From Bordetella sp. 02P26C-1 (lineage in GTDB: Bacteria; Pseudomonadota; Gammaproteobacteria; Burkholderiales; Burkholderiaceae_B), in contig NZ_WSJB01000022.1 of assembly GCF_009763255.1 (NCBI RefSeq), positions 62,001-126,000 on the forward strand: a DNA stretch of 64,000 nt. The letters are read 5' to 3'. The notes under the pieces are model-generated. The model was not told the origin of the DNA, ran no database searches, and saw only the letters and a list, made by a program, of their open reading frames with translations. Below, piece after piece: positions 1 through 64,000 of this stretch; the stretch's first letter is position 1, and the number at the start of each line of letters is the position of its first letter. Both the position numbers and the translations under genes were made by a program.

Positions 1-79
1 AGCGAACGCGAGCTGGGCTCCTCGGTTCAGCAACTGCTGTTCCTAATGCTGCGCAGGCTCAGGCATGCAGATTGCTAAA

Positions 80-97
80 CGTCGGACGAGTCCGACG
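80..97. repeat. 18-bp inverted repeat upstream of the DUF3309 gene
   Basis: CGTCGGAC and GTCCGACG form a perfect 8-bp inverted repeat with a 2-base centre, about 33 bases before the DUF3309 start codon. It could be an operator, or the hairpin of a terminator for a gene left of the window. No T-run follows it. Both readings are inference. Confidence 0.4.
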
Positions 98-130
98 CGG
101 TCGGATTGATTCGAAGGAGAAGAAAACATC

Positions 131-283
131 ATGTCTACGATATTGCTAGTGCTCTTGATTTTGCTCTTGGTTGGCGCCATTCCCGCGTGGCCCTACAGCC
201 GCAGCTGGGGCTACTATCCCAGCGGCGTCGTGGGCGTGCTGCTGATCATTCTGATCGTTATGCTCGTGACGGGCGGGATATAG
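131..283 (+). CDS. DUF3309 family small membrane peptide
   Basis: This is a 50-residue peptide, MSTILLVLLILLLVGAIPAW at its start, followed by a short YSRSWGYYPSG turn and a second hydrophobic stretch ending in MLVTGGI. Two membrane segments around a Trp/Tyr-rich loop are the hallmark of the DUF3309 family of tiny inner-membrane proteins, whose function is unknown. A good ribosome site (GAAGGAGA) lies just upstream. The 3' end overlaps the convergent treY gene by 26 bases. It is too short for many gene finders but the family pattern is clear. Confidence 0.75.
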   Translation: MSTILLVLLILLLVGAIPAWPYSRSWGYYPSGVVGVLLIILIVMLVTGGI

Positions 284-2840
284 CGCTGATTGCTTCGCTG
301 GTGGCGCATAGCGCCACCGGCCAATTTTCCAGCAGATCCGCCAGCGCGATTTGACCGTCTTGTTCAAGGGACAGTCCCCGTTCCGCCAACAAATCGTGCC
401 ATACCATCCCCGGTAAATGGGGCAATCGCAGACTCGTTCCTTCCCAGAAACGTCGCGCCGCCTGCGCATCGCCGCGTGCGTAGCCCGCGATTTGCCAGGC
501 GCAAAGGCGGGGAGCGACGGCGAGCGCCACGTGCCGCCCCGATCCGCGCAAGAACGCCACCACGTGCGCCGCGCGGGGGCCTACGGCGCATAGCGGGCGA
601 TAGGGCCCCCGGAAAATGGCGGGATCCGCCGCACGCAGTTGTAAGGCCCGGTGAATCAACGCCTGCTTGACCGCGCCCGTCTGCCAATGCCGTGGCGCGG
701 GTTCCGTGAGATTCTCGGTGGTGAGCAAAGCGCGGCGTAGCCCGTAATCGACTGGTCGGCGGTTATCGGGATCCACCATGCTGTAGTCCCATAGTTCCGT
801 TCCTTGATACAGGTCGGGGACGCCGGGCGTGGTGTTTCGCAGTAGCGTCTGGGCCATGCTGTTGATATGGCCGGGCGCGATCAACGAAGTGGCCACGCGC
901 GCGAGGGCGCGAAGCGCCTCGGGATCACCGGAACCAGGGTCCAGGATGTCGATGCAGGCCTGTGCGGCCGCTTCGTATTCGTTGTCCGGATCGGTCCACG
1001 TGGTGTGCTGTTTTGCTTCTCGCAGCGCCTTACGCTGCCAAGCGCGCACACGAGTCAACCATTCGTCGAGCTCTTGCGGATCGATGCTGTCGATGTCTTT
1101 GCTGGCCCAGTGAGCCGGCCATGCGCCCACCAAGGTCTGAAGCAGCATGTAGCGATCCGCTTGCGTATAGGCGTTCTCTGGCAGTAGAGCCAGGAACGCG
1201 TCCGCTGCGGCGTGCCAGTGTTGCGGGACCTCGGTGATCACCGCGAGTCTCGCGCGCGCATCCTCGCCGCGTTTATGGTCGTGGGTGGCTGTCGCCAGCA
1301 TGGTCAATGGCGTATGTCGCGCGCGCCAACGATTGCGCGCGTGAAAGCCGGTTGCTCCTAGCGCAAATCGTTGCGGCCATGCCCCGACTTCGTTACGCGA
1401 GAGCAGGGCGCCATGGCGATACCACAGGGTGTCTTCGAGTGATTTCGCGGCGAGTGCTGGCGTGACTTGTTGCAGCCGTTTGAGCGCGCTGCGTCCGTCC
1501 GGAGCGGGCGGGCTAGCAAGCCAGGACAAGAACTGCGCCAGTTTAGGATGATCGGATTCGGGCAGCAGGGCGCGCGCGCTGCGGGCGGCTTCATCCCAGT
1601 AGCTGTGATCAGATGTGCTTGCACCGCCGTCCTCAGCGTAGCTGCGATAGACAGGAAATGCGGCGAGCCAGGCTCCGATCACACGGTCCCAGACGGCGTC
1701 GTCAGCGCTGGACAGGGATGTCAGGCGGTTCCATGCGCGCATCAAGGTGCGCCGCTCGCTCACGAGATTGTGGCTAAGCAGATGCGCGCGGATGTCCTGT
1801 AATTGGCGTTTCAGGCGCGTGGAATCTCCGCCATATCGCTGCCATTGCGCCTGCAACGGCCGGCAGGCAGCCGGGTTGTGCAGCAGCGCGCCCACATCGT
1901 CCATGAAGTCATAACCTGAAGTCCCCTCCACAGGCCAGCGATGGTCGACCGCTTCCTGCGGCGCGAGGATTTTTTCCACCACGATATACGGTTCGCGATC
2001 AAATACGGCCTCGCGCATCGCGTCACGCAACTGCCGCAAATAGGCGCCCGGTTCGGCTAACCCGTCCACATGATCAATGCGCAGGCCGTCCACCATGCCT
2101 TGTTTGTAGAGCGAAAGGGGCAAGGCATGGACGGCTTTGAAGACCGTGGGATCTTCGACCCGCAGGCCCACGAGTTCGGTCACTTCGAAAAAACGACGCC
2201 AGTTGAGTTCGGCCGCCGCCCGACGCCAATAGGCGAGTTCATAATGTTGTTGCTGTAGCAACGCATCGAGGAATGCGAAACTCTCCGGACTATCGGGCGC
2301 GCTGGTATAGCGCACCAGTTCCAAGGGGTCTGGCATTCCGGAGACAGGCAGCGCTTGCCCCCCCGCCAGTACGACCGGCACGCCATCTTGTTTGCCCAGG
2401 CGAATTTCACCCGCGCGCAGTGCGTCTTCATATGGCTGGCCCAAAATCGGCAGTAGCACCTTGCCTGAATACACAGACCAATCGATATCGAAGAAAGCGG
2501 CATACGCGCTACCACGGCCATGGCGCAATACATCGCGCCACCATGGATTGCGGGCGTCGGCAGCCATATGATTAGGGACGATATCCAGTATCAGCCCCAT
2601 ACGCCGCGCGCGCGCGGCTTCGGCCAGGCGTTGCAACGCGGCGTGGCCGCCGAGTTCGGGACTGACGCATGTGGGATCCAGCACGTCGTAGCCATGGTTG
2701 GACCCGGGGCGCGCCTGCGTGACCGGGGACAGGTACAAATGGCTGATGCCCAAGGCGGCGAAGTAATCGATCTGCGCGCGTGCCGCGTCCAAGGGGAAAT
2801 CGGCATGGAGCTGTAATCTGGCGGTAGCGCGTGGTGTCAT
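258..2840 (-). CDS. treY: malto-oligosyltrehalose synthase TreY
   Basis: An 860-residue GH13 enzyme that isomerises the reducing-end alpha-1,4 linkage of a maltodextrin to alpha-1,1, giving maltooligosyltrehalose, the substrate of TreZ. Visible GH13 motifs are DIVPNHMA near residues 86-93, GLRIDHVDGL with the nucleophile Asp near 256, and VVEKIL with the acid Glu near 289. Length is slightly above the usual 700-850. The ATG at 2840 is preferred over an in-frame TTG at 2855; neither has a strong ribosome site. It follows the alpha/beta hydrolase with a short gap and is probably its operon partner. Unusually it is not beside treZ, which lies about 37 kb away in the glycogen operon. Confidence 0.93.
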   Translation of the reverse strand: MTPRATARLQLHADFPLDAARAQIDYFAALGISHLYLSPVTQARPGSNHGYDVLDPTCVSPELGGHAALQRLAEAARARRMGLILDIVPNHMAADARNPWWRDVLRHGRGSAYAAFFDIDWSVYSGKVLLPILGQPYEDALRAGEIRLGKQDGVPVVLAGGQALPVSGMPDPLELVRYTSAPDSPESFAFLDALLQQQHYELAYWRRAAAELNWRRFFEVTELVGLRVEDPTVFKAVHALPLSLYKQGMVDGLRIDHVDGLAEPGAYLRQLRDAMREAVFDREPYIVVEKILAPQEAVDHRWPVEGTSGYDFMDDVGALLHNPAACRPLQAQWQRYGGDSTRLKRQLQDIRAHLLSHNLVSERRTLMRAWNRLTSLSSADDAVWDRVIGAWLAAFPVYRSYAEDGGASTSDHSYWDEAARSARALLPESDHPKLAQFLSWLASPPAPDGRSALKRLQQVTPALAAKSLEDTLWYRHGALLSRNEVGAWPQRFALGATGFHARNRWRARHTPLTMLATATHDHKRGEDARARLAVITEVPQHWHAAADAFLALLPENAYTQADRYMLLQTLVGAWPAHWASKDIDSIDPQELDEWLTRVRAWQRKALREAKQHTTWTDPDNEYEAAAQACIDILDPGSGDPEALRALARVATSLIAPGHINSMAQTLLRNTTPGVPDLYQGTELWDYSMVDPDNRRPVDYGLRRALLTTENLTEPAPRHWQTGAVKQALIHRALQLRAADPAIFRGPYRPLCAVGPRAAHVVAFLRGSGRHVALAVAPRLCAWQIAGYARGDAQAARRFWEGTSLRLPHLPGMVWHDLLAERGLSLEQDGQIALADLLENWPVALCATSEAISAISRPSRA

Positions 2841-2864
2841 GGTGGTTGATATCAAGGCAAGGGT

Positions 2865-3629
2865 TCAAAGGCTGACGCGCAGGACGGGGCTTTGCCCCGA
2901 CCGTGCGCCCATCACCATTTCGGTAATCCAGTTGACCAGCACCGAGGTATAGGCGCGTTGCGCAGTTTTTTCAGTCAGGGCGTGATCGGCGCCGTCGATG
3001 ATTCGATGCGTCATGGAATGCGCGCGCCGGAACGCCGAGCGATAGCTCATGATGGTCGAATGGGGGATAAAGTCATCTTTCTCTGACTCGACAATGAGTA
3101 CGTCGCCCGCAAACGTGGCGCATGCCGCCAGCGCGCGATTTTCCTCGGGGCTGACGTAGCTGCTGCGATAGCTGCGTAACACCTCGCGATTAAGCTGATG
3201 TTTGGGCTTGAACCATTCGTCGTCGCGATACAGTGCGGGCACATGCAGGGCCAGCCACCGCACTTTACGCAAACCCGTGAGGATGGCCCCCAAGTACGCG
3301 CCATAGCTGCTGCCAACCACGGCGATTTCACCGTTCTCGACGGCCGGGTGTGCCGCGAGGCGATCGTACGCGGCCATGATGTCGTGGAGATTGTCGTCGC
3401 GCGAAACGAGTTCGCGCTTGTCTTCAGTAGCCGCATGGCCCCGCAGGTCGAAGGTCAAGCAAACGCAGCCCAGCCCCGCAATACCGGCCGCGCGCTTGAG
3501 GTCAAAAGTCTGACTGCCACCCCAGCCATGAATGAATAGCACCCCCGGGATTTTGCTGCTGGGCGTGAGCAGGGTGGCATCGAGCCGCTCATCGGCCACC
3601 GGGATTTGGATTACATCACTGTGCGCCAT
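2865..3629 (-). CDS. alpha/beta hydrolase (dienelactone-hydrolase/BAAT-like)
   Basis: A 254-residue cytoplasmic alpha/beta-hydrolase fold protein. It shows the oxyanion-region motif FIHGWGGS, a nucleophile elbow VGSSYGAYLG (Ser in G-S-S-Y-G), an acid segment IVESEKDDFIPHS and the late His in IDGADHALTEK, so the catalytic triad looks complete. The substrate is not predictable from sequence. The ATG at 3629 is chosen because homology-like sequence starts at MAHSDVIQI; an open frame continues upstream to 3875 inside the DUF3182 gene and is a shadow. It overlaps the DUF3182 gene by 14 bases and precedes treY by 24 bases, so the three genes look like one transcript. Confidence 0.85.
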   Translation of the reverse strand: MAHSDVIQIPVADERLDATLLTPSSKIPGVLFIHGWGGSQTFDLKRAAGIAGLGCVCLTFDLRGHAATEDKRELVSRDDNLHDIMAAYDRLAAHPAVENGEIAVVGSSYGAYLGAILTGLRKVRWLALHVPALYRDDEWFKPKHQLNREVLRSYRSSYVSPEENRALAACATFAGDVLIVESEKDDFIPHSTIMSYRSAFRRAHSMTHRIIDGADHALTEKTAQRAYTSVLVNWITEMVMGARSGQSPVLRVSL

Positions 3630-4722
3630 CGCTGCCCCCTTTACCAATTCCGCCGGTTTTTGTGATCCAGCCCGCGCGGCTATCCTCGCCCGAATAAACC
3701 AGATGCGACTCCTCAAACGGGCGCGGATGTCGTCCGTATACCTCGCACGTATAGGCATCGACCTCGCTCGCTGAGGCATTTTGGGCGAAGTACAACATCG
3801 CGGAGAGCTCGGCGATACTCGCGCCGCCGGCGCGCCACGATTGCTCCAACACCCCGAGGCGCGTTTGGCCATCATAATCGCGCCCGATCACCACGTCATA
3901 ATTCCGGCGAGAAGCAATCAGGGCTGGATAGGCCCGGTTAACGGCCGCATCGTATTGCACGGCCAGTTGCGCGGCGCGACGCATGTCCGCATCGGTCGCC
4001 ATGCCTGCGAGCGTGTGTACGTCGCCTCGTACACATCGCAGCGACGACCCGCCATAGACAAGTTCGCCCTGATTGTCCGGCGTCAGGCACTGCGTACCGG
4101 TATACGCGATATGGTGTGGCCCGACGCGGCACCAGCCGACGCTGAACGTGCGCACGTCTGTCAAATTCTCTTCGAGCACGAGGCCGCCTTCAGCGTCCGA
4201 CGTTTCAATGGCACGCTGCAGAGCGGTCGCGTCCTCCACCACACACTGCCCGCGGCCCGCGTTCGCATAGATGGGCTTTAGCCGGACCGGTCCGCGCTGC
4301 ATTAGCGCGCGTCCGGCCGAGAGCGCGTCGTCTCGAGTAAAGACCGTGTAGCCGGTCAAAACGGCATCGCCCAAGTCCCCACCAAGAACCGCATTCCATC
4401 CCTCCGGGGCCTGCGACGACGCTTGCCACAATCCATGCGTTACTGCCTTTGTCGCGACAAAACCGTGTGGAACGATCCCGCCAAAAAGCCGGGATTCATC
4501 GGTTATCTCCACATCGTCGATGTTGGCGACCAGGGTATGGTCAGGCACGTAGTAGGTAGAGTCCGTCAATGCAGGCTCCGCCGACTCGCGTACAGCGCAG
4601 CCTAGTAGCGATGCAAGCAGTGAGGCCATGCGCGACTGTGAGGCGACCTCATGTTCGGAGGCTTCGGCACGTCGCGGATAGGCGAGCACGCAGGCGGGAG
4701 ATTGTTTGAGTGTAGGTGTCAT
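3616..4722 (-). CDS. DUF3182 family protein (ATP-grasp-like)
   Basis: A 368-residue protein of the DUF3182 family, whose members resemble ATP-grasp ligases. Supporting segments are GPVRLKPIYANAGRGQCVVE (a lysine plus a glycine-rich loop as in ATP-grasp nucleotide binding), a central GLVLEENL acidic stretch and FEESHLVYSG near the end. The ligated substrate, if any, is unknown. The ATG at 4722 (MTPTLKQS) has GGGGAG just upstream; an alternative ATG lies at 4734. It heads a probable operon with the hydrolase and treY, which hints at a stress or compatible-solute role, but that is inference from position only. Confidence 0.75.
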   Translation of the reverse strand: MTPTLKQSPACVLAYPRRAEASEHEVASQSRMASLLASLLGCAVRESAEPALTDSTYYVPDHTLVANIDDVEITDESRLFGGIVPHGFVATKAVTHGLWQASSQAPEGWNAVLGGDLGDAVLTGYTVFTRDDALSAGRALMQRGPVRLKPIYANAGRGQCVVEDATALQRAIETSDAEGGLVLEENLTDVRTFSVGWCRVGPHHIAYTGTQCLTPDNQGELVYGGSSLRCVRGDVHTLAGMATDADMRRAAQLAVQYDAAVNRAYPALIASRRNYDVVIGRDYDGQTRLGVLEQSWRAGGASIAELSAMLYFAQNASASEVDAYTCEVYGRHPRPFEESHLVYSGEDSRAGWITKTGGIGKGGSDGAQ

Positions 4723-4757
4723 GACACTCCCCATAGCAAGGCCTATGCCTGTTTAGA

Positions 4758-5753
4758 TCAGCCGACAGCGCGACGCGATCGGGCCTTCTGAGCGCTCCAT
4801 TTCATTTCGAGCACCCCATAGGCAATCAAGGCGATGACCAGAGGAATGAGAAAATACACGGCGCGATAAACGAGCACGGCCGCGATCACTTCCGAGGCGG
4901 GCATGAATTTGCTCAACGCGGCCGCGGTGAGCGCTTCCGTGGTGCCCAGCCCTCCGGGTACGCGAACAATCAGGGCGGCGACGCTGCAGTACAGCAGTAC
5001 CCCCAGGACGGCGGCATACGGGATTTTGCCTTGCAACACCACATAAAAAACCAAGCCCATCAGACCCCATGACATGGCGGACGCGATACATTGTCCCGCC
5101 GCCATCTTCACCGTCGGCAGCACGACGCGCCAGCGCTTGATCGTCCAGGCGCGACCGGGATGGCGCCAGCACGCCCAAACATAAAACGCGGATACCGCCA
5201 GGAGTATCACGCCGACGATACGTAGCCCAGCCTGACCCCCAGGAGTACCGGCAGGCAAAGGCACAAGGCCGCTAAGAAACACGGCGCCAGCCAACCACCC
5301 AAAACCCAGCCAGTTTGAAATCGCCGAAAACAGGGCTACCCGCGTCGGCACGGATTTGCGATAACCGAGGCGCAAATAAAAGCGCAACCGCGCGCCAAAG
5401 CCTCCGATGATCGTGCCCAGGTTGATGTTCAGCGCGTAGCTCAGCATCGCAAAACCCAGCACCTTACGGTTGGGCATGTCATGCTTGACATAGCGTTTGC
5501 CCAGCAGGTCCATACTGGCATAGGCGAAATAGGCCGCGACGGCGACGCCCAGCGCGAGTGCGATGAGGCTTTTGGGCATCTCGCGCACGGCGCGCCGGAC
5601 GTCCGGCCAGTCCACATCGCGCGCCAAGAAATAAAGCAGCCCCACTACGACAGCCAGCAGGCAAAGCGCCAGTCCACGCCGCACTAACCGGCGCGTCCGT
5701 TTGGGCAGCTGTGACCAGCGTCGCCCGACATTGTTCATCGTGAGTGCTTGCAT
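4758..5753 (-). CDS. ybhN: YbhN/UPF0104 family inner-membrane protein (LPG synthase TM-like)
   Basis: A 331-residue polytopic membrane protein with about eight hydrophobic segments, beginning with LALCLLAVVVGLLYFLARDV and ending near FLIPLVIALIAYGVL. It belongs to the lysylphosphatidylglycerol-synthase transmembrane / UPF0104 family, including the segment GGFGARLRFYLRLGYRK typical of it. In E. coli ybhN, clsB and ybhP form a conserved cluster, and the same three families are adjacent here in the same direction, which supports the assignment. The start has AAAGGA six bases upstream. A role in envelope lipid handling is likely but not established. Confidence 0.85.
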   Translation of the reverse strand: MQALTMNNVGRRWSQLPKRTRRLVRRGLALCLLAVVVGLLYFLARDVDWPDVRRAVREMPKSLIALALGVAVAAYFAYASMDLLGKRYVKHDMPNRKVLGFAMLSYALNINLGTIIGGFGARLRFYLRLGYRKSVPTRVALFSAISNWLGFGWLAGAVFLSGLVPLPAGTPGGQAGLRIVGVILLAVSAFYVWACWRHPGRAWTIKRWRVVLPTVKMAAGQCIASAMSWGLMGLVFYVVLQGKIPYAAVLGVLLYCSVAALIVRVPGGLGTTEALTAAALSKFMPASEVIAAVLVYRAVYFLIPLVIALIAYGVLEMKWSAQKARSRRAVG

Positions 5754-5763
5754 GGAAAATCCT

Positions 5764-6960
5764 TTATTCTTGTACTGTTTCTTGCACGGTCTCGACGGGC
5801 ATGGGCCTGACGCGCTGCAGTTTCGGCTTGTGGGCCGGCAGACTGCCTACCCAGGCGGGGAACCGCCTGAGAATGTGAAAGACCACCACGCCCACCCACA
5901 TGCGTCGTAGCCGGCGCGTCGCCATCGCGGCGCGGGGAATCAACGAGCAGTCTTCCTGCATCAACCGGTCGACGCGCTGCCGTAACGCGGTATTGAGTTT
6001 GCGATCCCGCACCACCACATTCGCCTCAAGGTTCAAGGCCAAGCTGAATGGATCGAGGTTGCTCGATCCGACAGTTACCCAGTCGTCATCGAAGCAGGCG
6101 ACTTTCGCGTGCAGCGGGCGGCGGCAATACTCATAGATTTCCACCCCGGAGTCGATCAAGTAGTCGTAAAGCATGGTGGCCGCGAACCGCGCGATGCGCA
6201 TGTCCGGCTCGCCTTGTAAAACGAGGCGCACACGCACCCCCCGGCGAGCGGCTTTGGCCAATTCGCGCAACAATCGATAGCCGGGGAAGAAATAGGCATT
6301 GGCGATCAGCACATCGCTACGCGCGCCACGCAAGCAGGTGCGATACATCCGCTCGATATCCTTGCGATGCTTTTGGTTATCGCGCACGACCAGCCGTCCG
6401 GCTCCGTCTTCCGTCGGCAGGGGACCCAGCCCGCGCGCGATAGGCAGGCGTTTGCCCTGTACCGTGGCGCGCATAAAGGCCGCAATGTTTTGACTTAAGG
6501 GCCCGCGAATGCGGACCGCATAATCCTGCTTGGCTTGGTCTCCATATTCGACCAAATGGTCTTCGGAAAAATTAATTCCTCCAACGAACGATAGCTCGTC
6601 ATCGATGACCACCAGCTTGCGATGCATGCGGCGAAACAGATGCACGCGCATGCCCATCAACCGTGGCCGGGGATCGAATACGTGAACACGTACGCCCACC
6701 CCGACAAGCTCGTCGATGAACTCTTTCGTCAGCGGGTCGCTGCCATAACCATCGATCAAGATCACGACCTTCACACCGCGCTGCGCCGCGGCAACCAGCT
6801 TTTTCTGCAGCGAACGTCCGACAGGGTCGTCATAGAGGATGAACGTCTCTAGTAATACTTCGCGCTGAGCCTGGTCGATCGCGGCCTCGACAGCCGGATA
6901 GAACGCGTTGCCATTTTCAAGCAGATCAAATGTGTTTCCTGTGTACCAACCTGTATTCAT
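5764..6960 (-). CDS. clsB: cardiolipin synthase B (phospholipase D family)
   Basis: A 398-residue member of the phospholipase D superfamily with two HKD signatures, HRKLVVIDDELSFVGG and HAKVACFDDDWVTVGSSN, each followed by the conserved Gly-Gly or Gly-Ser. ClsB-type enzymes make cardiolipin at the inner membrane and lack the N-terminal membrane segments of ClsA; this protein also begins directly with the catalytic region (GNTFDLLENGNAFYPAV). The start codon overlaps the stop of the ybhP-like gene as ATGA, which indicates translational coupling. The ybhN-like gene follows after ten bases. Confidence 0.9.
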   Translation of the reverse strand: MNTGWYTGNTFDLLENGNAFYPAVEAAIDQAQREVLLETFILYDDPVGRSLQKKLVAAAQRGVKVVILIDGYGSDPLTKEFIDELVGVGVRVHVFDPRPRLMGMRVHLFRRMHRKLVVIDDELSFVGGINFSEDHLVEYGDQAKQDYAVRIRGPLSQNIAAFMRATVQGKRLPIARGLGPLPTEDGAGRLVVRDNQKHRKDIERMYRTCLRGARSDVLIANAYFFPGYRLLRELAKAARRGVRVRLVLQGEPDMRIARFAATMLYDYLIDSGVEIYEYCRRPLHAKVACFDDDWVTVGSSNLDPFSLALNLEANVVVRDRKLNTALRQRVDRLMQEDCSLIPRAAMATRRLRRMWVGVVVFHILRRFPAWVGSLPAHKPKLQRVRPMPVETVQETVQE

Positions 6961-7724
6961 AACGAGATCTCCGCAGTCAGCGGAACATGGTCCGAGAGCC
7001 GGGCCCAGACGCGCGAGGTCTGGGGCTCCGGGCGCGAGGCACGCACGCCTCGTACGTAAATCCGATCTAGACGCAATACCGGGCAGATGGCGGGGTACGA
7101 CCGGGCAGGGCGGCCATAGTGCATCGTGAACACCTCACGAACATGGCAGCGAGCCAGCGCTCGGTCGGCACGTCGGCGCCAATCGTTAAAGTCGCCCGCG
7201 ATCACCAGCGGCTCGTCGTTGGGTACATGCAGCTGGGTCAATTCGCACAGCTGTTGGAGCTGCCGCTGACGATGGTCTTCGCGCAGTCCCAGATGGACGC
7301 AGACTGCGTGCAGAGGCTGCTGCAATTCCGGTGGACGCAAGACGCAGTGCAGGACGCCGCGAGGCTCTTTGCCAGAGACGCTGACGTCGTGGTTGTTCCA
7401 ACTCTCAATTGGGTAGCGCGAAAGAATCGCGTTGCCGTGATGACCCTCCGGATAAACCGCATTGCGTCCGTAAGCGAAATCCGACCACAGCGTATCCGCC
7501 AGATATTCATATTGCGATTGCGCGGGCCAGTCAGGCAATCTGCCCGCGTGGCCTTCGTGCGCGCCGACAATCTCTTGCAGAAACACGATGTCCGGCGAGG
7601 CTTCGCGCAGGGCCTCTCTGAGGTCGTGCAACATGAACCGCCGATTGAAACTAGTAAACCCCTTGTGCGTGTTGACTGTCAGCAGCCTCAGTGTGAAACC
7701 GCTGGCGTCGCGCTGTGGTTGCAT
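6957..7724 (-). CDS. ybhP: endonuclease/exonuclease/phosphatase family protein (YbhP-like)
   Basis: A 255-residue EEP-fold metal-dependent hydrolase. Visible elements are LLTVNTHKGF at the N-terminus (Asn), IVFLQEIVGAH (metal-binding Glu), VCVHLGLREDHR (His), IAGDFNDWR (Asp/Asn pair) and the terminal SDHVPL (Asp-His). All active-site residues of the family are present. It is the first gene of the ybhP-clsB-ybhN block, with AGGAGA upstream of its ATG. The physiological substrate is unknown; in this cluster a phosphoester of a membrane lipid or headgroup is plausible but unproven. Confidence 0.85.
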   Translation of the reverse strand: MQPQRDASGFTLRLLTVNTHKGFTSFNRRFMLHDLREALREASPDIVFLQEIVGAHEGHAGRLPDWPAQSQYEYLADTLWSDFAYGRNAVYPEGHHGNAILSRYPIESWNNHDVSVSGKEPRGVLHCVLRPPELQQPLHAVCVHLGLREDHRQRQLQQLCELTQLHVPNDEPLVIAGDFNDWRRRADRALARCHVREVFTMHYGRPARSYPAICPVLRLDRIYVRGVRASRPEPQTSRVWARLSDHVPLTAEISL

Positions 7725-7955
7725 GCTGTCTCCTGGTTTGATCGCGCACCATGCAGAGCAAGCTGCGTGCCCGGAGGAAACGAGGCCAATATGTGGGGTG
7801 GAGCGCCGTGGCTAGCTTGTACCGGGCAAATGTCCGGGCCGGCCCGCAACCTGGCGCCCGCCGCATCCATTCGGGGCGGAGGCCGCGCATAGCGCTTCCC
7901 TAGGTACACAAGTTGCGGCCCCTGAACATCTCGCAATTCGCTCATGGGGGCTCAG

Positions 7956-9725
7956 ATGGCTAAAACCGTAGCAGATTTCGTGCTGGACAGACTGGCGGAG
8001 TGGGGGATTCAACGAATCTTCGGCTACCCGGGTGATGGCATCAACGGACTCATGGGCGCGTTCGAACGCGGCGATCACGGCATCCGCTTTATCCAGTCGC
8101 GCCATGAGGAGGAGTCGGCCTTCATGGCATGCGGCCACGCCAAATATACGGGCCAAGTAGGTGTGTGCCTGGCCACCTCCGGCCCGGGCGCGATTCACTT
8201 ATTGAATGGCCTCTACGACGCCAAACTGGATCATCAGCCAGTGGTCGCTATTGTCGGGCAACAGGCACGGACTAGTCTGGGTGGCGATTATCAGCAGGAA
8301 GTCGATCTGACCGCCTTATTTAAAGACGTCGCGCGTGATTTCGTGCAGGTCATGACCACCGCGGAGCAGGCGCGTCATCTCATCGACCGGGCCATGCGCA
8401 TTGCGCTTGAGCAACGCGCGGTCACTTGTATCGTGATTCCCAACGATGTGCAGGACTTGCCGGCCGTCCCGGCTCCACCTCACAAAAAAGGCATGATGCA
8501 CACGGGCATTGGGGCGATCTCGCATTCGCATGTGCCGAACGAGGACGCCTTGCACAACGCGGCGGCCGTGCTCAATCGCGGCAAAAAAGTTGCGATCCTC
8601 GCCGGCGCAGGGGCGCTGGGCGCATCGGACGAGCTGGCCGCGGTGGCGCAACGCCTGGGCGCCGGCGTGGCAAAAGCCCTCTTGGGCAAGGCAGCCCTGT
8701 CTGACAATCTGCCCTACGTGACAGGCAGCATCGGCCTGTTGGGCACCGTACCCAGCTGGCGCTTGATGCAAGACTGCGACACCTTGCTGCTTGTCGGTAC
8801 AACTTTTCCATACACGGAATTTTTACCTCCAGAAGGGCAGGCCGCTGGCGTTCAGATCGACCGGGACGGCCGCTCGATCGGCCTGCGGTATCCGGTGGAG
8901 GTCGGACTAGTCGGTGATGCGAAGCAAACCTTGGCCGCATTGCTGCCGTTGCTGAAACAACAAACCGACCTGGACTGGCGCCACGGCATCGAGAAAGAAG
9001 TCGCCCACTGGCGGGAGGTTGTCACGGCGCGCGCGCAGACGCGGGGCGATCGCATCAACCCGCAGTTGCCATTCATGGAATTATCCAAACGGCTGCCGGA
9101 GAACTGCATCGTCTCCTGCGACTCCGGCTCGGCAACCAATTGGTATGCGCGGGATGTGGATGTGCGTCCCGGCATGCTGGGCTCCGTCTCGGGCGGACTA
9201 GCGACCATGGGCTGCGCCGTGCCATACGCGTTGGCAGGCAAGCTAGCGTATCCGCAGCGACCCGCCGTAGCCTTGGTGGGCGATGGTGCGATGCAAATGA
9301 ACGGAATCAACGTATTGATCACCGTGTCGTCGCGTTGGCGAGACTGGGATGACCCCCGATTCGTTGTGCTCGTTGTCAATAACGGCGATCTCAACCTCGT
9401 GACTTGGGAACAGCGCATCATGGGCGGCGACCCGCGCTTTGCGGATTCTCAGTGTCTGCCGGACTTTTCCTATGCGGAGTATGCGAAGCTGCTGGGGCTG
9501 GAGGGTATCCGTGTCACCGATACGGATCAGGTCGCGGCTGCGCTGGATCGCGCCTTTGCCGCCGATCGGCCCGCCTTGGTCGAAGTCGTGTCCGACCCCG
9601 AAATTCCGCCTTTACCTCCGCACATCACGCCCAAGCAGTTCAGCGCATATATCAAGGCATTGAGGAAGGATGCCGCCGGTGGGGCCGCGTTGCGCGCCAC
9701 GCTCAAACAATGGTGGGCTGGTTAG
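7956..9725 (+). CDS. ThDP-dependent enzyme, pyruvate oxidase/acetolactate synthase-like
   Basis: A 589-residue three-domain thiamine-diphosphate enzyme. The N-terminal Pyr domain has FGYPGDGINGL and the cofactor-activating Glu in SRHEEESAFMACGHA; a central Rossmann-like domain contains AILAGAGALGASDEL; the C-terminal PP domain has the ThDP/Mg motif starting GDGAMQMNG and ending VVNNGDLN. It resembles pyruvate oxidase (PoxB) and catabolic acetolactate synthase-like proteins more than IlvB, and no small subunit is nearby, so decarboxylation of pyruvate is a guess. The ATG at 7956 (MAKTVADFVL) fits the family; an ATG at 7944 is also in frame. Confidence 0.82.
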   Translation: MAKTVADFVLDRLAEWGIQRIFGYPGDGINGLMGAFERGDHGIRFIQSRHEEESAFMACGHAKYTGQVGVCLATSGPGAIHLLNGLYDAKLDHQPVVAIVGQQARTSLGGDYQQEVDLTALFKDVARDFVQVMTTAEQARHLIDRAMRIALEQRAVTCIVIPNDVQDLPAVPAPPHKKGMMHTGIGAISHSHVPNEDALHNAAAVLNRGKKVAILAGAGALGASDELAAVAQRLGAGVAKALLGKAALSDNLPYVTGSIGLLGTVPSWRLMQDCDTLLLVGTTFPYTEFLPPEGQAAGVQIDRDGRSIGLRYPVEVGLVGDAKQTLAALLPLLKQQTDLDWRHGIEKEVAHWREVVTARAQTRGDRINPQLPFMELSKRLPENCIVSCDSGSATNWYARDVDVRPGMLGSVSGGLATMGCAVPYALAGKLAYPQRPAVALVGDGAMQMNGINVLITVSSRWRDWDDPRFVVLVVNNGDLNLVTWEQRIMGGDPRFADSQCLPDFSYAEYAKLLGLEGIRVTDTDQVAAALDRAFAADRPALVEVVSDPEIPPLPPHITPKQFSAYIKALRKDAAGGAALRATLKQWWAG

Positions 9726-9850
9726 TCGGGAAGCTTTTCCCGTGGCGAAACTCGCGAGGCGGGGAAGCGGTGTTCGCGGCCGGGCACGCAGCTTGCGGCC
9801 TCGTGGCGAGCACCGCATTTTGCGCGTGTCGCGACAACGCTGGAGGCTAT

Positions 9851-10168
9851 ATGCACAGACACCACGACAAAGACCACGAGGGCACATTGAGCAGGCTGGT
9901 GCAATCCACGGAAGAATTGCTGCGCCGTACCGCCTCGGTGGGCGGCGCCGAGATCGAGGCCAAACGCGACAGCCTCAAGCGGCATTGGAACGAAGTCAGC
10001 TCAAGCGCGTCCGATTGGCAGGAAGCCGCGGGCACGGGCTTACGAAATCTGTCGCGCGCCGCTGACAAGTGCGCGCATCGGCATGCGTGGGAATCGATCG
10101 GTATCGCTGCGCTCGTCGGCGCGGTGGTCACCGCCTGCCTGCTCACGCGGAATAAGCGTCGGTATTGA
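9851..10168 (+). CDS. DUF883 (ElaB/YqjD-like) family protein
   Basis: A 105-residue protein with a charged, probably helical region (TLSRLVQSTEELLRRTASVG) and one C-terminal membrane segment, WESIGIAALVGAVVTACLLT, closed by basic RNKRRY. This is the layout of the DUF883/ElaB/YqjD group of C-tail-anchored inner-membrane proteins, some of which bind ribosomes in stationary phase. It lies 125 bases after the ThDP enzyme. The longer open frame beginning at 9404 overlaps that gene and is not real upstream of 9851. Confidence 0.75.
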   Translation: MHRHHDKDHEGTLSRLVQSTEELLRRTASVGGAEIEAKRDSLKRHWNEVSSSASDWQEAAGTGLRNLSRAADKCAHRHAWESIGIAALVGAVVTACLLTRNKRRY

Positions 10169-10279
10169 GATGAGGTGTGGCCCGGCAGCTCGCACCCGGC
10201 GTAACGGCAGTGGGCGTAAGGACGCGATGACAGGCTGAACTGTCGGCCCCGGGCCAGCTCATATTACGGTGATATAAAA

Positions 10280-10311
10280 AAGCCCAGACTCGCTAGTTGG
10301 AGTCTGGGCTT
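10280..10311. terminator. bidirectional hairpin terminator
   Basis: AAGCCCAGACTC and GAGTCTGGGCTT form a perfect 12-bp stem with an 8-base loop. A-rich sequence precedes it and T-rich sequence follows it, so it can terminate the DUF883 transcript in one direction and the leftward transcripts from the recombinase side in the other. Confidence 0.85.
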
Positions 10312-10388
10312 ATTCTTGTGCAGAGGAGACAGTCGTTTGGATCAGGATTGCACGGATGCCGCTCGGACTTTCTACTCTGCATAGCGAA

Positions 10389-10418
10389 CAGCCGGCTAGC
10401 GCATAGGCAAACCGGCTG
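10389..10418. repeat. 7-bp inverted repeat between terminator and ferritin remnant
   Basis: CAGCCGG and CCGGCTG are separated by 16 bases in the gap downstream (on the minus strand) of the truncated ferritin-like gene. It may be a leftover transcript-end hairpin of that gene. Apart from this and the terminator at 10280-10311, nothing codes between 10169 and 10457. Confidence 0.3.
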
Positions 10419-10457
10419 GGCTCTGCCGATCATCGAATAGATGACCAGCCCCTCTTT

Positions 10458-10604
10458 TTATTTGGCCGCCTGCTTGACCGCCTTCGCGTTGGTCTGGCTC
10501 AACGCCAGCATGCTCAGTTTTTCATCTGTGGCTTTCTCTTCCGCCATCGTTTCTTTCAGCAGTTTGGCGGCTTCTTTTTGACCTGCTTGCCATCTATCGC
10601 ACAT
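10458..10604 (-). pseudogene. C-terminal remnant of a DUF892 (YciE-like) ferritin-like protein
   Basis: The minus strand reads in frame to a TAA stop with GQKEAAKLLKETMAEEKATD and, after EKLSMLALS, QTNAKAVKQAAK. This matches the final helix and tail of DUF892 ferritin-like proteins (pattern GxxEAAKLL-x-T-x-xEEKATDxKL). The rest of the roughly 160-residue family is missing: homology stops about six codons after an in-frame ATG at 10604, directly beside the recombinase stop codon at 10607. I read it as the surviving 3' end of a gene cut by integration. It was not an annotated open frame and could alternatively be translated as a 48-residue peptide. Confidence 0.65.
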
Positions 10605-10606
10605 GA

Positions 10607-11692
10607 CTATTCTTCATCGAGCAGATATCCCGCCTTGGACGATAGCGCGGCACCGGCTCGGTGATAGCCAACCACGCTGGCCACACTGGCATGATTCGTC
10701 ATCGCCATGATTTCGCCAAGTGGTCTGCCTTGGCGCCCAGCTTCGGTGACAAAGCCTGATCGCAGGCTATGCGCGGTGTAGTCGCCCTCCAGCCCCGCCA
10801 ACGCCGCCCGCGCCTTGACGATGCGACGCACGGCCTCGGCGCTTAAGCCTTCGCCAATCAATCCGCCACGACGCACGCGCCGGAATATTGGTCCGCTGGT
10901 AATGCCCGAAGCAGCAAGCCACGCCTCCAATGCCGCCGCGGCCTTGCCCACGACGGGCTTGTAGCTGTCCGCGCGTTCTGCTCCTTCTTGATTGGTTTTT
11001 GAATAGCCGAGCGTGTACAGAAATCCCTCTGGCACCCGGCGCGTGTTCTCGATGGTCGCGCGCACCACTTCGGAACGGCGGCGGCCGCCACTGGCCCAGG
11101 CGAATAGCAGCATGGCGCGGTCACGCAGCCCGATCAGCGAGTCGTCGCAGGTAGCGAGGATTTGTTCTAGAGGCGCTTTCGTCAGCGCATCCTTGCGGGC
11201 TGGCCGCAGGCCGCGTTTCGCGTATGCGGTGCGTACTCGATCCAACAACGTCTGTACCGCGCGATGACGGCAGGGGTTCGGCAGTTGTTGCGTCTCGTGT
11301 GCTTCGGAAAGGACGGCGAGGCGATGCCGGACAGTGGCCAGCTTGAAAGGGCCGAGTTTCTGTTTGACCTTCGCTCGAACCAGCGCCGCGTCTACCTCGG
11401 GCGGCAGGTCGTGTTGCAAGCCGTCGGGGCCCATGTGCTCCACATGGTCAGCAATGAACTGGAGCACGGTGTTGACCGGCACGGGTAGCTGCATAGGTCC
11501 GCCCATGCGCAGCGCATGCCACGACATCCAGTACTGAATGGCTGACCGATAAGAGGCGAGGGTGTTGTCTGAACTTCCCTCGCGCAGCAGCGCTCGGATC
11601 GAGGCCTCGCTGGGGCCAAGATCCTCATAAAGAACCGCCGGCTCCGGATTTTTCCCGGGCGATAGAAGGCCAAAAGTAGGGTTGTTGTTCAT
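10607..11692 (-). CDS. tyrosine-type site-specific recombinase/integrase
   Basis: A 361-residue phage-integrase-family protein. The N-terminal part is a SAM-like core-binding domain (LREGSSDNTLASYRSAIQYW). The catalytic domain has the first Arg in WASGGRRRSEV, the HxxR box in TAHSLRSGF, the late His/Trp-position residue in MTNHASVASVV and the nucleophile Tyr in VVGYHRAG. It therefore looks active. It is divergent from the KfrA-like gene, with an AT-rich palindrome-bearing gap between them, and its 3' end abuts the ferritin remnant, which suggests that the attachment site lies there. No ribosome site is obvious before the ATG. Confidence 0.88.
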   Translation of the reverse strand: MNNNPTFGLLSPGKNPEPAVLYEDLGPSEASIRALLREGSSDNTLASYRSAIQYWMSWHALRMGGPMQLPVPVNTVLQFIADHVEHMGPDGLQHDLPPEVDAALVRAKVKQKLGPFKLATVRHRLAVLSEAHETQQLPNPCRHRAVQTLLDRVRTAYAKRGLRPARKDALTKAPLEQILATCDDSLIGLRDRAMLLFAWASGGRRRSEVVRATIENTRRVPEGFLYTLGYSKTNQEGAERADSYKPVVGKAAAALEAWLAASGITSGPIFRRVRRGGLIGEGLSAEAVRRIVKARAALAGLEGDYTAHSLRSGFVTEAGRQGRPLGEIMAMTNHASVASVVGYHRAGAALSSKAGYLLDEE

Positions 11693-11714
11693 ACATAGCA
11701 GGACAAGTTTGCCA

Positions 11715-11734
11715 TATGTATTATAAAATACATA
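11715..11734. promoter_or_regulatory. 20-bp palindrome, candidate operator
   Basis: TATGTATT-ATAA-AATACATA is a perfect 8-bp inverted repeat with a 4-base spacer, in a strikingly AT-rich patch between the divergent recombinase and KfrA-like genes. KfrA proteins are repressors that bind palindromes in their own promoter regions, so autoregulation of one or both genes is a reasonable inference. Confidence 0.55.
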
Positions 11735-11770
11735 AGACGTAATAAATATAACGAACTTCGTGTTTTAGAT

Positions 11771-11791
11771 CGGATAACTTTTAATTATCCG
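11771..11791. promoter_or_regulatory. second inverted repeat, candidate operator
   Basis: CGGATAA and TTATCCG form a 7-bp inverted repeat around a 7-base AT spacer, about 47 bases before the KfrA-like start codon. It differs in sequence from the palindrome at 11715-11734, so the two may bind different proteins or serve different promoters. Confidence 0.45.
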
Positions 11792-11838
11792 CCCTAAACC
11801 TCTAGTTCACCACCGCAACGAGAATCTGGAAAGTCACC

Positions 11839-12906
11839 ATGGCCATAGGCGTTCAGCAATCAGATGTGTGGGAAGCGGCCGACGCGCTGCTCAAAGCCGG
11901 CGAGCAGCCCACCATCGAACGGGTGCGACTGCATATGGGTCGTGGCTCGCCAAATACCGTGGGCCCGCATTTAAAGGCCTGGTTTCGCACGCTTGGCGAG
12001 CGACTGACCGGCGCGCCGACATCCATCTCTGCACCCATCCCAGACAGCATCGCGCAGGCCGCGCAGCATTTCTGGGATTTGGCCATGAACGAAGCGCGTA
12101 CCCAATGGCAGGAGGCGATTGCTCAAGAACGTGAGGCACTCTCCAAGGAACAAGAGGCGCTGGCTAATGAGCAAGCCCATTTGGCAGCGGAGCAAAAACG
12201 GCTCGAGCAGCGTGAAACCGACCTGAAGGCCGCCATTTACAGCGCGCGCGAACAAGCCGCCGCTGCGCAGGATCGTGCGCAGGCCTTGGCGGCTCAGTTG
12301 TCCCAAAGCGAAGCCAGAGCTCAGGCGCTAGAGACACGCTTGACCGAAGCCGCTGACCGCGAGCGCGCGCTGCAAGAACAACTGCACCAGCTACAAGGCC
12401 GCCATCGAGACGAGTTACGTGCGGCCGAGGAACGCCATGCCAGCCATGAGCGCCGTTGGTTGACCGACTTGGACGCGCAGCGCCAGACCGCCCGCAAACT
12501 CCAGGACGAGCTCGAAGAGGCGCGCAAGCTGGCGTCGCAGCGCGAGGAGGAGCATGCCGCCGCACTCGCCCAAGCCGCCGATTCCAACCGCCAGAGCGAG
12601 GCGCAGCTGCACGAATCGCGTCAAGACTTGGCCCGCGCGCGACAGCAAATCACCGCACAAGAGAACACGCTCAAAGCGTTGGAAGCGCAACAGGCGCGCA
12701 CAGAACTCGCCGCCGCTACGATTCAGCAGAATCTGCAGGAGAGGCTCGCCGAGCTTAACCAGCGCGTGGCGGAGCAGGGCGAACAGATGCGTGTTAAAGA
12801 CCAACAGATCGCCGCGCAAACCGATGCGCTGAGCCGGCTGCAGTTGCAACTGTTAGACGCGTTGCAAGCTTTGCAGCACAAACCGGCGGAAAAAGCGGCT
12901 GAATAG
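11839..12906 (+). CDS. KfrA-like DNA-binding coiled-coil protein
   Basis: A 355-residue protein. The first ~110 residues are a KfrA_N-type helix-turn-helix region: VWEAADALLKAGEQPTIERV followed by HMGRGSPNTVGPHLKAWF. From about residue 115 to the end it is one long, Gln/Glu/Ala-rich alpha-helical coiled coil (EREALSKEQEALANEQAHLA and similar). KfrA is a plasmid-encoded repressor and nucleoid-like filament protein; chromosomal homologues next to recombinases are often part of mobile elements. GGAAAG precedes the ATG. Its likely targets are the palindromes in the upstream gap. Confidence 0.85.
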   Translation: MAIGVQQSDVWEAADALLKAGEQPTIERVRLHMGRGSPNTVGPHLKAWFRTLGERLTGAPTSISAPIPDSIAQAAQHFWDLAMNEARTQWQEAIAQEREALSKEQEALANEQAHLAAEQKRLEQRETDLKAAIYSAREQAAAAQDRAQALAAQLSQSEARAQALETRLTEAADRERALQEQLHQLQGRHRDELRAAEERHASHERRWLTDLDAQRQTARKLQDELEEARKLASQREEEHAAALAQAADSNRQSEAQLHESRQDLARARQQITAQENTLKALEAQQARTELAAATIQQNLQERLAELNQRVAEQGEQMRVKDQQIAAQTDALSRLQLQLLDALQALQHKPAEKAAE

Positions 12907-13006
12907 TCATGGCCGCCCTGGCGTTATCCAGCCTGCATTGCTCACACGTGTCAAAATAGCGCCTATATACCTCAGCAGTCCGTCATGAGGTGCACTTGGA
13001 GATCTC

Positions 13007-14719
13007 ATGGGCAATTCCAGCGAACACGTCAGCATGGCGTTATTTTGCGATTTCGAAAACGTGGCGCTCGGTGTGCGCGACACGAAATATCAAAAATTCG
13101 ATATTCGCCCTGTGCTGGAGCGACTGCTACTCAAGGGCAGCATCGTCGTCAAGAAAGCGTATTGCGACTGGGAACGCTATAAAGATTTCAAGGCGCCTAT
13201 GCACGAGGCGAACTTTGAGCTGATCGAGATTCCGCATGTACGCCAGTCCGGAAAAAATTCCGCCGATATCCGCTTGGTCGTGGACGCCCTGGATTTTTGC
13301 TACACCAAATCGCACGTCAACACCTTTGTCATCATCAGTGGCGACTCGGATTTTTCTCCGCTGGTGTCCAAACTGCGCGAGAACAATAAAACCGTCATCG
13401 GCGTGGGCGTAAAGCAATCCACCTCGGATCTGCTGGTCGCCAACTGCGACGAGTTTATTTTCTACGACGATCTGGCTCGCGAAATGCAGCGCGCCAGCGA
13501 ATCGCGACGCGACAATCGCGGCTCCGCCAATTCGGGTCAGCGCCGCAGCCCGGACGAAGAGCGCGTGCGCAAGGAAGAGTTGGAACACCGCAAGACACAG
13601 GCGGTGGAAATGGTCGCTGAAACGTTCGAGGCGCTCATGGGCGAGCGTGGCGACAGCGGAAAAATCTGGGCCTCCGTGCTCAAAGATGCGCTCAAACGCC
13701 GCAGACCGGACTTCAACGAGGCTTACTACGGTTTTCGTGCATTCGGCAATCTGCTCGAGGAAGCCCAGTCTCGCGGGCTGCTCGAAGTCGGCCGGGCTGA
13801 AAATTCGAGCACGTATGTGACCCGTAATGGATCGCCTTCGACCGAGGAATCCGGTGGGGACTCGGCGCCGGTAACGGCACACGGAGGCCGAGACAATCAT
13901 TCACGTCAAGAATCCCGGCGCGGCTCGGGCCGCAGGTCTGGGGCCTCTGGCCGTGAAGGCAGGGAAGCGCGGGCTTCGGAGCGCGCACCAGTCGATCAGT
14001 TTGACGGCCCGGTCGCGATTCCCGCGCCGATCGCCGAAGCCGCCTCTAAAGCAACGGTCGAAGAGACCGCAGATCAACGCTCGGAAAGTCCGGATGGCTC
14101 CGAGACCCCACGCAAGTCGAGTTCACGGGGTCGGCGCCGTTCGCGAAACGATGCATCGGGACGGTCGGCGGTAGTGGACGAGCGTTCTGACGCCTTGGCA
14201 GGGGCACCAGCGTCGGATTCCGTTGACTCTTCAGATGGAGTTGGAGCCGAGGATCGTGTCGGAACCGCACCCCATGGAACCCCCGCACCCGCTCCAATGG
14301 AAATCCCGTCCACCGCTGCCGCACCGGTACCACCCACGGTATCCGGATCTCCCCGCGCTTCCGCAGTGCTGCCCCCAGCGGCATCTGGCTCTCCCGGCTC
14401 TGCCGCCCCAAGCTTGATTCCAGTGGCTGCGCCTACCGTGATGGGTTCGATTGCGAGCACGCGTAATCCCGAGGCACTGTCCAACGAGTCCGCCGCACCT
14501 GCCGCCCCGACGAAGAGCCCGCGCGCACGTAAGCGTGCGTCGGCATCCACGAAAGTAGCGCGTAGTGCGGCGCAGGACAGCATACCTACGACGTCGTCTG
14601 TTCCGGAAACGGAGGCCAGTGAAGCGCCATCCGCGCCCGCCAAGCGCGCCAGCAAAACGGCGCGCAAAACCGCCACCCGCACCCGTCGAAAAAAGGACGA
14701 AGGCGAAGAGAGCGCTTGA
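13007..14719 (+). CDS. NYN-domain nuclease-like protein with OST-HTH domain and disordered tail
   Basis: A 570-residue protein. Residues ~8-160 are a NYN (PIN-like, LabA/DUF88) domain: ALFCDFENVALG, SADIRLVVDALDF and FVIISGDSDFSPLVSKLRE carry the conserved acidic residues expected to bind metal. Residues ~200-280 look like an OST-HTH/LOTUS RNA-binding domain (GKIWASVLKDALKRRRPDF, AYYGFRAFGNLLEEA). From ~285 on it is a low-complexity Ser/Ala/Pro/Arg tail ending in Lys/Arg-rich KRASKTARKTATRTRRKKDE. RNA cleavage or RNA binding is the likely activity. GGAGA precedes the ATG. The 3' end contains rightward repeats of charged codons but no frameshift. Confidence 0.82.
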   Translation: MGNSSEHVSMALFCDFENVALGVRDTKYQKFDIRPVLERLLLKGSIVVKKAYCDWERYKDFKAPMHEANFELIEIPHVRQSGKNSADIRLVVDALDFCYTKSHVNTFVIISGDSDFSPLVSKLRENNKTVIGVGVKQSTSDLLVANCDEFIFYDDLAREMQRASESRRDNRGSANSGQRRSPDEERVRKEELEHRKTQAVEMVAETFEALMGERGDSGKIWASVLKDALKRRRPDFNEAYYGFRAFGNLLEEAQSRGLLEVGRAENSSTYVTRNGSPSTEESGGDSAPVTAHGGRDNHSRQESRRGSGRRSGASGREGREARASERAPVDQFDGPVAIPAPIAEAASKATVEETADQRSESPDGSETPRKSSSRGRRRSRNDASGRSAVVDERSDALAGAPASDSVDSSDGVGAEDRVGTAPHGTPAPAPMEIPSTAAAPVPPTVSGSPRASAVLPPAASGSPGSAAPSLIPVAAPTVMGSIASTRNPEALSNESAAPAAPTKSPRARKRASASTKVARSAAQDSIPTTSSVPETEASEAPSAPAKRASKTARKTATRTRRKKDEGEESA

Positions 14720-14889
14720 GCGCTACCAGGGCGCGACACGCCTCTCTTTCATACGCGATTGGACGAGCGGCCGGGTATGTTGCTCGAACCGAAGGGGGAC
14801 TTTCGCGCCGGCACGCGGAGCAGTCGCGATAGGTACGCGCCTTGCTACGGCGCAGGCTCCGTATTTGCTTTGCGTTAAGGAACCTACCC

Positions 14890-15372
14890 ATGCCCACCGT
14901 ACCTATCGCCGCTTTCTGGGACCGCGAGGCGGCTGTCCAAGCCGTGCAGTTGGCGCGGCCGATGCTTGAGAATTCCCTATCGATCAAAAGCGTGTGTGAA
15001 AGCGGATTTCTGCACGTGGTGATCATGAACCCGCTTGCCACGCCCGCCGATTGTGATTTCGCCAATGCGATCCTCTATGAAGAAAGCATTGGTAATCCGG
15101 AGGAATGGGATGCGGACTATGGCGCTTACGCACGCGGCAAGGCGCGATTGAGTTGGCGGACTGGGCTGTCCAGCCACGAGATCTTGGCCCTAAAACCGCA
15201 TCTTTTACATGCCAAGGACGCGCCAGTCTGGGGCAGTGTTTGCCAGGATGGAATCGTGGTGGGCGTCAGTGGCGCAAACCCGTGGTTCGACGAGGCCTTT
15301 GCGCGTGCCGTCGCAGCGTTATTCAAGGCCGTGGTGCAAGGGCGATGCGACGAGGAGTTTCGGGATCGTTAG
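14890..15372 (+). CDS. hypothetical protein, duplicated 3' end
   Basis: A 160-residue soluble protein that I cannot place firmly. The middle has two Trp-containing acidic segments (NPEEWDADYGAYARGKARLSW) and the C-terminal part WGSVCQDGIVVGVSGANPWF followed by an Ala-rich helix is faintly like GlcG/HbpS-type heme-binding proteins, which is only a guess. AAGGAA lies seven bases before the ATG. Its last 105 bases recur at 16428-16532, on the far side of the microcin-like locus, so this gene marks one border of an inserted or duplicated segment. Confidence 0.6.
   Translation: MPTVPIAAFWDREAAVQAVQLARPMLENSLSIKSVCESGFLHVVIMNPLATPADCDFANAILYEESIGNPEEWDADYGAYARGKARLSWRTGLSSHEILALKPHLLHAKDAPVWGSVCQDGIVVGVSGANPWFDEAFARAVAALFKAVVQGRCDEEFRDR
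15267..15371 (+). repeat. 105-bp direct repeat, copy A (3' end of the 14890-15372 gene)
   Basis: This stretch, from CAGTGGC to GGGATCGTTA, aligns without gaps to 16428-16532 with eight mismatches by eye (about 92% identity). Here it is the intact coding end of the upstream gene. Confidence 0.9.
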
Positions 15373-15394
15373 AAAGCTGAGCCCCCGGCGGATG

Positions 15395-15423
15395 ACGCGT
15401 CCCTCGCATTGCGAGCGACGCGT
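15395..15423. terminator. hairpin between convergent genes
   Basis: ACGCGTC-C-CTCGC and GCGAG-C-GACGCGT form a stem interrupted by one C/C mismatch with a tiny AT loop, followed by GTTTGTT. It sits between the convergent ends of the 14890 gene and the immunity-like gene and probably ends one or both transcripts. Confidence 0.6.
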
Positions 15424-15435
15424 GTTTGTTGATCA

Positions 15436-15840
15436 CTATTGGACACGTTGCTTCAACTTGAATCGACGCCCACTCTCGTGCTCACAAAGCCTGCCTTCCA
15501 GCGAGAAAAGTAAGACAAGGCATCCCCAGGTTCCCATAGTCTGCGATCCCCGGACGCATGCAACAGCGGTCATGACAATGCCTGCCACTAGGATAATGAA
15601 GTCTAACCGACGATTTGATATCCCGAGAAACGTCAGGCTGGGGTCATCCCAAACTTTTATCAAGCTCATCCAGACCTGTATCACAGTAGTGGCGCAGGCC
15701 CACCTTAGAATCGCTGAGATCACAGGTTTTACCGCTGCATGGCTGCTAAACGGTAGTAGGGCGACGATGACAAACCCGCCGATTGCATAGGCAATGAGCC
15801 GTTCCCGATAGACAAAGATAAAGTCCCTCGGACTGCTCAT
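15436..15840 (-). CDS. multi-pass membrane protein, putative microcin immunity protein (locus 1)
   Basis: A 134-residue protein with about four hydrophobic segments: LIAYAIGGFVIVALLPF, a helix around ATTVIQVWMSLIKVW, FIILVAGIVMTAVACV and GTWGCLVLLFSL. It starts MSSPRDFIFVYRERLIAY after a strong AGGAGG. It is paralogous to 23043-23462: YRERLIAY, W-x-DP, F-x-GI-x-NR, GTWG and L-E-x-R plus ES-x-RR are shared in order. It is encoded 40 bases downstream of the leader-peptide gene on the same strand. Position and topology match a bacteriocin immunity protein; I recognise no named family, so this function is inference. Confidence 0.62.
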   Translation of the reverse strand: MSSPRDFIFVYRERLIAYAIGGFVIVALLPFSSHAAVKPVISAILRWACATTVIQVWMSLIKVWDDPSLTFLGISNRRLDFIILVAGIVMTAVACVRGSQTMGTWGCLVLLFSLEGRLCEHESGRRFKLKQRVQ

Positions 15841-15880
15841 TGATCTTCCTCCTGAGATGATTCGGCGACAACGTAAATGA

Positions 15881-16215
15881 TCAACGGCGGTCGCGGAAAG
15901 CATGACCGAGGCGATTGCACCCCTCATCGATGGATGCGTTGACAGCGGCCCCGGCGCGCGGGTTTCTAGATAACGCACCGACGGTCGCGCCAACGCCTGC
16001 AGCGATCATATGGCAGCCCAAACCCACACCTGAGTTCTGACGCCATACCGATTCGCCATCACGATTTCTCAAGTGAATGTCAGTGGAGCTGTCGGGCTGG
16101 CGAACGAAATCAAAATGGTATCCCGCGCCATTATTCAGCCGGGGGGGGGGGCGAAGTATTGCTGTAACTCTCCCCCGGTGGCATTGTTCAGTTCAGGAGT
16201 GCTGACCGCACGCAT
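15881..16215 (-). pseudogene. microcin-like double-glycine peptide precursor, out of frame at poly-C (locus 1)
   Basis: An ATG at 16215, preceded by GGAG seven bases upstream, opens a frame MRAVSTPELNNATGG-ELQQYF. The first 15 residues match the microcin V leader register: hydrophobic at -12, Ser -11, Glu -8, Leu -7, Gly -2, Gly -1. The frame then enters a run of 11 C (16141-16151) and stops at PPPG. With 12 or 9 C the frame continues to the TGA at 15881, giving a ~111-residue precursor whose C-terminal part (NSGVGLGCHMIAAGVG ... DEGCNRLGH) is homologous to the intact copy at 23619-23951, including a Cys-X31-Cys pair. It may be phase-variable, decayed, or a sequencing error in the homopolymer. 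Confidence 0.68.
16141..16151 (-). repeat. 11-base poly-C (minus) homopolymer inside the microcin-like gene
   Basis: Eleven consecutive G on the plus strand, read as C11 in the gene. The tract begins 22 codons into the open frame, just after the leader and ELQQYF. Only lengths of 9, 12 and so on keep the gene open; 11 leads to a stop after four more codons and 10 leads to a stop after six. Long poly-C tracts drive slipped-strand phase variation in Bordetella fim promoters and bvgS, which is the precedent for suspecting a switch here. Confidence 0.85.
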
Positions 16216-16427
16216 ACGTTTTCTCCGCAAGTTGAAGTCGAATGGCATAACTGGCTTAAGATTTGACGTGATGACCTCGGCGCTCAGTCGCCCCTAGGCC
16301 CCTCAAGGCGGCGTCGATCGGAAACTTTGCCTTTAGATCATTGTCCCCATTGACTCTAGGGCAATGCCGAAAGTTGCGTCAGAATGCCCGACGTTTTGGG
16401 AAAGAATAAGACGAAGTTAGCCGGAAA
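16216..16427. other. upstream region of locus 1, no gene seen
   Basis: About 210 bases between the locus-1 leader peptide (leftward) and the repeat copy B. It should hold the microcin promoter, but I see no convincing -35/-10 pair. The reading frame leading into repeat copy B is open for only a few codons and shows no similarity to the 14890-15372 gene. Confidence 0.5.
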
Positions 16428-16532
16428 CAGTGGCACCAACTCGTGGTTCGACGAGGCCTTTGCACGTGCCATCGCAGCGTTATTCAAGGCCGTAGTGCAA
16501 GGGCGATGCGATGAGCAGTTTCGGGATCGTTA
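16428..16532 (+). repeat. 105-bp direct repeat, copy B (orphan gene 3' end)
   Basis: A copy of the last 35 codons of the 14890-15372 gene, including its stop (TAA here). In frame it reads SGTNSWFDEAFARAIAALFK and on to QFRDR. Several of the eight differences are synonymous or conservative (Val to Ile, Glu to Gln), so copy B was under coding selection before it lost its 5' part. No start codon or homologous upstream sequence is present. It flanks the microcin-like locus together with copy A. Confidence 0.85.
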
Positions 16533-16636
16533 ACGCGATTTCCTCCGAACATCCTATTCCCCCGCTCGTACCGCTTTCCTCATGCTCGGGCACGGCAGTT
16601 GCCGTCTCGTTAGGGCCTACACTCGGAGGAAGCATC

Positions 16637-16813
16637 ATGAAAGAACCGCAGAGCAAACCCGCGCCCACTTCGGACGACACGCCTCGCGAACAGCAGGCGA
16701 GTCACAACGACAATCAGAACCGAAGCAAGAAAGACGGCCACACTTCGCAGATCGGAACCGGCCAGGACCAGCAGAGCCAACGCCAACGTGGCGGCGGCGC
16801 ACGTCGCGGTTAG
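16637..16813 (+). CDS. small hydrophilic Gln/Arg/Ser-rich protein
   Basis: A 58-residue, very polar peptide beginning MKEPQSKPAPTSDD and ending in QSQRQRGGGARRG. GGAGGA is placed well before the ATG. Composition suggests an intrinsically disordered, possibly nucleic-acid-binding stress peptide, but I recognise no family. It is followed by a good terminator hairpin, which supports it being a real monocistronic gene. Confidence 0.55.
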   Translation: MKEPQSKPAPTSDDTPREQQASHNDNQNRSKKDGHTSQIGTGQDQQSQRQRGGGARRG

Positions 16814-16841
16814 TCGGCATTAAAGCGCTGAGGCTTGTGTC

Positions 16842-16882
16842 AGGCGTCGTTTCCGTCACAGGAACGGCGCCTTTATCTTTTC
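16842..16882 (+). terminator. rho-independent terminator
   Basis: AGGCGTCGTTTCC and GGAACGGCGCCT pair with one or two mismatches around a 6-base loop and are followed by TTTATCTTTT. It closes the 58-residue gene. Confidence 0.7.
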
Positions 16883-16924
16883 CGCGCCCAACCAGTGTGA
16901 GTCATGGTATGAGTCAGACCGCGT

Positions 16925-17782
16925 TCAATCGGCCGACTTCAGCGACATCAAATATTCGGCCATATCATGCGCGTCTTGGTCGGTAACGTGCAGATTCGGC
17001 ATGGCGGTACCGGGCTTGATCTTCTCCGGCTCGCGCAACCACCGCTGCATGTTGGGTAAGGTGTTGGGTAGCGTTCCCGCGATATAGGCGCGGTCGGCCA
17101 TTCCCTCCAGCGAGGGCCCGACGTGTAGCCTCGGTCCGGTGCCCCCGGGGACGATATGACATGTCAGACACAGGTACTGCTGCATCGCGCGCACCCCCGC
17201 TTCGTCTTCCGCTGTTCTACCTGCCGTGTTCGACGCAGACGTAGCGTCCGCCAGTGTCCACTCGGGAGTTTGGTTGACTGTGCTTTGATACGCCATAGGG
17301 GAAAGATCCGGCAGCGTACGCATAAACGCCACGACATCCCAGATGCGCTCGTCGCTCAGGCGATATCGCCATGCCGGCATGCCGGTCATCTTGATGCCTT
17401 CACGAATCATCCAGAAAATCTCATTCGCTGGCCTTTCCCGCGCGCTTGCCACCAGGGGCGGGGGGGCCGGATTGAGCCCCATGGCAAAGGGCTGCGGCGC
17501 CACGCCCGGCGCGCCATGACATTGCACGCAATGGGCTTCGTAAATCTGCAGCCCGCGCTTCGCCCGGCCCGGCTCGGCCAAATCCGGTATCTCGATGGCT
17601 GCGGCCCGGGCGGATACGGACCGATCCAGCGCATAACCCACCACGCGATAAATAGGCGCCGTATGACTATGCGTCGCGCTGACGTCATACCAGCCGTTGC
17701 GGATCGCCACCACGCCGACGGCCGCCGCTGTCACCGCGAGGGCGGCGAGGCTGCCGAGTAGGACGAGCTTGCATCGACTCAT
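16925..17782 (-). CDS. diheme cytochrome c
   Basis: A 285-residue protein with an N-terminal hydrophobic signal/anchor (LVLLGSLAALAVTAAAVGVV) and two heme c motifs, CVQCH near residues 85-89 and CLTCH near 205-209, each with a downstream Met ligand candidate (TGMPAW; GTAMPNL). It is periplasmic or membrane-anchored and probably carries electrons to the caa3 oxidase encoded next to it. GGAGG precedes the ATG. The second cytochrome c gene lies 20 bases upstream on the same strand. Confidence 0.88.
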   Translation of the reverse strand: MSRCKLVLLGSLAALAVTAAAVGVVAIRNGWYDVSATHSHTAPIYRVVGYALDRSVSARAAAIEIPDLAEPGRAKRGLQIYEAHCVQCHGAPGVAPQPFAMGLNPAPPPLVASARERPANEIFWMIREGIKMTGMPAWRYRLSDERIWDVVAFMRTLPDLSPMAYQSTVNQTPEWTLADATSASNTAGRTAEDEAGVRAMQQYLCLTCHIVPGGTGPRLHVGPSLEGMADRAYIAGTLPNTLPNMQRWLREPEKIKPGTAMPNLHVTDQDAHDMAEYLMSLKSAD

Positions 17783-17802
17783 GATGTCGCGCCTCCATCG
17801 GG

Positions 17803-18207
17803 TCAGGGCAGGGTGACGAGATAAGCCGTTATGTGTTCCGCCTCCTCGCTCGTCAGTCCGACATTCGGCATTGCCGTTTCGGGATTCATGGCGGGCGGAT
17901 CCTGCAACCAGCGTACCAGGGTCTCGACATTATTCGGCCATCGCCCCGCGACATAGGCTTGTTGACGCAGGCCGTCCAGCGGGGGACCCACGAAGGACAC
18001 CGGGGCGCGCACACCCGGTACGACGTGGCAGGCTACGCAGCCTTTCTCGACGATGAGCGTCCGTCCACGGCTGGGGTCGGCCCGAGTGAGCAAGTCAGCT
18101 GTCGCCTTTTCGCCACCCTGAGATGGCCCCGACGGGTCGCACCCGGCCAGGCTGGCCAGGACGACAACGACTGAGCAAGGGTAAAGAGTGAAGGTCGATC
18201 GGTGCAA
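17803..18207 (-). CDS. monoheme cytochrome c lipoprotein
   Basis: A small cytochrome c with a lipoprotein signal: SVVVVLASLAGC places the lipidated Cys at about residue 23 if translation starts at the TTG at 18207, which has GAGGAG ten bases upstream. An in-frame ATG at 18297 is the other candidate but would put 53 residues before the lipobox. The heme motif is CVACH, with ETAMPNVGL supplying the likely Met ligand. It is the first gene of a leftward pair with the diheme cytochrome and is divergent from coxB, so all four gene products probably act in one terminal-oxidase branch. Confidence 0.8.
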   Translation of the reverse strand: MHRSTFTLYPCSVVVVLASLAGCDPSGPSQGGEKATADLLTRADPSRGRTLIVEKGCVACHVVPGVRAPVSFVGPPLDGLRQQAYVAGRWPNNVETLVRWLQDPPAMNPETAMPNVGLTSEEAEHITAYLVTLP

Positions 18208-18327
18208 TGGGACGAATCTCCTCGTTGCGACGGCAGTGCAAATTCCGTGCCTTTCGAGCCGGGGCACGTGAGTTGCTGACGTAATCGTTTGCTTCATTAC
18301 CCCGTTGTTGCCAACGCTCAGGTATCC

Positions 18328-19320
18328 ATGCTCCGCATCCCATATGCGCCTTTGCTTCCTGTCGTCTTGCTACACCTCGCAGGGGGCCGGCGCGCGCAGG
18401 CCGAGGTGAGTTCCGCGCCTGTCACGCCGACACCATCGTCGGGGCAGATGACGGATCTGAATTTTCTGTTGTTCACTGGTGGCGCCGTGATCTTTGTCGC
18501 AGTGGCGTGCGTGGTCGTGCTGGCTATCTGGGGGCCACCGCGTTTTCGCGCGGGCTTGGCGCGCCCTGTGTTGATCGTGGGGGCAGGCATTGTGTTTCCC
18601 CTCGCGGTGCTGACTGGGCTGCTGCTGTATTCCTTCAATCTGACATCGTCCGAGGCGTCGGAACAACCGGCGGTGCGTATTCACGTGGTGGGCGAACTTT
18701 GGTGGTGGCGCGTGAGCTACCTCGATGCAGAGGGCGGCGTGCTGTTTGACACCGCGAACGAAATCCATATCCCGACGGGGAAATCCGTCGAGATCGTGCT
18801 GACCTCGGATAACGTCATCCATAGCTTTTGGGTGCCGGAATTGACGGGCAAGCTCGACATGATCCCAGGCCATACCAACCGCCTGCGTATCCGCGCGCAA
18901 GCGCCCGGCGTCTACCGTGGACAGTGTGCCGAATATTGTGGCGCTCAGCATACGAAGATGGCGTTCATGGTCCAGGCCGTGGCGCCAGAGGCGTTCAACG
19001 ATTGGGTAGGACAGCAGATGCGACCGGCCGCTGCCGCCGACGGCCGGCTACGTACAGGAGCGCAGCTATTCCAGCAGGCTTGTTCGCGTTGCCATACAGT
19101 GCGAGGTACCGAGGCACGCGGGACTTCGGGGCCGGATCTGACGCATGTTGGCGGGCGCATGACGCTGGGCGCAGGGGTGTTGCGCAATAACTTGGGGGCC
19201 ATGGCAGGCTGGATCGCAGGCAACCAGGATCTGAAGCCCGGCAACCCCATGCCGGCTTTTCGTGATTGGTCCGGGGTCGAGCTGCTGGCCGTGGCCCGCT
19301 ATATGGATAGCCTGAAGTGA
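18328..19320 (+). CDS. coxB: cytochrome c oxidase subunit II with C-terminal cytochrome c domain (caa3 type)
   Basis: A 330-residue protein: signal sequence, two membrane helices (LFTGGAVIFVAVACVVVLAI; VGAGIVFPLAVLTGLLL), then the cupredoxin domain. The binuclear CuA ligands are visible in VIHSFWVPE and GQCAEYCGAQHTKM (two Cys, His, Met, Glu). The C-terminal ~90 residues add a cytochrome c with CSRCH and a NPMPAF Met. The fused heme domain marks a caa3-type oxidase. The ATG at 18328 is used. The stop overlaps the ATG of the subunit I gene by 4 bases. Confidence 0.92.
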   Translation: MLRIPYAPLLPVVLLHLAGGRRAQAEVSSAPVTPTPSSGQMTDLNFLLFTGGAVIFVAVACVVVLAIWGPPRFRAGLARPVLIVGAGIVFPLAVLTGLLLYSFNLTSSEASEQPAVRIHVVGELWWWRVSYLDAEGGVLFDTANEIHIPTGKSVEIVLTSDNVIHSFWVPELTGKLDMIPGHTNRLRIRAQAPGVYRGQCAEYCGAQHTKMAFMVQAVAPEAFNDWVGQQMRPAAAADGRLRTGAQLFQQACSRCHTVRGTEARGTSGPDLTHVGGRMTLGAGVLRNNLGAMAGWIAGNQDLKPGNPMPAFRDWSGVELLAVARYMDSLK

Positions 19321-21869
19321 CGAATGATCATCTCAGTGTTCATGCGCAGTCGGCGCTACCGAATCCGCTGCCGCGACCCGAGGGAGAAGAGGCGGCCTTG
19401 GAACGCGTCTGGCAGCGCCCGAGCGGGTTCCGCGCCCTGACGGTCGTCAATAACACCTATATCGGTATCTTGTATATCGCGACCGCGCTGTTGTTCTTCC
19501 TGCTGGCCGGGATATTGGCGCTGATGATGCGCACGCAGCTAGCCGTACCGGACAACCCGCTGATTAGCCACGACCTGTATAACCAGCTCTTTACCATGCA
19601 CGGCACGGTAATGATGTTTCTGTTCGCCGTGCCGGCCGTCGAGGCCGTGGCCGTGCTGCTGTTGCCCAATATGCTGGGTGCCCGCGACCTGCCTTTTCCG
19701 AGGCTGTCGGCCTATGCGTATTGGGCGTACGCCGTGGGCGGCATTGTTTTTTTCTGCAGTTTGTTTGCGCGGCTGGCGCCCGATGGGGGATGGTTCATGT
19801 ATCCGCCGCTGACCAGCACCGAGTACTCGCCCGCCTTGAACGCGGATCTGTGGTTGCTTGGCATAGGCTTTATCGAGATCTCCGCCATTGCCGGGGCGAT
19901 TGAGTTGGCAGTGGGGATCTTGCGCACGCGTGCACCGGGGATGTCGCTGGATAAGATGCCGGTCTTCGCGTGGGTGATGCTGATATTCAGCGGCATGGTG
20001 ATCGTGGCGTTTCCGGCCGTGATCGTGGCGACGGCGCTATTGGAATTGGAACGCGCCTTCGATATGCCGTTCTTTATCGTGGACCGTGGCGGGGACCCGC
20101 TGCTATGGCAGCATCTATTCTGGTTTTTCGGGCATCCGGAGGTGTACATCATCTTTCTGCCAGCCGCGGGCATGGTGTCGATGATCGTTCCCGCCATGAC
20201 GGGCACGCCATTGATCGGCTACCGCTATGTGGTGATGGCGATCATCGGGACCGCGTTTCTTAGCTTTGGCCTGTGGGTGCATCATATGTTCGCCACGGGG
20301 ATTCCGCCGTTGTCATCGAGCTTCGCGTCGGCGGCCAGCATGGCGGTGTCGGTGCCTACCGCGATACAGGTATTCGCGTGGATCGCGACGATTGCCGCGG
20401 CCGTACGCCTGCGGCCCATCAAGACGCCCATGCTGTTTATCCTGGGCTTCTTTTTTATCTTCACGCTCGGTGGTTTGACGGGCGTGATGGTGGCGGTCAT
20501 TCCTTTCGATTTACAGGCCCACGATACCTACTTTGTTGTCGCCCACCTGCACTATGTGCTTTTTGGCGGGATGGTGTTTCCGCTCTTCGCGGCGTTTTAC
20601 TACTGGACGCCGCTCATGAGTCGCCGCGCACTGTCCGAACGTCTGGGGCGGTGGGCGTTCTGGTTAATGTTTGTCGGCTTTAATGTGACGTTTTTTCCCT
20701 TGCATGCGGTGGGATTGGCGGGAATGCCGCGACGGGTCTATACCTATGCGGAAAGCCAGGGTTGGGGCGCCGTGAATCTGGTGTCGACCATGGGCGCTTA
20801 CCTAATTGCCTGTGGGGTGCTCGTCTTTCTGTGGGATTTGGCGCGGAATTTCCGTCCCGACAGTGTGCGTACCGCGGGCAATGTCTGGCAAGCGGGTACG
20901 CTGGAATGGCTGCCCAGCGGTGACTTTGGCCTGCGCAGCATTCCCGTGGTGGTAAGTCGCGAGCCCTTGTGGGATCAGCCGGGACTTGCCGAGAACGTGG
21001 CGGCCGGTAGGTATTACTTGCCCGATGCGCCGGGGAATGTGCGGTCCACGCTGGTTACCAGTGCGGTGGATGCGCGCCCGGAGTATGTGCTGCCATTGCC
21101 GGGGCCGGGGTGGTCTCCTTTGTTGGCGGCACTAGGGACGGCGGGTTTTTTCCTGTTGCTCACTTTCAAACTCTTTATTCCTGCCGGCGCTTGCGGCGTC
21201 TTAGCGATCGTGGCGATCTGGTACTGGCTATGGCAGTCCGATGCCGGCCCGGAGATAGCGACGGTGGATATTGGCGGCGGCCTGTGCGTGCCCTGGCGCG
21301 GATCGGGACTCCGCTCGCACGCCAGCTGGGCCATGGCGATGTTGCTTGTGGTCTGCGTCAGTATTTTCGGCGCGTTGGTGTTCGCGTATTTCTTTCTGTG
21401 GCTCGCGTCGTCCGGCGAATCGTGGGGGGCGCAGACGCCGAGCAGCGGTAATGGTGTCTGGCTGATCAGCGCTGGTCTGATGCTGGGGGCCAGCATATTG
21501 CTGATCAGACCCGGCCGCTCGCTGGTACACCATCGACCCTGGGCTTTGCGTGGACGGATGTTGCTGGGCATCTGTGTACTGCTTGCGGCAAGCGCCTTCG
21601 AACTCGTGCAGCATTGGCAAACCGGATTGCGGCCGCAACGGGGGGCGTATGATGCCGTCGTCTACGCCGTGGCGGGCCATCAAGCGTTTTTCGCGATCAT
21701 CGTGGCGATCATGGGCGTGTTCACCTTGGCGCGTAGCATGGCCAATAAGCTGAATCTCCAACACCAGTCTTGCCTTCAGGCGACGCAGACGATGTGGCAC
21801 TACACGGTAGTTCAAGGGTTGGTGGGCCTTGTGCTTGTGCATCAGTTTCCGCGTCTGGTGGGAGGCTGA
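19317..21869 (+). CDS. ctaD: cytochrome c oxidase subunit I fused to a subunit III-like domain
   Basis: An 850-residue polytopic membrane protein. The first ~560 residues are subunit I: low-spin heme ligand in TMHGTVMMFLF, the Cu-B/Tyr pair in WFFGHPEVYI, the His pair in WVHHMFATGIP and the heme-a3/heme-a pair in VVAHLHYVLFGG. The remaining ~290 residues carry several more helices (AMAMLLVVCVSIFGALVFAY; WHYTVVQGLVGLVLVHQFPR) like subunit III. It reduces O2 with electrons from cytochrome c and pumps protons. Such I-III fusions are known in some caa3 oxidases, and no separate ctaE is present here. It starts as ATGA overlap with coxB. Confidence 0.92.
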   Translation: MTNDHLSVHAQSALPNPLPRPEGEEAALERVWQRPSGFRALTVVNNTYIGILYIATALLFFLLAGILALMMRTQLAVPDNPLISHDLYNQLFTMHGTVMMFLFAVPAVEAVAVLLLPNMLGARDLPFPRLSAYAYWAYAVGGIVFFCSLFARLAPDGGWFMYPPLTSTEYSPALNADLWLLGIGFIEISAIAGAIELAVGILRTRAPGMSLDKMPVFAWVMLIFSGMVIVAFPAVIVATALLELERAFDMPFFIVDRGGDPLLWQHLFWFFGHPEVYIIFLPAAGMVSMIVPAMTGTPLIGYRYVVMAIIGTAFLSFGLWVHHMFATGIPPLSSSFASAASMAVSVPTAIQVFAWIATIAAAVRLRPIKTPMLFILGFFFIFTLGGLTGVMVAVIPFDLQAHDTYFVVAHLHYVLFGGMVFPLFAAFYYWTPLMSRRALSERLGRWAFWLMFVGFNVTFFPLHAVGLAGMPRRVYTYAESQGWGAVNLVSTMGAYLIACGVLVFLWDLARNFRPDSVRTAGNVWQAGTLEWLPSGDFGLRSIPVVVSREPLWDQPGLAENVAAGRYYLPDAPGNVRSTLVTSAVDARPEYVLPLPGPGWSPLLAALGTAGFFLLLTFKLFIPAGACGVLAIVAIWYWLWQSDAGPEIATVDIGGGLCVPWRGSGLRSHASWAMAMLLVVCVSIFGALVFAYFFLWLASSGESWGAQTPSSGNGVWLISAGLMLGASILLIRPGRSLVHHRPWALRGRMLLGICVLLAASAFELVQHWQTGLRPQRGAYDAVVYAVAGHQAFFAIIVAIMGVFTLARSMANKLNLQHQSCLQATQTMWHYTVVQGLVGLVLVHQFPRLVGG

Positions 21870-21871
21870 GT

Positions 21872-22219
21872 ATGCGATCCCGTTCTAGCGTGGAAATGGT
21901 CTATCTATTCGCCGGGCCGGTGATCTGGGCTGTGCATTTCTTCCTTGTATATGGAACAAACGCCTTGTTGTGCGCACGTGTGCCCTGGCTGGCGAAATTG
22001 ATTTGGCTCGGCCAGCCGGCATCGACGTGGATCACCCTCGCAACCAGTGTGCTGGGATGCGCGGCATTGGTATGGCTGATTCTGCGTGCGCCGAGAAGGG
22101 GCTTTCCTGGTGGGCGGTCCAGCTTCTTAACTACGGTTGGCAGGACTCTCTGCGGTTTGTCCCTCGTGGCGGTAATATGGCAGACACTACCTGTATTGCT
22201 CGTATCGGCATGCGGGTGA
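21872..22219 (+). CDS. small membrane protein of the oxidase cluster
   Basis: A 115-residue protein with about three hydrophobic segments: VYLFAGPVIWAVHFFLVYGT, WITLATSVLGCAALVWLIL and LCGLSLVAVIWQTLPVLLV. It begins two bases after the subunit I/III stop, and its GGAGG lies inside that gene's end, so it is translationally linked. Its position matches the small subunit IV-like or accessory proteins often found after I-III fusion genes; the exact role is unknown. Confidence 0.7.
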   Translation: MRSRSSVEMVYLFAGPVIWAVHFFLVYGTNALLCARVPWLAKLIWLGQPASTWITLATSVLGCAALVWLILRAPRRGFPGGRSSFLTTVGRTLCGLSLVAVIWQTLPVLLVSACG

Positions 22220-22271
22220 GCCCACTATGCGGTCCGCGAGACGCGCACTGACCCTGGAGAAATACGCGCAG

Positions 22272-22916
22272 ATGAAGCTCTACTATTTTCCCGGCAACGC
22301 CAGCATGACCCCGCACTGTTTGCTCGAAGAAATCGGCGAGCTTTTTGAATTATCGCTGGTCGATCGTACGACGAATGCGCATAAAGCACCGGAGTATCTG
22401 AAGCTGAATCCGAATGGAGTGATCCCCGCGTTGGTCGATGGCGATCTTGTGCTGTACGAAACCGCCGCCATCGCGCTGTATCTGGCGGATAAGTATCCCG
22501 AGAAACAGCTAGCACCCGCGCTTGGCACGCCAGAGCGTGCGCAGTGCTACAAATGGCTGATGTGGTGCACCAACACTTTCCAAAGCACGATCCTGATGTA
22601 CTACTACCCGGATCGCTGGGTCGATGCTGGAAACACGGAGGGCGCTGCCCAGGTCAAAGCCCATGCGGAAGCCAAGATCAATGGCCTGGTTGACCAGATC
22701 GAGGCGCATTTGAGCACTACTAGCGACCCGTGGTTCTTGGGAGAGCAATTTTCTATCCTTGATCCGTACGTCATGATGCTTTGCCGCTGGACAAGAGTGT
22801 TCAAGCGGCCGGCTCGCGACTTGCCGCATATTGGAGCGTATCTGGACCGCGTGTTGGCTCGTCCGGCCGTGCAGCGCGCGCTGCGCAACGAAGGTCTGCA
22901 GGCTCCATGGGTGTAG
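22272..22916 (+). CDS. glutathione S-transferase
   Basis: A 214-residue cytosolic GST. The thioredoxin-like N-terminal domain has MKLYYFPGNASMTPHCLLEE, the cis-Pro motif NPNGVIPALVDGD and the GSH gamma-Glu-binding YETAAIALYLADKYP. The helical C-terminal domain contains FSILDPYVMMLCRW (the N-capping Ser/Asp). The ATG at 22272 fits the family start; an upstream in-frame ATG at 22227 would add 15 unconserved residues. Substrate unknown. It is downstream of the oxidase genes on the same strand but probably independent of them. Confidence 0.9.
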   Translation: MKLYYFPGNASMTPHCLLEEIGELFELSLVDRTTNAHKAPEYLKLNPNGVIPALVDGDLVLYETAAIALYLADKYPEKQLAPALGTPERAQCYKWLMWCTNTFQSTILMYYYPDRWVDAGNTEGAAQVKAHAEAKINGLVDQIEAHLSTTSDPWFLGEQFSILDPYVMMLCRWTRVFKRPARDLPHIGAYLDRVLARPAVQRALRNEGLQAPWV

Positions 22917-22963
22917 GCGTAGGCTCGAAGATGAAATGAGACTGGCCTCGATATCCGTTCACG

Positions 22964-22981
22964 GCAGGGATCCATCCCTGC
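22964..22981. repeat. 18-bp palindrome after the GST gene
   Basis: GCAGGGAT-CC-ATCCCTGC is a perfect inverted repeat in the 126-base gap between the convergent GST and locus-2 membrane-protein genes. It could be a transcript-end hairpin, although no T-run follows. Confidence 0.45.
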
Positions 22982-23042
22982 GCACCGGCTTTATCGTGTC
23001 GCTCCGGCTATAGCACTTTGAGGCCGTTTCGATGAGCGCGTC

Positions 23043-23462
23043 TCAAATGGAATCTTCGTCCTCGCGCGCCTGTTTAGCCCGGTACCTGCGCCAACTCTCG
23101 CGCTCGGTGATTCTGACCTCCAGTGCAAACGCTAGCAATATGAACCCCCATGTCCCGAGGCCGTACGCGCGACGCCACGAGGCTACGCTGATTAAAACGC
23201 AACCGCCTACAACTAAAACAGCTTGAACTACGCGGTTGGGAATGCCCATAAAGCTCGTGATGGGGTCTTTCCAAATTTGTGTGAGATGTGCCCAGACATG
23301 GTTGGTGGCGCTTACCAATATCCACGATGAAATTGCCGGCATGGCTGTCAGAATTACTGGCGCAACGTGGGTATATGGCAACGAAAAATAGATGATCGCG
23401 CCCACTGAGTAGGCGATGAGTCTTTCACGGTAGGCGACCCGCGTGTCGCGGGGAGGACTCAA
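23043..23462 (-). CDS. multi-pass membrane protein, putative microcin immunity protein (locus 2)
   Basis: A 139-residue protein with about four hydrophobic segments, among them LIAYSVGAIIYFSLPY, a helix around AMPAISSWILVSATNHVW, VVQAVLVVGGCVLISVAS and GLGTWGFILLAFAL, and a charged C-terminal tail. The TTG at 23462 is taken as start: AAAGGAG lies seven bases before it and the protein then begins (M)SPPRDTRVAYRERLIAY, aligning with MSSPRDFIFVYRERLIAY of locus 1. The open frame continues upstream to 23534 without similarity. It lies 156 bases downstream of the leader peptide gene. Immunity is inferred from position, topology and paralogy. Confidence 0.62.
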   Translation of the reverse strand: MSPPRDTRVAYRERLIAYSVGAIIYFSLPYTHVAPVILTAMPAISSWILVSATNHVWAHLTQIWKDPITSFMGIPNRVVQAVLVVGGCVLISVASWRRAYGLGTWGFILLAFALEVRITERESWRRYRAKQAREDEDSI

Positions 23463-23618
23463 GGCAGTGCTCCTTTCAGATTTTTCGCGGGGGAGTTGAT
23501 ACGAACGCGATAGTTGCTCATGTCTCGAAGTCAACGAATCGTTCGGCCGGGCCAGTCAGGGGGCAGTCGTTTAGCAGCCGCCATGACTTGCATAAACGGT
23601 GTGTCCGATCCTGGCAAC

Positions 23619-23951
23619 TTAACGGTTGGCGCGTGATGAATGACCGAGCGCGTTGCAACTGTGCCCAGCGGCGAATCCCGCGACTCCGCCCGCGATTGGA
23701 TTGCCACTGAATATTGTGGTGGCCGTTCCTACACCGGTACCCACCATATAACAGCCCAGAGCGACACCGGAGTTCTTTGTCAGAATCGTGTTGCCGGATT
23801 GATCTTTCACATAAAAATCGGTTGATCCGTCACGGTTGCCGTGAGCTCCTATACTGAACCGAGGTTCGCGGTGACGCTCCCGGTGCTCAAAGTATTGCTG
23901 TAACTCACCTCCAGCCACGATGGATAGCTGCGACATGCGAATCGACTTCAT
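23619..23951 (-). CDS. microcin-like precursor peptide with double-glycine leader (locus 2, intact)
   Basis: A 110-residue precursor. The leader MKSIRMSQLSIVAGG is exactly 15 residues and fits the microcin V register (Ile -12, Leu -7, Val -4, Gly -2, Gly -1). The predicted core of 95 residues begins ELQQYFEHRERH and becomes glycine/alanine-rich and amphipathic (NSGVALGCYMVGTGVG, then NPIAGGVAGFAAGHSCNALG). Two cysteines are separated by 31 residues, exactly as in the locus-1 copy, and may form a disulfide. AAGGA lies seven bases before the ATG. Core size is close to microcin V (88). No exporter or maturation gene is adjacent. No family name recognised; class II microcin is inference. Confidence 0.65.
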   Translation of the reverse strand: MKSIRMSQLSIVAGGELQQYFEHRERHREPRFSIGAHGNRDGSTDFYVKDQSGNTILTKNSGVALGCYMVGTGVGTATTIFSGNPIAGGVAGFAAGHSCNALGHSSRANR

Positions 23952-24180
23952 AAGTTTTCCTTAAGAAAGTGGAGCAACGACGACACCTATAAAGGGGAGG
24001 AACGGAAGGAAATCTCGGGAACTTCATACATGCATGGATATAAAATTCAGCGCACTGATCCGCGATGTCGAGCCCCTGCAGGTCTCCGGTTCACACTATA
24101 GGTTTGGCGCAGCTCTGCGATTACATCAGGTCGGATACGTAGGAAAAATCGGACCGTTCGGACAACGAGCCATACAAAAA
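23952..24180. other. upstream region of locus 2, no gene seen
   Basis: Nearly 230 bases between the locus-2 precursor and the icd terminator. It should carry the leftward promoter of the microcin-like gene. AT-rich patches occur around 24040-24050 and 24095-24105, but no confident promoter can be assigned and no coding frame is convincing. Confidence 0.5.
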
Positions 24181-24216
24181 AAGGCCTGAATCCGGTTCAC
24201 ACCGGGTTCAGGCCTT
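24181..24216 (-). terminator. rho-independent terminator of icd
   Basis: AAGGCCTGAA-TCCGG and CCGGG-TTCAGGCCTT pair over more than 12 bp with a small loop; on the minus strand a run of T (TTTTTTTG) follows. It lies about 85 bases after the icd stop codon and also separates icd from the locus-2 peptide. Confidence 0.85.
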
Positions 24217-24299
24217 ATTGACTTTCATTACTGTATAAGCAGGACGGTTGGACACTGACCCGCTTGATGGAGCGCTTTAGCGCCCCTCAATCACCCAAC

Positions 24300-26594
<2,295 letters not shown>

Positions 26595-26729
26595 TCAACG
26601 TAGGGTGGGTGAGTTGGCCGGCACGCGTGCCTGACCATCACGTCGGCGACCCTGCCTCTGTATTCGCACCGGGCCGGTGTCACCGTCATGGTGCGACCAT
26701 TGTATCTTGCTGCCGGAGAAAATGGGGAA

Positions 26730-26777
26730 CTCTTATAGAAGACTGAGCAATTTTTTGATTGGAGTCTTATATAAGAC
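26730..26777. promoter_or_regulatory. paired palindromic operators in the icd-ku intergenic region
   Basis: GTCTTATATAAGAC (26764-26777) is a perfect 14-bp palindrome. An imperfect copy, CTCTTATAGAAGAC, lies at 26730-26743, centre-to-centre 34 bases away, about three helical turns. The spacing on one DNA face suggests cooperative binding by a dimeric regulator. Which of icd or ku it controls is not visible; similar ATAAGAC palindromes near TCA-cycle genes of betaproteobacteria make icd the likelier target, from memory and unverified. The rest of the 26529-26887 gap shows no gene. Confidence 0.55.
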
Positions 26778-26887
26778 ATGAATGCATGGTTGCGCGGCAT
26801 GAGACTTGCTCGCAGCCTGTCTTGCCCCGGGGGACCTCCCTCGGGTCCATAAGAGGCTTAACAATAAACTGCCTGGGAGGAACGCTC

Positions 26888-27844
26888 ATGGCCATGCGCA
26901 CCATCTGGAAGGGGGCTATCACATTCGGTCTGGTCCACATCCCCGTCGGATTGCATACCGCGACCACCGAATCCGGTGTTGATTTTGACTGGCTGGACAA
27001 GCGTTCGATGGACCCTGTCGGCTATAAGCGGATCAATAAACGCACGGGAAAGGAAATCGACTCGAAAAATATCGTCAAAGGCGTCGAGGTCGAGGACGGC
27101 CAATATGTGGTGGTGTCGCCAGAGGAAATTGCCGAGGCCTACCCCCGGACAACGCAAACCATTGAAATTCAACAGTTTGTCGAAGCCAGCGAAGTGTCGT
27201 TCGTGTATTTGGAGCGGCCCTATTATGTGGCGCCCATCAACAAGGGGCATAAGGTCTACGCGCTACTGCGGGACACCCTGACCGATTCGGGAAAGATCGG
27301 GATCGCCAAGGTGGTGATTCAGACAAAGCAACATTTAGCCGCCCTGATTCCCATGGGCGACGCGCTGGTGCTGAACTTGATGCGCTGGGGTGACGAGGTG
27401 AAAGCCATGGATGGCCTGGATCTGCCCAAGGCGGGCGCCAAGAATATGTCGCCCAGCGCGTCGGAGCTGAAAATGGCCAAGATGCTGGTCAAAGAGATGT
27501 CGGCGGACTGGGATCCGATGCAGTATCAGGACGAGTTCAAGGCCGCGGTCATGGATCTGGTCGAGCAAAAGGTCAAGGCCGGCAAGACCGAGGTGGTGAT
27601 CGAGCCTCAGGAAGAATCCCCCGCCTATACGGATAATGTGATCGATCTGACGGAGTTGCTGCAACGCAGTCTGCGAGGCGGGTCCAAGAAGTCGGATGGC
27701 GGCAAGTCTGAATCGAAATCGAGCTCGAAATCGAGCAAAACCGCCAAGGCCGCCAAGAAAACCGCTGCTCGCAAGACCGCCAGCAAGAAAACCACTACGA
27801 AGAAGGCGACGAAAACGGCGGCACGCGCACGTAAGGCGGCCTGA
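26888..27844 (+). CDS. ku: bacterial Ku, NHEJ DNA-end binding protein
   Basis: A 318-residue Ku-fold protein starting MAMRTIWKGAITFGLVHIPV, the signature opening of bacterial Ku. The core (to ~ residue 260) binds double-strand ends as a homodimer and recruits LigD. The C-terminal extension is an extreme Lys/Ala/Ser/Thr-rich tail (KTAARKTASKKTTTKKATKT) that in other Ku proteins contacts DNA beyond the ring. GGGAGGA precedes the ATG at 26888. ligD starts three bases after its stop, so the two repair partners are co-translated. Confidence 0.95.
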   Translation: MAMRTIWKGAITFGLVHIPVGLHTATTESGVDFDWLDKRSMDPVGYKRINKRTGKEIDSKNIVKGVEVEDGQYVVVSPEEIAEAYPRTTQTIEIQQFVEASEVSFVYLERPYYVAPINKGHKVYALLRDTLTDSGKIGIAKVVIQTKQHLAALIPMGDALVLNLMRWGDEVKAMDGLDLPKAGAKNMSPSASELKMAKMLVKEMSADWDPMQYQDEFKAAVMDLVEQKVKAGKTEVVIEPQEESPAYTDNVIDLTELLQRSLRGGSKKSDGGKSESKSSSKSSKTAKAAKKTAARKTASKKTTTKKATKTAARARKAA

Positions 27845-27846
27845 CC

Positions 27847-30405
27847 ATGGTGGATAGCCTGAAAAAATATCGCGAGAAGCGGAATTTCGCTGTCACGCCG
27901 GAGCCGGCCGAAGGCGGCGAAGCCAACGAAGATCAACGCGCCTTTGTGATCCAAAAGCATTGGGCGCGGCGCCTGCACTACGATTTCCGGCTCGAACTCG
28001 ACGGCGCGATGAAAAGCTGGGCCGTGCCCAAAGGCCCGTCCTATGACCCGTCGGTCAAGCGCATGGCCGTACAGGTCGAAGACCACCCCATCGCCTACAA
28101 CAAATTCGAAGGCACTATCCCGAAAGGGGAGTACGGGGCGGGCGAGGTCATCATTTGGGATGAGGGTTCCTGGGTGCCCGTGGGCGATCCCCACCAGGGC
28201 TATCGGGACGGCCATCTGAAGCTCGACATGCACGGGTCCAAGATGCAAGGCCGCTGGGCGCTCGTACGGATGAAGACCAAGCGCGATGAGCGTCAACCGC
28301 CCTGGCTGCTGATCAAGGACCGGGATGAGTTTGCGCGGGATGCAGCCGATTTCAGTGTGGTGGACGAGCTGCCGGATAGCGTCGTGCCATTACGTAAGAA
28401 GAAATCCACCGAGGCCGCACAGCGCCGCCTGCCTGGTAAAGAGGCGCCGTTACCTGAGCAAATGAAACCTCAGTTGGCGACCTTGGTGGAAGGTATTCCG
28501 CCGGGAGTTCATGACTGGGTCTACGAGATGAAGTATGACGGCTACCGCATCCTGGCGCGGCTGGATCAAGGAGACGTCAAGCTCTACACCCGTAACGGTC
28601 ACGACTGGAGCGACAAGCTGCCGCATCTGGTCGAGCAGCTCAAGACCTTCGATATCGAAAACGCGTGGCTGGATGGCGAGATTGTCGTGCTGTCCAGCGA
28701 AGGCGTTCCCAGCTTTCAGGCGCTGCAAAATGCGTTCGACGTTCGCCGCACGAAGGACATCGTCTACTACCTATTCGATCTGCCCTACATCGCCGGTCGG
28801 GATATCCGCGACGAACCGCTGACCGTACGCCGCGATCTGCTCAAGCAGGTGCTGGAACGCTACGATTGTTCGCACTTGCGACTAAGCGAAGCCTTCGACC
28901 AGCCGATAGCCGACCTCGTTAGCTCTGCGTGCAAGCTGGGGCTCGAAGGCTTTATTGGCAAACGGCCTTCCGCGCCGTATGTCCAGCGCCGCTCGGACGA
29001 CTGGGTCAAGCTCAAATGCGGCCGTCGGCAAGAGTTCGTGATCGTCGGGTTCACCGCGCCCAAGGGGGAACGCGTAGGCTTTGGCGCGCTGCTGTTGGCG
29101 GTGCACGAGCAAGACGGCAATTTGCGCTATGCAGGCAAAGTGGGCACGGGGTTCAACGATCAGCTGCTCCAGTCCCTGCACGCGCAATTAAGCGCCCGGG
29201 TGCAGGAAAACAGCGCAGTGACGGCGGGGCAGGTGCCCAGGGCACGCGACATTCAGTGGGTAAAACCCGATTTGGTCGCTGAAGTGTCCTTCGCGGAATG
29301 GACCAATGGCGGCCATGTTCGCCACGCCACGTTCAAGGGATTGCGTACCGACAAGAGCGCTACAGCCATTACGCGGGAGGACGCCGTCCCTGCCGACGAG
29401 CTGGAATCCGCCAAAAATACCAAGTCGAAAACTCGGAAGTCCCAATCCGGCACGAATCCCGACAGCAAGTCGTCCTCGAAGAAACGCGCCACAGTTTCCA
29501 CCGAGGGGCGAGGGCGTGGCAAGGCGAGTCTGAAGCTCTCGAATCCAGGCAGAGTCATTGACCCATCGAGCGGGTTCACCAAGCTCGACCTGGCGCGTTA
29601 CTACGCGCAGGTAGCGCCTCTGATGCTGGAGCATTTGAAGGGGCGTCCGGTGTCATTCGTGCGCGCGCCGGCGGGGATCACCGGCGAGCACTTTTTCCAG
29701 AAGCACTCCGAAACCGACATTCCCGGTGTGACGGCCTTGCCCAAGCGGCTGGATCCCGGCCACGCGTCGTTGATGGAGGTGGCCAGTGCTGAAGGCTTGC
29801 TGGCCGCCGCGCAGCTGAATGTGGTGGAGTTTCATACGTGGAACGGTGTCAAGACCGCCATCGCCAAGCCCGATAGGATGATTTTCGACCTCGATTCCGG
29901 CGAAGGGGTGGACTGGCCCGAGTTGCAACGCGGCGCGAGCCTGGTGCGGGTATTGCTCGAAGAGATCGGCCTGCAAAGCTGGCTCAAAACCAGCGGCGGA
30001 AAAGGGCTGCACGTGGTGGTGCCGGTGCGCCGTCAATACGACTGGGATACGGTAAAGGCGTTTTCCGCCGCGATCGTGCGCCATCTAGCGCGCACCCTGC
30101 CACAGCTGTTTGTCGCGAAAAGCGGCCCACGTAATCGGGTAGGGAAGATATTCGCGGATTATCTGCGAAATGGGTTTGGAGCGACCACGGTGGCTGCCTG
30201 GTCGGCGCGTGCGCGACCTGGCATGGGGGTTTCCGTGCCGGTGACCTGGGATGAGTTGGAAGCGCTGACCAGTTCGTCACAGTGGACGATCGCCAATATC
30301 GAGGAGCGCCTGGGGGTGGGCAATTCGCCCTGGGATGACTACACACCCCAAGGCCTGACGCAGGCAATGAAGAAAATGAAGTTCGATCCCTCGGCTCTGG
30401 GCTGA
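27847..30405 (+). CDS. ligD: ATP-dependent DNA ligase D, PE-ligase-polymerase
   Basis: An 852-residue NHEJ enzyme. Residues ~1-175 are the 3'-phosphoesterase domain (HWARRLHYDFRLELDG; KGEYGAGEVIIWDEGSW). The ligase domain follows, with the adenylated Lys near 229 in EMKYDGYRIL and WLDGEIVVL. After a Ser/Lys-rich linker (~510-550) comes the primase-polymerase domain with FVRAPAGI, the catalytic IFDLDSGEGVDW near 680 and LKTSGGKGLHVVVPV. The domain order is the Pseudomonas type. It processes and seals ends held by Ku. Confidence 0.95.
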   Translation: MVDSLKKYREKRNFAVTPEPAEGGEANEDQRAFVIQKHWARRLHYDFRLELDGAMKSWAVPKGPSYDPSVKRMAVQVEDHPIAYNKFEGTIPKGEYGAGEVIIWDEGSWVPVGDPHQGYRDGHLKLDMHGSKMQGRWALVRMKTKRDERQPPWLLIKDRDEFARDAADFSVVDELPDSVVPLRKKKSTEAAQRRLPGKEAPLPEQMKPQLATLVEGIPPGVHDWVYEMKYDGYRILARLDQGDVKLYTRNGHDWSDKLPHLVEQLKTFDIENAWLDGEIVVLSSEGVPSFQALQNAFDVRRTKDIVYYLFDLPYIAGRDIRDEPLTVRRDLLKQVLERYDCSHLRLSEAFDQPIADLVSSACKLGLEGFIGKRPSAPYVQRRSDDWVKLKCGRRQEFVIVGFTAPKGERVGFGALLLAVHEQDGNLRYAGKVGTGFNDQLLQSLHAQLSARVQENSAVTAGQVPRARDIQWVKPDLVAEVSFAEWTNGGHVRHATFKGLRTDKSATAITREDAVPADELESAKNTKSKTRKSQSGTNPDSKSSSKKRATVSTEGRGRGKASLKLSNPGRVIDPSSGFTKLDLARYYAQVAPLMLEHLKGRPVSFVRAPAGITGEHFFQKHSETDIPGVTALPKRLDPGHASLMEVASAEGLLAAAQLNVVEFHTWNGVKTAIAKPDRMIFDLDSGEGVDWPELQRGASLVRVLLEEIGLQSWLKTSGGKGLHVVVPVRRQYDWDTVKAFSAAIVRHLARTLPQLFVAKSGPRNRVGKIFADYLRNGFGATTVAAWSARARPGMGVSVPVTWDELEALTSSSQWTIANIEERLGVGNSPWDDYTPQGLTQAMKKMKFDPSALG

Positions 30406-30507
30406 CGCGCCATCGGGGCATATGACTTGCGGGAGGGGTGCTGAGAGATGGCTAAAACGCCACGGCTTTAGCCAATATGACGGACCGCTTACCTAGGAGT
30501 AACTGAG

Positions 30508-30765
30508 ATGAAGTTCACTAAAGCGACGGAAGCCAAAACGCAGGGCGACGCAATTGTGTTCAACATGGAGCTCAACGGGGTGGTGAGACAGTTTGAGATT
30601 TCAGGGGATGTGCTGCGCCGCCGGTTCGGGGCGGCGGACGATACCGCTGTAGAACTGCTCAAAGCCTTCGAATCCGGAGCCGATTCCGTCCGAGATGCCG
30701 CGCAGCGTGTTCGATCAGTGCCTGCCGAGGGGTCAATTCAATTGGGAGCCGGAGACTTTTCCTGA
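30508..30765 (+). CDS. DUF1488 family protein
   Basis: An 85-residue protein (MKFTKATEAKTQGDAIVFNM ... GVVRQFEISGDVLRRRFGA). The pattern of a beta-strand segment, then F-x-I-S-x-x-x-L-x-x-x-F-G-A and a short helix, is that of DUF1488, small cytoplasmic proteins of unknown function. TAGGAGT lies before the ATG. It stands alone after ligD; a link to NHEJ is not supported. Confidence 0.75.
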   Translation: MKFTKATEAKTQGDAIVFNMELNGVVRQFEISGDVLRRRFGAADDTAVELLKAFESGADSVRDAAQRVRSVPAEGSIQLGAGDFS

Positions 30766-30904
30766 GATCGTCAAGGCGGCCGGCTCGGCAACGGCCAATC
30801 TCGGGCATGAAATTTGCTTGGTAGCAGGAAATGACAGTAATCGGGCGGCCCGCCTGTCTGTATCACGCGGACCGCCTTTAAATATCCACAGCGAAAGGAC
30901 AGCT

Positions 30905-30988
30905 ATGAGCCCCAAGACAACACGACTTCTCACTATCGCGGCCGTTGCCGTTATCTTCGCGGTGCTGATTTCTGTTGTGCCTTGGTGA
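30905..30988 (+). CDS. 27-residue single-pass membrane peptide
   Basis: MSPKTTRLLTIAAVAVIFAV followed by LISVVPW: a short basic start and one hydrophobic helix. AAAGGA lies four bases before the ATG at 30905. Too short to assign; the good ribosome site, the positive-inside start and the clean helix argue for a real small membrane protein. The frame is open back to 30695, but that part overlaps the DUF1488 gene. Confidence 0.5.
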   Translation: MSPKTTRLLTIAAVAVIFAVLISVVPW

Positions 30989-31194
30989 GGACGTAGTGCG
31001 AGAGTGCTGGGGGAGATGAGCTCGCTTGATCTATCACCGTGCACTTTGAACTTTAATAATATTTCGTTACTCGCAATGATAAATTGTTGCTTCCTCGTCG
31101 GTGTAGGTCGGAGGAAGTTGGGTAATGTAGCTCACGCGGCGGGGCACGCGACTGTGTAGTTCTAGCCGCTTATAAATTTAGATAGAACCGCGAC
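30989..31194. other. intergenic region before the hybrid kinase
   Basis: About 205 bases with AT-rich patches near 31050-31095 and 31170-31185 that may hold the kinase promoter. No gene or clear hairpin seen. Confidence 0.45.
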
Positions 31195-34100
31195 GTGGCA
31201 TCGACAGCGCAATCATCCTTTGGATTCCTCCCCGCACAGGGTGAAATGGCCCAACAGATACGGGCATTTTCCTGGGCCGATACATCTATCGGTCCTCCGG
31301 ATACTTGGCCCGAGCGTTTGCGTAGCGCATTAAGCCTGTGCTTGAGTTCGCGCTTCCCCATCGTGCTGTGGTGGGGCCCGGATATGCGAATGTTCTATAA
31401 CGACGCGTACATTCCCTTCCTCGGGCCCCACAAGCATCCCGGGGCGCTATGGAAGCGGGCTTCCGAGGCTTGGCCAGAGATCTGGGACGAGATTGGCCCG
31501 ATGCTCTCAAGTGTTTATGCCATGGGAGAGGCCACTTGGCGCAGCGACCATCAGTTTTTCTTTGAACGTGCGTTGCCGCGTGAAGAGGTGTACTTCACGT
31601 TCACCTATGGGCCGATTCTGGCGTCGGACGGGGTGACGGTCGAAGGGATATTCTGTCCGTGTACCGAGACCACGGAAAAAATTCTGAGTACGCGCCGGCT
31701 GAACGTACTGCGCCAGCTCAGCACGCGCCGTCTGCCTGACGGCGGTATCCCCGCCGCCGCGGTCAATATCTGTGCCGAACTGAGCACTAGCAAGGAGGAC
31801 GTGCCCTTCGCCGCGATTTATAGCATTGAGGGCGAGCACGCCAAGATGTTGGCCAGCACGGGCTTGGTGGTGTCCGACGCTGAAGCGATTTCGTGGCCAC
31901 TACAGGAGGTCGCATCTAGTGGCCAGTCAATGACCGTGGAGTTGAGCGCCCTGGACGTGCAGATGGAGCAGGGCGCTTGGCCGGAGCCCGCGCGATTCGC
32001 CCGGCTGGTTCCGCTGGACTGGTTGCCTGATGGGGCCGTCAACGGCGTGATGGTGCTGGGGGTCAGCCCGCGCCGGCCGCTCGATGAACCCTACCGCGAT
32101 TTTCTCGCGTTGGTGGCAAGCCATAGCGCCAGTGCGTTGAACAGTGCCGCTACCTTTGAGCTGGAAAGCCGTCGCGCTCAGGCGTTGGCTGAACTGGATC
32201 GCGCAAAGACGGCGTTTTTCTCTAATGTCAGCCATGAATTCCGCACACCCCTGACCCTGATACTTGGGCCAGTGGAAGAAGCACTGGAGAACCCGAGTAA
32301 CCCGCTGGACCGCAAGCAACTGCATATGTTGCATCGCAACGCACTGCGGCTGCAAAAGCTGGTTAACACGCTGCTCGATTTCTCGCGTATCGAAGCGGGA
32401 CAATTGCAGGCCTGCTTCGAGCCCGTCAATCTGGGCCGTGTCACGGCCGAGCATGTCAGCGCATTCCGCTCGGCTATCGAGGCGGCGGGGCTGCGCCTGC
32501 GGGTCGACTGCGATAGCGTCGAGGTTTATGTCGCGCGCGATCTGTACGAGAAAATCCTCCTCAATTTGCTATCCAATGCGTTCAAGTACACCCCGAGAGG
32601 CGAAATCGCGGTAACCCTGCGCGATCTCGGTACGCAAGTCGAGCTTTGCGTGTCCGACACCGGGATCGGTATTGCCGGTGCCGAGCACCAGGCTATTTTC
32701 GAGCGATTCCATCGCGTCGAGGGCGTCCCGTCGCGCACCCACGAAGGCACGGGAATTGGGCTGACTTTGGTGCGCGAACTCGTCAAACTGCATGGGGGCA
32801 GCATCCGCGTCGACAGCCAGCCGGGCGCGGGGAGCGCTTTCACCGTGAGGCTGCCCAAGGGCACGGCACATTTGCGGGCCGAGGATATCAACCGCGCCGC
32901 ACCGCCCAAGACGCGTAATCTCAGCGGGCCTTATACATTAGAGGCCGCGCAATGGCTCACCGAAGACGCGGCGCCCATCGCCGTGCACGAGGCCACGCGC
33001 TCGCGCCCCGTGGTTCTCTATGTAGACGATAACGCGGACATGCGCGACTACTTGGGCCGTTTATTGGCAACCCGATATGAGGTGCGCGCCGCGACCGATG
33101 GCGCCTCGGCGCTGGCCAGCATACGAAAGTCCCCGCCGGATTTGCTGATTGCCGACGTGATGATGCCCGGCTTGGACGGGCTGTCGCTATTGCGCGCGGT
33201 GCGCAGCGACGCGGTCACGCGGGCTTTGCCGGTCATTCTGTTGTCGGCGAAAGCGGGCGAGGAAGCCCGTGTGGAAGGCATGGAGGCCGGCGCCGACGAC
33301 TATCTGGTCAAACCCTTTTCCGCCCGCGAGCTCGTGGCACGCGTCAGTGCCCATCTGCGTTTGTCGCGGTTGCGGCAGGAGACCTTGCGCACACTGCGCG
33401 CCAACGAAGTTCGGCTACGCACGATCATCGAACAGCTCCCCGTGGGCCTGGGGGTCGCGGACGTCACGGGGCGATGGATCCTGACCAATTCCATGATGAG
33501 CGGTTATGCGCCGATGGCCATGCCAACCACCGTCCCCGCGGAGCATAGCCGATGGCGTGCCTGGGACGAGAATGAGAAGCCGGTGCCTGTGGAAGACTGG
33601 CCCGGCCAGCGCGCGTTGCGTGGTGAAGTCGTCACCCAGGGCATGGAAATGCAATACACCGCCCCGGATGGGCGCGAGTACTGGTTACGCTCGACCGCTA
33701 CGCCTTTGCGCACCGACGACCGCAGCCTTATCGGTGCATGCCTGGTGCTGCAAGACATCACCGAGCTCAAACGCGTCGAGCAAGAACTGTTAGAAGCCCA
33801 TCGCCGCAAGGACGAGTTTCTCGCCACGCTGGCGCACGAGCTGCGTAATCCCTTATCGCCCATGCACAACGGACTCTACCTGCTCAAGCAGGGGGCGAGT
33901 CCCGAGGAGACGGCACGCATCCACGACATGCTGCAGCGGCAAGTCGCGCATATGCACCGACTGGTGGACGATTTGCTGGAGATCGCCCGGATCAATAACG
34001 GCAGAATTTCACTGCGCAAGGAACCCGTCGAAATCGCCGATGTGGTGCGCAACGCGTTGGAGACGTGCCGCGCGGCCATTGAAGCCGGGGAACATACTCT

Positions 34101-34914
34101 GACCCTGGATCTACCCGAATCCCCGATCGTCTTGGAGGCGGATCCGGTGCGGCTCGCTCAGGTCATTTCGAATGTGCTGACCAACGCGGCGAAATACACC
34201 AACAATGGCGGGCACATCCGTCTACGCGTACGCTGCGAGGCCGACGCGGCTGTGATTTCGGTCACCGACAACGGAGTAGGGATTCCCGCCGACCAGATAT
34301 CGCACGTATTCGATCTGTTTACACAGTTGGATGGCGCGCGAGGGCAGGGGGGCTTAGGGATCGGCCTGACGCTCGTCCGTACGCTGGTCGAGCTGCATGG
34401 CGGGCGTGTCGATGTTCATAGCGGTGGGCATAATCAGGGCAGCGAGTTTGTCCTGCGCCTGCCCATGCCGCCCGCGCCACCCAGGGCGGCTGCCCCGACC
34501 ATGCCGATGCAAGCGGCGCAGGGTCTAGGGCGGATTCTTGTGGTCGATGACAACCGCGATTCTGCCGAGACCACGTCGCTCGTGCTGGAATCCTTCGGGG
34601 CACAGGTTCAGGTTGCCGCCGATGGGCCGAGCGCGTTGGCGATGTTGGATGCTTTCCAGCCGGAAGTGATCATGCTGGATATCGGCATGCCAGGGATGAA
34701 CGGGTACGAGGTTGCGCGCCGCGTGCGCGAAGCCGGTTGTACCGCGACGCTCGTAGCCATGACCGGATGGGGGCAAGAAGACGACCGTCGCCGTTCCAAG
34801 GAAGCGGGGTTCGACCATCACTTGGTCAAGCCGATGAACTTCGACGCGTTGGAACGCTTGTTAGTGACACTCGCACAAGAGCGTGCTTGCGGCAGCAAGT
34901 CCGGCGCTGCGTAG
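31195..34914 (+). CDS. hybrid sensor histidine kinase with two kinase cores and two receiver domains
   Basis: A 1239-residue cytoplasmic protein with no membrane segment. Order: PAS-like sensor (~30-160), GAF-like region (~165-325), first HisKA/HATPase with the phosphoacceptor His near 347 (NVSHEFRTPLTLILG) and GTGIGLTLVRELVKLHGG, receiver 1 (Asp near 654, ADVMMPGLDG; KPFSA), PAS (~740-850), second HisKA with His near 881 (LATLAHELRNPLSPM) and ATPase GLGIGLTLVRTL, receiver 2 (Asp near 1162, LDIGMPGMNG). The GTG at 31195 is used; ATG at 31246 is an alternative. Stimulus unknown. A sigma-54 response regulator lies 600 bases downstream and could be a partner. Confidence 0.88.
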   Translation: MASTAQSSFGFLPAQGEMAQQIRAFSWADTSIGPPDTWPERLRSALSLCLSSRFPIVLWWGPDMRMFYNDAYIPFLGPHKHPGALWKRASEAWPEIWDEIGPMLSSVYAMGEATWRSDHQFFFERALPREEVYFTFTYGPILASDGVTVEGIFCPCTETTEKILSTRRLNVLRQLSTRRLPDGGIPAAAVNICAELSTSKEDVPFAAIYSIEGEHAKMLASTGLVVSDAEAISWPLQEVASSGQSMTVELSALDVQMEQGAWPEPARFARLVPLDWLPDGAVNGVMVLGVSPRRPLDEPYRDFLALVASHSASALNSAATFELESRRAQALAELDRAKTAFFSNVSHEFRTPLTLILGPVEEALENPSNPLDRKQLHMLHRNALRLQKLVNTLLDFSRIEAGQLQACFEPVNLGRVTAEHVSAFRSAIEAAGLRLRVDCDSVEVYVARDLYEKILLNLLSNAFKYTPRGEIAVTLRDLGTQVELCVSDTGIGIAGAEHQAIFERFHRVEGVPSRTHEGTGIGLTLVRELVKLHGGSIRVDSQPGAGSAFTVRLPKGTAHLRAEDINRAAPPKTRNLSGPYTLEAAQWLTEDAAPIAVHEATRSRPVVLYVDDNADMRDYLGRLLATRYEVRAATDGASALASIRKSPPDLLIADVMMPGLDGLSLLRAVRSDAVTRALPVILLSAKAGEEARVEGMEAGADDYLVKPFSARELVARVSAHLRLSRLRQETLRTLRANEVRLRTIIEQLPVGLGVADVTGRWILTNSMMSGYAPMAMPTTVPAEHSRWRAWDENEKPVPVEDWPGQRALRGEVVTQGMEMQYTAPDGREYWLRSTATPLRTDDRSLIGACLVLQDITELKRVEQELLEAHRRKDEFLATLAHELRNPLSPMHNGLYLLKQGASPEETARIHDMLQRQVAHMHRLVDDLLEIARINNGRISLRKEPVEIADVVRNALETCRAAIEAGEHTLTLDLPESPIVLEADPVRLAQVISNVLTNAAKYTNNGGHIRLRVRCEADAAVISVTDNGVGIPADQISHVFDLFTQLDGARGQGGLGIGLTLVRTLVELHGGRVDVHSGGHNQGSEFVLRLPMPPAPPRAAAPTMPMQAAQGLGRILVVDDNRDSAETTSLVLESFGAQVQVAADGPSALAMLDAFQPEVIMLDIGMPGMNGYEVARRVREAGCTATLVAMTGWGQEDDRRRSKEAGFDHHLVKPMNFDALERLLVTLAQERACGSKSGAA

Positions 34915-34971
34915 GCGCGACCGGTCAGCCGGGGCGGTATAGGGACGTGCAGCCATTAACTCTTTACGAAA

Positions 34972-34995
34972 CGGGCCCCGACTTAGCGGGGCCCG
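34972..34995. terminator. GC-rich hairpin between convergent genes
   Basis: CGGGCCCCG and CGGGGCCCG form a perfect 9-bp stem with the loop ACTTAG, located between the end of the kinase gene and the end of the small acidic-protein gene. No strong T-run flanks it, so its efficiency is uncertain. Confidence 0.6.
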
Positions 34996-35025
34996 ACAAT
35001 TGCAAAACCGGACGTCGTCGAGGGA

Positions 35026-35313
35026 TTAATCCTCGATTTCTCCGCCCAAGGAATGACCCGAGGCGGGAGGCAAACCCCCATTACGTTCCGGGTCGGGCGG
35101 CGTGCGGGCCAGGCCCGCGTCGTCCGCATTGACTTCTTGATCGATATCGATATCCTGAGCGTCCTCGGGCTGAGCTGTCGGGAGGTCCGCGGAGGCACGC
35201 TCGCCAGTGCCGGGGGCATCGCTATCGGCGGGATGTCCTGGCCGGTCGCTCGCGCTGTCCGAGGAATCGCTAGGACCAAAAGGATCAGGGTTGTTTGAGA
35301 CGCTTGCGTTCAT
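35026..35313 (-). CDS. small acidic, disordered protein
   Basis: A 95-residue Asp/Ser/Pro/Ala-rich protein (MNASVSNNPDPFGPSDSSDS; DAQDIDIDQEVNADDAGLAR) with no hydrophobic core, probably intrinsically disordered. AAGGAG lies eight bases before the ATG, which supports real translation. No family recognised. It is convergent with the kinase and divergent from the sigma-54 regulator. Confidence 0.55.
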   Translation of the reverse strand: MNASVSNNPDPFGPSDSSDSASDRPGHPADSDAPGTGERASADLPTAQPEDAQDIDIDQEVNADDAGLARTPPDPERNGGLPPASGHSLGGEIED

Positions 35314-35541
35314 GAAAAGGACTCCTTAAATTTCAACCTTTTCCCGCAAGACTCATGCCTGAAACGGTCAGGGTTCCGCGCAATTCGTATGTAATTGCAA
35401 GAAAGAGCAAACGACCGCACAAAGTAACAGTCTGGTCATGATGTTTCAGGCATAGTGTCGGCTCTCCCGTAATTGAAGTCGGGAGGCAAGTGTCACGAAA
35501 GGTCTACCCAACATTCAAGATTGGCGCTAGGAGATGATGCT

Positions 35542-36891
35542 ATGCCTCACTTATTGATCCTCGACGACGACGATCTGATACGCGACACGCTATCAGAAGT
35601 CGCGCGCGATAGCGGTTTTTCCGTCGGGGAAGCTGCTTCGGTCAGCGAAGCGCTAGAACAACTTACTTTGCGTCCGCCCCAACTGCTGTTGGCGGACATC
35701 CGCGTCAAGGGCGGCGATGGCCTGGAAGTGTGCCGCAACGCCAGTGCGCTGGGCAGCGAAGTCGTCGTGATGACGGGCTATAGCTCGGTCGATTATGCCG
35801 TCGAAGCCATGCGTCTAGGAGTGCGCGATTTCCTGCGCAAACCCATCTGCATGGATCGCCTGCAAAGCATTCTGGATCGGATTGCCAGTACGGCCGAACA
35901 CATCCCGGCAGAGGGTTTTCGCGGCCGCATGGTCGGCGAGTCCGCCGGGATACAGGAGGTCTACCGCAGCATTGCCCGGGTGGGACCCACCAACACCACG
36001 GTCATGCTGATTGGCGAGAGCGGCACGGGCAAAGAGCTCGCCGCGGAAGCCATTCACAAGGCCAGCAAGCGCGCCGACAAGCCGTATATCGCCGTCAACT
36101 GCGGCGCGATCTCGCCCAACCTGATGGAAAGCGAGCTGTTCGGCCACGAGCGGGGCAGCTTCACCGGGGCGGACCGGCAACATAAGGGCTATTTCGAGCA
36201 GGCCGATGGCGGGACCTTATTCCTCGACGAAGTGACGGAAATGCCGTTGGAGCTGCAGGTCAAGCTGCTGCGCGTCTTGGAAAGCCACGAGTTCATGCGC
36301 GTGGGCAGTCACAAGATCCAAAAATGTGACGTGCGGGTCGTCGCGGCGACTAACCGTAGTCCGGAGCAAGCCGTACGCGATGGGCGCCTGCGCGAGGATC
36401 TGTATTACCGCCTGGCCGTGTTCCCGCTAGAGTTGCCGCCCTTGCGCGCACGCGAATCCGACCCTCAATTGCTGGCGGATCGATTCCTCGCGGATCTTAA
36501 TGAAATGCATGGTACTCAACGGGTGTTTTCCCCCGAGGTGTACGAACAACTGCTGACCCATAACTGGCCTGGCAACGTCCGCGAGTTGCGAAACTATGTG
36601 CAACGGGCCTACGTCATGGCCGATGGCGACACGCTGAACGCGCCGGTCAAGCGCCGGATGCAGATCGGTAAAAAGCCGGCCAGTGGGGATTGCATTGATG
36701 TACCGGTGGATACCACGCTGGCGGACGCAGAGCGCAAGCTGATTCTGGCCACGTTAGAACGGTGCGCCGGGGTGAAAAAGCAGGCGGCTACCTTGCTGGG
36801 CGTGAGTCCCAAAACCCTGTACAACCGCTTGATGGCCTACGCCGCCGAAGGCTACGTGGTCATGCCGGATCCGGAGCCGGAAAAAGTCTGA
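35542..36891 (+). CDS. sigma-54-dependent response regulator (NtrC family)
   Basis: A 449-residue regulator: receiver domain (~1-115) with acidic pocket DDDD and phosphoacceptor Asp near 52 (LADIRVKGGDG), AAA+ domain with Walker A GESGTGKE (158-165), the sigma-54 contact loop GSFTGA (205-210, a Ser variant of GAFTGA), Walker B GTLFLDEVTEM, and an arginine-finger region, then a Fis-type helix-turn-helix (VKKQAATLLGVSPKTLYNRL). It activates RpoN-dependent promoters when phosphorylated. The ATG at 35542 follows AGGAG; the longer frame from 35473 adds unconserved residues. Its 3' end overlaps the convergent topoisomerase gene by 40 bases. Confidence 0.92.
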   Translation: MPHLLILDDDDLIRDTLSEVARDSGFSVGEAASVSEALEQLTLRPPQLLLADIRVKGGDGLEVCRNASALGSEVVVMTGYSSVDYAVEAMRLGVRDFLRKPICMDRLQSILDRIASTAEHIPAEGFRGRMVGESAGIQEVYRSIARVGPTNTTVMLIGESGTGKELAAEAIHKASKRADKPYIAVNCGAISPNLMESELFGHERGSFTGADRQHKGYFEQADGGTLFLDEVTEMPLELQVKLLRVLESHEFMRVGSHKIQKCDVRVVAATNRSPEQAVRDGRLREDLYYRLAVFPLELPPLRARESDPQLLADRFLADLNEMHGTQRVFSPEVYEQLLTHNWPGNVRELRNYVQRAYVMADGDTLNAPVKRRMQIGKKPASGDCIDVPVDTTLADAERKLILATLERCAGVKKQAATLLGVSPKTLYNRLMAYAAEGYVVMPDPEPEKV

Positions 36892-38006
36892 TTTGCCAGA
36901 AACGCCAAAAACCGGCGCTCGGCCACGCTCAGCCCCTTGGGAGACCGAGGGGCTGAGCCTTTGCAGGGCAGCGCGGCGGCGGCATGGGCCTCTAGCACCG
37001 AGGGGTGGACATAACAGTTGCGGCAGACGCTGGGGGTGTTCGCCAAGCGACTGGCAACCGTTTTAATCACCTCTGGCACCGAGGCCTGGGGGTTGCTGCG
37101 CAGCAAATCGAACGCATACACCGATGCTGCCCAGGTTCGATAATGTTTGGCCGTGAAATCCTGCGCGCAGGCAGCGCGCAGATAATCATTGACCATACTG
37201 GAATCGACCGCCCGGCGTTGTCCCGATTCGTCCCGATACTGAAAGAGACGTTGGCCCGGGATTTCCATGCACTGCCGCACCAGCCGCGCCAAGCGTCGGT
37301 CGCGCACGGTAATGTCGTGCGCGACGCCGCTCTTGCCGGTAAAGGTGAGACGGATTTGGCTGCCATCCACCTTGGTGTGGCGTCGCGAGAGCGTCGTCAA
37401 GCCATAAGATCGATTCTGGCGCGCATATTCGTCAGATCCAATACGGATGAGGGTGCGCTCCAATAGCGTGACTACTAACGCCAGGACCCGCTCGGGCGGT
37501 AACCCGGGCCGGGCGAGATCCTGCTGTACCCGGCGACGGATGCGCGGCAGCGACGCGCCGAATAGCGCCAACTGTTGGAACTTGTTGGCGTTGCGGTTCG
37601 CGGTCCATTCCGGGTGATAGCGATACTGTTTGCGCCCGCGAGCATCTCGCGCCGTCGCCTGAATGTGTCCGTTTTCCATGGGACATATCCAGACGTCTTC
37701 GTAGGCGGGCGGGATGGCTAATGCGCGTATGCGGGCCAACGTGGCTTCATCATGCACGCGTCGTCCGTCGGCATCGACATATTGGAATTCGCCATCCTTG
37801 CCGCGCACGCGTCGCAGGCCGGGGCCGCGATCGTCGCAATACACCAGGCCCTTGATGGATTCGCATGGGGGTGCAGTAGCGGTTTTGTCCGCTGGCGTAG
37901 TCGTGCGTTTCGTCGCGTTCGGGCGCCGCTTTTGCGCGGTCGAGCGGGGCTTGGCGCGCGGCGTGGGAGATGTATCGGCGACCCGGGTTGCGAGGTTCAG
38001 CGTCAT
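36852..38006 (-). CDS. DNA topoisomerase IB
   Basis: A 384-residue eukaryote-like type IB topoisomerase that relaxes supercoils through a 3'-phosphotyrosine. After a Lys/Arg/Thr-rich, probably disordered start (~1-50) the conserved blocks are IPPAYEDVWICPMENGHIQA, RKQYRYHPEW, RIGSDEYARQNRSYGLTTLS, the Lys in FTGKSGV and, for the nucleophile, the Tyr in SVCRNCYVHPSVL. The ATG at 38006 overlaps the malQ stop as ATGA, making it the last gene of the glucan/trehalose operon. Its presence in a sugar operon is odd but translational coupling is clear. Confidence 0.93.
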   Translation of the reverse strand: MTLNLATRVADTSPTPRAKPRSTAQKRRPNATKRTTTPADKTATAPPCESIKGLVYCDDRGPGLRRVRGKDGEFQYVDADGRRVHDEATLARIRALAIPPAYEDVWICPMENGHIQATARDARGRKQYRYHPEWTANRNANKFQQLALFGASLPRIRRRVQQDLARPGLPPERVLALVVTLLERTLIRIGSDEYARQNRSYGLTTLSRRHTKVDGSQIRLTFTGKSGVAHDITVRDRRLARLVRQCMEIPGQRLFQYRDESGQRRAVDSSMVNDYLRAACAQDFTAKHYRTWAASVYAFDLLRSNPQASVPEVIKTVASRLANTPSVCRNCYVHPSVLEAHAAAALPCKGSAPRSPKGLSVAERRFLAFLANQTFSGSGSGMTT

Positions 38007-40078
38007 AGGGTTCTCCGTCCCTGGCGCAGGGCTTCCAGGCGGGATTGCCATTCTGGGGAATCGAATTGCGCAAGCGTGTCACCGGGTAATCGTCTCTGCC
38101 AGTTTGGAAACTCAGTCACTGTGCCCGGAACATTGGGTGCCTCGTCGATACCGGCAATGTCCTCCATGCCCGCCAGTACGAGCTCGCAGGGCGTGCTCGC
38201 CACGAAATTCAGGAGCGCCTCGGCCGGCGCAGCGTCTGGCAGCGTGGCCTCTTCCTGCATGGTGTCCCAAAGCGCCTGCTTCTCGGATTGCCTCTCTTGG
38301 AGCAGTGAAGCCGCCGACTCATCGTCGCGCAGACGTCCGGCTTGCTCGCGTTGCAAGATGTCGGTGCCTTTCCACCAACCTGACAGGGTCGGCAGATCGT
38401 GGGTCGTCGTCAGCGCCGCCGCTTCGACCGGCCAATCTTCGGTGCCCAGGAAAGCGGGACGCGTGGAGGTCGGTTCGCGCATGAACCATAAGACGTTCAT
38501 GCCCGCGATGCCGTGTTCGGCCATTCTCTCGTCAAAGCCCGGAGGCACCGTCCCCAGGTTTTCACCGATCACCAGACCGCGATGGCGCCATGCCTCCAGG
38601 GCGATGAGGCCCATCAAAGCTTCGCTCGGCAGATTCAAATATGCTCCCTCGGCGGGCGTGCCGCCTTCGGGAACCAGCCATAGGCGCTCCATACCGAGGA
38701 TATGGTCGATGCGCGTGCCGCCCGTCTGGGCCAGCGCCGCGCGCAAAACGCCAATGAACGGCTCGTAGCCACGCTGCTGCAGCGCGCGCGGCGACAATGC
38801 CGCCAAGCCCCAGGATTGCCCGCGCGGCTGATAGAGGTCCGGCGGAGCGCCGACCGACACGCCTTGCAGGAAGCTTTCTGAATCGCTCCAGACCTGGCTG
38901 CCTCCTGGGCTGACTCCCACGGCCAAGTCGCTAAGCAATCCGATACACATTCCGGAGTCAATCGCAGCTGACTGGGCGCGCGCGAGGCTGGCCGCCGTCA
39001 GCCACTGAGCAAAACAATGGAAATCGATCTCGCGCGCGTGCTGTCTCGCGAATTCGCGTACCGACGCGGAGCGGGGGTCTTGCCATCCGGTTTGCCAGCC
39101 TGTCCAGAGCGTCGAAGGATCGCCTTGGCTACCGTGCAAGGCTTCGAATACCGCGTGATCACGCAGGCGTTGGCCGTGGCGTTCACAATACGCACGATAG
39201 TCTCGTTGGTGCTTGGCATCCAACTGACCAAAACGCCCGTGCAGCTCGCGCAATATTTGCATCCGAGTGGCCGCGGCACGAGGCCAGTCGATGACGCACG
39301 CGCTGTCCAAGGCGGCCAAGTCCGTTTGAGGCATCGCGCTAAGCGACTCACGCACCGCGTCTTCGCCCAGCACCATGGCGGGAGCGGCATACAGCACGTT
39401 CAGAAAGAAACGATTCGACGGTGAGTAGGGGCTGCATGACCCCGGAAGCGCGCTGAACATGGCGTGTAGGGGATTCAACGCCAGTACATCCGCGCCGGCT
39501 GCGCCCAGACGCTGCGAAAGTTCAGCTACCGTGCCCAGATCGCCATAGCCCCAGGTACCTCGCACCGGGTTCGGGTCGCTGCGACGCAGGCTATACACCT
39601 GCGCCATCAGACCCCAACTACGCGGCGCGTCGCGTCCAAGCAGGGCGGCCATGTCCGGCGCTCGCGGGGTTATCGCCAATCGCTGGGGTTCCTGGCCCGC
39701 CTGGCGCAGGGTGTAATAGCCGGGTGGCGCACTTAAACGCAAGCACGCGCCGCCATCATAAGATTCAAGGGTGACGGCGTACATCTCGCCGCCATCTTCA
39801 GCGATCAGCTCTCCCGCACCCTCTCGCCAGCCGGACAGCACGGCCACGCTGCCCGCGCGCTGCACCTGCAGCGGATCCTGGGCGCGAGCTTCGGCGTCCA
39901 GCGCCGCATGGCTGGCGGCGACATCGTCATCGTTATCGGCTGGCAGCCCCAACGCCTTCAGGAGAACCCGTAAGGACGCAGCCTCCACGCGCTGCGTGTT
40001 TTTGTGCGCATCGATCCAACGTTCCTGCAGACCCGCGCGTTGCGCCAGTGCAGAAAGATCCCGGGCGCCGTTCGTCAT
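38003..40078 (-). CDS. malQ: 4-alpha-glucanotransferase (amylomaltase)
   Basis: A 691-residue GH77 enzyme that transfers maltosyl units between alpha-1,4-glucans and releases glucose, recycling short dextrins left by GlgX and TreZ. Seen: WGYGDLGTVAELSQRLG, DVLALNPLHAMFS, the nucleophile Asp in GGTRIDHILGMERLW and the acid Glu in LVIGENLGTVPPGF, followed by TTHDLPTLSGWW. The ATG at 40078 (MTNGARDLSALAQRAGL) overlaps the treZ stop by 4 bases (ATGA). An open frame upstream to 40159 overlaps treZ and is not conserved. Confidence 0.93.
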   Translation of the reverse strand: MTNGARDLSALAQRAGLQERWIDAHKNTQRVEAASLRVLLKALGLPADNDDDVAASHAALDAEARAQDPLQVQRAGSVAVLSGWREGAGELIAEDGGEMYAVTLESYDGGACLRLSAPPGYYTLRQAGQEPQRLAITPRAPDMAALLGRDAPRSWGLMAQVYSLRRSDPNPVRGTWGYGDLGTVAELSQRLGAAGADVLALNPLHAMFSALPGSCSPYSPSNRFFLNVLYAAPAMVLGEDAVRESLSAMPQTDLAALDSACVIDWPRAAATRMQILRELHGRFGQLDAKHQRDYRAYCERHGQRLRDHAVFEALHGSQGDPSTLWTGWQTGWQDPRSASVREFARQHAREIDFHCFAQWLTAASLARAQSAAIDSGMCIGLLSDLAVGVSPGGSQVWSDSESFLQGVSVGAPPDLYQPRGQSWGLAALSPRALQQRGYEPFIGVLRAALAQTGGTRIDHILGMERLWLVPEGGTPAEGAYLNLPSEALMGLIALEAWRHRGLVIGENLGTVPPGFDERMAEHGIAGMNVLWFMREPTSTRPAFLGTEDWPVEAAALTTTHDLPTLSGWWKGTDILQREQAGRLRDDESAASLLQERQSEKQALWDTMQEEATLPDAAPAEALLNFVASTPCELVLAGMEDIAGIDEAPNVPGTVTEFPNWQRRLPGDTLAQFDSPEWQSRLEALRQGRRTL

Positions 40079-41826
40079 GGCCGTTCCTCGATCAAGCACA
40101 GCGTACAAAACGGGAGCAACACGCCACCCACCAGTTGGGCCAAGCCGCCGCTTTGGCATTCATACTGAAGTGACTGATAGGGCGTGACCGGGATCGGCTC
40201 GGGCACCTCCACCGGCTCCGGTCCAAGGTTGGACAGAATGATCAGGCGGCTGCCATCGCCCAGGCGCCAATGCGCTTGCACGGCGGCCGGACCCAACACG
40301 CGACCCGGTTCGCTACGGGCCCCGGCGAGACGGTGCTTGAGGTACCGCTGACGCAAATCCAACAGGAACGTGTAGTAGGCAATCCAAGCGCGTCGTACGC
40401 CGTTGCCCCCCCAGGGCAGGCTGCGCTCGAACGTTTCCGGCGCGTTGGGGTCGGGCAGATCGGCGTGCTTGGCTAGTTCAGAGAACTCGCGTGCGCGACC
40501 CTGGCGCACCGCCTCGGCCAATGCTTCGTCGGTATGGCTGGTGAAGTAGAGAAATGGCGCGGTGGAACCGACTTCCTCGCCCATGAAAATCATCGGAATC
40601 CCGGGCGAGAGCAGATGCATGGCGATAGCCGCGCAAAGCGCGCGTTCATCGCAAAGCTGACGCAGCCGCTCGCCCAGCGCGCGATTGCCGGTCTGATCAT
40701 GGTTCTGCAAAAACCAGATGAAGGAAGAGGGCGGCAAGTCATCGCTCGGCTCGCCCCGGCATTCGCCGCCGCGAAACACCGACGCCTGCCCTTGATAATG
40801 CCATCCCTGTTGCAGGCAGCGACTCAGGATTTGCGCGGGTTCCTCGGCATAGTCGCTGTAGTAGCTGGTCTTTTCTCCGGTCAGTAGATGATGAAGCACA
40901 TGGTGGCCGTCATCATTCCATTGTGCGTCAAAACCCGCACGCAAAAGACTGGCACGATTTTTATCGTCTTCGATGACGAGATACACGCGGCGCGAACCCA
41001 GGCGCTCGCGCACGCGTTGAGGAAATTCGCGTAGCCAGTCATCGGCCTCGATCGCATGCACGGCATCCAGACGCAGGCCGTCGAAGCGATATTCGTCGAG
41101 CCAATAGCAGGCGTTGTCTTCAAAGTAGCGTCGCACCTCCGGTCGGCGGAAGTCGATCGCTGCGCCCCAGGGGGTGGAAATATCCTCGCGAAAGAACGGC
41201 TTGGCTATCTGCGGCAGGTAGTTGCCATCTGGCCCGAAATGGTTGTAGACCACGTCGAGCATCACGGCAATGCCCAATCCGTGGGCGCAATCGATCAAGT
41301 GTTTTAACGCGTCCGGCGAGCCATACGCGGTGTCCGGTGCATATGGCAGCACGCCGTCGTAGCCCCAATTGCGCGGGCCCGGGAAATCGGCGATAGGCAT
41401 TAGCTCCACCACATTGACGCCTAGTGCGGCGAGTTCCGGCAAGCGTTCGCGCAGTCCGTCAAATCCGCCCGCTGCGCCGGCATGCACTTCGTAGATTACG
41501 GCCTGTTCCCAAGGCGGAGCCTGCCAGCGCGTATTGCGCCAGACGTACTCGTCACCAACTACGACGCTTTCATCATGCACATCCCCATCTTGCAGGCGCG
41601 AAGCAGGATCTGGGATGCGTGTGCCGTCGCCCAAACGATAGGCGTAGCGCGTCCCGGGCGGACATTGGGGCACCTCGATCTCCACCAACCCATCCGGTCC
41701 GGGAGTCAGTTCCAAGGGCGCACGGCCGGCGATTTCCAGGCGCAGGCCTGGCTGCGCCGAGGGCGCCCATAGGCGGAAAAGCGCGCTGCCGTCAGGATTG
41801 GGCGTGGCGCCAAAAAAGGGGCTCAT
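40075..41826 (-). CDS. treZ: malto-oligosyltrehalose trehalohydrolase
   Basis: A 583-residue GH13 enzyme that cuts trehalose off the maltooligosyltrehalose made by TreY. An N-terminal E-set domain (FRLWAPSAQPGLRLEIAG) precedes the barrel with VYEVHAGAAGG, LDVVYNHFGPDGNYL (the family-specific insertion), the nucleophile Asp in FDGLRLDAVHAI, the acid Glu in YLVIEDDKNRA and FLQNHDQTGNRA. Length is typical. Start and stop both make ATGA overlaps with glgX and malQ. Its substrate-producing partner TreY is far away at 258-2840. Confidence 0.94.
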   Translation of the reverse strand: MSPFFGATPNPDGSALFRLWAPSAQPGLRLEIAGRAPLELTPGPDGLVEIEVPQCPPGTRYAYRLGDGTRIPDPASRLQDGDVHDESVVVGDEYVWRNTRWQAPPWEQAVIYEVHAGAAGGFDGLRERLPELAALGVNVVELMPIADFPGPRNWGYDGVLPYAPDTAYGSPDALKHLIDCAHGLGIAVMLDVVYNHFGPDGNYLPQIAKPFFREDISTPWGAAIDFRRPEVRRYFEDNACYWLDEYRFDGLRLDAVHAIEADDWLREFPQRVRERLGSRRVYLVIEDDKNRASLLRAGFDAQWNDDGHHVLHHLLTGEKTSYYSDYAEEPAQILSRCLQQGWHYQGQASVFRGGECRGEPSDDLPPSSFIWFLQNHDQTGNRALGERLRQLCDERALCAAIAMHLLSPGIPMIFMGEEVGSTAPFLYFTSHTDEALAEAVRQGRAREFSELAKHADLPDPNAPETFERSLPWGGNGVRRAWIAYYTFLLDLRQRYLKHRLAGARSEPGRVLGPAAVQAHWRLGDGSRLIILSNLGPEPVEVPEPIPVTPYQSLQYECQSGGLAQLVGGVLLPFCTLCLIEERP

Positions 41827-43922
41827 TGTGCATCTCCGGCCGAAAAGGTCGTGGCGAGTAAAACCACGCTATGCGCTTGAACCTCGACCGTGGACTCCTG
41901 CAACGCGTCGGAGACGGACAGGTCGGCCGAATCCAGGGCGCGTTGCCATGACAGTTCTGGTCCAGGCACGGTGAACGTCACCGGATCCGCGGTGGGATTC
42001 AACAGCAATAGCGTGATGTCGAGTTCGTTGTTGCGCCCGTGTGTCGCGCGTCGCAGGCCCAGCGCCGCGCCCGTTTCCGGCTGCGTCAACGGCTGGCCGT
42101 CTGGCTCGAACCATTCGACACGCCGCATGCCTGGCGCCAGTTCCTGGGCGGGATCCAGATAACGCTGCGCATGCAGGCTGGGATGCGCACGTCGCAGCTC
42201 GGTTAAACGGCCCACATAAGCGCTTAGCTCTCGACCCTCCGGACTTTGCGCCTGGTTCCAATCCAGCCACGACAAGGCGTTATCCTGGCAATAGGCATTG
42301 TTGTTGCCGGATTGCGTGTTGCCGAATTCATCGCCGGCCAACATCATCGGTGTGCCATCGGAGAAATAGAGCGTCGCAAGCAACGAGCGCGCGACACGCG
42401 TGCGGGTTTCTAGGATCGCGACGTCATCAGTCGGGCCTTCCACGCCCCAGTTATTGCTCAGATTATCCGAATGGCCATCCTGACCGTCTTCGCCGTTGGC
42501 CTCGTTGTGGCGTTCGTTATAGCTGACCAAGTCGGCGAGGGTGAATCCATCATGGGCAGTGATGAAGTTGACGCTCGCCCATGGCCGACGGTGGCGTCGA
42601 TCGAATAGCGATCGAGACCCCGTGAGCGCATCCATGATCGCGCCGCGTTGGCCTTCATCGCCACGCCAGTACCGCCGCGCGTTATCGCGGAATGCGCCAT
42701 TCCATTCCGCGAATCCGGGCGGGTGATTGCCCAGCTGATACCCATCCGGGCCGATATCCCAGGGTTCAGAGATGAGCTTGCATTTCGCCAAGACGGGATC
42801 TTGCAAAATGGCATCAAAAAACCCCGAGCCCTGGTCAAAGCCCGTGCCCTCGCGACCCAGGGTCACGCCCAGATCGAAGCGGAATCCATCCACCCCATAG
42901 GACTGCGCCCAATAGCGCAGCGAGTCCATGACCATTTGCAGCACCCGTGGATGCGAAATATTGAGCGTATTGCCGCAACCCGTGTCGTTGATGTAGTAAC
43001 GCTCCTCGCCAGGGATCAGACGGTAGTAGCTAGCGTTATCCAGGCCCCGCCATGACAAGGTCGGGCCCCACTCGTTACCCTCGCAAGTATGGTTGTAGAC
43101 GACGTCCAGCCACACTTGGATGCCCGCCGCATGCAGGCGGCGGATCGCTTGACGCAACTCGTTGGGGCCTTGAGGCGTATACGCGGGTTCCGGCGCAAAA
43201 AAGGAAAGGGAGCTGTAGCCCCAATAGTTGCGCAAATCGCGCTCAATCAGGAATCGGTCTTGCAGAAAGGCATGGACCGGCATGATTTCGACCGTCGTCA
43301 CGCCCAGGCGCATAAGGTGGTCGATGAACTTAGGGTCGCCTAAAGCGGCGGCGGTGCCGCGCAATGGGGCTCGCAGGTCCTCGCGCTGCATCGAGGCGCC
43401 GCGCACGTGGACTTCGTAGACCACCGTGTCTTCCCAGCTCACGCTGGGTGGGCGTGAGTTACCCCAGTTGAATGGGGCGTCCGCCGTCACGATACCCTTG
43501 GGCATCAAGGGCGCGCTATCGCGACGATCCAACGTCAGATCACCTTTTGAATGGCCGAGGCGATAACCGAACAATCCATCGCCCCAACGCAGCGGCGCAT
43601 TCAACTGGCGCGCATACGGATCGAGCAGCAGCTTGTTCGGGTTGAATCTGTGCCCATGAACCGGGTCGAACGGCCCGTAAGCCCGATAGCCATAAAGCAG
43701 CCCAGGCTCGGCATCCGGCAAATACCCGTGCCAGATTTCATCGGTGCATTCCGGCAAGGGCACGCGCCGCAGCTCCTTGCGTCCCTTGGGATCAAACAGA
43801 CAAAGATCAATGCTGGTGGCATTGGCCGAAAACACCGCGAAGTTTACGCCGAGCCCGTCGCTGGTCGCTCCCAGGGGATAAGGCAGACCAGGTTCCAGGG
43901 GTGCCGATAAAGTTGCGTCCAT
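41823..43922 (-). CDS. glgX: glycogen debranching enzyme GlgX (isoamylase type)
   Basis: A 699-residue GH13 debranching enzyme that hydrolyses alpha-1,6 branches of glycogen. N-terminal CBM48-like domain (GLGVNFAVFSANATSIDLCL), then VVYEVHVRGASM, LDVVYNHTCEGNEWGPTLSW, the nucleophile Asp in DGFRFDLGVTLGR, the acid Glu in KLISEPWDIGPDGYQLG and NFITAHDGFTLADLVSYN. It follows glgB by 12 bases and overlaps treZ by 4, and in this setting it supplies linear dextrins to TreY/TreZ and MalQ. Confidence 0.95.
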   Translation of the reverse strand: MDATLSAPLEPGLPYPLGATSDGLGVNFAVFSANATSIDLCLFDPKGRKELRRVPLPECTDEIWHGYLPDAEPGLLYGYRAYGPFDPVHGHRFNPNKLLLDPYARQLNAPLRWGDGLFGYRLGHSKGDLTLDRRDSAPLMPKGIVTADAPFNWGNSRPPSVSWEDTVVYEVHVRGASMQREDLRAPLRGTAAALGDPKFIDHLMRLGVTTVEIMPVHAFLQDRFLIERDLRNYWGYSSLSFFAPEPAYTPQGPNELRQAIRRLHAAGIQVWLDVVYNHTCEGNEWGPTLSWRGLDNASYYRLIPGEERYYINDTGCGNTLNISHPRVLQMVMDSLRYWAQSYGVDGFRFDLGVTLGREGTGFDQGSGFFDAILQDPVLAKCKLISEPWDIGPDGYQLGNHPPGFAEWNGAFRDNARRYWRGDEGQRGAIMDALTGSRSLFDRRHRRPWASVNFITAHDGFTLADLVSYNERHNEANGEDGQDGHSDNLSNNWGVEGPTDDVAILETRTRVARSLLATLYFSDGTPMMLAGDEFGNTQSGNNNAYCQDNALSWLDWNQAQSPEGRELSAYVGRLTELRRAHPSLHAQRYLDPAQELAPGMRRVEWFEPDGQPLTQPETGAALGLRRATHGRNNELDITLLLLNPTADPVTFTVPGPELSWQRALDSADLSVSDALQESTVEVQAHSVVLLATTFSAGDAQ

Positions 43923-43934
43923 GTTGGAGGGTTC

Positions 43935-46094
43935 TCAAGGATGGGAAGGATCGGCAGGCTTAAGCACTAATGTGGTCAAGCCCGGTAGTGTGAGACTCAA
44001 GCTCTGCTCATGGCCGTGAGCCGCGATACCCTCGGCCGTACAGGTTTGATCGACGGGTTGCGCGTGGCCACCGTAGCTCGCATCGCTGGTATTCAAACGC
44101 AAGCGCCATTCGCCGCCGCGCGATACGCCGATGCGATAGTCCGAACGCGTCACGGGCGTCAGATTGCAAACCACCAGCAAAGGTGGGGCATCGCCATGAC
44201 GACGTTCAAACGCGAGAACGCTGTTGTTGGCGTCGTCGCCTATGGTCCAGGCAAAGCCTGCGGGGTCGCTGTCGCCCCGATACAGCAGAGGCTCGTTGCA
44301 ATAAAGTTGGTTGAGGGCGCGAACCAGGCGCTGCACACCGCGATGGGCAGGATGATCGAGCAGATCCCAGGCGAGGACATGGTCATGGTGCCACTCATGC
44401 GGTTGCGCGATTTCGCCGCCCATAAAGAGCAATTTCTTGCCCGGATGGAGCCACATGAAGCCGAAGTACGCGCGCAGATTGGCGATGCGGGTTTCTTGAT
44501 CGCCCGGCATGCGGCCATATAAGGAACCCTTGCCGTGCACGACCTCGTCGTGCGAAAGCGGCAAAATGAAGTGTTCAGAATGCGCATACACCATCCCGAA
44601 CGTCATGTCCCGGTGGTGATAACGCCGATGCACCGGGTCTTCCTTCATATAACGCAGGGTGTCATTCATCCACCCCATGTTCCACTTGTAGTCGAAGCCC
44701 AAGCCTCCACTGGTCGTGGCCCGCGTTACCCCCGGCCATGAGGTCGATTCCTCGGCGATGGTGATTGCACCGTCCTCGCGTTCATGCACGCTGTCGTTCA
44801 ACGCGCGCAGAAATTCGATCGCTTCGAGATTCTCCCGGCCGCCGTAGCGATTGGGTATCCATTCGCCAGCTTTGCGGCTGTAATCCCGATACAACATCGA
44901 TGCCACCGCGTCGACGCGCAGCCCATCGACGTGAAAACGATTTAGCCACTGATGCGCGCTGGCCAGCAGCATCGCGCGGACTTCGTTGCGGCCCAGGTTA
45001 TACACGCAGCTATGCCAGTCAGGGTGATAGCCTTCGCGCGGATCGGCGTACTCATACAACGCCGTGCCATCGAACAGTGCGAGACCGTGCGGGTCATCCG
45101 GGAAGTGTGCGGGGACCCAGTCCATGATCACCCCGATGCCCGCGGCATGGCAGCGATCCACGAATCGCGCGAATGCCTCGGGCGAGCCGTAACGCGAGGT
45201 AGGCGCGAACTGGCCCAGTGGCTGGTAGCCCCACGATCCGCCAAAGGGATACTCCGCAACCGGCATCAGCTCGATGTGGGTAAAGCCCATTGCCCTGGCG
45301 TACTCGGGCAAACGCTGGGAAAGCTCCTCCCAATCGTTCGCGCTGCTCCAAGACCCCGCATGCACCTCGTAGACCGAAACAGGCCGGTCCACCGATGCAT
45401 CGCGATCCCGCATCCACGCGTCGTCCTGCCACGCATAAGGCTGCGTATCGGCAATGATGGAGGCCGTGTTCGGCGGCAGTTCGGCTTGCTGCGCCAAGGG
45501 ATCGGCTTTCCAGCGCAACTGGCCCTCATGATCCAGAATCGCGAACTTATAGCGCTGACCCGCCACGGCGTGCGGCAGGAAAAACTCCCACACCCCCGCG
45601 CGATGACGCAAGCGCATCCCGTGGCGGCGTGCGTCCCAACCGTTAAAGTCCCCGGCGATCGACACCCGGCGCGCATTCGGAGCCCAGACCGTGCAGCGCA
45701 GGCCGGGCACGCCTTGGTGGTCCTCCAAACGGGGCAGCATTTGCAGCACCGCTTTCCAATCGCTATTGGTAAATGCCGTGAGAGTCTCGTCCGACAACCA
45801 CGAATCAAAGGCATACGGGTCGGCGAGTTCCTGCTCACCGTCAGCCCATCGCACCACGAGGGTATAGGCTTGCGGGCCTTTGCCACGCAGGTCTGGAATC
45901 ACTGCGTGAAACAAGCCATCCTGGCCGTCCAGCATGACCTCTGTCCCATCCGCTAGCCGCGCGCGTACTTCGAGCGCGCCAGGCATCAGCACACGCAGAT
46001 CTTCGCCATGCGGACCCAGCACGGAAAATGGATCGCCATGTGAACCGTCTACCAACGCGCGGCGTTCCGCATCCGACAAGCGCGCGAAACTCAT
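43935..46094 (-). CDS. glgB: 1,4-alpha-glucan branching enzyme
   Basis: A 719-residue GH13 branching enzyme that makes alpha-1,6 branches in glycogen. Two N-terminal beta domains (to ~220, with RRVSIAGDFNGWDARRHGMR), then the barrel with YEVHAGSW, FTHIELMPVAEYPFGGSWGY, the nucleophile Asp near 395 (GLRVDAVASMLYRDY), the acid Glu near 448 (ITIAEESTSWPGV) and PLSHDEVVHGKGSL. Length and motifs are standard. The ATG overlaps the treS-mak stop (ATGA). Confidence 0.96.
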   Translation of the reverse strand: MSFARLSDAERRALVDGSHGDPFSVLGPHGEDLRVLMPGALEVRARLADGTEVMLDGQDGLFHAVIPDLRGKGPQAYTLVVRWADGEQELADPYAFDSWLSDETLTAFTNSDWKAVLQMLPRLEDHQGVPGLRCTVWAPNARRVSIAGDFNGWDARRHGMRLRHRAGVWEFFLPHAVAGQRYKFAILDHEGQLRWKADPLAQQAELPPNTASIIADTQPYAWQDDAWMRDRDASVDRPVSVYEVHAGSWSSANDWEELSQRLPEYARAMGFTHIELMPVAEYPFGGSWGYQPLGQFAPTSRYGSPEAFARFVDRCHAAGIGVIMDWVPAHFPDDPHGLALFDGTALYEYADPREGYHPDWHSCVYNLGRNEVRAMLLASAHQWLNRFHVDGLRVDAVASMLYRDYSRKAGEWIPNRYGGRENLEAIEFLRALNDSVHEREDGAITIAEESTSWPGVTRATTSGGLGFDYKWNMGWMNDTLRYMKEDPVHRRYHHRDMTFGMVYAHSEHFILPLSHDEVVHGKGSLYGRMPGDQETRIANLRAYFGFMWLHPGKKLLFMGGEIAQPHEWHHDHVLAWDLLDHPAHRGVQRLVRALNQLYCNEPLLYRGDSDPAGFAWTIGDDANNSVLAFERRHGDAPPLLVVCNLTPVTRSDYRIGVSRGGEWRLRLNTSDASYGGHAQPVDQTCTAEGIAAHGHEQSLSLTLPGLTTLVLKPADPSHP

Positions 46095-49000
46095 ACTTGA
46101 CCTCCGGCGGCGCTGTCGTCACGCACAGCTGCCGAAAGCAGGAGCTCTCGACCCAGCTCAGCCAATGCAGCCAGCGGTACGGGAATCCAGGTCGGCCGAT
46201 GCGCGGCCTCGTAGCAAACCTCGTAGGCGGCTTTCTCGAGCTGGGCCAACGATAACAAGGCGGCCTCGTCTTGAGCCGAGATCTCGGCCGTAGGCGTACG
46301 GGCTTCGCGATAGCCTTGCAGAAAGGCCTCGGATGCCAACGTGCGGAACCGGCACAACAAGGCATCGTGCCGACTCGTCATGGTTCCCGCCAGCGCATCG
46401 GCCGGCGGTGCGCCCGTGGTCTCGGGCGCTGCGGGCGCGAGCGCGGTCGTGCGGGCCCCGACACTGGCCGCATAGTCGAACGAGCGCAACAGGCCGGCCA
46501 GGTCTTTATAGACCGTATCCGGCGCTTGGCGCGCATCCGCATCGCGCAAGGGCTCGCCTTCGAAATCGATCAGATACGCATCGGTTTGTACGACCAAAAC
46601 TTGTCCCAAATGGAAATCTCCATGCACCGGCTGACGCGGCACGTTCTGTTCAAGCGCCGCGATGTCGCGGATTCGGGTTTCCAGACGCGGGGCGTGTTCT
46701 TCCAGCCATTGCGCGCTGGCTTGCAGGGCTGGTGGCAGATCCGCCCGGTGTTTTTTCAACGCGGCCAAGGCATCACGCAGCTGTCCATTGATTCGATTGA
46801 CAGTCTCTTCGGGGTCGCCGGGTTCGGCGTCCACATCGAAGAGCGCTGCATGCATCTGGGCCAAACGTTGCCCCACGATCCGTACAAACGCCATGTATCC
46901 CGCGAGGCGTTCTTCGAAAGCTTCGGCCTCTTCGCCGGCAACCAGCGCCGGGTCCAGTACCCGACGCAGATAATCCAGGGTCCAACCCCAGGCGTCTCCC
47001 TCGTTGGCGACGAACTGATGGAACAGCGCGAGCGTGGTGCTGCCGTTATCGTGCTTGCGTTCCAGCGTGCCGAGCAATGCAGGGGTGTTGGTAAACCCGG
47101 CCGCCGTCAAGCGCCGGCCCATTTCGGCTTCCCAAGATGGCCCGGGCGATGGCGAACGCAGCACCTTCACCATCACATGATCATCGACAATGGCCGAGCT
47201 GTTGCTCTGCTCTGCACCGAGCCACCGCACCGATGGCGACTCGACCTCGGTGATCTCCCGCGCACCCGGCTCGGGTCGGAACACCAACCGCGCATCGCTG
47301 GCACCCTGACGTAGCCCATCGACCAACGCACGGATAAACGATTCTTGTAGGCACCCATCAGCGAGGAAGCCCAGTTCCGCACCCCGACGCAGCCGCGCCG
47401 CGGGATAGTGCACCTCGGCTTGCTCGCCCCAGACCAGCGCGACCGGCATCTGTAGCGGCGGTTTGTCAGCCGCATGCTGAATGGAGACCCAGTAGTAGCG
47501 ACCCACATGACCGGGCAGGGGAATTACTTCTCCTAATTTCAGATCCTGTGGCGCGCTGCCGGGATACCAACGCTGACGCGCCAGGTACTCGGGCAGCACT
47601 TCGTTCTCGAGCACGCGACGGGCGCCTTCGGTCAGCGCCAAATCGCCACGCGGCTTCAATACAAGCGTAACAAGTTCAGGCATTTGTTCCGGCGTTTGGG
47701 TATGCCACGAAGGCGCGCTGGCCTCGCGGCTTAATGTGAACCAATAAAAACCATAAGGCGGTAGTGTCAGCAGGTAGGGCAACTCGCCAATGGCCGGAAA
47801 TACCGATCCGCCCAACATTTCCACGGGCACCGCCCCGGCATACTGCTGCAGCGGCAGCTCGACGGGTTGGGCGGATGCCGACAGATTCGCCACGCATAGA
47901 ATCGTCGTGTCCTGCCACTGCCGCAGATACGCCAGGATCTTGCGGTTGCCGGGGGACAGAAACTTCAGCGTGCCGCGGCCAAACGCTTGCGTCTGGCCAC
48001 GCTGCGCCAGCATGCGGCGTGTCCAATTAAGCAAGGAATGTGGATCGCGCTGTTGCGCCTCGACGTTGATGGCTTCGTAGCCATACAACGGACTCATGAT
48101 GGGCGGCAGCTGGAGCCGCTCCGGATCGGCACGCGAGAACCCACCGTTGCGATCGGCCGACCACTGCATGGGTGTGCGCACGCCATCGCGGTCGCCGAGA
48201 TGAATGTTGTCGCCCATGCCGATTTCATCACCGTAATACAGCACCGGCGTGCCTGGCATTGACAGGAGCAGACTGTTCATCAACTCCACCCGACGGCGGT
48301 CGCGCTCTAACAGCGGGCCCAGGCGTCTGCGGATCCCCAGGTTAATGCGCGCGCGGGTGTCCGCCGCATACACCTTCCAGAGGTAGTCGCGTTCCCGGCT
48401 GGTGACCATTTCCAGCGTCAACTCATCATGGTTGCGCAGAAAGATCGCCCATTGGCAGTTCTCCGGGATATCCGGCGTTTGCCGCATGATGTCCAGGATG
48501 GGAAAGCGATCCTCTTGCGCGATGGCCATATACATACGCGGCATCAGCGGGAAATGGAACGACATATGGCACTCGTCGCCTTGCCCGAAATATTCCTGGG
48601 CATCTTCCGGCCATTGATTCGCCTCGGCCAGCAACATGCGGCCTGGATATTCGCGTTCCACCACCGCGCGGATTTTCTTCAATACCGCGTGCGTTTCAGG
48701 CAGGTTCTCGTTATTCGTGCCCTCGCGCTCCACCAGATACGGCACAGCGTCCAGGCGCAAACCATCGACCCCCATATCCAGCCAATAGCGCATCACCCCC
48801 AGCACTTCTCGCAGCACATGGGGATTGTCATAATTCAAATCGGGCTGGTGGCTATAGAAGCGATGCCAGTAGTACGCATTGGCCACAGGATCCCACGTCC
48901 AATTTGACGTCTCGGTATCGCAGAAAATGATGCGGGTGCCGTCATAGGCGCGGTCGGTATCCGACCACACGTAATAGTTACGCGCCACGGAACCCGGCTT

Positions 49001-49369
49001 GGCGCGCCGCGCGCGTTGGAACCACGGATGCTGATCCGAGGTGTGGTTCACCACAAGCTCCGTGATGACACGCAGACCGCGCGCGTGGGCGGCGCGGATG
49101 AGCCGTCGCAAATCGCTCACCGTGCCGTAGTCGGTGTGCACGCTGCGATAGTCGGCGATGTCGTAGCCATCGTCACGACGCGGTGAAGGGTAAAACGGCA
49201 ATAACCATATCGCCGTCACGCCTAGGCTGGCGATGTAGTCCAACTTCGCCAGCAAGCCTGGCAGGTCGCCGATTCCATCGTTATTCGCATCGAAGAACGA
49301 CTTTACGTGCAGCTGGTACACCACAGCATCTTTGAACCAGAGCGGATCATCATTAAATGTCTGGGTCAT
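46091..49369 (-). CDS. treS: trehalose synthase-maltokinase fusion (TreS-Mak)
   Basis: A 1092-residue bifunctional protein. Residues ~1-550 are trehalose synthase (GH13): YQLHVKSFFDANNDGIGD, nucleophile Asp near 207 in DGLRLDAVPYL, acid Glu near 249 in LLAEANQWP and Asp near 315 in FLRNHDELT. It interconverts trehalose and maltose. The remaining ~520 residues are maltokinase: an N-terminal cap (LARQRWYPGS), the catalytic HGDFHLGQVLV and the metal-binding LIDFEGEP. It phosphorylates maltose to maltose-1-phosphate for GlgE, encoded immediately upstream with a 3-base gap. Fused TreS-Pep2 proteins are known in many proteobacteria. Confidence 0.95.
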   Translation of the reverse strand: MTQTFNDDPLWFKDAVVYQLHVKSFFDANNDGIGDLPGLLAKLDYIASLGVTAIWLLPFYPSPRRDDGYDIADYRSVHTDYGTVSDLRRLIRAAHARGLRVITELVVNHTSDQHPWFQRARRAKPGSVARNYYVWSDTDRAYDGTRIIFCDTETSNWTWDPVANAYYWHRFYSHQPDLNYDNPHVLREVLGVMRYWLDMGVDGLRLDAVPYLVEREGTNNENLPETHAVLKKIRAVVEREYPGRMLLAEANQWPEDAQEYFGQGDECHMSFHFPLMPRMYMAIAQEDRFPILDIMRQTPDIPENCQWAIFLRNHDELTLEMVTSRERDYLWKVYAADTRARINLGIRRRLGPLLERDRRRVELMNSLLLSMPGTPVLYYGDEIGMGDNIHLGDRDGVRTPMQWSADRNGGFSRADPERLQLPPIMSPLYGYEAINVEAQQRDPHSLLNWTRRMLAQRGQTQAFGRGTLKFLSPGNRKILAYLRQWQDTTILCVANLSASAQPVELPLQQYAGAVPVEMLGGSVFPAIGELPYLLTLPPYGFYWFTLSREASAPSWHTQTPEQMPELVTLVLKPRGDLALTEGARRVLENEVLPEYLARQRWYPGSAPQDLKLGEVIPLPGHVGRYYWVSIQHAADKPPLQMPVALVWGEQAEVHYPAARLRRGAELGFLADGCLQESFIRALVDGLRQGASDARLVFRPEPGAREITEVESPSVRWLGAEQSNSSAIVDDHVMVKVLRSPSPGPSWEAEMGRRLTAAGFTNTPALLGTLERKHDNGSTTLALFHQFVANEGDAWGWTLDYLRRVLDPALVAGEEAEAFEERLAGYMAFVRIVGQRLAQMHAALFDVDAEPGDPEETVNRINGQLRDALAALKKHRADLPPALQASAQWLEEHAPRLETRIRDIAALEQNVPRQPVHGDFHLGQVLVVQTDAYLIDFEGEPLRDADARQAPDTVYKDLAGLLRSFDYAASVGARTTALAPAAPETTGAPPADALAGTMTSRHDALLCRFRTLASEAFLQGYREARTPTAEISAQDEAALLSLAQLEKAAYEVCYEAAHRPTWIPVPLAALAELGRELLLSAAVRDDSAAGGQV

Positions 49370-49372
49370 TCC

Positions 49373-52300
49373 TTATGCTCCGATTGGGTCGGCCGGCAGC
49401 CGCCAGATCGCGTAGGGCGCTTCAGGCGTCAGCCGAAAACGAGCCATCCCATCACCCCAGCCAGTGCGCGTGCCCGTGAGGAGATCCTCGGCTTCGCCAT
49501 GGGACGAGGGCATGCGCACTACGGCCTCCAGCGCTTGCTGCGGGTCCAGATTGATGACGATCAGGACGACATTCGCGCCGCCCGGGGCCCGCTTGAGGTA
49601 CGCGATGACGGATTCCGGCCACGCGGTCAGCGGATCAAAGCCGCGATGCGATTGCAGGGCAGGGTTAGCGCGGCGAATCGCGTTCAGTTTGGTGATTTCC
49701 GAGCGGATGTTGCCCGGCTGATGCCAGTCGCGCGGCCGTAACTCGTACTTCTCGGAATCGAGATACTCCTCGCGCCCCGTCAACGCCGCCGACTCACATA
49801 ATTCAAACCCGCTGTAAATCCCCCATAGCCCAGATCCCGTCGCCGCCAGTGCAGCTCGCGCCAGGAAACCCGGCCGGCCATGCGATTGCAGGTAATAGGG
49901 GTTAATGTCCGGCGTATTTACAAAGAAATGCGGCCGGTAAAAGCTCGCGACGGGCTCGCTGGACAACTCCGTGAAATAGTCCACCAGTTCCTGTCGATGA
50001 TTGCGCCATGTGAAGTAGGTATATGACTGCGTGAAGCCGACCTTGGCCAGCCGGTACATCATGGCAGGACGCGTAAAGGCCTCCGCCAGAAACACGGTGT
50101 CGGGATACTGCAGATGCACCTCGGCAATCAACCACTGCCAGAACGGCAAAGGTTTGGTATGAGGATTGTCGACGCGGAAGATCCGCACGCCTCGCTCGGC
50201 CCAAAACAGCACGATGTCACGCAATGCGCGCCACAATGCCGTCTTGCGCCGCCACTGAGGCGGGCCCTCATAGAACGCTACATTGACGATGTCCTCGTAG
50301 CGCTTGGGCGGATTCTCGGCATAGCGCAGGCTGCCATCGGCCTGCCACGAAAACCAGTTTGGATGGCGCTTGAGCCACGGGTGATCGGGCGAACACTGGA
50401 TCGCAAAATCCAAGGCCACCTCCATGCCATGCGCCTGCGCGGCATGCACCAGTCTTTCGAAGTCCTCCAGGGTTCCCAACTCGGGCGCCACCGCGTCATG
50501 CCCGCCGTGCGCCGAGCCTATCGCGTAGGGGCTGCCCACGTCGCCAGGTTCCGCTTTCAAACTATTGTTGCGGCCCTTACGGTTACGCTCGCCTATCGGG
50601 TGGATGGGCGTCAGGTACAGCACGTCGAAGCCCATCGCTCGGATATCCGGCAAGCGTTCGACCACATCATCGAAACGACCATGGCGATCTTGGGCCTGCG
50701 AACGAGGAAAGAGCTCGTACCAATTCGCGTAACGCGCGCGATTGCGATCGACGCGTAGTGCATAAATATTGCTCGACCGCGCGTGTGGGCGTTCGGCGGT
50801 GTCACGGATAATTTGCAACAGCGATGGTTCGCACAGCTGTTTCAGGACTTCGCCCACATCCGCCTTGCCATCGAGTACCTGACGTACCGCTTTGACCGCG
50901 CGTTTCAGGCGTCCCAGATGCTCGGCTTTGGCACCCAGCCGTTCGGCCTGCGCCACGGTCCGCTCCAGCCAGGCCAGACCTTCATGCAATGGCGTGATAA
51001 TGGATTGGCCGGCGTCGTGCTTACTATGCCATTCATGACAATACCCGGCCCATATATCCTGCCAGGCCTGGATACGATACTCATGCGCGCCGATGCGTTC
51101 TGGGACAAAGGCCGCTTCCCACCGATCATTGCCTAGCAAGCGCATCGGCACACGCTGCCACGAATTGCCATCGCAAGGCCGCCAGCATAGATCGGCCGCC
51201 AACTTATCGTGTCCATCCATGATGATGGTGGCGCGAACGGTCAATGGCTCATGCGCAATGCATTTGACGGGCAACCCTTCCACTTCGAGCGTGGGTTCAA
51301 CGTTCTCTATCGCCAGGCGGGGCGCCTGGGGAGAGCGTTCGTCGCGGGGCAGCCGCTCGCCGGGCTTGACCTCCATGGGCCCGCGCCAAATCAATAGGGC
51401 GCATTGACTGTCGCCCAGGCTTCCCGCTCGCGGTCGCAGAGCCTCAGGGCCATCCAAATGAGAAAGCGGTCCAGGCGTCAGCAATCCAGCGAGAGGGGGG
51501 ATATCAATCTTGCAGCTACTTTCTCCCGCGGGGCTGATGGCCAACGCCACCGTTTCGTCTTGTGCGCTCCTGCGCAACAGCACCGTCGCGCGACCCGCCT
51601 GTCCGCCTACCACGGTCAGTGGTCCATGATGCCTTGCCCGCGTGTGCCATTCCACTGCCTGAGCGACGCTCTCGGACGGACCCGAGGCGGGGTCGCCTTC
51701 AATCAAAAGGCCGTCGCCGCAAAAAGCGGCCAACCACGCCGCACGGGCATCCGCGTCAACCGCGACCGGTGCCAACACGGGCGCCATCTCGCGCAAGCGC
51801 CAATCCTCGTCCGCAAGCCAGTCCGCGCGACCGTCCCACCAAGGCAGGGAGTTGACGGACCAGTCAAAGCCTACCGATGCGCGCTGCCGTATTTCCTCCG
51901 GCCGCATGCCTTGGGTCGCCGCGATAAATGCGACCTCCGGGGCCTGTTGGCGTAAACGCGTGAACAGCTCGCGCAAAGTCTTAGCTGGCAACCCTTGCGG
52001 GCGTTGCAGGTAAAACCCATCAACGCCTGCGTCTACCCATGCCGTCAAACGCTGGACCCAACTATCCACGAATGCATCGGTATCTCCGCGCACCGTGCGC
52101 GTTTGTAGCGCCTCGACCGGCAGGCGGGGATCCAGTTCCGGCAAATCACCTTCCGTCTGTAGCCATTCCACGCGGCATGTAGTGGGCGCCGCATCGCGTG
52201 CCACGCGATCAAGCGCGATGTCGAAGAAGCATCGCACACCCAGGCCACGCAGCTGCTGCGCCTGTGAGCGCACCATTTCCACGACGGGCGTGTTCTCATC

Positions 52301-52459
52301 AGCGGCGATGTCCGCATCCAGCGGCACGGCCGGGTCGCCCGCAGTTCGCCAAGGCACGGGAAGCAGAACACCGTTAATCCCAGCGCGGACCCATGGCACC
52401 AAGGCTTCGCGCACAACGGCGCCGGCTCGCAAGAGCCGCAAAGCGGGGGAGGGGGTCAC
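49373..52459 (-). CDS. glgE: alpha-1,4-glucan:maltose-1-phosphate maltosyltransferase with long N-terminal extension
   Basis: A 1028-residue protein from the GTG at 52459. The C-terminal ~660 residues are canonical GlgE (GH13_3), which adds maltosyl units from maltose-1-phosphate to alpha-glucan: DUF3416-like domain, FDVLYLTPIHPIGERNRKGR, nucleophile Asp near 764 (FRVDNPHTKPLPFW) and acid Glu near 793 (FLAEAFTRPAMM), 29 residues apart as in characterised GlgE. The first ~350 residues are extra and look like a decayed amylase-type barrel plus a beta domain (GVDGFYLQRPQGLPAKTLRE). The frame continues upstream to 52540 inside glgA. The next gene, treS-mak, supplies its substrate. Confidence 0.93.
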   Translation of the reverse strand: MTPSPALRLLRAGAVVREALVPWVRAGINGVLLPVPWRTAGDPAVPLDADIAADENTPVVEMVRSQAQQLRGLGVRCFFDIALDRVARDAAPTTCRVEWLQTEGDLPELDPRLPVEALQTRTVRGDTDAFVDSWVQRLTAWVDAGVDGFYLQRPQGLPAKTLRELFTRLRQQAPEVAFIAATQGMRPEEIRQRASVGFDWSVNSLPWWDGRADWLADEDWRLREMAPVLAPVAVDADARAAWLAAFCGDGLLIEGDPASGPSESVAQAVEWHTRARHHGPLTVVGGQAGRATVLLRRSAQDETVALAISPAGESSCKIDIPPLAGLLTPGPLSHLDGPEALRPRAGSLGDSQCALLIWRGPMEVKPGERLPRDERSPQAPRLAIENVEPTLEVEGLPVKCIAHEPLTVRATIIMDGHDKLAADLCWRPCDGNSWQRVPMRLLGNDRWEAAFVPERIGAHEYRIQAWQDIWAGYCHEWHSKHDAGQSIITPLHEGLAWLERTVAQAERLGAKAEHLGRLKRAVKAVRQVLDGKADVGEVLKQLCEPSLLQIIRDTAERPHARSSNIYALRVDRNRARYANWYELFPRSQAQDRHGRFDDVVERLPDIRAMGFDVLYLTPIHPIGERNRKGRNNSLKAEPGDVGSPYAIGSAHGGHDAVAPELGTLEDFERLVHAAQAHGMEVALDFAIQCSPDHPWLKRHPNWFSWQADGSLRYAENPPKRYEDIVNVAFYEGPPQWRRKTALWRALRDIVLFWAERGVRIFRVDNPHTKPLPFWQWLIAEVHLQYPDTVFLAEAFTRPAMMYRLAKVGFTQSYTYFTWRNHRQELVDYFTELSSEPVASFYRPHFFVNTPDINPYYLQSHGRPGFLARAALAATGSGLWGIYSGFELCESAALTGREEYLDSEKYELRPRDWHQPGNIRSEITKLNAIRRANPALQSHRGFDPLTAWPESVIAYLKRAPGGANVVLIVINLDPQQALEAVVRMPSSHGEAEDLLTGTRTGWGDGMARFRLTPEAPYAIWRLPADPIGA

Positions 52460-52469
52460 CGCGTCCTCC

Positions 52470-53996
52470 TTATGCCGAAGCAGCCGACGGCGGCACCTGC
52501 GTGCGCGAGCGCGTACCGCTTGGATCGCGCAACATGCCATCGCCGGAAAGCGTTTCGAACAAATCCAAGTAAGACGTCACGCGCTGATTCCATCCATACG
52601 CGCCGTTCATGGCATTACGACGCATCGCGCGCCACACCGCTTCTCGCGAGCGCAGCTGAAGCGCCCGCGCCAGCACTGCCACCACACCATCGACATCATG
52701 ATATTCGAGGAACAGGCCATTGGCGCGCATCATGGCCGCTTCGCCGGCATGCGAGCCCGGATCCTTAATAGAATCCGCCAACCCACCGACGGCTGTGACG
52801 ATAGGTAGGGTGCCGTACCGCATGGAATACAACGGGGTCAGGCCAAATGGCTCAAACCGGCTGGGATGCCACAGCATATCCGCGCCGGCCTGAAGGCGAT
52901 GCGCGGTCGGTTCGTCATAGCCTATCCGTACCCCGCAACGTCCCGGATGTTCGGCCGCGATACGTGTAAAGGCTTCCTCAAACCGGCGATCCCCTTTGCC
53001 CAACATCGCAAACTGCAGGCGTGGATGCTCGGCGAGTGCACGCGGCAACGCCTCCACCGTGAGATCGGTCATCTTTTGCTCGGTCAAGCGGCAGCACGAG
53101 ACCACCAGCAGTGAGCCTGGATCGACTGTCAGCCCAAAGGCCCGTTGAATATGCTCTTTCCACCGGGCCTTATTGCCCAGGTTGCTGGCGCTGAAACCGT
53201 TTGGTTGCAAGTGCACGTTCGTCGCCGGGTTCCACAGCTCATCGTCGATCCCATTAGGCAGCGCCACCAGCGCCTCGCCGCGATAACGCAGCGCGCCTTC
53301 CAAGCCACATCCAAATTCTGGCGTCAGAATTTCACGTGCATAGGTATGGCTGACCGTGGTGACCCGATCCGCATGGAGAATCCCCGCCTGCAGGAAGTTC
53401 AAGCGGTCCCAGGCGTACAAACCCTCCGCATGGCGCGCGCTCTCGGGTAACCCAAGTTGATCAATACATGCCGGGTCAAATACGCCTTGAAAGGCCAAGT
53501 TGTGGATAGTGAGTACGGTTTTTACCGAAGGCAGTTCGGCGGCCTTGATCAGCAGCGGTACCAGGCCGGCATGCCAATCATGGGCGTGCACGATCGTCGG
53601 ACGTTCCAAGCCGGGCAAACCGCGCGCGACTTCCGCCGCGGCATGGGCGAGTGCCGCGAACCTGCTGGCGTTATCGGCATAATCTTGCCCGTTCTCGTCC
53701 ACATAACAACCGGGGCGGTCAAAGAGAGCAGGGTGGTCGAGGAGGAGATAGGACATCCCGGTCGTCCGACACCGGCCAGCGACCAGCCGCGCCGGCCCTT
53801 GAGGCAAGTCGGGTAGGGGCCACGTCGTATCGACGCGTACCTTTTCCAGCACACCACGATAAGCAGGCACCAACAAGCGTACCTGCACCCCCGCCTGCTC
53901 CAGCGCCTGGACTAGACCCGTAACGGCATCCGCCAGGCCTCCAGTCTTCACCAGTGGATAGGCCTCACCCGCAACAAGCAAAACCGTGCTCGACAT
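52470..53996 (-). CDS. glgA: glycogen synthase GlgA
   Basis: A 508-residue GT5 glucosyltransferase that extends alpha-1,4-glucan from ADP-glucose. N-terminal sugar-nucleotide loop VKTGGLADAVTGL, IVHAHDWHAGLVP, and the C-terminal catalytic region with SRFEPFGLTPLYSMRYG and VTAVGGLADSIKDPG. The ATG at 53996 (MSSTVLLVAGEAYPLV) has GGGAG upstream. ADP-glucose pyrophosphorylase (GlgC) is not in the window. In actinobacteria GlgA-like GT can also make maltose-1-phosphate; whether that holds here cannot be told. The next gene glgE starts ten bases downstream. Confidence 0.94.
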   Translation of the reverse strand: MSSTVLLVAGEAYPLVKTGGLADAVTGLVQALEQAGVQVRLLVPAYRGVLEKVRVDTTWPLPDLPQGPARLVAGRCRTTGMSYLLLDHPALFDRPGCYVDENGQDYADNASRFAALAHAAAEVARGLPGLERPTIVHAHDWHAGLVPLLIKAAELPSVKTVLTIHNLAFQGVFDPACIDQLGLPESARHAEGLYAWDRLNFLQAGILHADRVTTVSHTYAREILTPEFGCGLEGALRYRGEALVALPNGIDDELWNPATNVHLQPNGFSASNLGNKARWKEHIQRAFGLTVDPGSLLVVSCCRLTEQKMTDLTVEALPRALAEHPRLQFAMLGKGDRRFEEAFTRIAAEHPGRCGVRIGYDEPTAHRLQAGADMLWHPSRFEPFGLTPLYSMRYGTLPIVTAVGGLADSIKDPGSHAGEAAMMRANGLFLEYHDVDGVVAVLARALQLRSREAVWRAMRRNAMNGAYGWNQRVTSYLDLFETLSGDGMLRDPSGTRSRTQVPPSAASA

Positions 53997-54060
53997 ATTA
54001 GCTCCCCGATTGTGGACGATTTGTCCGGTCTTCTTGGAGCAGAGCAAGCAGCGTGCCTGA

Positions 54061-55128
54061 TCATTCGACCGATTCCGCGGCGGGATCTTCCCGTAAATGC
54101 AGCATTCTTTCTTGCGGTCTCAACGTTACGTTTCGCGCCGCGAACGCCCGCAAAATACCGAGGTTGATTGCCTGCTGCGTATCCATATAGCGGTTGTAAT
54201 CGGCGCTCATCACATAGTAGACAGCTTCGATTTCCAAGCCATGGTCACCGAAGGTAGCGATATGGGCCCGGTCGAATCGCGTCGCCGCTTGCGCTTCGAT
54301 CTGTGCCTTGACGTCGCCGGGCAACTCCGACAAGGTGGACACCGGCGTGTCATAGGGCACACGGAGTGTAAAAACTACGCGACGTTGTTCCATCCTTTTG
54401 TAATTTTGGATAGTTTGTTTCAACAATTCGGTGTTGGAGCAGACGATTTGTTCGCCGCCCAAGCTGCGGATGCGCGTTGTCTTTAGCCCAATATGCTCGA
54501 TCGAGCCGGCCACGGAACCAAACACCACGAAGTCGCCGACTTCAAATGGCTTGTCCAAACCAATCGAGATCGAGGCGAACAGATCGCTTAACACCGTCTG
54601 GACAGCCAGCGCAACGGCCACACCGCCTATGCCCAGGCTGGTCACCAACGCGGTGATGTTTACCCCCAAATTGTCCAGGATGGCCAGCAGGGTTACCACC
54701 CAAATGACAGTGCGCAATAAGTACGCGAGCAGTGTCGTCGTCACCACGCTCGCACGTGCCCGGGCCGCCACCAGAGACAATATGCTGACGCAAGCCACAT
54801 CGAGCCACAGCGCCAGTTGCATGGCGAGCAGCACGAACCATAAGTGATCGGAAATCCAACTCTGCCAAGGAAAGACGGCCTGCGTCAGACGCAGCCCCAG
54901 CAACAGCGCCAGTATGGCGATGATGACGCGACTGCTGCGAGCCACGACGGCCAACACCACCGACGCATAGGGATGCGTTCCGGCGGCCACGCGCGCCGTG
55001 GCCTGCCTGCGGAACAGATTCAACGCGGAAACAATCCCGATATAAAGCACGATGGCCAGGATGATGGTGCCAAGCCAGGCACCCCACAATGCGCCATAGC
55101 GCGAATATAGCTCGGGCAAACTACTCAT
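54061..55128 (-). CDS. MscS-family mechanosensitive ion channel
   Basis: A 355-residue inner-membrane protein with about four or five helices before the MscS core. The pore-lining region is NITALVTSLGIGGVAVALAV, followed by the beta domain (DKPFEVGDFVVFGSVAGSIE; TTRIRSLGGEQIVCSNTELL). Such channels release solutes on hypo-osmotic shock. It lies 64 bases upstream of glgA on the same strand and may share its transcript, which would join trehalose metabolism and osmotic relief. GGAGATGACCTG precedes the ATG. Confidence 0.88.
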   Translation of the reverse strand: MSSLPELYSRYGALWGAWLGTIILAIVLYIGIVSALNLFRRQATARVAAGTHPYASVVLAVVARSSRVIIAILALLLGLRLTQAVFPWQSWISDHLWFVLLAMQLALWLDVACVSILSLVAARARASVVTTTLLAYLLRTVIWVVTLLAILDNLGVNITALVTSLGIGGVAVALAVQTVLSDLFASISIGLDKPFEVGDFVVFGSVAGSIEHIGLKTTRIRSLGGEQIVCSNTELLKQTIQNYKRMEQRRVVFTLRVPYDTPVSTLSELPGDVKAQIEAQAATRFDRAHIATFGDHGLEIEAVYYVMSADYNRYMDTQQAINLGILRAFAARNVTLRPQERMLHLREDPAAESVE

Positions 55129-55167
55129 CAGGTCATCTCCATGTTAAGGGGCGAATCAACGAAACTA

Positions 55168-55656
55168 TTAACGCGTCCATAGCGCGTGATAGTGCGGCAC
55201 GCGTTCCAATGCATATTGCGCCGCCGCCTCACGTACGGTGTTTCTGTCCCCGGAAAACTGGCGCGTTTCCGTATAAAGACCGTCCTTGCATCCCGGCGCG
55301 CGTAATAGCCACGCAAAACACTGCGTGCCCGCGGCTACGCCGTCACCACCATCATCGGCGACACCCGTATTCGCAATGACCACGGGCGCGCCGCAGCGCT
55401 GCGCCCTGCACCATGGCGCTTGCCACTTCCTCGCTGGTGAGGTTGTAGCGAGCCAATATTTCGTCGGAGATCCCCAGACAACGCTGCTTGGCCGAAGGCG
55501 AATACACCACGAACGCGCATTCCAACAAGCTACCGGCGCCGGGTAAGTCCGCCATCTGCGATGCGATGCGATGAGTCCGGCCGTACAACTCTCCGCAGTG
55601 GCCAACATCAGGCTGTGCCGGCGCATATACGTGGCCACGTTCTCGATTTCAGTCAT
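55168..55656 (-). pseudogene. pncC: frameshifted nicotinamide-nucleotide amidase (PncC/CinA C-terminal)
   Basis: The 5' part reads MTEIENVATYMRRHSLMLAT then AESCTAGLIAS, the start of PncC. The central part (QMADLPGAGSLLECAFVVYS; GISDEILARYNLTSEEVASA) lies in another frame (55352-55588), and the 3' part (APVVIANTGVADDGGDG) returns to the first. The first shift coincides with three tandem TGCGA units (55557-55571): with two units the frame would run straight from GLIAS into QMADLP. A second shift lies near 55390-55400. The nominal 162-residue frame stays open only because of GC bias and carries nonsense in the middle. Either a decayed gene or assembly errors. Confidence 0.8.
55557..55571. repeat. 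5-bp tandem repeat TGCGA x3 inside pncC
   Basis: Three perfect TGCGA units followed by a partial one, positioned exactly where the pncC frame breaks. Removing one unit restores the expected protein over this junction, which points to slippage as the cause. Confidence 0.85.
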
Positions 55657-55820
55657 GGAGCGTCCTGTCTATAGATCAGAAGGTTGGGATAACGCGTGAG
55701 CGCGCCAAATAGGCAGCGGGACTCAGGGCGCAGCAAGGGCCGTTCCCACTGGCTACGCGGGAACAGTTCTTGCGGTAGGCACCGGGTCGTTCAAATCCAA
55801 CTGCAGTGGAGAAAAACCAA

Positions 55821-57560
55821 ATGCTCGAGTCCCTCGCCCAGACCTCAGTTCAGCCGTCAGTACAACCGTTCGGGCCTGTCTTGCGCCGCAGCGCTGCCAA
55901 CACGGCGATTCACCGGCAGCAAGTCCATCTCCCGGTAGAGCTGAAAGACCGTGTGATCAGCCGTCTAAAAGCCATGAGGGAACAACGCTGGGTGTCGAGA
56001 CTCTGGGCGGGCGACGCAACCCTCTGGACAGGCACCGACGAGGACCAGTGGACCGGCTGGGTCAATCCCGCTCAGCAGCAAGCCATCATGCGACGCTATC
56101 TCGGCATGTGCGCCAGACTGCGCGATGGTCTCTATGAACATGCTGTGCTAATTGGCATGGGTGGCGCGAGCGTGGGCGCGCAGGTACTCCAAAGCGCGCT
56201 GGGTTCTAGTCCCGGCGGCCTGAAGCTGCATGTGCTCGATTCCATCGATCCCGACCAAGTGCAAGCGCTGGAGCGCCGCCTGCCTCTGGACAAATGCCTG
56301 TATATCGTGGCGAGCAAATCGGGCACAACCATGGAATCCACGTTGCTGGCTCGCCACTTTTATCAGCGCGCCCGCGCAGCGCTAGGCGAAAGCGCCGGTC
56401 GTCATTTCTGTGCCATCACCGATCTGGACACGCCCTTGCAAAAGATGGCCGAGGAACTGGGCTACGCAGCGGTGTTCACTGGCGACAGTCAAATCGGTGG
56501 TCGCTATTCTGTGTTGTCGCCGTTCGGCTTGGTACCGCTCGCGCTCATGGGGCACGACCCGATGGCCTACCTCAATCAGGCCAGCGTGGCGCGCAACCAA
56601 TGTGGCCCGCGCGCGCCGATGGATAAGAACCCCGGTGCAATTCTCGGTGCGGTGTTGGGCGAGGCAGCGTTAAGCGGGCGCGACAAAGTCACCATCTGGA
56701 CGGACCCGAAATTGGCTTGTTTTGGCGACTGGCTAGAGCAGCTGATTGCGGAGTCTACCGGAAAACACGGCCGTGGCATGATCCCCGTCACTCAGGAACC
56801 GGAAACCGAAGTTCATCGCTATCCCTCTGACCGCCTGTTCGTGATTCTGCGCCGCGGCCCGGCTATGAAGCGCCAGACCGAACAGTTGCGCGCGGCGGGT
56901 CATGCCGTGATTGATATCGAGGTAGGTGAGGGCGCCTTGCTAGCTCAGGAATTTTATCGATGGCAGTTTGCGACCGCCGTGGCAGGTTCGATCCTCGAGA
57001 TCAACCCCTTTGACCAGCCCGACGTCGAAGCCAGTAAAGTCCGCACTCGCCAGGTTTTGGCCGCGCCCATTGTCCAGCCAGCGGGTGTCAGTCTAGGAAG
57101 TCTGGTCGTCGATATCGGCGAACACGCCGATTTGGGCGACTGGTTGCGGGCGCATCCGGCCGATTATTTCTCGCTGCTGGCCTATTTGCCCTCCAATGAC
57201 GACACTCGCGCTTGGCTGACGCACTGGCAAGGGCGGTTGCGGGATATGTATGGCGCGGCGGCGACGTCAGGCTATGGTCCGCGATACCTGCACGCGAGCG
57301 GTCAATTGCACAAGGGCGGCCCGGCAGGGGGTTCATATCTCTTTATCGGCCGTCATGATTGCCATGGCAACGAACTGGGCCGTTGCCAGTCGGCGCAGGC
57401 ACAAGCCGATATCGCCGAATTGCGCGCCCGTGGTCGCCATTGCGCGGCAGTGTGGTTCACGGGCAGCGTTGCCACCGGCCTGCGAGACCTGGCGCAGTTG
57501 CTCGAATCCGCGTTAGGCGTGGACGCGCCGGTCGAAAGCAATGCGGCACTGGCGCACTGA
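55821..57560 (+). CDS. pgi: glucose-6-phosphate isomerase
   Basis: A 579-residue SIS-domain isomerase that interconverts glucose-6-phosphate and fructose-6-phosphate. Seen: VLIGMGGASVGAQVL, the phosphate loop YIVASKSGTTMESTLLARHF, GGRYSVLSPFGLVPLALMG (base-region Arg) and INPFDQPDVEASKVRTRQVL. The sequence resembles the isomerase half of transaldolase-Pgi fusions more than classical Pgi, and no transaldolase part is present. The ATG at 55821 follows GGAG; an in-frame GTG at 55806 overlaps that site. It is divergent from the glycogen operon and would supply glucose phosphate to it. Confidence 0.88.
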   Translation: MLESLAQTSVQPSVQPFGPVLRRSAANTAIHRQQVHLPVELKDRVISRLKAMREQRWVSRLWAGDATLWTGTDEDQWTGWVNPAQQQAIMRRYLGMCARLRDGLYEHAVLIGMGGASVGAQVLQSALGSSPGGLKLHVLDSIDPDQVQALERRLPLDKCLYIVASKSGTTMESTLLARHFYQRARAALGESAGRHFCAITDLDTPLQKMAEELGYAAVFTGDSQIGGRYSVLSPFGLVPLALMGHDPMAYLNQASVARNQCGPRAPMDKNPGAILGAVLGEAALSGRDKVTIWTDPKLACFGDWLEQLIAESTGKHGRGMIPVTQEPETEVHRYPSDRLFVILRRGPAMKRQTEQLRAAGHAVIDIEVGEGALLAQEFYRWQFATAVAGSILEINPFDQPDVEASKVRTRQVLAAPIVQPAGVSLGSLVVDIGEHADLGDWLRAHPADYFSLLAYLPSNDDTRAWLTHWQGRLRDMYGAAATSGYGPRYLHASGQLHKGGPAGGSYLFIGRHDCHGNELGRCQSAQAQADIAELRARGRHCAAVWFTGSVATGLRDLAQLLESALGVDAPVESNAALAH

Positions 57561-57605
57561 TCTTTCGGGCTAGAGCGGTTGGCACGCTTAGCGGAACGGA
57601 GAGTA

Positions 57606-57632
57606 GGGCGCGCTTATAGCGCGCCCTTTTTT
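57606..57632 (+). terminator. rho-independent terminator of pgi
   Basis: GGGCGCGC and GCGCGCCC form a perfect 8-bp stem around TTATA, followed by six T, 45 bases after the pgi stop. Confidence 0.92.
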
Positions 57633-57710
57633 GTGTCTCGAGATTATCTTGAGCTCTCTGGATCTCGCAAAAAGCAAACATTGAGCGTCCAGACTAGCGC
57701 CCGTTAAACA

Positions 57711-58706
57711 TCAGCGACGCCGGGTAAGGGCAGCGCCCACAACGAACAACATCCCGGTGCCCAGCCATACCAGACCTTTGGCATTCGTATTCACATGCTT
57801 ATAGAGGCTGTGACGACGCACATTTTTAGGGGAGGGCGTACGTTGACGCACACCGGGATCGTACAGTCCGTCGATATCCTCGGAGGCTGGCACGTCACTG
57901 CGCTGATTACGCGTCAGCCATCCCGCCATCTTGTCCGAGAGCCCGGGCGCCCGTTGACCCATGGTGGAAATCAGCTTGGATACGGACCCCACATACAGAT
58001 CCCGCTGCGGGGATTGCGCGGCCTGAAGAATCGCGTCGGCCACCAAATCCGCTGCATAGATGGGCGGCGGCAGCGTGGGCTCAACCTCCATATAGTTGCG
58101 GGCACGGCGCGTGTAATCGGTATCAATGGACGCTGGCTTGATCAGCGTGACGCTGACGGGCGCGCCATCCTGCATGAGCTCCATGCGCAATGCGTCGGTA
58201 AACCCTTTCACCGCATGCTTCGCAGCGGAATAAGCGCCTTGCAAGGGTATCGCGCGATCCGACACCTCGCTGCCCACATTGATCAGCGCGCCGCCACGCT
58301 CGCGCAGGTACGCAGTTGCGGTGAGCGAGCCGTAGACCACGCTCCAGTAATCGGTTTCAAAGAGTTGACGCTGATCGGCGACGGGTACGGTCGATAAGGA
58401 GCCAAAAATTGTCACGCCCGCGTTGTTCACCCAGGTATCAACGCGGCCATACGTATCCAGCGCTGTCTGAAGCAGTTTTTGATGGTCTTCTTCGTGACCC
58501 ACGTCCATCGCGCAAGTCGTCACCGCGCCACCGGACTCGCGAATGGAGCCGGCAACTTTTTCCAGTTCACCGGCATCGCGCGCGGCGATCACCACCCGAG
58601 CACCAGCACGGGCCGCCGCCCGCGCCGTCGCCGCGCCGATGCCGCTGCTGCCTCCCGTAATGACGATGACTTGCTGGGCCAGCGGTTTCAAGTGCAGTTT
58701 TTGCAT
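57711..58706 (-). CDS. SDR family oxidoreductase
   Basis: A 331-residue short-chain dehydrogenase. Cofactor loop VITGGSSGIGAATARAAARA, NNAGVTIFGSL, catalytic Ser in INVGSEVSDRAIP and YxxxK in GAYSAAKHAVKGF. Beyond the ~250-residue catalytic core it has an extension with a C-terminal hydrophobic segment (LVWLGTGMLFVVGAALTRRR), so it is probably membrane-tethered. Arg after the first strand (AARDAGEL) suggests NADP. Substrate unknown. GGGAGA precedes the ATG. Confidence 0.88.
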   Translation of the reverse strand: MQKLHLKPLAQQVIVITGGSSGIGAATARAAARAGARVVIAARDAGELEKVAGSIRESGGAVTTCAMDVGHEEDHQKLLQTALDTYGRVDTWVNNAGVTIFGSLSTVPVADQRQLFETDYWSVVYGSLTATAYLRERGGALINVGSEVSDRAIPLQGAYSAAKHAVKGFTDALRMELMQDGAPVSVTLIKPASIDTDYTRRARNYMEVEPTLPPPIYAADLVADAILQAAQSPQRDLYVGSVSKLISTMGQRAPGLSDKMAGWLTRNQRSDVPASEDIDGLYDPGVRQRTPSPKNVRRHSLYKHVNTNAKGLVWLGTGMLFVVGAALTRRR

Positions 58707-59280
58707 AGCGGTCTCCCGTTAAAAAGAAGGAATACCGCCGCAAGGGGTGTACCTGCAAATTACAGTGAAGAGGGCGCGTGCGGTGATACGGCCGACGCGT
58801 AACAGCCCACAATTTGATTCCCGGGTCCTTAGGTCGCCGGCGTCCATGGCGGCAGTGGGCTCGACACTCATCTTCATTACTTTACATAATACACATTAGC
58901 GGATTCGATGGCATGGGTAAATCCAGCTTTGAATGTGGCGAGCGGCCAACGAACTGGATCGTTTCTCCATGTCCGATTTCCGAGCTTGGTCGATATCCAT
59001 GGTCACACGCGTAATTACTATTTCCGACGAAGCCCGGGTTTGACTACGCCCGAGCAGTACACGACCTGCGCATGCACATCTGGATGCCGTCTTCTCCTTA
59101 GATTGGCTTCAGCACTTTATGTCCGCGAATGACGGTCTTGCTCGCTCACCAGTGAGAGCCGTCCTGATTGTTCGTCTGCTCGGTACGAGCCCCACGCTTT
59201 ATCCAACGCATCAGTTAATGCGACGCGCATGCCGTCGCCTTTGCTTATGCGCGCAACCAAACCTACTTGGAGATGTTTCC
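58707..59280. other. 574-base intergenic region, no gene seen
   Basis: Divergent upstream region of the SDR gene and the autotransporter. It has an AT-rich patch at about 58876-58898 (TTTACATAATACACATTA) that may hold a promoter. Short open frames on both strands lack ribosome sites and similarity; the frame that leads into the autotransporter from 59119 is open but unlike a signal sequence before 59281. Confidence 0.5.
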
Positions 59281-62200
59281 GTGAATAACCGCACTCGGAG
59301 AAACGAGATTCGAAAAACCGCTCTTGCGATTGCCATTATGGCCGCGTGTAGTCAAGGCGCCCTAGTCTACGCTGCCGGCCACCACAACGAGACCAATTTA
59401 AATAAAGATGCCGGCACCGAAGGCACGAGCTATACCGAACGCAATGCGCGTGAGGTCGTAAGGTCTGTCATAGGCCGCGATGGCGTTAAGACCGACTATA
59501 GGGTGGTTTACGGACCAGACAACGGCGAAGGCGCCGAAATCGAATCGGTTAGTGTAAGGCGCGGCGAAAAATGGGATGACCTCCGTCTTTTGAATGTGGA
59601 CAACACTCCGGAGCCTTTTTCCGTCCTGTTGGACGACGAAAAACTCTATCTTTTGCACGCCATCGACATAGAACAGAATGGTGAGCCTTTGTATTTTCAG
59701 GAATACGTCGGAGATTTCATCACGCTACCCGGCGAAGATACGCCAAGTCCTGTGTACTTCAAGACAATCGGCGGGGAGCCTGTGACCGACTTATTGGTGA
59801 TCGACCGGGAAGATGACGAGACAGAGGATGCCGAGTTCGTGGATGGTGAGGACGTTGAGTCTGACGGCCTCTACGAGGACATAGAGTACGAATTTGGCGA
59901 GGAGGATGGAGAGGAAGTGGAGTACGTCCTTGTCGAAGAGGATGGAGAGGAAGTGGAGTACGTCCTTGTCGGAGAGGATGGAGAGGAAGTGGAGTACCTC
60001 CCGGGCGACGAGTTCACAGAGGGCGACGAGAGTGTCGAGAGTGTCGAGGCAGTGGAGGCACTGGAGGCAGTGGAGGCAGGCGCCGCGGGCAAGAAAGTCG
60101 ATGTACCTACAACACGCGCGACAAGTATTCTTTTGAACGGCACTGACCAAGTATTCTCTGACACAGTAGAGTCGCCTCGTCCTAAGGATGTGAAGGTGTC
60201 TTCACAGCGTACGCACACGCTCAGCGTCGGCTGGGGTTCGAACACACCGGATATTCCGGGTGGGCGCGATCTGCAAAAGCACACCGGTGTGGATTGGATC
60301 ATCCCGAATGGTCCGATCTCTGAGATCCATCGTAGCGGCACGCTTGAACTCCAAAACGGAAAGGTTCAAGCAACTGGCGACCATCCCGGCTTCGTTGTGC
60401 ATGCTGACGGCCAGGCATCACTTGATAACATCAACTTAACGTCTGGAGGACCTTCGTTCGTTTCGAGTCTGACCAGATCGAGCGACAAGCAACTGATTCA
60501 GCTTACCGGCAATACTGTCATTGAGCAGAACAATGGCGTTCTGCTGAGCGTAAACCGTACCGGCGACGGCATGGGGGGTGTCGTCCATTTTGCCTTGCGG
60601 GGTGCCGTATCGGCCAAAGGCGATATTCTCGATACGGATGGCTTGGACGCCAATGGCAAACGACACGCAGCGGGTCAGGTCCGCTTTGAGGTCAGTGACG
60701 GGGCGCGCTGGGAAGGTTCCCACCATGGCCTCCAGCAGCTTCACGTAGGCAGGAACGGAACGATCGTCGAGCACGGTGGTAAACCCATCGCGGGCGACGT
60801 CACGGGTGCAAGGGGCGCGTCGTTGACCTTTAATCGGGGCGCCAACATCGGAGGATCCGTCAGGTTGCTGTCGACCGCAGGGGCCGAATTCCTGGACGAC
60901 ACGCGTATCGCCAAGGATTTACATGCTCGAAATACGACGGTGCGATTTGACGGGTCGACCAAGATCGGGGGCCACCTCTCCGGCGGCGCGACTCGGTTCG
61001 AGTTTAATCGTGCGAAGGACGCCAGCATCGGTGGCTCGGTTACGTTGACCGACGGCAGCCGCCTATCGGGTGGATCGATGGAAAACCCCATTAAGATCTC
61101 CGGTGATGTAAGGGTCTATGAAAATTCTGTCCTTGGCGGCAATCTCGACGTTGAGGGCACCTTGGAATCCGTCGGTGGGGTTTTGAGCCCGGGTAACTCC
61201 ATTGGTAAGCAAACCTTCGGTTCGATCCGTCAAATGGGTCCGTCCTATATTGTCGACATCAATGCTGCAGGTCGCGCGGATCTCGTCGTCGCGCGAACTG
61301 GTGAGATCGACGTTTCAAAAACACATTTGACCGTTTCGCAAGAAAATGGCGATGGCGGATTCCGTCTTAACCATGACTACACGATCTTGAGTGCGGAGAC
61401 GGGCAAAATCGTGGGCGAATTCGCCAGTTCCAAACTTGACGATACCTTCCAAGGCACTCTGGTGCACTTGGAGCCCGTCGCCTACCACGCGCAGGACGTG
61501 CAGATTCGTCTGGCACCGGATGAGAAAAAGGTCGTCCAAAAAACGAAGGAGCTGCCCAAGAACCAAGCCGGTGCTTTGTACGCAGTGGCGGCGCAGGCCG
61601 GTGCGCAGGCGTGGGCGGATGCAGCGCTGCTTTCCACCAACACGCAAGTGGCACTCGATCAACTATTGGGTGAAGTACACGCCGGGACGCAGTCCGCCCT
61701 GCTCTATTCAGGCAACCAGGTGCGCGCAGTGATTTCAGACCGCGTGAGCGGCCCTCGCCGCAATGGCGGCAACGCTTCGACGCCCCAATCCGATGTGCCG
61801 GTATGGGTGCAAGTGACGGGTGGCAAATTCAGTTTGAAGGGCGACGGCAACGCCACCAAGACCAGTTCACAAGGCGGTGGCATCTTCGTCGGCGGCGAAG
61901 GCAGCGTGGGCGGGGATTGGCGCCTGGGCGCGGCCTTAGGCTACAACGATAGCGCGATCAAGCTAGAGAATCGTGGCGGATCAAAGGCCGACGTCAATAG
62001 CTACACCGCTGCGCTGTATGGTGCTAAAAGCCTGCAGACCGCCAATGGCCAGTACGATCTGCTAGCCGGTGCCGCTTACACCCATCACAATATCGATACG
62101 CGTCGTCGGGTAACGCTCGGCAGTGATCAGAACTTGAAGAGTTCGTACGATGCCAAGAGCACGCAACTCTTCGCAGAAGCCGGTTACGGAGCCCAAGTTG

Positions 62201-62634
62201 GCGCCAAGACAGTGGTGGGGCCCTATGTCGGCCTGGCCTGGACGGACCTTAAGTCTTCCGGTTTCAAGGAAACCGGTGGTTCGGCTGCTTTGCGCGGCAA
62301 AGCGGATCATGATCACACCCTCGCGACGACGCTCGGTATCCGGGGTAAAACCGACTTTGATATTGGAGCCGCACATGCGTTCGTGCGCGGTGGTCTGGGC
62401 TGGCGCCATACCAACGGTGACGTTAACCCCAGCCGCTCGTTGGCGTTCGTGAACGGCAATGGCGCTTCGTTCAGCGTTACCGGTGCCTCTATCGCTCGGG
62501 ATGTCGCCACGCTCAACCTGGAGCTGGGTGCGGAAGTCGGGAAGAACACCACGGTAGGACTGAGCTATAACGGCCAGTTCGCCAAGGGTCTGACCGACAA
62601 CTACGGATCGGTGTTTATGAAAGTCGGCTTCTAA
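59281..62634 (+). CDS. autotransporter (type Va) with acidic-repeat passenger
   Basis: A 1117-residue surface protein. The GTG at 59281, with GGAGA ten bases before it, gives a signal peptide ending near ALVYA. The passenger (~32-835) first carries a very acidic region with three 12-residue repeats EDGEEVEYVLVE (residues ~208-243), then beta-helix-like sequence with the pertactin-type block GGVLSPGNSIGKQTFG. The C-terminal barrel (~835-1117) starts at VPVWVQVTGGKFSLKGDG and ends in the outer-membrane signature SVFMKVGF. No RGD motif or protease triad was seen. Likely adhesin; the acidic region could bind calcium. Confidence 0.9.
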   Translation: MNNRTRRNEIRKTALAIAIMAACSQGALVYAAGHHNETNLNKDAGTEGTSYTERNAREVVRSVIGRDGVKTDYRVVYGPDNGEGAEIESVSVRRGEKWDDLRLLNVDNTPEPFSVLLDDEKLYLLHAIDIEQNGEPLYFQEYVGDFITLPGEDTPSPVYFKTIGGEPVTDLLVIDREDDETEDAEFVDGEDVESDGLYEDIEYEFGEEDGEEVEYVLVEEDGEEVEYVLVGEDGEEVEYLPGDEFTEGDESVESVEAVEALEAVEAGAAGKKVDVPTTRATSILLNGTDQVFSDTVESPRPKDVKVSSQRTHTLSVGWGSNTPDIPGGRDLQKHTGVDWIIPNGPISEIHRSGTLELQNGKVQATGDHPGFVVHADGQASLDNINLTSGGPSFVSSLTRSSDKQLIQLTGNTVIEQNNGVLLSVNRTGDGMGGVVHFALRGAVSAKGDILDTDGLDANGKRHAAGQVRFEVSDGARWEGSHHGLQQLHVGRNGTIVEHGGKPIAGDVTGARGASLTFNRGANIGGSVRLLSTAGAEFLDDTRIAKDLHARNTTVRFDGSTKIGGHLSGGATRFEFNRAKDASIGGSVTLTDGSRLSGGSMENPIKISGDVRVYENSVLGGNLDVEGTLESVGGVLSPGNSIGKQTFGSIRQMGPSYIVDINAAGRADLVVARTGEIDVSKTHLTVSQENGDGGFRLNHDYTILSAETGKIVGEFASSKLDDTFQGTLVHLEPVAYHAQDVQIRLAPDEKKVVQKTKELPKNQAGALYAVAAQAGAQAWADAALLSTNTQVALDQLLGEVHAGTQSALLYSGNQVRAVISDRVSGPRRNGGNASTPQSDVPVWVQVTGGKFSLKGDGNATKTSSQGGGIFVGGEGSVGGDWRLGAALGYNDSAIKLENRGGSKADVNSYTAALYGAKSLQTANGQYDLLAGAAYTHHNIDTRRRVTLGSDQNLKSSYDAKSTQLFAEAGYGAQVGAKTVVGPYVGLAWTDLKSSGFKETGGSAALRGKADHDHTLATTLGIRGKTDFDIGAAHAFVRGGLGWRHTNGDVNPSRSLAFVNGNGASFSVTGASIARDVATLNLELGAEVGKNTTVGLSYNGQFAKGLTDNYGSVFMKVGF
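59902..60009 (+). repeat. three 36-bp in-frame tandem repeats in the autotransporter
   Basis: Units at 59902-59937, 59938-59973 and 59974-60009. The first two are nearly identical and the third diverges in its last ten bases. Each encodes EDGEEVEYVLVE or a variant. Unit length is a multiple of three, so copy-number changes would keep the frame. Confidence 0.9.
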
Positions 62635-62682
62635 GCATAAGCACCGGCGGACCCGGTTGTCTCACGGGCCGTTATGACTCCG

Positions 62683-62719
62683 CCCCAACCCTGGCTGACC
62701 GCCGGGGTTGGGGTTTTTT
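62683..62719 (+). terminator. rho-independent terminator of the autotransporter gene
   Basis: CCCCAACCC and GGGTTGGGG pair across a 13-base loop and are followed by at least six T, about 50 bases after the stop codon. Confidence 0.9.
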
Positions 62720-62851
62720 ACCTTCTGATTTGTCCCCTCTTCTTTGGTATTGAGGCACTGACGAGCGTCTCTCCAAGTTCGCCTCTGCGAATTCGGTCTC
62801 GCCAGCCAAAGGTGTATGATTTCGCGCGAGTCTCTCTCTGGAATCATCCGC

Positions 62852-64000
62852 GTGAAAACCATCGACAAATCCTCCAAGCTCAATAATGTTGCATACGACA
62901 TTCGTGGTCCCGTCCTGGACCGAGCGCGCGAGATGGAGGAAGCCGGCCAGCGCATCATCAAGCTCAATATCGGTAACGTGGCGGCCTTCGGAATTCAACC
63001 GCCCGACGAGATTATTCAGGACATCATTCGTAATGTTGCCGACGTGGCGGGCTATACGGATAGCAAGGGCCTGTTCGCACCGCGCAAGGCCGTCGTGCAT
63101 TACATGCAGAGCAAAGGTGTCATGGGCGTCGATGTCAATGACGTCTATCTGGGCAATGGCGCGTCCGAGCTTATTTCGATGAGCATCAACGCCCTGCTCA
63201 ACGACGGCGACGAGCTGTTGATCCCCTCCCCTGATTTCCCGCTGTACACGGCCGTCACCGGGCTGTCTGGCGGGCGTCCGGTACATTACCTGTGTGACGA
63301 AGGCTCGGACTGGATGCCGGACATCGAGGATATCCGTGCCAAGATCACGCCGCGCACGCGCGGTATCGTCGTGATCAACCCGAATAATCCGACCGGTGCG
63401 CTCTATCCGCGCGAGGTACTGCTGGACATCATTCAGGTAGCGCGTGAACACAATCTCGTGATTTTGTCGGATGAGATTTACGACAAAACGATTTATGACG
63501 ATCATGTCCACGTCAGCATGGCCTCGCTGGCTGACGATGTGCTGATTTTGACGTTCAATGGCCTTTCGAAGAACTATCGCTCTTGCGGATACCGCGCGGG
63601 CTGGATGGTGGTGACGGGCGACAAACGGCTGGCACAGGGTTATATCGAAGGGCTGAACATGCTCGCGTCGTTGCGTCTGTGTTCGAACACGCCGGGTCAA
63701 TTGGCGATCCAGACCGCGCTGGGTGGGTACCAGAGTATTAACGAGCTCGTCGGCCCTAACGGCCGGCTGCGCCGTCAACGCGATCTGGCTTACGATCTGC
63801 TGACCCAGATTCCCGGCGTGAGCGTCATGAAGCCCAAGGGCGCGCTGTATTTGTTCCCGCGCCTGGACCCGGCGGTGTATCCCATTACCGACGATCAGCA
63901 GTTCGCGTATAGCCTGCTGGATCAGGAACGTGTCCTGATCGTGCAGGGAACGGGCTTTAATTGGCCCAATCATGACCACTTCCGTATGGTATTTTTGCCA
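62852..64000 (+). CDS. alaA: alanine aminotransferase AlaA-like (cut by window end)
   Basis: The first 383 codons of a fold-type I PLP aminotransferase; the 3' end lies outside the window. From the GTG at 62852 it reads VKTIDKSSKLNNVAYDIRGP, aligning with the start of E. coli AlaA. Also seen: IKLNIGNVAAFG, YTDSKGLFAPRKAV, YLGNGASELIS, VINPNNPTGALYP, LSDEIYDKTIYDD and the PLP Lys in TFNGLSKNYRSCGYRAGWM. It makes alanine from pyruvate and glutamate. An in-frame ATG at 62816 is the alternative start. Confidence 0.92.
   Translation, partial: MKTIDKSSKLNNVAYDIRGPVLDRAREMEEAGQRIIKLNIGNVAAFGIQPPDEIIQDIIRNVADVAGYTDSKGLFAPRKAVVHYMQSKGVMGVDVNDVYLGNGASELISMSINALLNDGDELLIPSPDFPLYTAVTGLSGGRPVHYLCDEGSDWMPDIEDIRAKITPRTRGIVVINPNNPTGALYPREVLLDIIQVAREHNLVILSDEIYDKTIYDDHVHVSMASLADDVLILTFNGLSKNYRSCGYRAGWMVVTGDKRLAQGYIEGLNMLASLRLCSNTPGQLAIQTALGGYQSINELVGPNGRLRRQRDLAYDLLTQIPGVSVMKPKGALYLFPRLDPAVYPITDDQQFAYSLLDQERVLIVQGTGFNWPNHDHFRMVFLP

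What the first reader, a model, noticed from the sequence alone, without database searches (positions are those of the whole stretch)
23043..23951. Intact microcin-like precursor with a double-glycine leader and a putative immunity protein (locus 2)
The sequence shows a 110-residue precursor whose first 15 residues, MKSIRMSQLSIVAGG, fall in the same register as the microcin V leader (hydrophobic -12, Leu -7, Val -4, Gly-Gly at -2/-1), a 95-residue Gly/Ala-rich core with two Cys, a good ribosome site, and a four-helix membrane protein downstream on the same strand. Established knowledge: class II microcins have 15-residue GG leaders cut by a C39-peptidase ABC exporter, and their immunity proteins are small membrane proteins encoded next to them. 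That this locus makes an antibacterial peptide is inference. I recognise no named family for either gene.
Basis: partly seen in the sequence, partly recalled or inferred. Interest (0 to 1): 0.88.

Follow-up and report, generated by a model that had tools for sequence, protein, structure and literature searches.

The report
Microcin-like gene pair in Bordetella
A Bordetella-type bacterium carries a small secreted-peptide gene with a microcin-style export tag beside a small membrane-protein gene, most likely an antibacterial peptide and its immunity protein, and a matching export machine lies elsewhere in the same genome; no killing has been shown.

Summary
Window 23619-23951(-) encodes a 110-residue protein with a 15-residue double-glycine leader. 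The partner membrane protein starts later than listed (TTG at 23462, 139 aa). A syntenic pair exists in Bordetella genomosp. 4 (precursor 51% identical). The genome has one C39-peptidase ABC exporter, on another contig, with catalytic triad, HlyD and TolC genes and six more peptides with double-glycine-type leaders. Profiles of exporter-locus peptides and of the window family align over residues 1-16 only: shared leader, different cores. Of 10 genomes (window's, 8 congeners, G009) only the two with an intact precursor have a C39 match. A distant relative in another genus (G011) lies beside its own HlyD, C39 ABC and TolC genes. So the family is very probably C39 cargo; antibacterial action with membrane immunity is the best reading but inferred. 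A second copy at 15.4-16.2 kb is out of frame at an 11-base C run while its partner stays open; a relic in G009 looks alike. No Pfam, NCBIfam, PHROGs or PDB-sequence family fits. Rivals: Nap-like self-lysis peptide, signal or other non-toxic cargo.

The parts
23907..23951 (-). 15-residue double-glycine leader of the precursor
23619..23906 (-). 95-residue core with Cys67 and Cys99 (and stop codon)
23043..23462 (-). partner membrane protein, 139 aa, TTG start; putative immunity protein
16171..16215 (-). leader MRAVSTPELNNATGG of the second, out-of-frame copy (locus 1)
16141..16151 (-). run of 11 C at which locus 1 loses its frame
15884..16147 (-). core half of locus 1 in another frame than its leader
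15436..15840 (-). open partner membrane gene of locus 1, 134 aa
24181..24216 (.). terminator-like hairpin (16 pairs) between icd and the precursor
   Evidence: consensus scan only

Best explanation
A class II microcin-like bacteriocin module whose exporter is encoded elsewhere. The 110-aa precursor is recognised through its leader by the genome's single C39-peptidase ABC exporter (G000:C1), cut after Gly15, and its core of about 10 kDa, perhaps with a Cys67-Cys99 disulfide, is released through the HlyD and TolC partners. The Gly-rich C-terminal half of the core inserts in or permeabilises the inner membrane of related bacteria, and the 139-aa partner sits in the producer's inner membrane and blocks it. 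Shown here: leader, synteny, exporter presence and triad, leader sharing, a relative in an exporter gene cluster. Inferred: cleavage, secretion, disulfide, target membrane, killing, immunity.
For: Exporter with C30/H103/D119 (same spacing as CvaB C32/H105/D121 quoted in passages of PMC9746304), HlyD and TolC genes and six peptides with double-glycine-type leaders beside it. Same layout in Bordetella genomosp. 4, exporter 85% identical. C39 match in 1 of 9 other genomes searched (8 congeners and G009), the one with the intact precursor. Window family and exporter-locus peptides align only over residues 1-16, E 6.8e-5. In G011 a peptide with leader MRLLTEDEVMQVSGA and a related core (18.8 bits against a core-only profile; best of 2,000 shuffles 9.2) lies next to HlyD, C39 ABC and TolC genes. 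Precursor and partner diverge faster (pN/pS 0.42 and 0.57) than exporter (0.13), HlyD (0.20), GST (0.19) and icd (0.14). Locus 1 and the G009 relic have broken precursors and open membrane ORFs.
Against: No activity, secretion or expression data. G011's cluster shows no obvious four-helix partner, but a JmjC-domain gene. The G009 membrane ORF is only marginally similar to the window partner (8.5 bits; reached by 0 of 863 scored full shuffles and 1 of 931 scored pattern-keeping shuffles; hhalign probability 5.7%). G009's relic lies in a genome without a C39 match. Precursor and partner are 156 bp apart and no sigma-70-like promoter was found. The window leader scores 7.0 where exporter-locus leaders score 15.5-28.9 left out in turn. 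The first whole-genome searches did not report G011 at E <= 0.01. The fast divergence could also be relaxed constraint, and synonymous sites are near saturation.
Confidence: 0.62

Rival explanations
1. A C39-exported peptide that acts on the producer's own population (stationary-phase lysis, like the Neisseria Naps), with the partner as a brake, not a weapon against competitors.
For: Naps are GG peptides with a C39 peptidase, have no detectable antimicrobial activity, promote autolysis and are likely phase variable through homopolymeric tracts (passages of PMC11798529). Locus 1 breaks at an 11-base C run, the only C or G run of 8 or more in the window.
Against: The exporter is an ABC protein with HlyD and TolC genes, whereas the Nap island has a FapF-like channel; no sequence comparison with Naps was made here; tract variation not shown.
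Confidence: 0.13
2. A secreted signal or other non-toxic C39 cargo; the membrane protein is a sensor or accessory protein.
For: C39 exporters also carry signals (recalled); several unrelated cores share the exporter's leader; no toxicity shown.
Against: Core of 95 residues is large for a signal peptide; no regulator gene was seen next to the pair; partner ORFs stay open where the precursor is broken.
Confidence: 0.17
3. Not exported: a cytoplasmic or periplasmic protein whose N-terminus resembles a double-glycine leader by chance, in a fast-evolving orphan pair.
For: Window leader scores modestly, second of 2,737 starts; exporter lies on another contig.
Against: G002 counterpart scores 19.3; leader-only profile match; relative in an exporter cluster; co-occurrence with C39.
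Confidence: 0.08

Closest known systems
Class II microcins of Enterobacterales (microcin V type)
   Same: 15-residue GG leader, C39 ABC exporter with the triad in the same spacing, HlyD and TolC genes in the genome, small membrane gene next to the precursor
   Different: No usable match to a Pfam or NCBIfam family; exporter on another contig; core about 10 kDa; no activity known. A direct comparison with the ten verified microcins was not made.
Moraxella catarrhalis McbABCI
   Same: Double-glycine precursor followed by a small gene with four predicted helices that was shown to be the immunity factor (passages of PMC2761928)
   Different: There four genes form one operon and McbI has 74 residues; here the pair stands apart from the exporter and the partner has 139 residues.
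Caulobacter Cdz glycine-zipper system
   Same: Small Gly-rich exported proteins and a small membrane immunity protein with three predicted spans (passages of PMC5380434); the window core has one GxxxGxxxG and the G002 core two
   Different: Cdz uses two proteins, CdzC and CdzD, encoded with their exporter; here one precursor per locus, exporter elsewhere, and the G011 relative has no GxxxGxxxG.
Neisseria autolysis peptides (Naps)
   Same: Several GG peptides, a C39 peptidase and a homopolymeric tract in a peptide gene (passages of PMC11798529)
   Different: Nap export channel NapF is FapF-like; here an ABC exporter with HlyD and TolC genes. No sequence comparison was made.

Membership tests
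Class II microcin | N-terminal leader ending in GG or GA | tested here: met
   window GG, G002 GG, locus 1 GG, G011 GA; the G009 relic ends NG
Class II microcin | C39 peptidase ABC exporter with Cys/His/Asp triad in the genome | tested here: met
   C30/H103/D119
Class II microcin | Membrane fusion protein and TolC-type protein | tested here: met
   HlyD_3 and OEP matches next to the exporter
Class II microcin | Mature peptide under 10 kDa | tested here: inconclusive
   core 10.04 kDa in the window, 9.83 kDa in G002
Class II microcin | Nearby small inner-membrane immunity protein (51-216 aa) | tested here: inconclusive
   139 aa, adjacent, four helices at low confidence; protection not testable here
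Class II microcin | Antibacterial activity | not testable with these tools
   none
Class II microcin | Sequence similarity to the ten verified microcins | not tested
   the ten sequences were not fetched; Pfam and NCBIfam scans only
Cdz system | Two glycine-zipper proteins encoded together with their exporter | tested here: not met
   one precursor per locus, exporter on another contig
Neisseria Naps | Self-lysis in stationary phase without killing of competitors | not testable with these tools
   none

The most novel reading that the evidence does not exclude
Some Bordetella genomospecies keep a dispersed one-exporter arsenal: a C39 hub with several cargo peptides plus satellite peptide-immunity modules elsewhere in the chromosome, at least one of which switches on and off through a C run, so that neighbours differ in what they secrete while all keep the immunity genes.
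Probability: 0.15. Interest if true: 0.75.

Novelty: new member of a known kind. Interest (0 to 1): 0.5.

Why it matters
The ten class II microcins verified by 2022 come from Escherichia coli and Klebsiella (PMC9746304, abstract and passages); later abstracts in the listing report Serratia and Acinetobacter. A Bordetella system with one exporter, several cargo genes beside it and separate cargo-partner modules would extend the kind to another lineage and offers a clear test of cargo sharing through a common leader. My searches of the held open-access library listed no paper whose title or listed abstract reports a Bordetella microcin or C39 bacteriocin; papers outside that library were not searched and most listed papers were not opened.

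Tried and rejected
Partner-profile hits outside the two Bordetella genomes (seven genomes, E 2e-5 to 9.5e-3): I looked at three (G162, G156, G184), which share one conserved neighbourhood without a precursor; G029, G288, G014 and G191 were not inspected. Precursor-profile hits in G014 and G278 were inspected and show no leader; G275 and G079 were not opened. Weak hits (G326, G045, G038, G014, G292, G090, G325, G316 and a third place in the window's own contig) were viewed in the correct strand and show no leader at the start of the match; my first view showed the wrong strand for the minus-strand hits. The seven weak order-level hits were not opened. Of the 19 exporter neighbourhoods scanned only the L069 peptide was tested against the window core profile; other leader-type ORFs there look different by eye. 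Plasmids, phages and viral contigs: no relative. Class sample of 331 genomes at E <= 0.001: only the window's own. Empty-site comparison failed: in the 4 of 7 congeners with a GST match at E <= 1e-40, icd was not found in the 18 kb fetched. Fold search of the partner model: 0 matches at E <= 0.001, on a low-confidence model. No PDB sequence match for either profile at E <= 1. The precursor structure job had not finished at the last look. The PADLOC library was not searched.

Full report
What is there. Window 23619-23951(-) encodes a 110-residue protein beginning MKSIRMSQLSIVAGG, with Ile at -12, Leu at -7, Val at -4 and Gly-Gly at -2/-1. AAGGA lies 6 nt before the ATG. The core has 95 residues, 15 Gly, 9 Ala, Cys at 67 and 99, about 10.0 kDa, with one GxxxGxxxG motif. 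The next gene on the same strand was listed as 163 aa; its homologues and an AAAGGAG site place the start at TTG 23462, giving 139 aa, 156 bp after the precursor. AlphaFold2 on three aligned sequences gives four helices at mean pLDDT 63.8.

Where it is. The window lies on contig C13 of a 4.1 Mb genome in 41 contigs. Its congener G002 matches Bordetella genomosp. 4 strain AU9919: the named contig has the same length (1,262,603) and the homologue lies at the same place. I therefore take the window's organism to be a Bordetella in the GTDB sense; its species name was not given. In G002 the order GST, partner, precursor, icd is the same as in the window; the precursor is 51% identical over 108 residues and the partner 47% over 134.

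A second copy. Window 15.4-16.2 kb holds the leader MRAVSTPELNNATGG and, in another frame, a core half 39% identical over positions 40-109. The frame is lost at a run of 11 C (16141-16151), the only C or G run of 8 or more in 64 kb; the expected number of runs of 11 or more is 0.17 by base composition and 0.04 by a first-order model. Its partner gene (15436-15840, 134 aa) is open. Phase variation, decay and assembly error cannot be told apart from one genome.

The exporter. The genome has one C39 peptidase match. It is a 712-residue ABC protein with peptidase, membrane and ATPase domains and Cys30, His103, Asp119; the spacings of 73 and 16 residues equal those of CvaB Cys32, His105, Asp121 as quoted in PMC9746304 (passages). 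HlyD- and TolC-type genes adjoin it, and six ORFs beside it have 15-residue leaders ending GG (3), GA (2) or GC (1). Bordetella genomosp. 4 has the same arrangement, with four such ORFs found by my motif scan and an exporter 85% identical. Of 9 other genomes searched (8 congeners and G009) only G002 has a C39 match. In the whole family 122 of 268 genomes have a match at E <= 0.001 and, by my hand count of that table, 43 of 268 at E <= 1e-17, so co-occurrence alone is moderate evidence.

Link between cargo and exporter. A matrix from ten exporter-locus leaders ranks the G002 precursor first of 4,168 starts in six other loci (19.3; one locus repeats the same stretch; next distinct start 7.0) and the window precursor second of 2,737 (7.0, behind a TTG start at 7.5); the exporter-locus leaders score 15.5-28.9 when left out in turn, so the window leader is a modest match and its counterpart a strong one. 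Profile comparison of the window family with seven exporter-locus peptides aligns only positions 1-16, E 6.8e-5: same leader, different cargo. I then scanned 19 exporter neighbourhoods of relatives. One, in G011, has just upstream of HlyD, C39 ABC and TolC genes a 115-aa peptide MRLLTEDEVMQVSGA... whose core scores 18.8 bits with a profile of the window cores without leader; the best of 2,000 shuffles scores 9.2. Its two Cys lie at 67 and 97. The whole-genome searches with the three-row profile had not reported G011 at E <= 0.01, so this link rests on the smaller search. Its neighbour gene carries a JmjC domain, and no four-helix partner was seen among the listed ORFs near it. G009, of another genus, has a relic with two stops and leader-like start MRLFNEEEVRWISNG; after the second stop its frame runs on into a 129-aa membrane ORF that is open and only marginally similar to the window partner. 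G009 has no C39 match.

Evolution. pN/pS between window and G002: precursor 0.42, partner 0.57, GST 0.19, icd 0.14, C39 ABC 0.13, HlyD 0.20; within the precursor, leader 0.27, residues 16-40 0.84, residues 41-110 0.36. Synonymous sites are near saturation, so these are rough, and relaxed constraint is not excluded.

Known families. No usable match in Pfam or NCBIfam for precursor (best E 0.12 and 0.13) or partner (none), none in PHROGs or among PDB sequences. The exporter-locus peptides are equally unnamed in the libraries scanned (Pfam and NCBIfam for the six of G000; Pfam for the four of G002). Intact members were found in 3 of 268 family genomes and, beyond the window's own, in 0 of 331 genomes of a class sample.

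Reading. Cargo of a C39 exporter: very likely. Bacteriocin with immunity partner: the most likely function, inferred from layout, divergence and two broken precursors with open membrane ORFs. The Neisseria Naps (PMC11798529, passages) show that such peptides can lack detectable antimicrobial activity and promote the producer's own lysis, so that rival is kept. Disulfide and membrane insertion are read from the sequence and not tested.

Papers. PMC2761928, PMC11494933, PMC11798529, PMC9746304 and PMC5380434 were seen as passages; all others only as search listings with the start of the abstract. One search found nothing on the genomosp. 4 strain.

Noticed in passing
L006 3467-5732 (G000:C1, 103000-121000): Six unnamed peptide ORFs with double-glycine-type leaders beside the C39 exporter; four of them form one alignment with three from G002 (A5).
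   Followed up: partly
L006 4660-4902 and L030 7252-7551: Double-glycine ORFs with a C-terminal hydrophobic segment and an acidic tail, unusual for a soluble microcin.
   Followed up: no
L069 11338-12228 (G011): JmjC_2-domain gene (E 2.1e-30) next to the precursor in the exporter cluster; a possible peptide-modifying oxygenase.
   Followed up: no
L086 4651-6029 (G289): Two Gly-rich peptide ORFs with leader MRELRIDEYQLVVGG near a C39 exporter, the second apparently frame-broken.
   Followed up: no
window 15000-16999 and 23000-24499: Both loci sit in stretches of lower G+C (0.54-0.58) than most of the neighbourhood (0.57-0.65).
   Followed up: no
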